Source: an uncultured Rubrobacteraceae bacterium
Lineage (GTDB): Bacteria; Actinomycetota; Rubrobacteria; Rubrobacterales; Rubrobacteraceae
Direction: 5' to 3'
DNA length: 36,528 nucleotides
Assembly (NCBI GenBank): GCA_902805975.1
Contig: CADCUT010000106.1
Span: 1-36,528 of the forward strand
In this document: positions 1-36,528 of the stretch, piece by piece
Position numbering within the stretch: the first letter of the stretch is position 1
Layout of the letters: every line of letters starts with the position of its first letter
Translations under genes and position numbers: made by a program
Notes under the pieces: model-generated
Told to the model about the DNA's origin: nothing
Database searches by the model: none
The model's input: the letters and a program-made list of their open reading frames with translations, nothing else

Positions 1-234
1 ACCCCGGACAGGCGGCAGCAGATCCGGATGCGCGAAGCCCTCAAGGAACGCTTCGAGACCATCCCGGTCCACGTCCCCCGCAGCGAGGTGGAGGAGCTCG
101 GCGCCGAGATAGGTCTCGAAGATCCGACCGAAGCCGCCCGCCTCTTCGACCGGCTAAAAGGCGTCTCCTGGCGCGGCAACTACGTCCGCTCGGAGACCGG
201 CTGGACCGCCGCGTGGGTGGAGGAGATCAATTAG
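1..234 (+). CDS. C-terminal part of an unrecognised protein
   Basis: The frame is open from the first base of the window to a TAG at 232-234, so this is most likely the last 77 residues of a gene that begins outside the window. An internal ATG at 28 is possible, but no ribosome binding site supports it. The visible part is charged and soluble-looking, with a helical acidic stretch (EVEELGAEIGLEDPTEAARLF) and a Trp-rich end. No family is recognised. The third codon positions are strongly G/C, as expected for a real gene here. The stop codon is the first base triplet of an AGGTT-rich repeat. Confidence 0.55.
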   Translation, partial: TPDRRQQIRMREALKERFETIPVHVPRSEVEELGAEIGLEDPTEAARLFDRLKGVSWRGNYVRSETGWTAAWVEEIN

Positions 235-275
235 GTTTTGAGGTTGTAGGTTTCAGGCTTCAGGTCTTGGGGTGA
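232..275 (+). repeat. AGGTT-rich intergenic repeat, locus A
   Basis: Starting at the TAG stop of the preceding gene there are several imperfect copies of AGGTT separated by 3-4 bases (AGGTTTTGAGGTTGTAGGTT and on to about 275). The same style of sequence occurs at 15664-15867 and 32926-33068. A partial complement (GAAACCTG) lies near 294-302. The rest of the spacer up to 459 holds only a small 6-bp hairpin around 363-379; no gene or RNA was seen there. Confidence 0.5.
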
Positions 276-459
276 AGCGTCCGGGCGCTGCACCGAAACC
301 TGTGGCAACCTTCTGGAAGATTCGATTCCAGCAAATTCACCGTCCCACGTTCGTCCTCGGTCGCGGGTTTCGGACCCGCCCGTGCCGCCGGTGGCTCTAC
401 CCGGTCGCGTAGGCTTCCGCCGGACGTCTTGGCGGGGGACGGTATCTATCGACGGGGCA

Positions 460-1365
460 CTATAAAGAGCGTTTAGCTGGCCCGTGATTCAGATTCCGTA
501 TCTCGCCAACGTACCCCGTGACGCGCCGGTCGAGGTCCAGAGGGTAATCAAAGCCCAGGTCGTCGGCCACCTCGGTAGCGACCCGGCGGAAGAGCCTTAT
601 CGTCCGGAAGAGCGCCTCCCAGTTCTCCTCGATCCCGGCGCCGGCGTAGGTGCCCTCAAGCGCCTCCCAGATGTCTTCCGGGAGGCGCTTCTTGAGCCCT
701 TTCCCGAGCCCGTCTGCCGGCTCCGACCAACCGTGGTCCATCTCCATCCTCCACTCCAGCACCCGGCGCAGGTAGACGTGCTTCATGTCGTAGTCGAGGT
801 TCCATTTGGCGGGCAAGAGCTCGCCGCGCCACAGGCACTTCGCCACGTAGGGGGCGTCGCTGAAGAAGTCGTTGACCCACTTCAGGTATGCCTCCTCATC
901 GGGCCGGACGGGAACGTAGGCCCCGTAGGTCGGCGGGCGCAGACCTGCGGTGAGGCCGTCCTTGTCGAGGAGCACGGCGTACCCGGCATCGAGCTCGTCC
1001 GGCAGGGTCGGGGCTTCCGCGATCCGGCGCAGCAACTCGACCGGCCAGAGCCTGAAGTCGATCTTAAGCCCGTCGGCGTACTGCACGACGTTGCCCGTCT
1101 GCCCGACGCCGTGGTCGGGGTCGGGCCCGAGCTCGTCCCAGTACGCGACGAGCACCTCGCCGAAGTCCTCCAACCAGGAGTGGTCCTCAAAGAAAGGGCT
1201 GATGTCCTCGACCACGAGCACGACGTCGTAGTCCGAGAGGAGGTCCACCGGCGCGTCCGGCCTCGCGCGGGTGCTGGTCAGGAGCATGACGCGGATCGGA
1301 TTCCTGTGCTCGGCCCACCGGACCAGACGGCGGATAACCTCGCGCGGCTCATGCTCAGGGATCAC
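460..1365 (-). CDS. ANT(6)-like aminoglycoside 6-adenylyltransferase family protein
   Basis: The family (Streptomycin_ad, PF04439; AadE/AadK type) transfers AMP from ATP to the 6-hydroxyl of streptomycin in the cytoplasm. The N-terminal nucleotidyltransferase core is clear: LLTSTRA at about residues 28-34, then LSDYDVVLVVED at 43-54 with the metal-binding aspartates D45 and D47, then DHSWLEDFGE. The C-terminal half (YLKWVNDFFSDAPYVAKCLWRGELLPAKWNLDYDMK) matches the helical half of the family, and 301 residues is close to the usual length near 290. The GTG start at 1365 follows a GAGGAGGA site with 7-base spacing. It lies 46 bases behind the carboxypeptidase and is probably cotranscribed. Chromosomal members can be intrinsic and need not confer resistance. 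Confidence 0.85.
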   Translation of the reverse strand: MIPEHEPREVIRRLVRWAEHRNPIRVMLLTSTRARPDAPVDLLSDYDVVLVVEDISPFFEDHSWLEDFGEVLVAYWDELGPDPDHGVGQTGNVVQYADGLKIDFRLWPVELLRRIAEAPTLPDELDAGYAVLLDKDGLTAGLRPPTYGAYVPVRPDEEAYLKWVNDFFSDAPYVAKCLWRGELLPAKWNLDYDMKHVYLRRVLEWRMEMDHGWSEPADGLGKGLKKRLPEDIWEALEGTYAGAGIEENWEALFRTIRLFRRVATEVADDLGFDYPLDLDRRVTGYVGEIRNLNHGPAKRSL

Positions 1366-1411
1366 GTACTTTCCTCCTCAAGTCTCTTTGCTCAAGCCCC
1401 GAACCGGGAAC

Positions 1412-3082
1412 CTACCCCTCCAGCCTCACCACCCCCGCCCTCTCGCTCCTTACCTCGACCTCGACGGGACCTTCCCCGCGCACGACCCAGACGTGCCGGC
1501 CGGCGTGGTCGGAGGGCAGGCCCTGGAAGAACGCCGGGCCCTTCCAGCCGCCGCCCACGAGCGCGGAGCGCCCGGCGAGGTGGCCGAGGTCGGCTTCGGG
1601 CTCGCCGGTGACGAGGGTCGCGCCTTCCGGAAGCTTGACGGAGGCTTTCACGGGCTTGACGAGCTTCTTGTCGGCGGCGACGCGGGTGATGTTGGTCGGC
1701 AGGTAGCCAGTGTTCTCGACGCGCAGCTCCAGGCGCCGCACGCCGGGGCCAAGTTCTTCTATTTGCAGGCCGGCCTCCAGGCGCGGGGCGGTGGAGGCGT
1801 GGGCGAGGGCGAAGCGGGCGAGCTTCTCGCACTCTGCGCGCAGGTACTTTGGGGGCGGGTTCTGGTGGGTGAACTTCGTCTTCCAGCCGCCGACCTCCAC
1901 GCGCCCGAGCTGGGGGTGGTCGAAGGGCGTCCAGGGGGAGAAGCCGCTCCCGTTCAGCTCGCGGTCGTTCCAGGCGAGCATCTTGAGCGAGGCTTCTTCG
2001 GGCGGCTCGCGGAAGAACTCTATAAAGTTCTTGACTTCGACGCCGGCGGCTTTGGCTAGAGACCAGAACTCGATGGTGAAGGCGAAGACGCCGTAGTAGT
2101 CGAAGGCCCAGTCGTCGAAGGCGCCGGTTATGAACTTGTCCTCCTCGTAGCGAAAGTCGTGGTAGACGGAGATGTTGGGGTAGCCGGTGATCTCGGTCCC
2201 CCTGTCGCCTATGGCCTTGTAGACGGCGAGGTCGTGGTCGGGCATCTCCTTGTCGTCGCGGTCTGAGTAGGGTCTCAGGATGGCCCCGCAGAAGGTGTGG
2301 TGGCTGTGGATGGAGAAGACGTTCTTCCGGGCGAGCAGGGCGTCCACGTGCGCCCTGGACTCGGGCTCTGAGAGCGGGTAAGGCCCCGCGCCGCCCTGGT
2401 CGGCGTCCTCCCGCCAGCGGTAAGGGTACTGGCGGTTCATGTCGAGGCCGTGGAAGGGACGGGCTATCTTCTTCTCGAAACCGTCGTAGTCCTTGAAAGT
2501 GCCCTCTTTGTAGAGGCGGTAGTAGGTCCCGCCCGACTCGTCCGGGGCGCGGGGAACCATGAGGCGCGCGTCCCCGTCCGAGACGCGCCACTCGCCGTGC
2601 TCATCCTCGACGCGCATCTGGAGGACGTGGCCGTCGCCGTCTACGTCCTCGGGCTGGAGGCCTGGCTCGGGCTCGGGCTCCGGCCAGGGGCGGGGGTTGG
2701 AGCGCAAAGTGTGGGGTGTCGTCAGGTAGCGTTCGGCGCCGTCGGGGGAGAGGCGGGGGAGAACGTAGAAGGTCTGCGTGTCCAGAAGACGGGTGACGAG
2801 GTCGTCCGAGCCGTAATTCCCCAGGAGGTGTTCGATCAGGTACAGCGCGGCCATCGAGCCCGTGACCTCCCCGGCGTGGGTGTTGCCGTCTACCCAGAAG
2901 GCGGGTTTCTCGGCGGCGGGGCCAGTCTCGGTGTTGGTGAGCTCGACGAGCCAGATCTCACGCCCCTCCACGCTCCTGCCGACCGACTCGACCCGGCAAA
3001 GGGCCGGGTACTCTTGCGCGAGGGCGTGCAGGGTGCGGGCGAGGTCATCGTAGCGCAGGTACTCGTCGAAGCTCGTTTTCAT
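1412..3082 (-). CDS. M14 family zinc carboxypeptidase
   Basis: Metallo-carboxypeptidases of family M14 remove C-terminal residues from peptides. The zinc ligands are visible as HAGE at residues 69-72 (H69, E72) and the HSHH cluster at 259-262. DMNRQYPYRW at 214-223 holds the substrate-binding Asn-Arg, and TIEFW near 335-339 supplies the probable catalytic Glu (E337). The domain covers about residues 5-345. The remaining 210 residues look like beta-rich accessory domains (ELGPGVRRLELRVENTGYLPTNITRV). No signal peptide is seen, so a cytoplasmic location is likely. The ATG at 3082 follows a GAGGAG site. A CATAAT box at 3118-3123 (minus strand) is a possible -10. The ANT(6)-like gene follows at 46 bases. 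Confidence 0.88.
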   Translation of the reverse strand: MKTSFDEYLRYDDLARTLHALAQEYPALCRVESVGRSVEGREIWLVELTNTETGPAAEKPAFWVDGNTHAGEVTGSMAALYLIEHLLGNYGSDDLVTRLLDTQTFYVLPRLSPDGAERYLTTPHTLRSNPRPWPEPEPEPGLQPEDVDGDGHVLQMRVEDEHGEWRVSDGDARLMVPRAPDESGGTYYRLYKEGTFKDYDGFEKKIARPFHGLDMNRQYPYRWREDADQGGAGPYPLSEPESRAHVDALLARKNVFSIHSHHTFCGAILRPYSDRDDKEMPDHDLAVYKAIGDRGTEITGYPNISVYHDFRYEEDKFITGAFDDWAFDYYGVFAFTIEFWSLAKAAGVEVKNFIEFFREPPEEASLKMLAWNDRELNGSGFSPWTPFDHPQLGRVEVGGWKTKFTHQNPPPKYLRAECEKLARFALAHASTAPRLEAGLQIEELGPGVRRLELRVENTGYLPTNITRVAADKKLVKPVKASVKLPEGATLVTGEPEADLGHLAGRSALVGGGWKGPAFFQGLPSDHAGRHVWVVRGEGPVEVEVRSERAGVVRLEG

Positions 3083-3167
3083 ATCTCCTCTAGAGTTTCG
3101 GGGCCGGGAACCCGCCTATTATGGACGATTCCGGGCCGGAGGTTGCCCCAAGATGTGGCGTCCGGGA

Positions 3168-3196
3168 TTGACATGCTCCCTCATGTTGGGTAACGT
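3168..3196 (+). promoter_or_regulatory. candidate distal promoter of the Ser/Thr kinase gene
   Basis: A perfect -35 box TTGACA (3168-3173) is separated by 17 bases from TAACGT (3191-3196), which keeps the key TA...T positions of a -10 box. It lies about 70 bases upstream of the likely kinase start. Confidence 0.4.
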
Positions 3197-3218
3197 CGTT
3201 ATCCTCCCCGCGATGCCG

Positions 3219-3247
3219 TTTCTGGAGGACATCGGGGGTTATATAAT
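3219..3247 (+). promoter_or_regulatory. candidate proximal promoter of the Ser/Thr kinase gene
   Basis: A perfect -10 box TATAAT sits at 3242-3247, with a poor -35 (TTTCTG, 3219-3224) at 17-base spacing. Transcription would begin near 3254, only about 13 bases before the ATG at 3267. The kinase may therefore be transcribed with a very short leader from here, or a longer one from the upstream box. Confidence 0.5.
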
Positions 3248-3266
3248 CGTTGCATTACAGGTCGGC

Positions 3267-4691
3267 ATGATCAGAGGTGGTAAGACGCTGGAGACCTCGG
3301 TAGGAACGGTCCTCTCAGGACGCTACAGGGTGCAGAGCACGCTCGGTTCGGGCGGGATGGCGGTCGTCTACAAGGCGCAGGACGCCATCCTCGGCCGCTC
3401 CGTCGCGCTCAAGACCCTGCACCGCCACTACGCCGAAGTCCCCTCCTTCCAGGCCCGTTTCAGGCAAGAGGCGCGGGCGATGGCCTCCCTCGACCACGAG
3501 AACATCGTCAAGGTCTACGACATAAGCCAGGACGGCGAGGTGCCGTTTATCGTGGTGGAGTGCGTCGGGGGGAGAGACCTCGGCAGCCTCCTCGACGGGC
3601 AGGACGGGGGGCGGCTGGAGGAGCCGGTCGTCAGGAGGATGGCCGGGCAGCTCTTGAAGGCGCTCTCTTACGCCCACCGGCGCGGGATCATCCACAGGGA
3701 CATAAAGCCGTCGAACATCCTGCTCACCGGGGAGGGCACCGTCAAGGTGGCGGACTTCGGGATCGCCCGCATCATCGAGGAGGACGATGTGGCCGGCGGG
3801 GAGCCGGGCGAGATCGTGGGCAGCGCCCGCTACATGTCCCCCGAGCAGCTGCGCGGGGAGAACGCCACGCCCGAGAGCGACATCTACTCAGCGGGCGTCC
3901 TGCTCTACCACTGCCTCACCGGAAGGCCACCCTACTCCGGCGACGTCAAGAGCCTCGCCCGCCAGCACATGCACGGGGAGCCGACCCCGCCGTCCCTGAT
4001 CAACAAGAACATCTCGCCGGGTATGGAGGCGGTGATCCTCAAGGCCCTTGAGAAGGACCCGAAGAAACGCTACCCCTCAGCCGCCGCGATGCTCGACGAC
4101 GTGGAATCCGAGGCCACCCAGCCCGTGGCCGCCCAGACGGGTTCCCCGAAGAAGCCGGCGGCCCGGCGGCGCGGAGGCCTGATCCTGGCCTCCGTCCTGG
4201 CCCTGTTGCTCCTGCTCGGTGGCTGGGCCTTCGCCTCCGGCTACGTGGGTGAGCCCCAGGGCGGCGCCGAGACGGCCTTGAGCCGCGTAACCCCCGTCGA
4301 GGCGCAGGAGGCGCCTTCGCCCCCCGTACCCGCCCAGGAGACGGCCGAGGCGCCGCAAACCGTGACCGGCGCGCCCGACGAGGCCGCCGTCCCCGAGGAA
4401 GAGGCCCGGCCCGTGGCCACCGCGACGGAGACGGCCGCCCGCGAGGAGCGGGCGGCTCGGAGGGCCCTGGTCCCGGTGCCGGACGTTACGGCCTACTACG
4501 ACTACTTCGCGGCGGACGCCCTGGCCGCTAGCGGCTTCGACGTGGTGTACGTCAGGGACTACCGGGAGGGGTTCGCCGCCCGCGGCGTGACCTGGGCCAC
4601 GGAGCCCGCCGCCGGCACCCTGGCACCCGAGGGCTCGACCGTCACGGTCTACGCCACCCCGCAGGACCTGCCGCCAAGGCCAGTGTTCTAG
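3267..4691 (+). CDS. membrane Ser/Thr protein kinase with one PASTA domain (PknB/StkP type)
   Basis: Eukaryote-like kinases of this type phosphorylate cell-envelope and division proteins and sense muropeptides or lipid II through extracellular PASTA domains. From the ATG at 3267 (474 residues): glycine loop GSGGMA (27-32), VALK with K49, HRDIKPSN (143-150), DFG (163-165), GSARYMSPEQ activation segment (185-194), one membrane helix at about 304-323, a Pro/Glu/Ala-rich linker, and a single PASTA domain at about 402-467. Most PknB proteins carry three or four PASTA repeats. The frame is open back to 3153, but the two promoters and the homology onset favour 3267. After the stop there is a 6-bp GCCTCC hairpin at 4697-4711, a weak terminator candidate. 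Confidence 0.93.
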   Translation: MIRGGKTLETSVGTVLSGRYRVQSTLGSGGMAVVYKAQDAILGRSVALKTLHRHYAEVPSFQARFRQEARAMASLDHENIVKVYDISQDGEVPFIVVECVGGRDLGSLLDGQDGGRLEEPVVRRMAGQLLKALSYAHRRGIIHRDIKPSNILLTGEGTVKVADFGIARIIEEDDVAGGEPGEIVGSARYMSPEQLRGENATPESDIYSAGVLLYHCLTGRPPYSGDVKSLARQHMHGEPTPPSLINKNISPGMEAVILKALEKDPKKRYPSAAAMLDDVESEATQPVAAQTGSPKKPAARRRGGLILASVLALLLLLGGWAFASGYVGEPQGGAETALSRVTPVEAQEAPSPPVPAQETAEAPQTVTGAPDEAAVPEEEARPVATATETAAREERAARRALVPVPDVTAYYDYFAADALAASGFDVVYVRDYREGFAARGVTWATEPAAGTLAPEGSTVTVYATPQDLPPRPVF

Positions 4692-4776
4692 AGCCCGCCT
4701 CCCTCGGAGGCTTCTAGCGCGACGCTTTGCGCCTCTCAGCACGCTTCGGCCAGCCTCGCGGGCCTCGCTCTCAGCT

Positions 4777-5307
4777 CTAGGAGCTTGCCCGGAAGGCGCT
4801 GCTCCTGAGCGCGAAGGCGCGGTGGAGGAGGAAGATGGCGACGGGTAGTGAGGCCGGGTCTTGCGGGTCGAAGGCGGCCCTGTAGCGGCGGTTCGCGAGG
4901 CCGCCGGAGACGCGGGCCGCCTCTCTCTCGTCCGACGAGCGGGCCACGGCGCTGTTGCGTAGCGGGGAGATGCTGGCATCGTAGACGCGGTCGCCGGACC
5001 GCAGGGTGAGGGCCGTTGCCGAGCCTGCGTTCTCCGCGGTAAGGGTCTCCTCGCCGTCGGTCGTCATCGCGTACGTCGAGTCTGTTCGTGGTTCGATCCA
5101 CGCGGCCAGATCTCCGGCCTGGAGGCGTGTCTCGCCGGCTTCGCCCGCCGTGAGGCGACCGAAAGGTTCGCCGTCTGAGGTCAGCAGGATCATCTCCGGC
5201 GAGATCAGACCCCGGGCGCGGGCGGCGAAGGAGCCGCCCAAAGCCCGGGCCAGGTCCTCCCACGACGAAACCGCATTGTCTCTACGATGGTCCACGTACC
5301 GGATCAT
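4777..5307 (-). CDS. small protein resembling the LURP/Tubby-like (scramblase-type) fold
   Basis: No enzyme motif is seen. The order of elements suggests a Tubby-like beta barrel: an N-terminal WEDLARALGG segment, alternating hydrophobic strands (MILLTSDGEPFGRL, YAMTTDGEETL, ATALTLRSGDRVYDASI, NRRYRAAF), and a hydrophobic C-terminal helix LPVAIFLLHRAFALRS that would sit inside the barrel. This assignment is inferred from pattern only. The ATG at 5307 (MIRYVDH) is preferred. An in-frame GTG at 5340 would add 11 basic residues, but neither has a good ribosome binding site. It converges on the kinase. Alternative reading frames here are less protein-like and more Arg/Pro-biased. Confidence 0.6.
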   Translation of the reverse strand: MIRYVDHRRDNAVSSWEDLARALGGSFAARARGLISPEMILLTSDGEPFGRLTAGEAGETRLQAGDLAAWIEPRTDSTYAMTTDGEETLTAENAGSATALTLRSGDRVYDASISPLRNSAVARSSDEREAARVSGGLANRRYRAAFDPQDPASLPVAIFLLHRAFALRSSAFRASS

Positions 5308-5454
5308 ACGACGGCGAACGCGACAAAGTCTCTTGACCACGCCCTGTACTTGCTGAAAAGCTGAAAGCGGAGACCGAGGGGCGCAGCGCCGGGCTGACAG
5401 CCAATATCCGAATGGTTTAGATTAACCCCGTACAGACGAGGAATTTGGAGTCTC

Positions 5455-5811
5455 ATGGAGCTACGGAACAAGGACGATATCCGCAACGAGATCCTGCAGA
5501 CCTGGCTGCGAAGCGCCTGGGTGTACCCGTTCGAGGGGCCGGACGGTCGCAACTACCTGCGCCTGACCCCCGGAGGCCGGCTGAAGGTGCGGCGCAGGAT
5601 CGGCGAGCTCGAGAAGAATTTGGGCGTGGAGGGCGAGGAGCTGGCCCGGCAGGAAGAGGCCGGCACGCTCCCGGTAGAGCGCGAGAAGCTGGAGCTCGCG
5701 ATGATGGTCCAGGCCTACGACTCCGAGCGCCGCTTTATCCGGAGCCAGGGCGGCGTCCTGGGCACCCCGGCCGTCGCCCTGGAGGAAGAGGCGGCTGAAG
5801 AGGCCGAGTAG
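5455..5811 (+). CDS. hypothetical protein, 118 residues, acidic
   Basis: The ATG at 5455 follows a GGAG site at about 6 bases. The protein starts with a compact segment (IRNEILQTWLRSAWVYPFEGPDGRNYLRLTPGGRLKVRRRIGELEKNLG), continues as a charged, probably helical region and ends in a Glu/Ala tail. No signal peptide or membrane helix is seen. I do not recognise a family. Codon use is typical of the neighbours, supporting a real gene. It is divergent from the preceding small gene across a 147-base spacer containing AT-rich sequence (TTTAGATTAA near 5416-5425) that could hold a promoter. Confidence 0.65.
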   Translation: MELRNKDDIRNEILQTWLRSAWVYPFEGPDGRNYLRLTPGGRLKVRRRIGELEKNLGVEGEELARQEEAGTLPVEREKLELAMMVQAYDSERRFIRSQGGVLGTPAVALEEEAAEEAE

Positions 5812-6049
5812 CGGTGGCCGCCTGACGTCCAGATATGGTGTTTCCGCCTTCGGGGGCGCACTTTAGATGGTGTCGGGAGCGTGCGGAAAGGTGGCGCAGT
5901 CACCCTGCCCGTGATAGGCTCTTCTGGCGTTCGGCGCCCGCCTCCGGCGGGGTGTCGTTGCAGAAGAGAGAGGGGGGACCTCTCCAGGAACGCGCAACGT
6001 TGGTGTCGTCGGAGTGCGCCGGAGAAAAGCTCGCGGAGGGTACTGGATC

Positions 6050-7867
6050 TTGAGCCTCATAAATCGGAAGAAGAGAGACGGGCGAACCGACCGCGGAGGC
6101 GGCCACGGAGACTACCGATCCAGCTACGGAACCACGGGCAGCCGCCGCTCGCGGCGGCGGCGCGGCTTCGCCGGCCCGATCATCATCATCTGCGCCCTCG
6201 TGGCCGTACTCGTGGCGGCTGACTACTGGTTGAACTCGGGCAACGTCCACCGCGGCGTCGAGGTCGGCAACGTCTCTTTGGGCGGCATGGAGCCGGCCGA
6301 GGCCAGGGAGGTCGTCAGGGAGCGGGCGATGGGCCCCCTGCAGGAGATAGAGCTTAGCGGCCCCGACCGCTTCTCCCGCTCCGCCGAGGAGCTCGGGGTG
6401 AACTTCCACGTGAACGCGACCGTCGACAAGGCCTACGCCGTGGGCCGCGAGGGGAACGTGGCGGAGCGCCTCGGAGAGCGCCTCCAGGCCGCCTTCCCCG
6501 GCATTACCATCGACCCGAACATCGACTACCGCTCCGAGAGGGTCAGGGCCGAGGTCGAGGAGATAGCCGGCCAGGTAGACACGCCGCCCCGGGACGCCAC
6601 GGTAGAGGTCGTGGGCGCCGAGGTCGAGGTCAGCGACTCCCGCGAGGGCTACAGGCTGAACGTCGAGGACACGATGGCGAGCGTGGACGAAGCCATCGAC
6701 GGCATGACCGGCGAGGCGAAACTCCGCGGCGAGGTGCTCGGGCCCCAGATCACCACCGCCGAGGCCGAGACGGCAGCCGAGAAGGCGCAGGGCGCCGTAG
6801 CCCAGCAGCTCGTCTTCGAGCACGAGGACAGGAACTGGACCGTCTCCCCGGCCGACGTGGGCTCGAGCCTCGACGTCGCGCCGAACGACGGCGGGATCTC
6901 GGTGAACCTCAACCGCGACCGCATGAGCGACCGCCTGGCCGCCGTCTACTCCGACCTGACGGTAAAGCCTAAGGACGCCTCCTACGACTTCGACGGTTCC
7001 GGCAACGTGATCGTGCTCCCTAGCCGCGAGGGGCGCACCATCCAGTGGGAGAACCTGCTCGACTCTGTGGAGAACAACCTCTTCGAGGGCAAGCGCGAGT
7101 ACCAGGTACAGACCACCGTCGAGAAGCCCAGGTACACCACAGCTAGCCTCGAAGCCCAGAAGCCGACCGAGCTTATCGGCTCGTACAGGACCAACTACAC
7201 GGCGACCACCGACCAGGGCGCCGAGCGCGTCGCCAACCTCGAGATCGCCGCCAACGCCGTGAGCGGACAGTTCGTGGCACCCGGCGAGACCTTCTCGATC
7301 CTCGACTACGTTACCGACCTCGACTACGAGAAGGCCCACGTCATCGTGGACGGCGCGGAGGAGACGGCGGACGGCGGCGGCCTCTGCCAGGTTACGTCCA
7401 CGCTCTACAACGCGGCCCTCTACGCCGGCATGGAGGTAATAGAACGCCACCCGCACGCCTCGCAGCTGCCTTACATAAGGCCCGGCATGGACGCGACGGT
7501 GTGGTATGGCGACACCTCGACCGAGGCCGACGACCTGGACATGAAGTTCCAGAACACCTCCGAGGGCTACGTGCTCATCCAGGAGTCCGTCTCGGACGAC
7601 GGTTATATCTACGCCAACATCTACGGCGTCCCGGATAACATAGACGTCGAGATGTCCTCAGAAGAGGTGTGGATGACCGACGACGCCTCCGAGTGGACCA
7701 CGAGTTACACGAGGAGCGAGAACGGCAAGGTCGTCTACGAGGACTCGTGGAACACCGACTACGACGCCCTGGTAGACGAGAAGGGCAAGCAGATCAAGAC
7801 CCCCAAGGTCCCGATCGCCGAGGTCGACGGCACCTACAACGGGGTGGACTTCAGCGCCCTCGAGTAG
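6050..7867 (+). CDS. VanW domain membrane protein with two peptidoglycan-binding-4 type repeats
   Basis: VanW proteins occur beside cell-wall genes; the domain's exact reaction is unknown. The protein has a basic cytoplasmic N-terminus, one membrane helix (GPIIIICALVAVLVAADYW, about 42-60) and an extracellular part with two repeats that begin with the HRGVEVGNVSLGGMEPAEA style of YkuD-associated PG_binding_4 domains. The VanW core spans about residues 375-530 and contains GGGLCQVTSTLYNAALYAG and ERHPHASQLPYIRPG. A TTG start at 6050 is chosen because GGAGGG (6035-6040) stands 9 bases upstream; a GTG at 6014 lacks such a site. The 238-base spacer before it has a 6-bp GAGAGG hairpin (5968-5984) but no convincing promoter. 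It is paralogous to the gene at 12651, which has one repeat fewer. Confidence 0.9.
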   Translation: MSLINRKKRDGRTDRGGGHGDYRSSYGTTGSRRSRRRRGFAGPIIIICALVAVLVAADYWLNSGNVHRGVEVGNVSLGGMEPAEAREVVRERAMGPLQEIELSGPDRFSRSAEELGVNFHVNATVDKAYAVGREGNVAERLGERLQAAFPGITIDPNIDYRSERVRAEVEEIAGQVDTPPRDATVEVVGAEVEVSDSREGYRLNVEDTMASVDEAIDGMTGEAKLRGEVLGPQITTAEAETAAEKAQGAVAQQLVFEHEDRNWTVSPADVGSSLDVAPNDGGISVNLNRDRMSDRLAAVYSDLTVKPKDASYDFDGSGNVIVLPSREGRTIQWENLLDSVENNLFEGKREYQVQTTVEKPRYTTASLEAQKPTELIGSYRTNYTATTDQGAERVANLEIAANAVSGQFVAPGETFSILDYVTDLDYEKAHVIVDGAEETADGGGLCQVTSTLYNAALYAGMEVIERHPHASQLPYIRPGMDATVWYGDTSTEADDLDMKFQNTSEGYVLIQESVSDDGYIYANIYGVPDNIDVEMSSEEVWMTDDASEWTTSYTRSENGKVVYEDSWNTDYDALVDEKGKQIKTPKVPIAEVDGTYNGVDFSALE

Positions 7868-7886
7868 CCAACCGCAGACCAACGCA

Positions 7887-7932
7887 CAAAGAAGAGAGGC
7901 CCCCGGTCGAAACCGGGGGCCTCTCTTCTTTG
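7887..7932. terminator. strong bidirectional terminator hairpin
   Basis: A perfect 21-bp stem (7887-7907 with 7912-7932) closes on a CGAA loop. The left strand starts with an A-rich segment (CAAAGAAGAGAG) and the right ends with the T-rich complement (CTCTCTTCTTTG), so each strand ends in a pyrimidine/T-rich tail. It sits between the convergent VanW gene (ends 7867) and decarboxylase gene (ends 7951) and fits an intrinsic terminator for both. Confidence 0.9.
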
Positions 7933-7950
7933 CCTGGCAGGGATCTCTTA

Positions 7951-9282
7951 CTAGAGCGTGAGCGCCTTCTGCCCGTTGAGGACGTCCTCTGGCCTGCCGC
8001 CGGCGCGGAGCAGAACGGCCTCGCCGTCCATGAGGAGCACCTCGGCCGGGGAGGGGTGGCTGAGGAAGCCCAAGTTGGATGCCGAGTAGCCGTAGGCGCC
8101 GCTGTAGAAGACGCCTATGAGGTCGCCGACCTCGGGGGCGGCGAGGGGGATGTTGTTGCCGAAGGAGTCGAGCGGGGTGCAGCAGGGGCCCGCGACGGCG
8201 ACGCCTTCCTCGGGGATGGCCCCGTCCATGCGGGTGAGGTTCAGGAGCGGGTAGGCCTTGCGGAAGACCTGGCCCATGTTGCCCGTGGCTGTTAGGTGGT
8301 GGTTCATGCCGCCGTCGGTGACGGCGAAGGTTTTGCCGCGGGTCTCCTTCACGTCGACGACGCGCGTGACGTAGACGCCGGCGTCGGCGACGAGGTAGCG
8401 GCCGAGCTCGAAGAGGAATCGGCAGCCTTCCAGGCGCGGGTCGGAGCGGTAGCTCGAGACTATCTCGCGCAGGCCCTCGCCGAAGCGGTCGAGGTCGAAC
8501 TCGCTCGTCTTCTCGAAGTAGGGGACGCCGAAGCCGCCGCCGAAGTCGATCATCTCTAGAGAGTGGCCGGCGTGGTCGGCGGCCTCAAGCGCGATGTCGA
8601 AGATGTTGCGGCAGTGCTCCAGCAGCGGGTCCACCTCGAAGACCTGCGTGGCCGTGTAGACGTGGACGCCCCGGAGGTGGAGGCTCTCGTGGGAGAGGAC
8701 CTTCTCCATCGCTTCTGCGAGGTCGGCCTGGTCCATGCCGAACTGGCCGACCGTACCGCCCATGCGCATCCCGCTCCCCATGAGCTGGGCCGCCGGGTTG
8801 ATCCTGAGGCCCACCCCCATCTTGACCCCGGCCCCTTCCGCGATGGCGGCCAGGCGCTCTATCTCACCGAGCGACTCGACGTTGACGGCGTAGATGCCCT
8901 CGTCGACGGACATCTTCAGCTCCTCGTCCGTCTTGGCGGGGCCGGCGAAGACGATGTCCTCAGGGGCGAAGCCGGCGGCGCGGGCCACGATAAGCTCGCC
9001 GGAGGAGGCGACCTCGCCGCCGGCGCCGGCGCGGGCTATCAGGGAGCACACGGCGAGGTTCGGGTTCGCCTTTAGGGAGTAGGCGACCTCGGTGCCCAAG
9101 GCCTCCTGCACGCGGCGGACGCGCTCGGAGATCATCTTCGCGTGGTAGAGGTAGAACGGCGAGCCGTAGCGCTCCGCTATCTCGGAGACGGGGACGCCGC
9201 CAGGGGCGAACTCCCCGCCCTCCGCGCCGGAGCCGCCGAAGCGCCCGGCCAGATCGTTGGCCTTATCCGTTTGTGTAAGCAT
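7951..9282 (-). CDS. PLP-dependent decarboxylase, DapDC/ODC fold type III, carrier-protein-operon type
   Basis: Fold-type III decarboxylases remove the alpha-carboxyl of amino acids or, in the BtrK-like branch, of aminoacyl groups held on a carrier protein. The PLP lysine lies in AYSLKANPN (K71). A Gly-rich phosphate-binding stretch reads IDFGGGFGVPY, and AGPCCTPLDSFG holds the catalytic Cys at the dimer interface. The 443-residue length fits. The ATG at 9282 follows AAGGGGAT and overlaps the ligase gene by 20 bases, which suggests translational coupling. The ligase plus carrier-protein context argues against lysine biosynthesis and for a role like the exosortase-A-associated (TIGR03099) or butirosin BtrK enzymes. 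The amino-acid substrate cannot be read from sequence. Confidence 0.85.
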   Translation of the reverse strand: MLTQTDKANDLAGRFGGSGAEGGEFAPGGVPVSEIAERYGSPFYLYHAKMISERVRRVQEALGTEVAYSLKANPNLAVCSLIARAGAGGEVASSGELIVARAAGFAPEDIVFAGPAKTDEELKMSVDEGIYAVNVESLGEIERLAAIAEGAGVKMGVGLRINPAAQLMGSGMRMGGTVGQFGMDQADLAEAMEKVLSHESLHLRGVHVYTATQVFEVDPLLEHCRNIFDIALEAADHAGHSLEMIDFGGGFGVPYFEKTSEFDLDRFGEGLREIVSSYRSDPRLEGCRFLFELGRYLVADAGVYVTRVVDVKETRGKTFAVTDGGMNHHLTATGNMGQVFRKAYPLLNLTRMDGAIPEEGVAVAGPCCTPLDSFGNNIPLAAPEVGDLIGVFYSGAYGYSASNLGFLSHPSPAEVLLMDGEAVLLRAGGRPEDVLNGQKALTL

Positions 9283-10849
9283 TGGTGATCCCCTTGCGGT
9301 CGATCTTGCCGTTCGCGTTCTTCGGGAGCTCGTCCCTGACGATGATCTCTTTCGGGATCATGTACGGCGGGCCGTTTTTTATGGCGTACTCCCGGATGGC
9401 GTCTATCGCCCCGTCCTCGCCGCCGTTCTTCAAGGAGATCACGGCTATCACGTCGTGGCCGACGGCCGGGTTCTCGACCCCGAAGGCGCAGGCCTCGTGG
9501 ACCAGCCCGGAACCTAGCAGGAGGTTCTCGACCTCCTCGGGGCTCAGGCGGTAGCCCTGGTTCTTGATCATGGCGTCCTCGCGCCCGAGGAAGTACAAAT
9601 ACCCCTCCTCGTCCCGCGTGACGGTGTCCCCCGAGTACACGACCCGCTCCACGTCGAGAAGCCCCGGCGGGGCGAGCGGGTTCGGGCGGTAGGCCTTCTG
9701 CGTAGCCTCCTCGTTGCCCCAGTAGCCCATAGCAACGGTGGGGCCGCGGTGGACCAGCTCTCCCGGCTCGCCGGGGGCCGCCTCTTTACCCTCTTTGTCT
9801 ATGACCATGATTTCGGTGTTCGGGATGGCCTTGCCGATACAGTTGCCCTGCTCGGGGCTCGAGCGGTGGATCTGCGCCGGGTCGAGGTACGTCGAGCGGA
9901 AGGCTTCGGTGAGGCCGTACATCAGGAAGATCCTGGTCCCTGAGGGCTCCAGCAGGTTCCTCAGCTCATCCAGGTTTGCCTGCGGTATCCGGCCGCCGGT
10001 GTTGGCGAGGTAGCGCAGGTGCGTGAGCGGGTTCTCCCGCAAAGATTTCGCGCTCCGGATCAGGAGCGCCCACAGCGGCGGCACGCCCGTAACGCCCGTG
10101 ATCTCGTGCCGGCGCAGGCCCTTCAGGAGGTCCCCCGGCAGCCTGGAACGCAGCAGGTACAGCGTCGCCCCGGCCCGAAGCGAGGTCGTGAACTGGCTCA
10201 TCCCCGCGTCGAAGTTCAAGGGGAGTGCCGAGAGGATGCGGTCCTCCGGCGTGTTCTCAAGGTACGTGGAGACGATCTGGGCCCCGACGACCACGTTTCG
10301 CTGGCTCGTCGCCACGCCTTTCGGCATCCCGGTCGAGCCGGACGTGTACAGGATCGTCCCGAGGTCGATCTCGGAGACCTCCCGGTCCTCCTCCAGGCCA
10401 TCTCCTTTCAACGCCTCGGCGACGTCCACGAAGGACCTTGCGGCGCTGCCTTCGGGCTTCTCGCCCCTGTAGAACGCCGTCTCGACGGTCTTCGGCCGGA
10501 GCTCGTCGAGTTTGCCGGTGTCCCCGATCATGACGCGTATGTCGCAGTCTCCCGCCAGGTACTCGATCTGGGGCGCCTTGAAGAGCGGGTTAACGTTGAC
10601 GTATGCGGCCCCGACTCTGGAGGCCGCGAGCATCGAGACGATGGCCTCCCAGGACTTCTCGACGAGCACCCCGACCCTGTCGCCCTTGCCGACGCCGGCG
10701 TCAACGAGGGCCGCCCCGAGGGCGCTGCTCTGCTTTTCGAGGTCCTCGTAGGTGTACTCTGCGTCACCGTCTACGACCGCGAGCTTCCCGGGGTCGCGCT
10801 CTAAAGAGTTATGGAGAAGGTCGTGGAGGGTGAATTCCGGGCGGGGCAT
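9263..10849 (-). CDS. AMP-forming acyl/aminoacyl ligase (ANL superfamily), carrier-protein loading
   Basis: These enzymes adenylate a carboxylate and pass it to CoA or a phosphopantetheine carrier. Visible motifs are the P-loop LYTSGSTGMPKG (168-178), the YSGDT motif, the hinge region YLYFLGREDAMIKNQGYRLSPEEVE, and NANGKIDRKG with the adenylation lysine K515; 528 residues is a normal length. The start ATG at 10849 shares one base with the stop of the carrier-protein gene (TGATG), so the two are translationally coupled. The ACP partner indicates loading onto the carrier rather than CoA. It resembles the exosortase-A-associated ligases (TIGR03098) in organisation, but no exosortase gene lies in this window. 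Confidence 0.87.
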   Translation of the reverse strand: MPRPEFTLHDLLHNSLERDPGKLAVVDGDAEYTYEDLEKQSSALGAALVDAGVGKGDRVGVLVEKSWEAIVSMLAASRVGAAYVNVNPLFKAPQIEYLAGDCDIRVMIGDTGKLDELRPKTVETAFYRGEKPEGSAARSFVDVAEALKGDGLEEDREVSEIDLGTILYTSGSTGMPKGVATSQRNVVVGAQIVSTYLENTPEDRILSALPLNFDAGMSQFTTSLRAGATLYLLRSRLPGDLLKGLRRHEITGVTGVPPLWALLIRSAKSLRENPLTHLRYLANTGGRIPQANLDELRNLLEPSGTRIFLMYGLTEAFRSTYLDPAQIHRSSPEQGNCIGKAIPNTEIMVIDKEGKEAAPGEPGELVHRGPTVAMGYWGNEEATQKAYRPNPLAPPGLLDVERVVYSGDTVTRDEEGYLYFLGREDAMIKNQGYRLSPEEVENLLLGSGLVHEACAFGVENPAVGHDVIAVISLKNGGEDGAIDAIREYAIKNGPPYMIPKEIIVRDELPKNANGKIDRKGITNAYTNG

Positions 10850-11100
10850 CAGGCCGCCTTGCCCTCCACCAGGGTGGCTATGGCGTCGACGGAGCCGAAG
10901 TTCTCCTCGTCGAACTCGTCGTCCTCGACGGTGATGCCGAACTCATCTTCGAGGAACGTCACGAGCTCGACCGTCTGGAGCGAGGTCATGACGCCGTTCT
11001 CTATGAGGAGCTCGTCGTTGGCGACGTCGCGCCCGCCCGTCACGTTCTCCTGCAGCCAGCCGCGTATCGCGGCCCTGGCGTCCGTGTTGTTTGCAACCAT
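10849..11100 (-). CDS. acyl carrier protein
   Basis: This is an 83-residue acidic helical protein with the carrier-protein pattern LLIENGVMTSLQTVELVTFLEDEFGI. Serine 40 is the likely 4'-phosphopantetheine attachment site. The usual DSL is TSL here, a variant found in specialised carriers rather than the fatty-acid ACP. The C-terminal helix (DEENFGSVDAIATLVEG) is typical. The ATG at 11100 follows AAGGAG at 8 bases. It is 11 bases downstream of the GNAT gene and overlaps the ligase start by one base. It would carry the substrate between the ligase, decarboxylase and probably the acyltransferase. Confidence 0.88.
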   Translation of the reverse strand: MVANNTDARAAIRGWLQENVTGGRDVANDELLIENGVMTSLQTVELVTFLEDEFGITVEDDEFDEENFGSVDAIATLVEGKAA

Positions 11101-11111
11101 GTCTCGTCTCC

Positions 11112-12299
11112 TTATCTGAGCCAGAACGTAGCTTCGCCGTCGCCGATGTTATACGACCAGCGGGCAACCGACGTCGCCCGGCCGTGCTGCGCCTCGTCGG
11201 CGAACTTCGTCATGAGCGTGTTGCGCCGGTCGTCGCGGTGGAAGAAGCCGAGCCGCAGCAGGTCCGAGGAGCGGGGGCCGGTCGGCGAATCGGCGAACCT
11301 GTAACGGATGATGTGGGCACCCGCCTCCCGAAAAAGCCTGACGCTCTCCCTGAGCAGCGCCCGCGCCACGTCGCGGCGCCCCGGGAGGGTTACCAGATCC
11401 AGGACGTACCCGTCCTGGCCGCCCGAGACGGTCCGGACCACGGCGTAGCCCGCGAGCCCGCCGGCCTCCCGCACCACGAGCACCGTGACGGGCCACTGGG
11501 GCGAGCCCGGGCCGTAGCGCCACCTCAGGAAAGCGGCGTCCTTCTCGACCACGCACGAGACGCTTGAAGCCACCTTCTCGAAGAAGGCGTCGAAGGACTC
11601 GTCGAACCCCTGGACCGGCACCACCTTCGGGCCGCCGGCGAAGGCGCCGCCCAGAGCCCCGTCCATCAGGCGCAGCCCGCCGTTCATCAGGCCCTTGACG
11701 GGGCCGGGTATCGGGGCGCGGGGCCGGGGCGGCTGGTAGCCCCCGGGCTCCTCGGGTTGCTCCATTCCCTCGGGCGATGGTCGGCCGTTCGGAAAACCTT
11801 GTCCCTCCTGGCTCAGGAGGCGTTCCAGCCGGGCCGGCATGGGCAGGCGCGAGACGTTCAGCAGCTTGGCCGCGTACTGGAGCTGGCCGGCATCCACCGC
11901 GCCGAACTTGGACTGGACACCTATCACCTCGGGCACCATGTCCAGCGAGACGCAGTTCTCGCACTCGGAGAAGAACTTGCGCATGAGCATGAGGGCGTGG
12001 AAGCCGTAGTCCGGGTGGCCCATGTAGTCCCCCGGCGAGTGCGCGACGACCCTGTGGCCGTTGACCCTATAGTACAGCGGCGTCGCCGCCAGATGGCCCA
12101 CGACCTCCCCGTCATCCGTCGCCGCGATCCAGCGGCGGATCTCGCCCGCCAGCGGGTGGGTCCCGAGCCACTCGTAGACGGTCTCGTAGAAGCTGAACTC
12201 CTTGACCTCGGGGAGATAAGGGAACGCCCGGGCGCGCAGCTCGCCGATGCCCCTGGCGTCGCCCTCCTCGTACGGCCTGACCTTCGCCTTCTTCGCCAT
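11112..12299 (-). CDS. GNAT-family acyltransferase, 395 residues
   Basis: The N-terminal half carries GNAT features: VRPYEEGDARGIGELRARAFPYL, then WIAATDDGEVVGHLAATPLYYRVNG. The C-terminal part looks like a second GNAT half (VTVLVVREAGGLAGYAVVRTV, YVLDLVTLPGRRDVARALLRESVRLFREAG). A Pro-rich linker lies in between at about 175-205. Such double-GNAT proteins transfer acyl or aminoacyl groups, and the downstream carrier protein suggests an acyl-ACP donor. It is the first gene of the four-gene minus-strand operon. The ATG at 12299 has no clear ribosome binding site, so initiation may be weak or leaderless. The substrate is unknown. Confidence 0.8.
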   Translation of the reverse strand: MAKKAKVRPYEEGDARGIGELRARAFPYLPEVKEFSFYETVYEWLGTHPLAGEIRRWIAATDDGEVVGHLAATPLYYRVNGHRVVAHSPGDYMGHPDYGFHALMLMRKFFSECENCVSLDMVPEVIGVQSKFGAVDAGQLQYAAKLLNVSRLPMPARLERLLSQEGQGFPNGRPSPEGMEQPEEPGGYQPPRPRAPIPGPVKGLMNGGLRLMDGALGGAFAGGPKVVPVQGFDESFDAFFEKVASSVSCVVEKDAAFLRWRYGPGSPQWPVTVLVVREAGGLAGYAVVRTVSGGQDGYVLDLVTLPGRRDVARALLRESVRLFREAGAHIIRYRFADSPTGPRSSDLLRLGFFHRDDRRNTLMTKFADEAQHGRATSVARWSYNIGDGEATFWLR

Positions 12300-12553
12300 C
12301 TAGAGAGCGGAGGCCGTCTCGGACGCCTCTTCGCGGCGCGGGCTCAAGGCGCTCATCGTCCGGGCTCCATACTCTTCGTCCCCCTCCAGGTCTCTACGCA
12401 AGGTTTTCTCTCTTCAGCAGGGTTCGCCACACGATCTAATTCAAGAGACAGAGTGTAATTGAGGCGCACCGCAAAATCCAAGCCGGAAGCGGCCTTCCCG
12501 CGCCGCGCCGGACCCGGACAGAGGGGGCCACCGGACCGATTTTCCGCCTGAAC

Positions 12554-12582
12554 TTGAAGGTTCGACGGGTTGCCCCGATAAT
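12554..12582 (+). promoter_or_regulatory. candidate promoter for the second VanW gene, within a 351-base divergent spacer
   Basis: TTGAAG (12554-12559), a 17-base spacer and GATAAT (12577-12582) form a good housekeeping-type promoter. Transcription would begin near 12589, about 60 bases before the TTG start. The rest of the divergent spacer (12300-12650) contains an AT-rich patch at 12434-12460 that might serve the minus-strand operon, but I could not fit two boxes there with normal spacing. No RNA element was recognised. Confidence 0.6.
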
Positions 12583-12650
12583 TAGCGCCTGCGCGTCGCC
12601 GCTGTTTCATGAAAAGGCGGCGCGGGTCGCACTGTAGGAGGGGCGGACGG

Positions 12651-14117
12651 TTGAAGGAAATAAGCAAGGAAGGCGGGCCGCGGGCCGCCCGGAAATTGGG
12701 TAGTGGGCGGCAGGATGCCGATGGCGCGCCGCCGCGCAGCCGCCGGTCGCGCGGCAAGCGTTCGCAGTACGCCCTGCGGCGGGGGATCGTCGTGGTGGTC
12801 GCCGTGGCGTGCTTCCTCTTCGCCGGGTTCGCGCTCGTGGACCTTCTCGCCGGGGACACCGGCATCCAGAGTGGTGTCAGGATCGGCGACGTCGACGTCG
12901 GCGGGATGACCAAGGAAGAGGCCAGGGCCGCCGTCGAGAAGAACGCCGCCGAGACTTTTAGAGAGATCTCCTTCGGAGAGGGCCAGGACGCCGTCTCCAT
13001 GAACGCCGAAGAGCTCGGCGTCAAGGTCAATGCCAGGGCCGCCGTCGACGAGGCCTACGCCCTCGGGCGGACCGGCGGGCCCTTCGCCCGCCTCTCCGAC
13101 GCTTTCGGCTCCTCCGTCGGCGGGACGCGCATCGACCTGAAAGCCAGCTACGATGAGGGGGCGGCCCGGTCGGCCATAGGCAGGATCGCCGGCGACTTCA
13201 ATCAGGAGCCGAAGGATGCCACCTTTACCGTCGCCGAGGGCGGCGACGTCAAGGTCCAGCCCGCGGAGAACGGCCGGACGCTGGACAAAGAGGCTACTCT
13301 TGCGAACCTCCAAGGGGCGCTCACGAACATGAGCGGCCGGGTGCCGCTCGCCGAGGGGCCGGCCCCGAAGCCACAGATCACGACCGCCGAGATCCAGCAG
13401 AGCAAGCCCGAGCGGGTCATAGGCGAGTACCAGACGGACTTTCTCTGGGACTCCAACCCCAACCGGAAAGAGAACATGAAGCTCGCGGCGGGCGCCATAA
13501 ACAACACGGTCGTCAAGCCTGGCGAGGTCTTCTCGTTTAACGATCTGGCCTCCGAGCTTGACTACAAGGAGGCAAAGACCTTCTCCGACGGCGGCGTCGG
13601 CTTCGCCAACGGGGGCGGGCTCTGCCAGGTCTCTTCGACGCTGTACATGGCGGCCCAGTACGCGGGGCTCGAGATCGAGGAGCGCCACCCCCACTACGCG
13701 GTCCTGCCGTATATCAAGCCGGGCTTCGACGCGACGGTGTGGTTCGGCGACGAGTACGGCTACGGCGTGCAGGACATGAAGTTCAGGAACACGACGGACG
13801 CCCCGATCCTCATCCGCGAGTGGGTGGACGAGAAGGGCTTCTTGAACGCCCAGATCCTCGGCCAGCCCACGGGCAAGAAGGTGGAGATGGCGACGGAGAA
13901 GATCTTCGAGGACACCACCCGCGGCATCCGATGGGACACCTACAAGACGGTCACGGAGAACGGCGAGGTCACCTTCGACGACATGATCCACACCTACACC
14001 TACTCCTACAACCCGCCCCCGCCGGAGGATGGCCCACACTACGATACCTCGGCCCCCAGGGTGTCGGGCTGGAACGACCCCGGCAACACCACCGGCTGGG
14101 CCGAAGTCCCCGAGTAG
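12651..14117 (+). CDS. VanW domain membrane protein with one peptidoglycan-binding-4 type repeat
   Basis: This 488-residue paralogue of the gene at 6050 has the same plan: a basic N-terminus, one membrane helix (RGIVVVVAVACFLFAGFALVD, about 45-64), one PG_binding_4-like repeat (IQSGVRIGDVDVGGMTKEEARAAV onward) and a VanW core with GGGLCQVSSTLYMAAQYAG and ERHPHYAVLPYIKPG, followed by a Pro/Gly-rich tail. A TTG at 12651 is chosen because AGGAGGGG (12636-12643) stands 7 bases upstream; an ATG at 12609 is possible but poorly placed. The beta-lactamase-fold gene follows after 45 bases and MurJ converges beyond it, supporting an envelope role. Confidence 0.9.
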   Translation: MKEISKEGGPRAARKLGSGRQDADGAPPRSRRSRGKRSQYALRRGIVVVVAVACFLFAGFALVDLLAGDTGIQSGVRIGDVDVGGMTKEEARAAVEKNAAETFREISFGEGQDAVSMNAEELGVKVNARAAVDEAYALGRTGGPFARLSDAFGSSVGGTRIDLKASYDEGAARSAIGRIAGDFNQEPKDATFTVAEGGDVKVQPAENGRTLDKEATLANLQGALTNMSGRVPLAEGPAPKPQITTAEIQQSKPERVIGEYQTDFLWDSNPNRKENMKLAAGAINNTVVKPGEVFSFNDLASELDYKEAKTFSDGGVGFANGGGLCQVSSTLYMAAQYAGLEIEERHPHYAVLPYIKPGFDATVWFGDEYGYGVQDMKFRNTTDAPILIREWVDEKGFLNAQILGQPTGKKVEMATEKIFEDTTRGIRWDTYKTVTENGEVTFDDMIHTYTYSYNPPPPEDGPHYDTSAPRVSGWNDPGNTTGWAEVPE

Positions 14118-14162
14118 CGCGATGGACGCGCGAGGACCGAACATCCGCGATCGGGGCACCCC

Positions 14163-15665
14163 TTGAACTTCTTCCCGCGCAAAAAGATCTTCGGCCCGCG
14201 CACCGAAGCGCGGCGGCGTCGCCGCCGGGTCCGCCTCGGCGTCCTCGCAGCCCTGCTCCTGGTCTCCGTCGGAGCCGTGGTCGTGGTCAACGGTTTGTTC
14301 GGGGGGGGATCGGGGGCCGGCTTCGCCCCGCTCTCGGAGGAAGAGGCCAAACCCGCGCGCGGAGACGCCCCCCAACCGAACGAGGAGGTCGCGCGGGCAA
14401 AAGGGGTATCGGGAACGGAGCAGGAGAACACGCCGCCCAAGGAGCCGGCCCCGGACCCGGAGCAAAAGACCCCCGAGGCCGCCGCGTTCGTCGCGGTGGC
14501 GTCCGAGTTTCCCGGGGTAAGCGAACAGAACATCGGGAACGTCTACAGGAGCAGGATGGACCCGTCCTGGGCCTCCGTCCGGTTCACCCCCGAAGGAGAG
14601 AACAAGGACTTCGTCGTCTTCTCGCACAAGGAAGGCGACCTCTGGCGGGCCGAGAAGTCGATCCGGGCCGACGAGCCGGACTACCCGGACAACGACGTGG
14701 TCCCGCTCGCCGGGGTTCCGAAAGACCTCCTGGACTACGTCTACGCAGAGAACCTCTTCGCCGCCGAGGTCCCCGAGCCCAAGGTGGAGCGGGTGGACGG
14801 CCTACCGGACGTGGGTTCCGCGGAGCCCCCACCCCTCGCACCCGTCGCCGAGGACGTGCCGGAGGGCGAGCGGGAGCGGATCGAAGAGGCCGTCGGCCGT
14901 CTTGAGGAGCGAATCAAAGCTTACGACGGGGTGGCCGGCGTCTACGTGCAGGACCTCGACGGGGGCCACGGCTACGGGGTGCGGGCCGACGAGACGTTCT
15001 TCTCGGCCTCGATCATCAAGGTCCCCGTCATGGTCGCCGTCTACCGCAAGGTCGAGCAGGGCGACCTGAGCTTCTCCCAGAAGGTCGAGCTCAAGGAAGA
15101 GGACTGGGCCGCCGGCGCGGGCTGGCTGCAGTGGGAGGAGGCCGGCACGACGCAGACCGTCGGCGACCTGCTCCTACTCATGATGACCCAGTCAGACAAC
15201 GTGGCGACCAACGCCCTCGTCCGCATGGTCGGCGGCAAGGAGCACGTAAACGACGTCGCCAAATCACTCGGCGCCGAGGATACCCTCCTCTACCAGAAGG
15301 TCAGCAGCGAGCGGGGCGCCGCGCCCGGGCTCGACAACAGGACCACCCCGCGCGACATGGCGATCATGCTCCAGAAGATCGCCGACAACGAGGCGGCCAG
15401 CGAGAAGAGCTGCGGGTACATGATCGACCTCATGATGACCAACGAGCTCGACTGGTGGCTCGACGCGGGCCTCCCCGAGAACGTGTACGCGGCCAACAAG
15501 GCCGGCTGGCTCTACCAGGTCTACGGCGACGCCGGCATCGTCGAGTACGACGGCCGTCGCTACACCGTCGCCATCCTCAGCAAACACGGCGGGGCCACCG
15601 TGGACGAGGGAGCCGTGCTCATAGAAGACCTCTCGAGAATAGCCTGGGAGTCGCAGGGCGGGTAG
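14163..15665 (+). CDS. membrane-anchored serine hydrolase of the class A beta-lactamase/PBP fold
   Basis: This 500-residue protein has a basic N-terminus, one membrane helix (about 25-43), a Pro/Glu-rich linker, an extra domain at about 105-200 of unknown type and a class A beta-lactamase-like domain from about 235. The active-site set is S283-I-I-K286, S344-D345-N346, and K446-A447-G448 in place of KTG. The NRTTPRDMA stretch (392-400) matches the segment after the omega loop. The omega-loop Glu that deacylates penicillins in class A enzymes is not apparent before it. A cell-wall peptidase or transferase role is therefore as likely as beta-lactam hydrolysis. TTG start; probably cotranscribed with the VanW gene 45 bases upstream. 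Confidence 0.85.
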   Translation: MNFFPRKKIFGPRTEARRRRRRVRLGVLAALLLVSVGAVVVVNGLFGGGSGAGFAPLSEEEAKPARGDAPQPNEEVARAKGVSGTEQENTPPKEPAPDPEQKTPEAAAFVAVASEFPGVSEQNIGNVYRSRMDPSWASVRFTPEGENKDFVVFSHKEGDLWRAEKSIRADEPDYPDNDVVPLAGVPKDLLDYVYAENLFAAEVPEPKVERVDGLPDVGSAEPPPLAPVAEDVPEGERERIEEAVGRLEERIKAYDGVAGVYVQDLDGGHGYGVRADETFFSASIIKVPVMVAVYRKVEQGDLSFSQKVELKEEDWAAGAGWLQWEEAGTTQTVGDLLLLMMTQSDNVATNALVRMVGGKEHVNDVAKSLGAEDTLLYQKVSSERGAAPGLDNRTTPRDMAIMLQKIADNEAASEKSCGYMIDLMMTNELDWWLDAGLPENVYAANKAGWLYQVYGDAGIVEYDGRRYTVAILSKHGGATVDEGAVLIEDLSRIAWESQGG

Positions 15666-15867
15666 GTTTTTTAGGTTCTGAGGTTTTAGGTTCGAGGTTT
15701 TTGGGCCGCGGGTAGCGGTAGCGGTCACCTGAGCACGTATTGTCCGTTCTTCTCGCGACGGTTCGCCTGCACGCCGTTGACCTCTTGCCTCGAACCCAGG
15801 ATGCACCACCCCACCTGGGCGCCCGGCCGGAACGCGCGCATCCTCAGACCTCGAACCTAAAACCTCA
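15664..15867. repeat. AGGTT-rich inverted-repeat element, locus B
   Basis: The spacer between convergent genes is framed by two arms, each next to a stop codon. The left arm holds AGGTT units from 15664 and the right arm their complements up to 15867. A 20-bp perfect inverted repeat (15679-15698 with 15848-15867) is separated by 149 bases. Between the arms is GC-rich sequence with no gene. An 11-mer AGGTTCTGAGG at 15673-15683 recurs, inverted, at 33041-33051. Confidence 0.65.
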
Positions 15868-15873
15868 AAGCCT

Positions 15874-17445
15874 TCAAGACCCTCGCCGGCGGCTCAGGAG
15901 AGTGGCCACGGACTTCAGCTCCTCCGTACGGAGGGCGAACGCGACGCCGAGGTAGGCCGCCAGGGAGGCGCCGCCGACGGCGATGAGGATCAGGAGCCGT
16001 CCGGTGAAGTCGGAGCCTTCGCCGAGGAGGGTCGTGCCGGCGAGGGCGACGGCGTACATGACGGCGCCGGCGGCCAGGATCTTCGCGAGCGAGGCGAGGA
16101 TGCGGCGGCCGTCGATCCGGCCGATCTCCCCGCGGGTGGCGCCGAGTGCGAGAAGCGCGAGCACGCCGTAGGCGGCTGAGAGGGCCAGAACGACGCCGAC
16201 CGCCTCGAAGAGGAGGGAGAGACCATAGGCGAGGGCCGCGTAGACGAAGAGGATGCCGACGTTCAGGAGGGCCGGGGTCTTCGTGTTCTGGCGGGAGTAG
16301 AAGGCCCGGACGAGAAAGAAGTACGCCGAGTAGCCGAGCAGGCCGACGGAGTAGGCGACGAGCAGGACGGCCACGTTTCTGGTGTCGGATGCTTCGAACT
16401 CGCCGCGCTGGTAGAGGAGGCCCACGATGGGCCGGGCGAGCACGACCATGCCGACCGTGGAGGGTACCACGACGAAGAGCATGGTCCTCAGCCCGAACGA
16501 GAACGTCTCCCTGTAGCCCTCCGCGTCCTCCCTCGAGTGCTTCTCGGAGAGCTCGGGCATCAGGGCGGTGGCTATGGAGACCACGAAGATGCCGTAGGGC
16601 AGGGAGAATATGGTGAACGCGTAGGTCAGGTCAGCGTAGGCGCCGTAGCCGGTGGCGAGGTACGCCGCCACGAGTTGGAAACCGACCGACGCCGCCACGA
16701 GCACGACCATGGGTCCGGCGAGCCGGGCGGTCGGCAGCAGGGCCGGGTGCCCGAGCTGCGGGCGGGGCCTGTAGCCGAGGGCGAGCAGCGTGGGGACGAG
16801 GGCGAGCGCCATCACCGCGACACCCACCGTCACCCCGAGGGCGAGCACGTAGAGGGCCAGGGAGCGGTCGGCGTCCCGCAAAAAAAAGAAGGCCGCGAAG
16901 GAGCCTATGATGATCAGGTTGTTCAACACGGGCGCGAAGGTCGGCAGGAAGAACCGCCGGTGGGCCTGAAGCACCCCGGTCGCGATGGTGGTCACGCCGT
17001 AGAAGATCATCTGCAGGGCGAAGATCCGGAAGAAGAACACCGCGTAACCCTCGGCCTGCCGCACCTCGGCGGCGGAGAGCGTCGAGGCCTCCCAGTCGCT
17101 GACGAGCGAGACCAGCGGCCCGGCGAAGACGATACCCACGAGGGCCACAAGCCCCATGAACGGCAGGACCAAGGTGAACAGGGCGTTCGTCAGGCGGCGG
17201 GCGTCGTCCTCGCCGTGGGAGGTCATCCTCTCCACGAGGACTGGGATAAAGATCGAGTACAGGATCCCGCCGATAAAGAGCTCGTAGATCAGGCTCGGCA
17301 AGAGCACCGCGACGGCGTAGGCCTCCGCCACGACCGTCGCCGCCCCGAGCACCGCCGCCTGCGCCGACCACCTGAGATACCCCGTCGCCCGCGACAAGAC
17401 GGTCGCTACGGAGATGGAGAGCATCGACCGGAGGATGCCGGTCAT
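15874..17445 (-). CDS. murJ: lipid II flippase MurJ (MviN family)
   Basis: MurJ moves the lipid-linked peptidoglycan precursor lipid II across the cytoplasmic membrane. The protein is strongly hydrophobic with about 14 membrane helices. The start MTGILRSMLSISVATVLSRATGYLRW is typical of the family, and the conserved charged sites are visible as GGILYSIFIPVLVERM and FFVRAFYSRQNTKTP. At 523 residues from the ATG at 17445 the length is normal. A TTG at 17577 would add 44 Arg-rich residues that do not belong to the family, so 17445 is preferred. It converges with the VanW and serine hydrolase genes. Its envelope role matches that neighbourhood. Confidence 0.92.
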   Translation of the reverse strand: MTGILRSMLSISVATVLSRATGYLRWSAQAAVLGAATVVAEAYAVAVLLPSLIYELFIGGILYSIFIPVLVERMTSHGEDDARRLTNALFTLVLPFMGLVALVGIVFAGPLVSLVSDWEASTLSAAEVRQAEGYAVFFFRIFALQMIFYGVTTIATGVLQAHRRFFLPTFAPVLNNLIIIGSFAAFFFLRDADRSLALYVLALGVTVGVAVMALALVPTLLALGYRPRPQLGHPALLPTARLAGPMVVLVAASVGFQLVAAYLATGYGAYADLTYAFTIFSLPYGIFVVSIATALMPELSEKHSREDAEGYRETFSFGLRTMLFVVVPSTVGMVVLARPIVGLLYQRGEFEASDTRNVAVLLVAYSVGLLGYSAYFFLVRAFYSRQNTKTPALLNVGILFVYAALAYGLSLLFEAVGVVLALSAAYGVLALLALGATRGEIGRIDGRRILASLAKILAAGAVMYAVALAGTTLLGEGSDFTGRLLILIAVGGASLAAYLGVAFALRTEELKSVATLLSRRRGS

Positions 17446-17620
17446 ACAAGCACGCCGCCTTCGGCGGCTCCCATAAGGTCGTCTCTTCGCGTAACGGCTC
17501 CCGACACTCAGAACCCCCGCGCGGTACGCGGTCCGAACGGTCTTTGGGCGGCTGAACTGCTGGAAGCGGAAGCCCAAGGCGGCGTGCTGGGGGCGTGGCC
17601 AGGGCGGGTTGGCAAGCTCT

Positions 17621-18451
17621 CTACGGGATCTCTTCCGGGGGGCGGCCGATCCACTCCTCGTAGATCTCCTCGTAGGTGCCGTCCTCTTTGATCTCGGACA
17701 AGGCCTGGTTGACGGGCTCGATGAGGGGGCTGTCTTTTGGAAAGGCGATGCCGTACTGGGAGCCCGTGGGGATGACCTCGACGAGCTCGAGCTCCCCGCC
17801 GGATTCCTCCACCTCCGTCTGCGCGGCCGGGAGGTCGTAGATCACACCATCCACCATTCCCTGCTCCAGCGCGGTGAAGGCCGCGTCTATGGTGTTGTCG
17901 AAGGTGCGCACCGCCTCGACGTCGCCGGCGTTGAGGAGCTCTCCGGCCTCGGCCTGGCCCATAGTGCCGGTCTGGACGCCTAAAGTCATCTCCGCGAGGT
18001 CGCCGGTCGACTCTATCTCCGAGCCGCTGCGGACGACGAGCGCCTCGTCCACGTTGTAGTAGGGGTCGGAGAAATCTACCTGCTGACGCCGGTCGGCGGT
18101 GATGGTCATGCCCGAGATGACCGCGTCGAAGAGGTCGGAGGAGAGGCCCCTGATGAGGCTGTCGAACTGGACGTTCCTGTACTTGACCTCGAGGCCCGTC
18201 CGGTCGGCGATCTCGTTCATCAGGTCGATGTCGAAGCCCTTGGGACCCTCGCGCGGGGCGAACTCGAAGGGGGGATAGGCGACGTTGGAGGCGACGACTA
18301 TCTCGCCGTCGGCCAGCGCCGAGCTCGTCGTCTCCTCCTCCCGCACGACGTCAGCCGGGGACGGTTCGTCGTCCCCCGCGCTGCATCCCGTCGCAAAGAA
18401 GGCGCACAGGACGAGCGTCGCCGCCAGATACCTCACCGACCACCCTCTCAC
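17621..18451 (-). CDS. amino-acid ABC transporter substrate-binding lipoprotein (SBP family 3), copy 1
   Basis: This is a periplasm-type binding lipoprotein for polar amino acids (PF00497). The signal peptide ends in a lipobox with C23 (FATGC). Family signatures are ASNVAYPPFEF, GFDIDLMNEIADRTGLEVKY, FDAVISGMTITADRRQQVDFSDPYY and YGIAFPKDSPL. It is paralogous to the protein at 24057: both end in KEDGTYEEIY.EWIGR-PEEIP style. The GTG at 18451 follows GGAGGGAAGG at 8 bases. It has its own promoter at 18530-18558. Before the element at 18.6-23.3 kb inserted, the permease gene would have ended 130 bases upstream. Its ligand cannot be told from sequence. Confidence 0.9.
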   Translation of the reverse strand: MRGWSVRYLAATLVLCAFFATGCSAGDDEPSPADVVREEETTSSALADGEIVVASNVAYPPFEFAPREGPKGFDIDLMNEIADRTGLEVKYRNVQFDSLIRGLSSDLFDAVISGMTITADRRQQVDFSDPYYNVDEALVVRSGSEIESTGDLAEMTLGVQTGTMGQAEAGELLNAGDVEAVRTFDNTIDAAFTALEQGMVDGVIYDLPAAQTEVEESGGELELVEVIPTGSQYGIAFPKDSPLIEPVNQALSEIKEDGTYEEIYEEWIGRPPEEIP

Positions 18452-18529
18452 CCTGAGCCTTCCCTCCCGCGTCTGCGACCCGGGGCTTCCGCCCGTCGGG
18501 CGGGCCGGGCGTGGTGTTCCGTGAACGCA

Positions 18530-18558
18530 ATACTATTCAGCCGACAGGACGGGGTCAA
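18530..18558 (-). promoter_or_regulatory. candidate promoter of binding-protein gene copy 1
   Basis: On the minus strand, TTGACC (18558-18553), 17 bases and TAGTAT (18535-18530) form a good promoter. Transcription would start near 18523, giving a leader of about 70 bases. The same TTGACC-17-TAnnnT layout stands before the second binding-protein gene and the APC permease gene. Confidence 0.65.
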
Positions 18559-18580
18559 GACGCCGGCGGCGTATGCGTCC

Positions 18581-18659
18581 CTACGCCGTACGGCGGTTCA
18601 GGCGCCGTTCGAGGCCGCTCGCCAGGTAGATCAGGGGCAGGCAGATCGCCAGGCAGAAG
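18581..18659 (-). pseudogene. stranded native 3' end of the amino-acid ABC permease gene
   Basis: Read on the minus strand this encodes the last 25 residues of the permease at 23312: FCLAICLPLIYLASGLERRLNRRTA and a TAG stop. The permease itself has FYLAICLPL and LANGLE at these places. The final five residues NRRTA use GC-rich codons here (cgc cgt acg gcg) but agg aga aca gcc in the intact gene. Similarity stops abruptly at 18659. The simplest reading is that this is the original chromosomal gene end, cut off from its body by insertion of an element whose own tail now completes the gene. Confidence 0.8.
18596..18659. repeat. left direct repeat (attL-like) of the integrated element
   Basis: Sixty-four bases here match 23327-23390 in the same orientation with only three differences (at 18601, 18618 and 18654 by my alignment). 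The repeat lies in the permease coding 3' end and marks the left boundary of the element. Confidence 0.82.
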
Positions 18660-18740
18660 TAGCATTCGGAGGATTCTACCCCATCACGGTCCTCCATCTG
18701 ACAGCTTAGAGACAGCTACGGAAGGGAGGGACGGGTGGGA

Positions 18741-19229
18741 ATGAAGCGGCGCGGGGCCGGTGAGGGGGCATCTACCGGCGCAAGGACGGTAGGCGGGTGG
18801 GCCAGTACGAGGTCGGGGGAAAGCGGCGTTACGCCCACGGCAAAGACAGGGACGGGATCAGAACCAAGCTGATGAAAGCCCTCGCGGATCGGGACGCGGG
18901 GCTGGTCCTCGATTCGCGGAACCTCACCGCTGGCGAGTACGCGCCTCTGTAGCTCGACTCGATCAGGAAGGCCGTTTGCCCCCGCACCTGGAAGCGCCCC
19001 GAGGAGCTAACCCGGCTGCACATGGTACCCGGCTCGGCACACCAAGCTCGACAAGCTGAATGCCTTGCAGGTCCAGGCCCTCTACCGCAAGAGGCTCGAT
19101 TCCGGCCTTTCCCCCACCACCGTCAGGAAGGTTCTAGGGTTTTCGACATCTCCCAGGCGGGTGGCGGAGGCCGTACAAGGCCACAGCGGGCTGCGTCTTC
19201 CGTACAATCCCGTCTTGGTCGGGTACTAG
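18741..19229 (+). pseudogene. decayed tyrosine-type phage integrase (N-terminal part only)
   Basis: Three frames together spell an integrase N-terminus: MKRRGAGEG, then after a one-base shift near 18768 IYRRKDGRRVGQYEVGGKRRY, KLMKALADRDAGL and NLTAGEYAPL. An in-frame TAG follows at 18950-18952, then KAVCPRTWKRPEELTRLH. After a second shift near 19040 comes HTKLDKLNALQVQALYRKRL and DSGLSPTTVRKVL. The last part (PRRVAEAVQGHSG) looks like the segment just before the catalytic domain, with about 20 residues missing before it. The catalytic Arg-His-Arg-Tyr domain is absent. These are the SAM-like arm and core-binding domains of a Rubrobacter/phage-type integrase, inactivated by frameshifts, a stop and truncation. 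Confidence 0.82.
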
Positions 19230-19396
19230 CCGGGGCTGACTCCGCCGCGTGGCTAGCCCACTCCCGAAACACCCACGTATTGGGCCAGCGCGATCTTATA
19301 CACCACATGACGTATAGTATGCATTGATATCCTCTACATGCTAGGCTATTGCCGGGGTTTGGAAGTCGTTGGTACGACCGGACAAGGGATTGTGGC

Positions 19397-19597
19397 GTGA
19401 AGAAAACTGAGGACGGGACCACCGGGGCCAGGACGAGGACCGTGCGCTGGATCGAGTCGCTGTGGGAGGGCACGAACACCACCGCCAGGGAGGAAGACCA
19501 GAAGGAAGAGGTCCTTTCGGTCTTCCGGGAGTTGGTGAGAGAGTCCAAGCAGGAGGGAGAGATACGCGAGTACGTGCCCTGGCAACCGCTCTGGTAG
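19397..19597 (+). CDS. small charged hypothetical protein, 66 residues, element cargo
   Basis: A GTG start at 19397 stands 7 bases after AAGGGA. The product (VKKTEDGTTGARTRTVRWIESLWEG..., then EDQKEEVLSVFRELVRES and ending EYVPWQPLW) is soluble, acidic and probably helical. Third positions are mostly G/C, which fits a real gene despite its small size. A weak promoter (TTGATA-17-TATTGC) lies about 60 bases upstream, in an AT-rich patch at 19290-19335. No family is recognised. It lies just inside the integrase remnant. Confidence 0.5.
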   Translation: MKKTEDGTTGARTRTVRWIESLWEGTNTTAREEDQKEEVLSVFRELVRESKQEGEIREYVPWQPLW

Positions 19598-19617
19598 CTC
19601 TGCGCACCTTCGGTAGG

Positions 19618-19797
19618 TCAGCCCTCCAACCTGCACCGCCCGCGCATTCTGTGAACCCTTCCCCTGCGGAGCGCCTCGTGCGGCACCCGGCACCTGCGGC
19701 TCGCGGTTTGCTCTTCGAATAGCGACAAGCCGTATCCGATGGCCGAGGTCGCGAAGGCCACCGTTAGAACGAAGACGAAAAACGACAAGACCTGCAA
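19618..19797 (-). CDS. 59-residue single-pass membrane peptide, element cargo
   Basis: A TTG at 19797 follows a very strong AGGAGGGGG site at 5 bases. The peptide begins QVLSFFVFVLTVAFATSAIGYG, a membrane helix of about 22-25 residues near the N-terminus, followed by a highly basic tail (SRRCRVPHEALRRGRVHRMRGRCRLEG) that should face the cytoplasm. A canonical promoter lies just upstream at 19826-19854. Promoter, leader of about 20 bases, binding site and helix all line up, which supports expression. Function is unknown; toxin-like, regulator or exclusion peptides have this shape. Confidence 0.5.
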   Translation of the reverse strand: MQVLSFFVFVLTVAFATSAIGYGLSLFEEQTASRRCRVPHEALRRGRVHRMRGRCRLEG

Positions 19798-19825
19798 GGT
19801 GACCCCCTCCTGCTCCAGTCGGGGC

Positions 19826-19854
19826 GTTATAGCAAACGCTACTTCCACCGGCAA
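19826..19854 (-). promoter_or_regulatory. candidate promoter of the 59-residue membrane peptide
   Basis: On the minus strand, TTGCCG (19854-19849), 17 bases and TATAAC (19831-19826) precede the AGGAGGGGG site. Transcription would begin near 19819, about 22 bases before the TTG. The stretch from here to 20229 holds no supportable gene on either strand. Confidence 0.55.
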
Positions 19855-20229
19855 GGACGTTCTTTTTTCCGCGCTACCGCTAGATGACCGAAGCCCGCAG
19901 AACCCAATATGTGGTCGAGGAGAAAAGGGAACCGGTGCCCTCTGAGGGATGGCAAAGGGAAAAGAGGAGCCGGGAACCGGGTGACGGTCACGTTCGAATC
20001 GCACACAGAGGCGAAGGACAACTACTCCGCCATTGCATTGGCACAATATAGGCTGAAGTGTGCGGCATGCCGGGGTCTAGCCAAGGTAAGTCGAGCGGGA
20101 CGACCGCCCTACCCGGGAGCGTCCCTCCCTCTTGTCGGAACTTCTTGCGTCGTGTTCCGTGAAAGGTGGCACGAGCTACATACAAAGGTGTAGTAGTGTG
20201 ATACAAAACACAGTAGGGTGAAGGGAAAG

Positions 20230-20274
20230 GAAGCCGCTTGGGGTCAGAGAGCAGTGGCCTGGCCCCACGGCTTC
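20230..20274 (+). promoter_or_regulatory. structured leader hairpin upstream of a small gene
   Basis: A two-part stem: GAAGCCG (20230-20236) pairs with CGGCTTC (20268-20274), and after a two-base bulge TGGGG (20239-20243) pairs with CCCCA (20263-20267), closing on a 19-base loop. No T-tract follows, so it is not a simple terminator. It ends 14 bases before the GTG start at 20289 and could control translation or stabilise the message. AT-rich sequence at 20170-20215 upstream might hold its promoter, but no boxes fit well. Confidence 0.4.
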
Positions 20275-20288
20275 GATTATGTAAAGGG

Positions 20289-20531
20289 GTGAATGGTTTG
20301 GAGTCGTGCGAAGTACGCACCGGGTCGGTGGTGCGGCTGCTGGACGGTGGGAGGCGTGGTGAAAAGGGTTGCGTGGGCACGGTGGAGAGAACCTACGGCC
20401 ATCCCGACTACCTGGCGATGGAGGTTCGCTTCAAGGATGGGAGCACGGAGCTTTGCTGGCACCACGAGTTGGCGAAGGCGGAGGAAGGCGAACGGCCCTC
20501 CTCACGAAGCGCCTCCGATGGCGGTGGCTGA
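20289..20531 (+). CDS. small hypothetical protein, probable SH3-like beta barrel, element cargo
   Basis: A GTG at 20289 overlaps an AAAGGGG sequence; a TTG at 20298 is an alternative. The 80-residue product has a core that looks like a small beta barrel: VRTGSVVRLLDGGRRGEKGCVGTVERTY, then YLAMEVRFKDGSTELCWHHELAKAEE. This is the layout of KOW/SH3-like domains, an inference from pattern only. The gene overlaps the next one by 14 bases, suggesting coupling. A hairpin leader precedes it. Confidence 0.55.
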   Translation: MNGLESCEVRTGSVVRLLDGGRRGEKGCVGTVERTYGHPDYLAMEVRFKDGSTELCWHHELAKAEEGERPSSRSASDGGG

Positions 20532-20712
20532 CAGCGGTCTTGGCGAGGCGGGCGGCTACGATGGACTCGGGCTGCCCTTCGGCTACCGCCTGGAACGCCG
20601 GGACGATCTGCTGATACTGCGTAGGGCCGATGGCTCCGACGTGGCCGCGTTCGGTGCCGTGGAATTGGACCCGTTCGAGGTCGAGTTGGCAGTGTGGGAG
20701 GATGCCGATTAG
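20518..20712 (+). CDS. small hypothetical protein, 64 residues, element cargo
   Basis: The ATG at 20518 lies within the last codons of the preceding gene in another frame. The product (YDGLGLPFGYRLERRDDLLILRRADGSDVAAFGAVELDPFEVELAVWEDAD) is acidic and compact, with beta strands followed by a C-terminal helix. Short proteins with the LxLxRRADGSxVAAFSA pattern are, as I recall, common in Rubrobacter genomes. Codon third positions favour G/C. No function is known. Confidence 0.55.
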   Translation: MAVADSGLGEAGGYDGLGLPFGYRLERRDDLLILRRADGSDVAAFGAVELDPFEVELAVWEDAD

Positions 20713-20759
20713 CGTCCTGCGGCACATACCTTGACGCGGTGCCCGCATAGACTGAAGTC

Positions 20760-20945
20760 GTGACGGAGCTACGCAAGACCGGGGCCAACGAGTACGACGT
20801 TGTGGCGAACGGGTGGGTGCTCGGGCGGGTGTGGAATTGGCACGGTCGCTGGTCAGCCGAAGCCAACGGACAGACCCATCACGGTCTCAAGAGCCGCAAA
20901 GAGGCCATCGCCAAAGTCGAGCGTATCCACGGGTCCAAACAGTAG
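20760..20945 (+). CDS. small hypothetical protein, 61 residues, element cargo
   Basis: A GTG start at 20760 begins TELRKTGANEYDVVANGWVLG, followed by RVWNWHGRWSAEANGQTHHG and a basic helix KSRKEAIAKVERIHGSKQ. The pattern (two strands, a WNWHGRW loop and a C-terminal helix) suggests a small folded protein of a repeated actinobacterial type; I cannot name the family. It follows the previous small gene by 47 bases on the same strand. After its stop, 20946-21183 holds no convincing gene. Confidence 0.55.
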   Translation: MTELRKTGANEYDVVANGWVLGRVWNWHGRWSAEANGQTHHGLKSRKEAIAKVERIHGSKQ

Positions 20946-21106
20946 CGAAGCCCTGAAGGCCGTTCTTGATCCCGATCATCAAGCACTATATGTCTAACCG
21001 TAGGTGCTCCCCATGTTTTCGGGCCTGGGTCCCTGGTCTCGACCTCGAATCCTTGGAAGACGGGTTCTGGAAAAAGGACCCTCTAGCACCATTTTGGTGT
21101 TTGTGC

Positions 21107-21127
21107 GCCTGGCACGTGCCTGGCACG
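21107..21127 (+). repeat. short tandem repeat with embedded palindrome
   Basis: GCCTGGCACG occurs twice in a row (21107-21116 and 21118-21127), and GGCACGTGCC at 21111-21120 is a perfect palindrome. It lies in the non-coding stretch downstream of both the small genes and the convergent membrane-protein gene. It might be part of a terminator or a protein site; no T-tract is present. Confidence 0.35.
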
Positions 21128-21183
21128 CCTTATACGGGTCTGAGACTCCTAGAGGCCACCGGATGATAGAAGTCGCTAGTAGG

Positions 21184-22827
21184 TTACTCTTTCTTCCTGC
21201 TGTCCAGCTCGTTGGCCGCTTCGCTTATCATCCTGATTAGCTCCTCCTCGCTCATCTCGGAGACATCGACCGGAGACTGAGAAGCGGGGGGCTGCGCCGG
21301 TTGCTCCTCTTGCGCCCCTGCTTCCGGCGTTGCGGGCGCTTCCTCGAACGCTCCCAGGGAGCCTCCCTCCTCGACGTTCACGGTCTGGCCGGATTCCTCC
21401 CCCTCCACGAAGGCGACAACGTCCTCGTAGGTTTCGAGGACCGTTACCTCGCCCTGTTCGGAAGCGTTGACCATCACGGTCTGGTTGACCCCCGCCTTAT
21501 CGGCGTTGGTGATGGTGGCCATCCAGTAGAGGGTCTTGCTCTTTACCACCGGCCTGGGTTCTAGTATGACCGCGTTTAGGCCCCACTGGTAGTTGGGGAA
21601 CGCGGCCTTGGCGTAATCCAGGGCCTTGTTGACCCCGATCAGGGCGCTGCCCGTGTCGGGTTTAAAGTAGGTAACCTCGCCGCTGTGGGCATCCACGTAG
21701 ATGCCCCGGTACATCGAGAAACTCCGACCGTAGGGTTCGGCTGCCGAGAACCATTGGGGTCCCTCTCCCGTGGGGATGAGGAAGGGCATCTCGTTTGCCG
21801 AGGACCCTTGGGGAGTAGCGGCGGTCTCCGGGTCGGGTGCGGCCTGTTCCCCCGAAGCGTCTATCCGGGGGATTCGGGCCTCGTTCTCGTGGGCGAACCA
21901 GGTGTTCCAGTAGCCGTTACGGTACTTCCAGACATCACCCACCCTCCTCGCCAACTCCTCGGGGTAGAGCCTCTCCCCGTCAAAGCGACCGTCCCTAACG
22001 GCTTCTTCGGGGGAGAGGTTCTCCACCTCTCCGTCGGGGTGAACGACCAGGACCCCGCCCCACCGGGGCACCATGACCGGGAAGGAGAACTCGTAGCTTA
22101 TGTACGGGACCACCCCGAGTAGCTCCTCACCGTCCAGGACGTAGTACTGGTTCGTGTGGTGGGCGAAAAACTTCTCCCTCTTGAGCCTCCAATTGATGTT
22201 CCTGTGGAGGGCCATGCCCTCGCCCCGCCTGAATTCCTGGTTCACGGTCTCGGCGGACCCGTCGGGCCGGATGACCATGACCCCATCCTGGTTATTGATC
22301 AGGGAGTTGTAGAGGCCGTTGGGTTCCCTCGGTGCCACCCAATCTATCCCGCCCTCGCCGTTCTCCAAGGGTTCGAATTGCCCGAGCACGAGGGTGGAGT
22401 CATCCTGGGTGTTCTGCCCGAAGCGGGCGGCCACGTCGTAGGGGAGGAACCTTACCCCTAGCGTGTCGGGCATCTCCTCGATCTCTTCGGCCTCTACCGA
22501 ATCCAAGTACTTCAGGTCCCGCAGCGGCGCAGCCACGATCAGGTAGGCCAGGGCCGCGACGATGGCAACCACCCCCACCACCTTCGCCGGGTCCTTGTCT
22601 CCCACCCGCCAGAGGTAGGCACCGAAGACCGTACCGGCCAGCACCACGATGAGGAATGGCCAGCTTACGTACAGCGCCATGAGCAGACCGTGGAAGACTG
22701 GAGAGACCAGCCACGCGAAGAACAGGGCCACCACCAGCCCCACGACCAGACGTACCCGTCCAGCAGATGACAAACGCGAGTACAAGCGCGATGACAATTC
22801 GCTCAGGCGTTTGACGATCTCGTCCAT
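21184..22827 (-). CDS. large membrane protein of unknown function, main cargo of the element
   Basis: This 547-residue protein was not recognised. The N-terminal 110 residues hold an amphipathic start (VKRLSELSSRLYSRLSSAG) and about four membrane helices (VRLVVGLVVALFFAWLVSPVF, LLMALYVSWPFLIVVLAGTVF, VVGVVAIVAALAYLIVAAPL). A long soluble domain of about 370 residues follows, rich in Trp/Tyr and with repeated VRPDGS/VHPDGE turns. A PepSY-like turn appears in YVDAHSGEVTYF, with a following YAKAAFPNYQW. The last 75 residues are a Pro/Glu/Ala linker and a short helix MSEEELIRMISEAANEL. The ATG at 22827 follows GGGAGGA at 8 bases. Codon use is that of a functioning gene, which is notable beside the dead integrase. 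Confidence 0.75.
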   Translation of the reverse strand: MDEIVKRLSELSSRLYSRLSSAGRVRLVVGLVVALFFAWLVSPVFHGLLMALYVSWPFLIVVLAGTVFGAYLWRVGDKDPAKVVGVVAIVAALAYLIVAAPLRDLKYLDSVEAEEIEEMPDTLGVRFLPYDVAARFGQNTQDDSTLVLGQFEPLENGEGGIDWVAPREPNGLYNSLINNQDGVMVIRPDGSAETVNQEFRRGEGMALHRNINWRLKREKFFAHHTNQYYVLDGEELLGVVPYISYEFSFPVMVPRWGGVLVVHPDGEVENLSPEEAVRDGRFDGERLYPEELARRVGDVWKYRNGYWNTWFAHENEARIPRIDASGEQAAPDPETAATPQGSSANEMPFLIPTGEGPQWFSAAEPYGRSFSMYRGIYVDAHSGEVTYFKPDTGSALIGVNKALDYAKAAFPNYQWGLNAVILEPRPVVKSKTLYWMATITNADKAGVNQTVMVNASEQGEVTVLETYEDVVAFVEGEESGQTVNVEEGGSLGAFEEAPATPEAGAQEEQPAQPPASQSPVDVSEMSEEELIRMISEAANELDSRKKE

Positions 22828-23311
22828 CCGCTTGTCCTCCCTAGGCTCTCTTACCCAAGTCTATACTCTCGCTCCGTGATTGCGTCTGTGGTGTGGCCCT
22901 CAGGATGCCCCCGGAAACCGGAAAAGACCGTGCCTCGGGCGATGGATCAGACAACTTGGAAAACGCGCTCTACCGTGCCCTGCAAGGTACCCGAGAGGCT
23001 TTCTGCGGACCTCGATCTACGGTTCTGATCGGCGGTGGGGAGGAGGAGACGGCCAGAGGCCCTCAGAAGCCAAACATGGCTACGATTCTCCGCAATTGTG
23101 CGCCGATGGTTGGCTGTCATCCGGGCGCGTCGAGCGGCGGTGGATCGTGCTCTACACGGGCTTCGATACCAACGTTCAAGACCACTAGGAGCGTCCACGG
23201 CCAGCGGGTCGATGCCGGGAGCGCGGTGGTTCTCTCACACAACCAGTCCGAAGAAGCGCCCTTCGGACCGTACAATCCCAAGAGAGGATTCGGGATAGAT
23301 AAAGGCAATCG
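22828..23311. other. non-coding right flank of the element
   Basis: In these 484 bases open frames exist, but their composition is not protein-like and no family motif or ribosome binding site supports any of them. A TATAGA box near 22858-22863 (minus strand) could be a -10 for the membrane-protein gene, without a matching -35. The stretch ends at the TGA of the permease. It may contain remnants too decayed to read. Confidence 0.5.
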
Positions 23312-24034
23312 TCAGGCTGTTCTCCTGTTCAAGCGCCGTTCGAGGCCGTTCGCCAGGTAGATCAGGGGCAGGCAGATCGCCAGGTAGAAGAGCGCCGCCG
23401 CCACCAGCGGCGTCGAGTTGGCCGTCGCCGACTGCAAGACCCGCGCCGAGCGCAAGAGCTCTTCGAGGCCTATCACCGAGACGATGGACGTGTCCTTTAT
23501 GAGCATCACGAACTCGTTGGTCAAGGGGGGGATGACGCGCCGGAAGGCCTGCGGGACGATGATGTGGCGCATGGTCTGGGCGTAGGTCAGCCCCGAGGCC
23601 CTCCCCGCCTCCATCTGGCCGCGGTCTATGCTCTGGATGCCGGAGCGGAAGATCTCCGCGACGTAGGCCGCGCTGTTCAGCGTGAGCGCTACGAGGCCCG
23701 CGAAGAACAGGCTCTCTATCCGGATACCGATATTCGGCGTGGCGAAGTAGATAAAGATTATCTGGATGAGGAGCGGCGTCCCCCGGAAGACGTCTATGTA
23801 GACCTGGGCGGGGGCTGAGAGGAGCCTCGAGCGGCCTATCTTCATCAGCGCCAGCACGAGCCCGAGGATTATGCCCAGGACCTCAGCCAGGAGCGCCAGG
23901 AGGATGGTGATGAGGAACGCCTGCAGGAGCGAGTCGAAGTTCTGCAAGACGATCCCTAGGTCCAGGTAGCTCTCGCGGATGTTCTGCAGGCTGAAGAAGC
24001 TCGGGTCGAACTCTACCGGCAGCTCGAACGGCAC
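23312..24034 (-). CDS. polar amino-acid ABC transporter permease (GlnP/HisM type), 3' end supplied by the element
   Basis: This is the inner-membrane subunit that forms the translocation path with a GlnQ-type ATPase. Five or six membrane helices are visible (AFLITILLALLAEVLGIILGLVLA onward), together with FRGTPLLIQIIF and the ATPase-contact EAA loop EAGRASGLTYAQTMRHIIVPQAFRRVIPPL. Its 240 residues are a little longer than usual because of an N-terminal extension. The last codons (N R R T A, TGA) use AT-richer codons than the stranded native copy at 18581, so the gene is a hybrid of chromosome and element. It starts 22 bases after the binding-protein gene and is cotranscribed with it. No ATPase gene is adjacent; the one at 30254 is a candidate partner. 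Confidence 0.92.
   Translation of the reverse strand: MPFELPVEFDPSFFSLQNIRESYLDLGIVLQNFDSLLQAFLITILLALLAEVLGIILGLVLALMKIGRSRLLSAPAQVYIDVFRGTPLLIQIIFIYFATPNIGIRIESLFFAGLVALTLNSAAYVAEIFRSGIQSIDRGQMEAGRASGLTYAQTMRHIIVPQAFRRVIPPLTNEFVMLIKDTSIVSVIGLEELLRSARVLQSATANSTPLVAAALFYLAICLPLIYLANGLERRLNRRTA
23327..23390. repeat. right direct repeat (attR-like) of the integrated element
   Basis: This matches 18596-18659 at 61 of 64 positions. Bases 23312-23326, between this repeat and the permease stop, encode the same residues as 18581-18595 but share almost no synonymous codon choice, so homology at DNA level ends at the repeat edge. Confidence 0.82.
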
Positions 24035-24056
24035 CGCCCCACCCCCCTACCGGATG

Positions 24057-24854
24057 CTACTGCGGTATCTCTTCGGGGGCGCGGCCTATCCACTTCTTGT
24101 AGATCTCCTCGTAAGTGCCGTCTTCTTTTATCTTGGCGAGCGCCTCGTTCACGTCCTGGCGCATGTCGGAACCCTTGGGGAAGGCGATGCCGTACTGCTC
24201 GCCGGTGGCGATGACCTCGACGATCTCGAGCTCCCCGTCGCTGTTGTTAACCTCATCCTGGGAGACGGGCAGGTCGTTGATGATGGCGTCTATCTGGCCG
24301 TTGTTGAGCGCCGCGAACGCGTCCTCTATGGTGTCGAAGGTGCGGATCTCGCCGGTGATATCGCCCTGCTCCTCGAACTCGTTCGCCTTGATCTCGCCGG
24401 TCGTGCCGATCTGGACGCCGACGGTCGCGTCCCCGATCTCACCCACGGACCCTATGTCGGAATCGCTTGGCACGAGCAGGGACTGGTCCGCGTTGAAGTA
24501 CGGGTCGGAGAAGTCTATCTGCTCCTGGCGCTCCGGCGTGATGGTCATCGCCGAGATGACGACATCGTACTGGTTGTTGCGCAGACCGCCGATGATGCCG
24601 TCGAAGGTGACGTTCTGGTACTCGGGCGTGAAGCCGGCGCGCCGGCCGATCTCGTCCATCAGGTCTATGTCGAACCCGACGGGCTCGCCGTCCCTCTCGA
24701 ACTCGAAAGGCGGGTACGCGATGTCCGACGCGACGCTGACGTCTTCGCCGCCCCCGCCTCCACTGCCACCACCGCCGCAGGCGGCGAGCGTCGCCATCAA
24801 CGCCGCCGCGAGAACGAACAGCGTCAGAACCCTCCCGAACAAACCCTTTGGCAT
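24057..24854 (-). CDS. amino-acid ABC transporter substrate-binding lipoprotein (SBP family 3), copy 2
   Basis: This is a 265-residue binding protein for polar amino acids. The signal peptide ends at LAAC with lipid-anchor C26, followed by a Gly-rich linker. Family signatures are ASDIAYPPFEFERDGEPVGFDIDLMDEIG, YDVVISAMTITPERQEQIDFSDPYF and YGIAFPKGSDM. The ATG at 24854 follows AGAAGGG. It is the first gene of an operon with the permease 22 bases downstream, driven by a strong promoter at 24925-24953. Its paralogue is at 17621; before insertion of the element the order was copy 2, permease, copy 1. Confidence 0.93.
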   Translation of the reverse strand: MPKGLFGRVLTLFVLAAALMATLAACGGGGSGGGGGEDVSVASDIAYPPFEFERDGEPVGFDIDLMDEIGRRAGFTPEYQNVTFDGIIGGLRNNQYDVVISAMTITPERQEQIDFSDPYFNADQSLLVPSDSDIGSVGEIGDATVGVQIGTTGEIKANEFEEQGDITGEIRTFDTIEDAFAALNNGQIDAIINDLPVSQDEVNNSDGELEIVEVIATGEQYGIAFPKGSDMRQDVNEALAKIKEDGTYEEIYKKWIGRAPEEIPQ

Positions 24855-24924
24855 ATTGAGCCCTTCTACGTATCCGACGGGGCCTCCGCGGGGCGAGGGC
24901 CCAAACTGTGGTTTCTAGAAAGCC

Positions 24925-24953
24925 AATATAGTTACGCGACGTTCCATGGTCAA
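24925..24953 (-). promoter_or_regulatory. promoter of the binding-protein/permease operon
   Basis: On the minus strand, TTGACC (24953-24948), 17 bases and TATATT (24930-24925). The start would be near 24918, with a 64-base leader. It lies in the divergent spacer shared with the M20 peptidase gene; for that gene I see no clear promoter. Confidence 0.7.
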
Positions 24954-25020
24954 GCGTCGGGCCGGCGCCCGTGCTACGGTGCCGCACTGCCCGTCGGCTT
25001 TGTTTTGTAGGGGAGACTTC

Positions 25021-26301
25021 ATGACGGACCTTGACCGCAAGCTCGTAGACGCCGTGGCCCGCGAGGTCGAGGCCCGCAGCCCCGACGCGGTGCGGCTCCT
25101 GCAAGAGCTGGTCCGCGTCCCCTCGACGACGGGTGAGGAGGGGGCCGTCCAAAAGAAGGTCGAGCACGCCTTCCGCGGGCGCGGCCTGGAGGTGGACGTG
25201 TGGGAGGCGACGCCCGACCAGGTGGAGCCCTACCGCGACCACGTCGGGGAACAGGAGAGGTACGAGAACCGCCCGAACGTCGCCGGCCGCCGCCGCGGGC
25301 TGGGCGGCGGCCGGTCGCTGCTCCTCAACGCCCACATGGACACCGTGGCACCCGGCGACCCCGCGGCCTGGGACCACGACCCGCTCGGGGGCGAGGTCGT
25401 CGGCGAGAGGCTCTACGGCCGGGGCTCCTGCGACATGAAGGGCGGGCTCGTCACCCACCTCGCGGCGCTCGACGCCCTGGAGGCCGCAGGGGTAGAACTC
25501 CAGGGTGACGTGACGGTGACGGCGACGGTGGGGGAGGAGAACGGCGGGCTCGGCGCCCTCTCGGCCGTGCTCCGGGGCTATCACGCCGACGCCGCCCTCA
25601 TAACCGAGCCCACCAGGTTGCGGCTCGTGCCGGCCCAGGGGGGCTCGCTCGTCTTCCGCCTCACCGTCCCGGGGCGCTCCGCCCACGCCGCCGTCCGCGA
25701 CGAGGGCGTCTCGGCGCTGGAGAAGTTCGTGCCGCTCTTCGAGGCCTTGAGGGATCTGGAGCGCGAGCGGAACGCCACGCTCTCCCACCCGCTCTACGAC
25801 CACCTTCAGAACAAGGTGCCCATTAACATAGGCCTAGTGCGGGCCGGCAACTGGGCCTCGACCGTGCCGGAGAAGCTCGTCGCCGAGGGCCGGGCCGGCC
25901 TGATCCCCGGCGAAGAGGTGGACCTCTTCAAGGGCCAGGTGACGGAGCGCATCCAGGCCGTCGCAAACAGCGACCCGTACCTGCGCGAGCATCCCCCGGC
26001 CCTTGAGTGGTTCGGCGGCCAGTTCGCCCCGTCCGAGGTGCCGCCCGGCGCCCCGATCTGCGAGGCGGTCAAGAGGGCCCACGCCCTCGCGACGGGGGAG
26101 GAGCCCATCGTCGAGGGGGTCTCCTACGGGGCGGACATGCGTCTGTTTATCCGCTTCGGGGGGACGCCGTGCGTGATGTACGGAGCGGGGGACGTGCGCG
26201 ACGCCCACGCGCCAGACGAGCACATAAGCATCCCCGACCTTGCGACCGCGACGAAGACGGTGGCGTTCCTGATCTCCTCCTGGTGCGGCGTGGCGCGCTG
26301 A
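25021..26301 (+). CDS. M20 family metallopeptidase (ArgE/DapE/ACY1 type)
   Basis: M20 enzymes hydrolyse N-acyl amino acids, succinyl-diaminopimelate or small peptides with two zinc or cobalt ions. The 426-residue protein shows LLLNAHMDTVAPG (H105, D107), GRGSCDMKGG (D138, bridging), VGEENGG (E172 base, E173 ligand), ITEPT (E196) and a late DEHISI with the last histidine ligand. A dimerisation domain lies between about 205 and 330 (GGSLVFRLTVPGRSAHAA). The ATG at 25021 follows GGGGAG at 6 bases; the frame extends back to 24946 but has no site there. The neighbouring amino-acid transporters suggest peptide or acyl-amino-acid scavenging. The exact substrate is unresolved. Confidence 0.9.
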   Translation: MTDLDRKLVDAVAREVEARSPDAVRLLQELVRVPSTTGEEGAVQKKVEHAFRGRGLEVDVWEATPDQVEPYRDHVGEQERYENRPNVAGRRRGLGGGRSLLLNAHMDTVAPGDPAAWDHDPLGGEVVGERLYGRGSCDMKGGLVTHLAALDALEAAGVELQGDVTVTATVGEENGGLGALSAVLRGYHADAALITEPTRLRLVPAQGGSLVFRLTVPGRSAHAAVRDEGVSALEKFVPLFEALRDLERERNATLSHPLYDHLQNKVPINIGLVRAGNWASTVPEKLVAEGRAGLIPGEEVDLFKGQVTERIQAVANSDPYLREHPPALEWFGGQFAPSEVPPGAPICEAVKRAHALATGEEPIVEGVSYGADMRLFIRFGGTPCVMYGAGDVRDAHAPDEHISIPDLATATKTVAFLISSWCGVAR

Positions 26302-26316
26302 CCGCGCGGGACGGAT

Positions 26317-26345
26317 TTGACCCGGGTTCGACCCGCAAATACAAT
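26317..26345 (+). promoter_or_regulatory. promoter of the APC permease/universal stress protein operon
   Basis: TTGACC (26317-26322), a 17-base spacer and TACAAT (26340-26345). The spacer itself contains the palindromic CGGGTTCGACCCG (26323-26335), which could be an operator. The start would be near 26352, and the TTG start codon is at 26400. Confidence 0.7.
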
Positions 26346-26399
26346 ACGCATTCTGTAGCTCTTGCGACATAGTAGGGGCGTTGCGAAAGGGGAGGGTGC

Positions 26400-27839
26400 T
26401 TGGAGACACCGGGAGCGCAGCCAACGGTCACCGGGGACGGGGTAGCCCAGTCCGAAGAGCTCGTGCGCGCCATCAGCGCGCCGTTGCTGTTCTTCTACGT
26501 GTTAGGCGACGTGCTCGGGAGCGGCATCTACGCCCTGATCGGGGTGATGGCCGCGAGCGTCGGCGGCGCGTTCTGGACCTCCTTCGTGGTCGGGGTGGGC
26601 GCGGCCATGCTGACCGGCTTCGCCTACTCCGAGCTCATCACCAAGTACCCCCACGCGGCGGGGGCCGCCATGTACGCCGGCAGGGCTTTCAAGAGCCGCT
26701 TCTTTACCTTCCTGGTGGCGTTCTGCACGGTTGCGGCGAGTTTGGCCGCGACGGGTGCTCTGGCGCTGGCGTTCGGCGGGTACTTTCTGGAGCTTCTGGT
26801 CTCGATCTTCAGCCTGCCGCTGCTCCTGACCGCCCTTATATTCGTCGTGTTCTTGGCGTTCATCAACTTCCGCGGCATCTCAGAGTCCGTAAAGCTGAAC
26901 CTTGCCATGAGCATCACCGAGCTCTCGGGCCTCGCGCTGGTGCTCGTGATCGGGGTCGTCGTCCTTCTTACCGGCGACGCCAACCTCAGCCGGCCCTTCC
27001 AGTTCAACGAGGGGGGTAACCCCGCGCTTCTGGCCCTGACCGGCGCCACGCTCGCGTTCTTCGCGATGACGGGCTTTGAGAACGCGGCGAACGTGGCCGA
27101 GGAGGTCCAGAACCCGAGCAGGGTCTACCCGCGCGCGCTGCTCGGCGGGATGGCCTCGGCGGGGATCATCTACCTGGTCATCGCGTTTATCGCCGCGATG
27201 GTGACGCCTCTGGGCCAGCTCGCCGGCTCGGACGTGGCGCTGCTCGAGGTGGTGCGCCAGGGCTTCCCGGCCTTCCCCGGCTGGCTCTTCGCGATCATCG
27301 CGTGCATAGCGGTGACCAACACCTGCCTCGTCGCCCTGATAACGAACTCCAGGATCATGTACGGCATGGCGCGCGAGGGCGTGGTCCCGCGCATCTTTGC
27401 CCGCACCCACCAGTCGCGGCGCACGCCCTGGGTCGCCATCGTCTTCACCACGATCGTCGCGCTGGTCCTGATCGTCGGCGTTGGGGAGGCCGGCGTCAAC
27501 ACGCTGGCGAGCGCCACCGTGGCGTTCCTTCTGGCGGTCTTCGCGCTTGTCTGCCTGTGCGCGCTGGTCCTGCGCCGCGACAGCGTCCCACAGGAGCACT
27601 ACACGGCGCCGACGGCGATCCTCGGCCTCGGGGTGGTCGTGAACGTCGCGCTCCTGCTCTACGTCCTGATAACCGACATCCAGGGCCTCGCCGCCGGCGA
27701 CACCGGCATCAGGGAGAGCGTCGTCGTGGTGTGCCTGGTGATGCTGCTCATAGGGATCGGCCTCTACTTCGTGAACAACCTCGCCCAACGCAGGCTGGAC
27801 CCGTCGCTCAGGCGCAACGGACGAGAAGGAGGACCATGA
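26400..27839 (+). CDS. APC superfamily amino-acid permease
   Basis: This 479-residue transporter has about 12 membrane helices. The first helix motif FYVLGDVLGSGIYALIGVMA holds the unwound G-S-G substrate site of the APC (amino acid/polyamine/cation) family. ALTGATLAFFAMTGFENAANVAEEVQNPSR is the helix 6 and following loop typical of the family. The TTG at 26400 follows AAAGGGGAGGG. The last codons overlap the stress-protein start by four bases (ATGA), so the two are coupled. Substrate is likely an amino acid, but this cannot be read from sequence. Confidence 0.92.
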   Translation: METPGAQPTVTGDGVAQSEELVRAISAPLLFFYVLGDVLGSGIYALIGVMAASVGGAFWTSFVVGVGAAMLTGFAYSELITKYPHAAGAAMYAGRAFKSRFFTFLVAFCTVAASLAATGALALAFGGYFLELLVSIFSLPLLLTALIFVVFLAFINFRGISESVKLNLAMSITELSGLALVLVIGVVVLLTGDANLSRPFQFNEGGNPALLALTGATLAFFAMTGFENAANVAEEVQNPSRVYPRALLGGMASAGIIYLVIAFIAAMVTPLGQLAGSDVALLEVVRQGFPAFPGWLFAIIACIAVTNTCLVALITNSRIMYGMAREGVVPRIFARTHQSRRTPWVAIVFTTIVALVLIVGVGEAGVNTLASATVAFLLAVFALVCLCALVLRRDSVPQEHYTAPTAILGLGVVVNVALLLYVLITDIQGLAAGDTGIRESVVVVCLVMLLIGIGLYFVNNLAQRRLDPSLRRNGREGGP

Positions 27840-28291
27840 CCCACGTGCTCGTCGCCACGGATGGTTCGGAGCAGTCGCTCAAGGCGGCCAGGTACCTCCG
27901 CGACCTCTTCGGGGGGGCCGCGCCGGAGAAGATCAGCGTCATCGCCGTCGTGCGCCCGCTCGCCGCCGTCCCCTTCGCCAGCGACTTCGGCGAGGAGCGC
28001 CACGCCGCCCAGCAGGCCGACGCCGACCCTGGCGGCTACTCTTTCCAGGAGGCGGCCAGGGAGGCCGTCGAGCGCGTGGCGGTAGAGCTCGCGGGCATGA
28101 ACACGCAGGTGGACACCATGGTCCGCGGTGGCACGCCGGCCGACCAGATCGTGCGCCTCGCCGACGAGCTCGAAGCCGACCTCATAGTCATCGGGGGCCG
28201 CGGCAAGGGCGCCATGGAGGCCATCGTACTCGGCAGCGTCGCCTACCGCGTCCTCCACCACGCCCCCTGCCCCGTGCTCGTGACCCGCTAG
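27836..28291 (+). CDS. universal stress protein (UspA family)
   Basis: This 151-residue single-domain Usp starts THVLVATDGSEQSLKAARYL and carries the nucleotide-binding pattern ADLIVIGGRGKGAMEAIVLGSVAYRVLHHAPCPVLV (G-x2-G-x9-G-S), which marks the ATP-binding branch. The ATG at 27836 follows GGAGG at 3-4 bases and overlaps the permease stop (ATGA). Usp domains are often fused to or paired with APC transporters and may regulate them. The frame is open far upstream, but that part only shadows the permease gene. Beyond the stop a CGCTAGA hairpin (28286-28314) is a weak terminator candidate. Confidence 0.92.
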   Translation: MTHVLVATDGSEQSLKAARYLRDLFGGAAPEKISVIAVVRPLAAVPFASDFGEERHAAQQADADPGGYSFQEAAREAVERVAVELAGMNTQVDTMVRGGTPADQIVRLADELEADLIVIGGRGKGAMEAIVLGSVAYRVLHHAPCPVLVTR

Positions 28292-28370
28292 AGAGCGCTG
28301 GCGAGTTTCTAGCGCGTCGCTATCAGCCCCCGAGAAGACGCGGGTTTGGTGTGAACGGCCTCAACCCCGA

Positions 28371-29429
28371 CTAGCCTAGCGCCGCGAGCAACCGGTCGTT
28401 CTCCTCGGGGCCGCCGATAGTGACCCGGCTCCACCCGACCGGGTAGCCTAGGGCCTCGCCCTCGCGCACGAGCACGCCGGTTTTCTCGAAGAGGGACGGC
28501 TTCGCGCCGACCATGACGAAGTTGGTGTGGGAGGGGACGTAATCGAGGCCCGCCGCGCCGAAGGCTTCCTGCACCCTCTCCCGCTCGCGCTTCATCAGGC
28601 GCGAGCGTTCGGCTATGGCCTCCGGCTGGCCCATCGAGGCTCTTGCTGCGGCCTGGCCGGACTGGTTCACGGAGAAGGGGACGTGCGTGCTCCAGACGAG
28701 ACCGGCGAGCCTCTCCGGGACGAGGCCGTAGCCGACCCTGAAGCCCGCGAGGCCGTGGACCTTTGAGAAGGTTCTCGTTGAGACGACGTTCTCGGATGCC
28801 AGCACTAGCTCGTGGGATCCTGAGTACAGCGGGTCGTCCACGAAATCGTAGTAGGCCTCGTCAAGGATCAGGAGCACGTGCTCGGGCAGCGCACCCGCGA
28901 ATCGGCGCACTTCCGCGAGGGGCAGGTACGTCCCGCTCGGGTTGTTGGGGTTGCAGAGGATCACGGCCCGCGTCCGGTCCGTCACGGCAGCTAGCATCGC
29001 GTCGAGGTCGGCCCTGTGATGGTCGTCCAGCGGAACCTTCTTCGTGTCCAGCCCGACCACGCGGGCGGCGGAGACGTAGAAGGGGAAGGAGGGCCAGGGG
29101 ATGACGACCTCGCCCGGACGGTCCAGGATCTGCATGAGGTCCACGAGCGTCTCGCTGGAGCCGTTGCCGACGACGACGTTTTCGGCCGCGAGGCCGGGGT
29201 TGGCCTGGGCTATCGCCTCGCGCAGGGGCGTGGCGTCGCGGTCAGGGTAGCGCCCGGCGCGGGAGAGGGTCTCGACTATCGCGGCCCGGGCCTCGGGTAA
29301 GGGTCCGAAGGAGAGCTCGTTCATCGTTAGCTTGACGTACTCATCGGAGCCGTAGTCCACCGAGATCTCCTCCCGCAGCCGCGGCGGGTTGTACGGGCTA
29401 ACGCCTTCGAGCACCGACCTCGTCTTCAA
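28371..29429 (-). CDS. hisC: histidinol-phosphate aminotransferase family protein
   Basis: This is a fold-type I PLP aminotransferase of the HisC branch, converting imidazole-acetol phosphate and glutamate to histidinol phosphate; some members act on aromatic amino acids. Motifs are MNELSFGP at the substrate entrance, VVGNGSSETL (PLP phosphate), CNPNNPSGTY, LDEAYYDF, and TFSKVHGLAGFRVGYG with the Schiff-base lysine. A TTG at 29429 is chosen because GGAG lies 5 bases upstream and RSVLEGVSPY is a normal HisC start; another TTG at 29495 adds 22 unrelated residues. It lies 72 bases after the LolA-like gene. No other his genes are near, so a role outside histidine synthesis is possible. Confidence 0.85.
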   Translation of the reverse strand: MKTRSVLEGVSPYNPPRLREEISVDYGSDEYVKLTMNELSFGPLPEARAAIVETLSRAGRYPDRDATPLREAIAQANPGLAAENVVVGNGSSETLVDLMQILDRPGEVVIPWPSFPFYVSAARVVGLDTKKVPLDDHHRADLDAMLAAVTDRTRAVILCNPNNPSGTYLPLAEVRRFAGALPEHVLLILDEAYYDFVDDPLYSGSHELVLASENVVSTRTFSKVHGLAGFRVGYGLVPERLAGLVWSTHVPFSVNQSGQAAARASMGQPEAIAERSRLMKRERERVQEAFGAAGLDYVPSHTNFVMVGAKPSLFEKTGVLVREGEALGYPVGWSRVTIGGPEENDRLLAALG

Positions 29430-29501
29430 ACCGACTCCGATCTCTTGGAGGCAACACACCCCAGAAAAGATAGACCTGCGCCGCCCAGACCGCAACGCGC
29501 T

Positions 29502-30245
29502 CTAATCGAGCAGATCCACCCTCTCGAACTCCACCCCCGGCAGGTCGAGGGCGAAAGTACCCTCGGGGAAGGCCTCGTCGAAGGCCAGCCCGGTCACCTC
29601 GAAAACGTCGCACTCCTCTCCGCGGAACCGGGAGGCGAAGCGCAAGATCGTACCCACCTGCGCGTCCACCGAGATCTTGTAGTCGTCGGCGCCGTCCCAG
29701 AAAGGCCCGACCGGCGCGTAGTCCCAGGAGACGGCCGTGGCCTCGACCTCGACGGTCTCCCGGCCGAGCCTCTCGGCTCCCCCCAGGATCCGCAGTTCGC
29801 AATCCCCGAGGCCGTACCGGATCTCGTACGGATCCAGCAGGCACGAAAGCTCCACTTCCGGGGAGAAACCGCCGTCGTTGCTCGGCGAATGGAGGGCGTG
29901 GCCTGAAGCCCCGTAGGACCACCAGGGGCCGCGTCCGTCGGACACGCGGTAATTGGTCCCGGGCCCGTCGCCTGCGTCGGTCTCCTGACGCCAGCGGTCG
30001 GGGCGCTCGTGCCAGAGGCGCGACCGCTCGTCCAGGTCCGCGTACTCCCGGTAGCGCGGCACATCGAACGGTGGGTCGAAGTTTGTGAGGATGCCGCGGC
30101 GGAAGCCGTGCTCCGTGTAGCGGGCCTCCGCCTCCGTCGCCAGGTCCCCCCGGCGCCGGTGCCTGACGGTGGCGCGGGCGGTCCGGTAACGTTCCCCCGC
30201 CCCGAAGAGAAGGCTGGAGAGCCGGTGGAAAGCGTCCGATGCCAA
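29502..30245 (-). CDS. LolA-like fold protein of unknown function
   Basis: The 247-residue product begins at a TTG at 30245, nine bases past the ATPase stop, and is probably translated by coupling; no ribosome binding site is visible and no better start exists. No signal peptide is seen. The middle and end (YRVSDGRGPWWSYG, CLLDPYEIRYGLGDCELRILGGAERLGRETVEVEATAVSWDY, ISVDAQVGTILRFASRFRGEECDVFEVTGLAFDEAFPEGTF) have the strand order of LolA/LppX-type beta sheets, in which one line reads out stored residue chemistry (VDAQVGTILRF). This is inference; the exact family is not identified. It is cotranscribed between the GlnQ-type ATPase and HisC. Confidence 0.65.
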   Translation of the reverse strand: MASDAFHRLSSLLFGAGERYRTARATVRHRRRGDLATEAEARYTEHGFRRGILTNFDPPFDVPRYREYADLDERSRLWHERPDRWRQETDAGDGPGTNYRVSDGRGPWWSYGASGHALHSPSNDGGFSPEVELSCLLDPYEIRYGLGDCELRILGGAERLGRETVEVEATAVSWDYAPVGPFWDGADDYKISVDAQVGTILRFASRFRGEECDVFEVTGLAFDEAFPEGTFALDLPGVEFERVDLLD

Positions 30246-30253
30246 GGGGCCGG

Positions 30254-30985
30254 CTAGTGCAGGATCTGGTTCAGGAAGCGCTTGGTCCGCTCGTGCGTGG
30301 GGTTCTCGAAGAAGTGCTCCGGGGTGCCGACCTCGACGATGCGGCCCTCGTCCATGAAGACGACCCTGTCGGCGACGCGGCGGGCGAAGCCCATCTCGTG
30401 GGTGACGACCACCATCGTCATGCCGCCGCGGGCGAGGTCGGCCATCGCGTCGAGCACCTCGCTGATCATCTCGGGGTCCAAGGCGCTCGTCGGCTCGTCG
30501 AAGAGCATGATCCTGGGCTCCATGGCAAGCCCGCGGGCTATCGCGACCCGCTGCTGCTGGCCCCCCGACAAGCTCTCCGGGTACTTGTCGGCCTGCTCCG
30601 GGATGCCCACCCTCGCGAGCAGCCTCTCGCACCGCTCGTCGGCGTCCCCCTGGGGGACGCTCTTCACCCGCACGGGGGCGAGCTTTATGTTCTCGGCGAC
30701 GGTCATGTGCGGGTAGAGGTTGAACTGCTGGAAGACCATGCCTATCTCCGAGCGCAGCTTGTTGATGTCGGTCTTCTTGTCGTGGACCGGGAAGCCGTCC
30801 ACGGTGAGCTCGCCTGAGGTGATCTCCTCCAGGCCGTTTATGCACCGCAAGAGCGTGCTCTTGCCCGACCCGCTGGGCCCGATGACGACTACGACCTCGC
30901 CCTCGTCCACGGAGAAGTCTATCTCCTTGAGGACCTGGAAGTCCCCGAAGAATTTGTCCACCCCGTCGAACTCTATGATCGGCAA
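30254..30985 (-). CDS. glnQ: polar amino-acid ABC transporter ATP-binding protein
   Basis: This is the ATPase subunit of a PAAT-family importer. Walker [10 protein letters not shown] (36-44), Q-loop [11 protein letters not shown], signature LSGGQQQR, Walker [15 protein letters not shown] and H-loop VTHEMGFA are all intact. A TTG at 30985 is chosen since GGGAGAG stands 5 bases upstream; a TTG at 30997 is possible. It is the likely partner of the permease at 23312, though 6 kb apart; no permease or binding protein lies beside it. It is divergent from the uracil-DNA glycosylase gene across 68 bases. Confidence 0.93.
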
Positions 30986-31053
30986 ACGCTCTCCCAAAAC
31001 CCGTTAAACGTGCGGTGTAGAATAGCATAAGCACGCCAAATTCAGGAGGAGTT

Positions 31054-31701
31054 TTGGACAGTCTCTTCGACGCCGCGGATGGCGGCGAGGGCCGCGAGAA
31101 AAGGCTGGAAGACCTGGCGCAGCAGGTCTCCGTCTGCACGAAGTGCGACCTCGCGATGACCCGCACTAACACGGTCTTCGCCAGCGGCGACCCCTACTCG
31201 CCGCTCATGCTCGTCGGCGAGGGACCGGGGGAGAACGAGGACGCCACGGGCCTGCCCTTCGTCGGCCGGGCCGGCAAGCTCCTCGACGATATCCTCGGGG
31301 CGGTAGACCTCACCCGCGACAACGTCTACCTCACGAACACCGTCAAGTGCCGGGCCGCGGTGGAGGAGGGCGGCCGGATGAAGAACCGCCAGCCCAAGAC
31401 GACCGAGATCCGGGCCTGCAACCCCTACCTCCAGGGCCAGATGGAGGCGGTGAAGCCCGAGATCATACTCTGCCTCGGAGGCCCCGCCGCAAAGACCCTC
31501 ATAGACAAGGACTTCAAGATCACCAAAGACCGCGGCAAGTGGTACGACCTCGCCAATGGTGCTAAGGCCATGGCGACCTTCCACCCCGCCTACGTCCTCC
31601 GCCAGCGCGGCGACGACCTCGACAACACCAAACGCCTCGTCTGGAAAGATATCCAGAACGTCCACGCCGAGTACCAGAAGGCTATGGAAGAGCGGGGATA
31701 A
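31054..31701 (+). CDS. family 4 uracil-DNA glycosylase with iron-sulfur cluster
   Basis: This enzyme removes uracil from DNA, starting base excision repair; family 4 (UDGa) is common in thermophiles and actinobacteria. The 215-residue protein shows four cluster cysteines (C28, C31, C99, C122), motif GEGPGENED (55-63; GEAPG in most members), GLPFVGRAGKLLDDIL, and HPAYVLRQ (177-184) as motif 2. The TTG start at 31054 follows AGGAGGAG at 5 bases. A TAGAAT box at 31018-31023 may be its -10. Everything required for activity seems present; the Ala to Gly change in the first motif is mild. Confidence 0.93.
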   Translation: MDSLFDAADGGEGREKRLEDLAQQVSVCTKCDLAMTRTNTVFASGDPYSPLMLVGEGPGENEDATGLPFVGRAGKLLDDILGAVDLTRDNVYLTNTVKCRAAVEEGGRMKNRQPKTTEIRACNPYLQGQMEAVKPEIILCLGGPAAKTLIDKDFKITKDRGKWYDLANGAKAMATFHPAYVLRQRGDDLDNTKRLVWKDIQNVHAEYQKAMEERG

Positions 31702-31806
31702 TCTCCCGACCCGCCAGGCGGGGGCGCGCCTTCGGGCCGGCCGAACGCCCGAGGCTCGCCCGAACGCAACGTCGTAAACATTCTCATACCAGAATTTGAC
31801 CTTGCC

Positions 31807-31826
31807 TGTTATGATGGCTCGCATAA
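31807..31826 (+). promoter_or_regulatory. extended -10 promoter with overlapping inverted repeat
   Basis: TGTTATGAT (31807-31815) is an extended -10 element (TGnTATGAT). The inverted repeat TTATG-8-CATAA (31809-31813 and 31822-31826) overlaps the box and the expected start site near 31822. This is the place for a repressor. A TTGACC at 31796-31801 is too close to act as its -35. The leader to the GTG at 31863 would be about 41 bases. Confidence 0.5.
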
Positions 31827-31862
31827 GTAGTCTGAAACCGTCGTGGAAGGGCTCTGCAAAAC

Positions 31863-32924
31863 GTGGTAAGCACAATCTCCGACAGCCGAATGATGGATAG
31901 CATAGACAGGGACATCCTCAATCTTATCCAGCGCGAGGTCCCGCTGGAACGAGAGCCGTTCGCGGCCATCGGACGGGAGTTGGGGATAGGCGGCGACGAG
32001 GTCATCCGTCGCATAGAGGCGCTAAAGCGCGGTCGCGTGATACGCCAGATCAGCGCCATCTTCGACACCCGCGTCCTGGGCTACGAGTCGACCCTGGTGG
32101 CGGCCACGATCCCGGCCGAGAGGCTGAACGAGGGTGCCAAGGCCGTGAACTCCCATCCCGGCGTCACCCACAACTACGAGCGCAACAACGAGTTCAACCT
32201 CTGGTACACGGTCGCCGTCCCGCCGGACTCCCGGCTGGGCCTCGAAGGGACCGTGGACGTGCTCCACCACATAAGCGGCGCCGTGAAGACGCGCATCCTG
32301 CCGACGCTGAAGCTGTTCAAGATCGGGGTCACCCTCGACATGAACAAGGGGGCGACCGCCAAAAAGGAGGCCCCGCAGTACGGCGAGGCGGACCGCCAGG
32401 GTGCCGACCGGAACGTCTCAGAAGACGACAAGGCCGCCATAAAGGCGCTGCAAGAAGACGTGCCGCTCACGCCGCGGCCGTTCGACTTGTGGGGCCGGCA
32501 GGTCGGTCTCACGTACGAGGAGCTTCTTGAGCGGGCGCACGATCTCAGAGAGCGCAAGATCATGCGCCGCTTCTCGGCCGTGCTCTACCACCGCAAGGCG
32601 GGCTTCCGGGCGAACGCGATGGGCGTCTGGAAGGTCCCCGAGGGGCGAATAGAAGAGGTCGGCAACGCCTTCGCCCAGTACCAGGCCGTGAGCCACTGCT
32701 ACGAGCGCCCGACCTACGAGGACTGGCCCTACTCCGTGTTCAGCATGGTCCACGGCCGCAGCGTCGAGGAGTGCGAGAACGTGCTCGACGCGATGGCCGA
32801 GGAGACCGGCATAACCGAGCGCGACTCCCTCTACTCCACCCGCGAGTACAAAAAGACGCGGGTGCGGTACTTTACGCCGGAGATGGAGGCCTGGGAGCGC
32901 CTCTACGCCGGCGTGCTGAGATAA
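31863..32924 (+). CDS. fused siroheme decarboxylase (AhbA-AhbB/NirDL type), Lrp/AsnC-like
   Basis: Siroheme decarboxylases turn siroheme into didecarboxysiroheme on the way to heme d1 or, by the alternative route, heme b. They are built from AhbA- and AhbB-type subunits with an Lrp/AsnC-like helix-turn-helix plus ferredoxin-like fold. This 353-residue protein holds both halves: about 12-160 (DRDILNLIQREVPL, IRQISAIFDTRVLGYES, HPGVTHNYERNNEFNLWYT) and about 186-353 (DKAAIKALQEDVPL, MRRFSAVLYHRKAGFRANAMG, VSHCYERPTYEDWPYSVFSMVHGRS). The His/Arg positions after VTHNY and VSHCY fit the family. GTG start after GGAAGGG; ATG at 31890 is the alternative. No other heme genes are nearby, and a regulator function is possible. 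Confidence 0.82.
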   Translation: MVSTISDSRMMDSIDRDILNLIQREVPLEREPFAAIGRELGIGGDEVIRRIEALKRGRVIRQISAIFDTRVLGYESTLVAATIPAERLNEGAKAVNSHPGVTHNYERNNEFNLWYTVAVPPDSRLGLEGTVDVLHHISGAVKTRILPTLKLFKIGVTLDMNKGATAKKEAPQYGEADRQGADRNVSEDDKAAIKALQEDVPLTPRPFDLWGRQVGLTYEELLERAHDLRERKIMRRFSAVLYHRKAGFRANAMGVWKVPEGRIEEVGNAFAQYQAVSHCYERPTYEDWPYSVFSMVHGRSVEECENVLDAMAEETGITERDSLYSTREYKKTRVRYFTPEMEAWERLYAGVLR

Positions 32925-32925
32925 G

Positions 32926-33068
32926 GCATTGAGGTCTTGAGGTTCTAGGCATCAGGGGTAAGGTGCGCGGCCCGGGACCCGAGATCCTGGCCCGTACTGA
33001 ATGCCGGGCGGCGTGGTCCCGATGGACTCGCTCCGCCACCCCTCAGAACCTGGGAGCCTCAGAGCCTT
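32926..33068. repeat. AGGTT-rich inverted-repeat element, locus C
   Basis: Directly after the stop of the decarboxylase gene lies AGGCATTGAGGTCTTGAGG and AGGTTCTAGG (to about 32957), and at 33037-33068 the complementary style CCTCAGAACCT and CCTCAGAGCCT. The arms are imperfect inverted copies about 80 bases apart. AGGTTCTGAGG on the minus strand (33041-33051) is identical to 15673-15683. No gene lies between the arms. Confidence 0.55.
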
Positions 33069-33123
33069 TCGCCTCCGGTCGTCTCCGCTTCGACGGTGAC
33101 CGACGCGCCGGCCGGATGTTCCG

Positions 33124-33867
33124 TTGCTGACCTGGGCCCTTCTCGTGGCGCTCCTCGCGGCGCTTCTGGCCGGAACGGTTACGGGGCTTACGGGGTTCGG
33201 GCTGGCGCTCATCAGTACGCCGCTGCTCCTGTTCGTCTACGAGCCGAGGCCCGTCGTCGTATTGACGGCGGTTTTCTCCGTCTTTATCAGCACCGCGGTG
33301 GTGTGGGACTCATGGAGGGAGGCGCGGTGGCGTCTCGCACTGGCCTTGTTGCTGCCTTCGACCGTTGGCATCTTTCTCGGGGCCGAGGTGTTGAGGGTGG
33401 TGGACCCGGTCTACATCCGGCTAGCAGTGGGGGCCGTCGTCGTGTTCTCGGCGTTGCTGTTGGTCCGGGACGTGCGGTTGCCGGGGGCGGGGACGCGGTG
33501 GGGGCCGGTCGTGGCGGGTTCGGCCAGCGGGGCGCTCTCTACCTCGACCGGGCTCGCGGGGCCGCCCATAGTCTTGCTGCTGGCCTCGCGGGGGCTGCCC
33601 AAGGCCGAGTTCAGGAGCACGAGCGCGCTGTACTTTCTGGCCATGAGCCTCGTCGGCCTGCTCGTGCTGGCCGGACGGGGCCTGGTAGGGGGCGGTGAGA
33701 TCCGGCTCGCCCTCATCCTCGTGCCCGCCGCCATCGTCGGAAAGATGGTCGGGACGGCTTTCCTGAAGAAGGTCTCGGAGCAGGCTTTCCGGGCCCTGAG
33801 CCTCGGCATCGTGATCCTGACCGGCGCTTTGGGCGTAGCCACGGCGCTCTGGGCGCTGGCCGGCTAA
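33124..33867 (+). CDS. TauE/SafE family anion exporter
   Basis: The family (PF01925, formerly DUF81) exports sulfite, sulfoacetate or related anions. The 247-residue protein has about eight membrane helices in two halves, each starting with the repeat motif: AGTVTGLTGFGLALISTPLLLF in the first half and AGSASGALSTSTGLAGPPIVLLLASRG in the second. The TTG at 33124 has only a weak ribosome binding site. It converges on the sulfite oxidase gene with a 7-base gap. Its position next to sulfite-producing and sulfite-oxidising genes fits a role like SuyZ/CuyZ. Confidence 0.87.
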   Translation: MLTWALLVALLAALLAGTVTGLTGFGLALISTPLLLFVYEPRPVVVLTAVFSVFISTAVVWDSWREARWRLALALLLPSTVGIFLGAEVLRVVDPVYIRLAVGAVVVFSALLLVRDVRLPGAGTRWGPVVAGSASGALSTSTGLAGPPIVLLLASRGLPKAEFRSTSALYFLAMSLVGLLVLAGRGLVGGGEIRLALILVPAAIVGKMVGTAFLKKVSEQAFRALSLGIVILTGALGVATALWALAG

Positions 33868-33874
33868 CCCCGGC

Positions 33875-34984
33875 TCAACCTCCGACCTCGATCCCGACCC
33901 CGTGCCAGGCGTTGTTGGCGTAGCCGAGAAAGTTCCAGATCTCCCAGACGGATGCCGGCTGCGCCCCGCCGCCGGAATCGAAGGCGCGAGCCAGGATCCT
34001 GCGCGGCCCGGGGGATAGCCGCAGCGTCGTCTCCCAGAACCGCCACGTCCCGGGGCCGTCGTCACCCAGAAGCGACGCCTCATTCCAGTACCCGCCCCCG
34101 TCTGCGGATACCTCCACCCGAACAACCCTGCGGTCGCCGCCGGCCAGGGCGTAGCCCCGGACGGGAACGAGCCCCGGTACCACCGTCTCGCCGTTTTCGG
34201 GGGTGAGGATCACGCAGTTCAGGGGGATCTCCCCCAGCATCTCGCCCTCCGAGTAGTCTGCGTTCTCGGCCGTCACGTGCGCCGGGAAGAGCTTGTACTC
34301 GACGGCCTGGTAGTGGTTGCCGGAGGGTTCCGCTTGCAGGTTTATCCCCGAGAGCCACTTGACGCTGCGGGCTCCCACGTACCCGCCGACGACAACGCGC
34401 AGAGGGAAGCCGTGTTCGGGCGTCAGCGGCTCCCCGTTCATCTCGTAGGCGAGCAGCGTCCCGTCTGCCACGGCCCTCTCGACGGGCACGGAGCCGCCGA
34501 AGGGCGCGCCGGTGCCGGACTCCACGTCTCGGTCGAGGCCCGTGAAGGCGACGTGCCTGACCCCTTCCCCGATGCCGGCCGCTTCGAGCACGTCGCGCAG
34601 CAGGACGCCGCCCCAGCGGGCATTGCCCGCGGCGCCTGTGCCCCAGGCCACCTTGCCGGGTATCGGGTGTACCTCCGTAAGCTCCGTCCGGCGGTTGCCC
34701 GCGCAGTAGAGGGTGGCAGTGACCTCGGACTTGGGGAGTTCCTTGATCTCCTCTAGCGACAGCCGGAGCGGGCGCTCCACGAGGCCCGAGACCTCCAGCC
34801 GGTACGACCCCGGGTCCACCCCCGGCACGTTCCCGTGGCACCGCACGTAGAAGTTGTCGACGGGTGTCACGAAGCTCTCCCTCAATAGGTGCGGCGGGGT
34901 CTCGGCGTTCAGGGGGTGGCCGCCGTGTACCATGAGCTCCGGGCGTTTGCGCGAGGGGCCTGCATCCGGCCTTAGGTCACCCAC
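33875..34984 (-). CDS. molybdenum-dependent sulfite oxidase family protein
   Basis: The sulfite oxidase family oxidises sulfite to sulfate at a molybdopterin centre. The Moco-ligating cysteine is C94 in TATLYCAGNRRTEL. The oxidoreductase domain (PF00174) covers about 35-220, with VDNFYVRCHGNVP at its start and GFPLRVVVGGYVGARSVKWLSGI near its end. The C-terminal dimerisation domain (PF03404) spans about 245-369 and ends GYANNAWHGVGIEV. No heme domain, twin-arginine signal or membrane helix is present, so it appears cytoplasmic and needs another electron acceptor. The GTG at 34984 lies 49 bases after the SuyB-like gene on the same strand, so sulfite released there could be handled here. Confidence 0.9.
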   Translation of the reverse strand: MGDLRPDAGPSRKRPELMVHGGHPLNAETPPHLLRESFVTPVDNFYVRCHGNVPGVDPGSYRLEVSGLVERPLRLSLEEIKELPKSEVTATLYCAGNRRTELTEVHPIPGKVAWGTGAAGNARWGGVLLRDVLEAAGIGEGVRHVAFTGLDRDVESGTGAPFGGSVPVERAVADGTLLAYEMNGEPLTPEHGFPLRVVVGGYVGARSVKWLSGINLQAEPSGNHYQAVEYKLFPAHVTAENADYSEGEMLGEIPLNCVILTPENGETVVPGLVPVRGYALAGGDRRVVRVEVSADGGGYWNEASLLGDDGPGTWRFWETTLRLSPGPRRILARAFDSGGGAQPASVWEIWNFLGYANNAWHGVGIEVGG

Positions 34985-35033
34985 GCGTCCCGCCGGTCTC
35001 CGGGTGGATCGCCCGGCGAGCGGGAACCAACCC

Positions 35034-36185
35034 TTACGCGCTCCGGTAGAGCTTGGTCATCGTGAACTCCCGGTGGCCGAGCGCCTCGGCGGAGGTTAGG
35101 CGCCCGTTCGCGGTGCGGGCGAGGTGCTCCATCATCAGGTCGCCGGCCCGGGGCAGTGTGATCTCGCGGCTCAAGAGCCCGCTCACGTCCACGTCTATAT
35201 GCTCGCCCATGGTACGTACGGTGTTCGGGTTTCCAGAGACCTTTATGACCGGGACGATGGGGTTGCCGATGACGTTCCCCTGCCCTGTCGGGAACATGTG
35301 CAGCACGGCCCCGCCGGCCCCCATGAGCGTGACGTGCTCCGCGGCGGCAGACGAGCTGTCCATGAAGTACAGCCCCGGCCCGTTCTGCGGCGTCTGCGCA
35401 GGACCGAGCACCCCGATCACGGGCTTCGTCCCCGTCTTCTCGATGTTGCCTAAAGCTTTCTCCTCTATGGTCGAGAGGCCCCCCGCTATGTTCCCCTGCG
35501 TCGGCTGCGAGCCGAGCAGGTCTTCGGACTGCGTCTCGATAAGCTCTACGTAGTCGTCGTAGAGGCTCTGGAACTCCGCCTTGAGCTCCGGCGTTGCCAT
35601 CCTCTCCGCTATGAGGTGCTCCCCGCCCGTTAGCTCCGAGGTCTCCCCGAAAAAGACCGTGGCCCCGCTCTCGATGAGCTGGTCCACCGCCACGCCCACC
35701 GTCGGGCAGGAGGCGAGCCCGGTCGTCGTGTCCGACTCGCCGCACTTGATGCTCACCGTCAGGTCTTCGAGGGCGACCGGCTCCCGGCGCCTCTCAGAGG
35801 CCCACTGGACGAACTCCTTCGCCTTCCAGGATGCCCGCCGGACCGTCTCCAGGTCCCCGAAACCTTCGATGGAGAACGCCGCGACGGGCTTGCCGGACGC
35901 GGCGATGCCGGCGGCGATCTTCTCCGTCCAGTTGGGCTCGATGCCGATCACGACCACGGCTGCGACGTTGGGGTTCGCGCCGGTCCCGATCATGGTCCTG
36001 AAGTGAAGCGCCAGATCCTCCCCGTACTGCAGCCGCCCGTAGGAGTGGGGGAGCGCCATCGTGCCCTTGATGTTGTTCGCCACCGCCTCGCAAGCCGCGT
36101 TGGAGATGTCGTCTACCGGCAGAACGACGACGTGGTTGCGCACCCCGACGCGCCCGTTCTCCCGCCTGTATCCGAAGATTTCCAT
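35034..36185 (-). CDS. suyB: UxaA/SuyB family lyase, probable sulfolactate sulfo-lyase large subunit
   Basis: In this family UxaA dehydrates altronate, GarD galactarate, and SuyB (with SuyA) removes sulfite from sulfolactate to give pyruvate. The 383-residue protein begins [32 protein letters not shown] and shows [48 protein letters not shown] and [20 protein letters not shown] recall these as closest to the stand-alone large subunits of the sulfo-lyase type. The sulfite oxidase downstream and TauE exporter strengthen this. The ATG at 36185 follows GAGGTGG at 6 bases; a GTG at 36194 overlaps the SuyA stop. A sugar-acid dehydratase remains possible. Confidence 0.75.
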
Positions 36186-36187
36186 GC

Positions 36188-36466
36188 CTACCACCTCGCG
36201 CTCTTGAGGTTGTGGGTGTGGACGTAGTCGCCCCGCCCGAAGCCGTCCGGCGACACCCCGATCCTGACGCCGTACTCCGTGACGTCTCCGCCGGCCTCGC
36301 AGCCGATCACCGCGATCTTGTGCCCCAAGGGGACGTCCCCGCGGGCCTCGACCTCGACCGTCGAGTCGTCGTCCATGTACACCCCGACCACCTCTTCCCC
36401 GGCCACGATGTCCGAGGTCGCCACCCCGACGTGGTCGCCCGCCCTATGGATCAGAAACTTGTGCAT
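36188..36466 (-). CDS. suyA: SAF-domain small subunit, probable sulfolactate sulfo-lyase subunit
   Basis: This 92-residue protein is a single SAF domain, the N-terminal part of altronate/galactarate dehydratases, found as a separate small subunit in SuyA. It reads [73 protein letters not shown]; the end VHxHNxK..RW is diagnostic of the family. The ATG at 36466 follows GAGGAGGGC. The large-subunit gene begins right at its stop, so the pair is translated together. It is the first gene of the three-gene minus-strand operon. Confidence 0.82.
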
Positions 36467-36492
36467 TCGCCCTCCTCGCGAAACCTACGCAC

Positions 36493-36498
36493 ATCATA
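36493..36498 (-). promoter_or_regulatory. candidate -10 box of the sulfo-lyase operon
   Basis: TATGAT on the minus strand, 27 bases before the ATG at 36466. No good -35 is found in the GC-rich sequence upstream, and the window ends 30 bases beyond, so an activator site may lie outside it. Confidence 0.35.
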
Positions 36499-36528
36499 CC
36501 CGCGTCTCAGGCGCCGGGCCGGGGCGGG

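What the first reader, a model, noticed from the sequence alone, without database searches (positions are those of the whole stretch)
18581..23390. Element inserted in an ABC permease gene and restoring its C-terminus with recoded codons
A 64-bp direct repeat (61/64) flanks about 4.7 kb inside the permease 3' end. The stranded left tail and the tail in the working gene both encode NRRTA-stop but with different codons, GC-rich in the stranded copy and AT-richer in the working one. This is the mark of a site-specific element that uses a protein-coding transporter gene as attachment site and carries a silent-change replacement end. Tail-restoring integration is known for tRNA and some protein genes; this target is, to my knowledge, unusual. 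The codon contrast argues against simple gene duplication.
Basis: partly seen in the sequence, partly recalled or inferred. Interest (0 to 1): 0.82.

Follow-up and report, generated by a model that had tools for sequence, protein, structure and literature searches.

The report
Dead genomic island in a permease gene
A small, now apparently immobile genomic island once inserted itself into the end of an amino-acid transporter gene in an actinobacterium and supplied its own copy of the gene's last codons, so the protein stayed intact; this is a well-known trick of mobile elements, here at a target gene not met in the reports searched.

Summary
The window has a 64-bp direct repeat (61/64) flanking 4,652 nt at the 3' end of an amino-acid ABC permease gene. 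Three congeneric species carry the empty site: the permease ends with the GC-rich "stranded" codon type and the next gene, a second binding protein, follows directly. Another congener, AVDCRST_MAG01 (G004), is occupied like the window, with the same tail (one silent difference), a stranded tail and a related integrase remnant beside it. The element's 21-nt tail differs from the host type at 8 or 9 positions, all synonymous (about 2 in a million or fewer by chance). The integrase is broken and lacks all (window) or most (G004) of its catalytic domain, so the island looks immobile. Of 29 related integrase loci, 16 have a tRNA 3' end facing the integrase, including the four closest. Tail-restoring integration into protein genes is established (e14 in icd; ICEs in rplL, rpsI, guaA). 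This target was not met in eight literature searches. Verdict: a well-supported new member of a known kind.

The parts
23312..24034 (-). amino-acid ABC transporter permease, the target gene; its last 21 nt are element-derived
   Evidence: Pfam BPD_transp_1 E 1.7e-30; NCBIfam HEQRo_perm_3TM above its cut-off, while the cystine, EhuD and GlnP permease models match below theirs, so the substrate is not settled; 22 of 39 family genomes have a match at E<=1e-60
23312..23332 (-). replacement gene end supplied by the element (LNRRTA-stop, TTG AAC AGG AGA ACA GCC TGA)
   Evidence: absent from the three empty sites, present in both occupied genomes; synonymous-only differences
23333..23389 (-). att identity block (57 nt), gene-side copy; crossover lies somewhere inside
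   Evidence: 55 of 57 identical to the other copy
18602..18658 (-). att identity block (57 nt), integrase-side copy
18581..18601 (-). stranded original gene end (LNRRTA-stop, CTG AAC CGC CGT ACG GCG TAG)
   Evidence: one difference from the empty-site tail of G002
18741..19214 (+). tyrosine-integrase pseudogene: N-terminal and core-binding part only, two frame changes, one in-frame TAG; end approximate
   Evidence: tblastn with the G004 fragment, 72% and 56% in two pieces, and with the L029 integrase up to its residue 189; Phage_int_SAM_3 in the G004 homolog E 2e-10
20238..20531 (+). small ORF of unknown function, island cargo; homolog in the G004 island
   Evidence: 40% over 77 aa to L020 8755-8985; no PHROG or Pfam match
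21184..22827 (-). 547-aa protein, hydrophobic N-terminal part by eye, unknown function, island cargo
   Evidence: 12 of 39 family genomes, own included, have a match at E<=1e-5; in G005 it lies between tRNA-Glu and a duplicated tRNA-Glu end; no Pfam match above cut-off, no PHROG or NCBIfam match
17621..18451 (-). second solute-binding protein gene, host gene directly downstream of the permease at empty sites
   Evidence: SBP_bac_3 E 6e-41; 79-82% identity within +133..+974 after the permease stop in G002, G005, G008; 95% identity in G004 on the contig with the stranded tail
18530..18558 (-). promoter-like site (TTGACC-17-TAGTAT) before the second binding-protein gene, left on the host side of the insertion
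   Evidence: 1 found, 0.9 expected from shuffles, so weak alone; a similar string stands at the same place in G002, G004, G005 and G008, seen by eye

Best explanation
A site-specific genomic island used the 3' end of an amino-acid ABC permease gene as attB. Its attP carried a block of about 57 bp matching the gene, followed by its own version of the last seven codons including the stop. Strand exchange by the island's tyrosine integrase inside the block left the host's original tail stranded beside the integrase and put the island's tail onto the permease, so the protein is unchanged. Selection on the permease kept the new tail synonymous while silent positions differ. The downstream binding-protein gene kept its own promoter-like site. 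The integration most likely happened in the common ancestor of the window species and AVDCRST_MAG01; afterwards the integrase decayed further in each, leaving a fixed, immobile island. Shown: empty sites, occupied sites, tail swap, broken integrases. Inferred: integrase-mediated crossover, a single ancestral event, the joining of the two G004 contigs into one island, promoter use, unchanged permease function.
For: Empty site in 3 genomes, with the permease directly followed by the second binding-protein gene. Two occupied genomes share the tail, 23 of the 28 nt just past the stop and the integrase-side arm (86% over about 466 nt, element only). A 35-nt core pattern (up to 2 mismatches) occurs twice only in the two occupied genomes and once in the 6 other genomes that have it; 8 of 39 family genomes match. 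The integrase start lies 77-82 nt from the int-side core, similar to the tRNA 3' end to integrase spacing in the four closest relatives, 101-201 nt. In 16 of the 29 relative loci examined a tRNA 3' end faces the integrase at 91-201 nt. The cargo gene is shared with a tRNA-Glu island in G005. Island G+C is 0.615 against 0.67 for the rest of the window, a weak sign because the adjoining permease and binding-protein genes are 0.633.
Against: No intact copy of the element or of its attP was found: viral contigs held no relative of the integrase fragment and no exact match to the tail pattern, so the crossover itself is not seen. Within each occupied genome the two core copies share variants that differ between the genomes (GCG...CGG in the window, GCA...CGC in G004), which a single old integration with independent drift does not predict. 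The window's assembly is 82% complete in 238 contigs, and the G004 island is split over two contigs.
Confidence: 0.93

Rival explanations
1. Tandem duplication of the binding-protein/permease pair followed by loss of most of the second permease, with unrelated DNA moved in between.
For: Two related binding-protein genes flank the region (direct-repeat families of 71-82%).
Against: Empty-site relatives have both binding-protein genes but one permease, with the second binding-protein gene directly after it. The stranded end meets the same foreign arm, with an integrase start, in two species.
Confidence: 0.02
2. The island inserted independently in the two lineages at the same site, with related but different elements.
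For: Core copies share lineage-specific variants within each genome. Cargo differs: the 547-aa gene has no match in G004, an 88%-complete assembly. The island arm is 86% identical between the two, the permease 94%.
Against: The two genomes are closest to each other at the permease (94% DNA; next best 91%). A lower identity of the arm is also expected from drift in a pseudogene. Gene conversion between the copies explains the shared variants.
Confidence: 0.2
3. Insertion by a transposon or by homologous recombination through a chance 64-bp match.
For: The G004 island contains an IS4/5-type transposase gene (DDE_Tnp_1, E 5.9e-11), so transposons have been active in it.
Against: A 64-bp duplication is far longer than a usual target-site duplication (recalled). 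The transposase ORF lies about 2 kb from the core, while an integrase start lies beside the core in both genomes; the replacement tail is synonymous.
Confidence: 0.02

Closest known systems
Cryptic prophage e14 in icd of E. coli
   Same: Integrates near the 3' end of a metabolic protein gene and supplies a replacement end; the displaced original end remains beyond the element. PMC11148124 (passages read): insertion after codon 362, duplication of 165 bp, 12 nt exchanges with two conservative aa changes, intact reading frame.
   Different: Target is icd, a longer block, and a prophage. Here the block is about 57 bp, the target is an ABC permease, and no phage genes were recognised.
Streptococcal ICEs in 3' ends of rplL, rpsI, lysS, rpmG, guaA
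   Same: Tyrosine integrase and direct repeats of 12-54 bp; [quoted passage not shown]
   Different: Those are conjugative elements or their derivatives; no conjugation gene was recognised here, and the target genes differ.
Actinobacterial AICEs and tRNA-gene islands (Islander class)
   Same: Tyrosine integrase, restored target gene and displaced fragment at the island ends (PMC4383910, abstract and section list only; PMC3218068, passages). The closest integrase relatives here adjoin tRNA genes.
   Different: Target is protein-coding. PMC3218068 reports Rubrobacteridae as devoid of AICEs, and no AICE gene was recognised here.
GInts of Pseudomonas
   Same: Genomic islands with a tyrosine recombinase that target an ABC transporter gene (PMC5385486, passages read).
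   Different: 5' end of the gene, 10-11 nt imperfect repeats, a ginABCD operon; where they sit at a 3' end the paper describes a changed C-terminus, not a restored one.
Pneumococcal prophage group PPH115
   Same: Its attB is listed between a sugar ABC transporter permease gene and the next gene (PMC8637289, table passages).
   Different: Listed by flanking loci only; the passages do not show a restored permease tail.

Membership tests
Genomic island with gene-restoring attachment site | Direct repeat containing the 3' part of a host gene at both ends | tested here: met
Genomic island with gene-restoring attachment site | Empty site in relatives | tested here: met
   G002, G005, G008
Genomic island with gene-restoring attachment site | Target gene still encodes the full protein after integration | tested here: met
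   same LNRRTA-stop end and open reading frame in both occupied genomes; protein function not tested
Genomic island with gene-restoring attachment site | Functional integrase in the element | tested here: not met
   broken in both occupied genomes; so filed as a decayed member
Tyrosine recombinase (Phage_int_SAM_3 plus Phage_integrase) | Core-binding domain | tested here: met
   G004 fragment, E 2e-10
Tyrosine recombinase (Phage_int_SAM_3 plus Phage_integrase) | Catalytic domain | tested here: not met
   tblastn with the 373-aa L029 integrase reaches residue 189 in the window and 228 in G004, while the Phage_integrase domain of L029 spans about 189-355
Prophage | Structural or packaging genes | tested here: not met
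   none of the 17 ORFs of at least 90 aa overlapping the island matches a PHROG at E<=0.01; one is a sub-cut-off Pfam match to Rz1 (18.4 bits, cut-off 27.9); shorter ORFs not scanned
ICE / AICE | Conjugation or DNA-translocation genes | tested here: not met
   none of the same 17 ORFs has a Pfam match above cut-off; shorter ORFs not scanned

The most novel reading that the evidence does not exclude
A tRNA-gene integrase lineage of Rubrobacteraceae switched to a protein-coding target by picking up the end of an amino-acid permease gene from another genus of the family. The element's tail is nearest (5 or 6 of 21 differences) to permease tails of other genera (G127/G095, G073), while it differs at 8-11 positions from the empty-site species of its own genus. 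This would give a directly comparable pair of related integrases, one on a tRNA gene and one on a protein gene.
Probability: 0.25. Interest if true: 0.5.

Novelty: new member of a known kind. Interest (0 to 1): 0.36.

Why it matters
It is a clean case, with empty and occupied sister genomes, of an element preserving the protein it lands in by a purely synonymous replacement end. It adds an amino-acid ABC permease to the protein genes used as attachment sites. It also places a protein-gene island next to tRNA-gene relatives in one integrase lineage, which is useful for asking how integrases change target.

Tried and rejected
Tandem gene duplication was rejected by the empty sites. A phage or plasmid origin was sought: viral contigs gave no relative of the integrase fragment and no exact match to the tail pattern; phage records gave only distant integrases, 545 records all below 60% identity, best listed 36%; plasmids gave 32 records, all below 60%. 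None of the 17 island ORFs of at least 90 aa matched a PHROG or a Pfam family above cut-off. A second island at the same permease elsewhere in the family: no integrase match (E<=1e-5) in the about 1.5 kb or less held beyond the stop, a weak test because the window's own integrase lies further off than that. G303, which has the closest integrase relative, has a permease 3' end of host type; the 5' part of that gene is cut by a contig edge, which is why one search missed it. Other protein-gene targets among the nine integrase loci without a tRNA gene: ORFs were listed, no target was identified. Stretches around tRNA-type islands (L099-L103) and three more contigs (L107-L109) were fetched; apart from a relative's integrase in L103 they were not analysed. 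In one search two of the small-ORF queries (sorfB, sorfC) were cut in the wrong frame and count for nothing. The 547-aa protein has no family above cut-off. Literature: ten searches ran, of which eight bear on target genes or gene restoration, one on Rubrobacter islands, and one listed only an irrelevant paper. Passages were also seen in PMC10383233, PMC8191103 and PMC5704250, with nothing on this target. No listing or passage seen reported restoration of an ABC permease 3' end; the library holds open-licence PMC papers only, and supplements were not open to me.
Full report
What was checked. The window is contig C106 of a 3.53-Mb, 82%-complete assembly in 238 contigs. The occupied relative G004 is a public MAG: its contig C529 is CADCUW010000529.1, 'uncultured Rubrobacteraceae bacterium isolate AVDCRST_MAG01' (same length, 100% match). 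The permease gene is 23312-24034 on the minus strand, with a solute-binding protein gene upstream (24057-24854) and a second one beyond the repeat (17621-18451).

The tail swap. Read on the minus strand, the identity block is 57 nt long (window 23389-23333 and 18658-18602; 55 of 57 identical, and 56 of 57 in G004). After it the working gene continues TTG AAC AGG AGA ACA GCC TGA and the stranded copy CTG AAC CGC CGT ACG GCG TAG; both mean LNRRTA-stop. Between the element-type tail and the empty-site tail of G002 there are 8 (G004) or 9 (window) differences in 21 nt, all synonymous. Among all 21-nt sequences with 8 or 9 differences from that tail, 2.4e-6 or 2.4e-7 are fully synonymous. The chance is approximate: it takes all substitutions as equally likely, and I chose the stretch after seeing it. 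In 15 long ORFs of the window, picked and not verified as genes, AGA makes up 3.5%, AGG 15% and TTG 6% of the codons for their amino acid, so the element's tail uses rarer host codons.

Empty and occupied sites. In the genus search (9 genomes including the window's own) the whole permease including its last 15 nt matched only in G000 and G004; G002, G005 and G008 matched to position 708 of 723; the other four gave only short or distant matches or none. In those three the permease ends with the GC-rich tail, and the second binding-protein gene follows at +133 to +148. In G004 the permease (contig C286) has the AGG-AGA tail and runs into element DNA, while contig C529 carries the stranded tail, with the second binding-protein gene (95% identity) on one side and the integrase start on the other. 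In the family search 22 of 39 genomes had a permease match at E<=1e-60, one match each, and the end could be read in 21. The final residues are NRRTA (twice with one more A) in 13 of 21, NRKTA in 5, NRRVA in 2, TRRTA in 1. So the tail the element restores is a conserved protein end. A 35-nt core pattern with up to 2 mismatches was found in 8 of 39 genomes, twice in G000 and G004 only.

The element. Its integrase-side arm is 86% identical to G004 over about 466 nt; just past the permease stop 23 of 28 nt agree. The integrase is a pseudogene in both. In the window it has two frame changes and an in-frame TAG, and a 373-aa relative (L029) can be aligned only up to its residue 189. In G004 it changes frame near L020 8235, and L029 can be aligned up to residue 228 (L020 8353). 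The Phage_integrase domain of L029 spans about residues 189-355, so the window lacks all of it and G004 most of it. The element is therefore very probably immobile on its own. Other contents are small ORFs (one with a 40% homolog in the G004 island) and a 547-aa protein of unknown family. None of the 17 ORFs of at least 90 aa matches a PHROG or a Pfam family above cut-off. In G005 a homolog of the 547-aa gene lies between a tRNA-Glu gene (L105 9995-10068) and a 41-nt copy (95%) of that tRNA's 3' part (7814-7854), so the gene has also been cargo of a tRNA-type island.

Where the integrase comes from. A 172-aa open fragment from G004 matched 46 of 396 genomes of the phylum at E<=1e-20. Loci were made for 29 of the listed matches besides G004's own (L027-L055). 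Three of the 16 (L038, L039, L042) are near-identical, so they are not independent. In a tree of the 30 fragments the permease integrase pairs with L027 (tRNA-Ile; 59% identity) with support 93/86. That pair groups with L028 and L030 (tRNA-Arg) at 89/75, and within a 7-member group at 94/84. Support is moderate: 4 of 26 inner branches are fully supported. So descent from a tRNA-targeting lineage is likely, not proved. One geometric difference should be told: in L027-L030 the tRNA gene itself adjoins the integrase, while here the integrase adjoins the stranded end and the working gene lies at the far end.

How it most likely works. Integration by the tyrosine integrase between an attP carrying block plus tail and the permease 3' end puts the island's tail onto the gene and strands the host's tail. 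Selection on the permease then keeps only synonymous differences. PMC10111431 (passages read) states the principle for icd and many tRNA genes: the attP carries a replacement sequence so that the target gene still works. A promoter-like site (TTGACC-17-TAGTAT) before the second binding-protein gene remains on the host side. It is the only one found in the region, against 0.9 expected by chance, but a similar string stands at the same place in the four related genomes (by eye).

What does not fit. Within each occupied genome both core copies share two variants that differ between the two genomes. This points to gene conversion between the copies or to two separate integrations. The 547-aa cargo gene has no match in G004, so the two islands differ in content. 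Island G+C (0.615) is below the rest of the window (0.67), but the adjoining permease and binding-protein genes are also low (0.633), so composition is weak evidence.

Novelty. The kind is established: e14 in icd (PMC11148124, passages), streptococcal ICEs in rplL, rpsI, lysS, rpmG and guaA (PMC4701971, passages), and gene-restoring islands in general (PMC12884075, passages; PMC4383910, abstract). ABC transporter genes as island targets also have precedents of a different form: GInts at a 5' end (PMC5385486, passages) and pneumococcal PPH115 next to a permease gene (PMC8637289, passages). No listing or passage I saw reported a restored 3' end of an amino-acid ABC permease; the searches are named in Tried and rejected. 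I therefore call it a new member of a known kind, well supported, of modest interest.

Noticed in passing
L105 (G005:C108) 7814-10068: A roughly 2.2-kb island lies between tRNA-Glu(ctc) and a 41-nt copy of its 3' part, carrying a homolog of the window's 547-aa gene; no relative of this integrase was found in the 17 kb fetched.
   Followed up: partly
window 18602-18658 and 23333-23389; L020 7580-7642; L021 14145-14223: The two core copies within each occupied genome share variants that differ between genomes, which suggests gene conversion or separate integrations.
   Followed up: partly
window 19580-19935; L020 9288-9619; L021 14653-14968 and 15920-16115: A stretch of about 200-340 nt occurs once in the window island and three times on the two G004 island contigs (70-82% identity); it may encode a small membrane protein by eye.
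   Followed up: no
L020 9674-10510: The G004 island contains an IS4/5-type transposase gene (DDE_Tnp_1, DUF4096).
   Followed up: partly
window 18660-23311: Pieces of the island match other contigs of the genus (7 of 9 genomes, own included; for example G005:C129, G004:C537, G004:C454), so its contents look like mosaic island material.
   Followed up: partly
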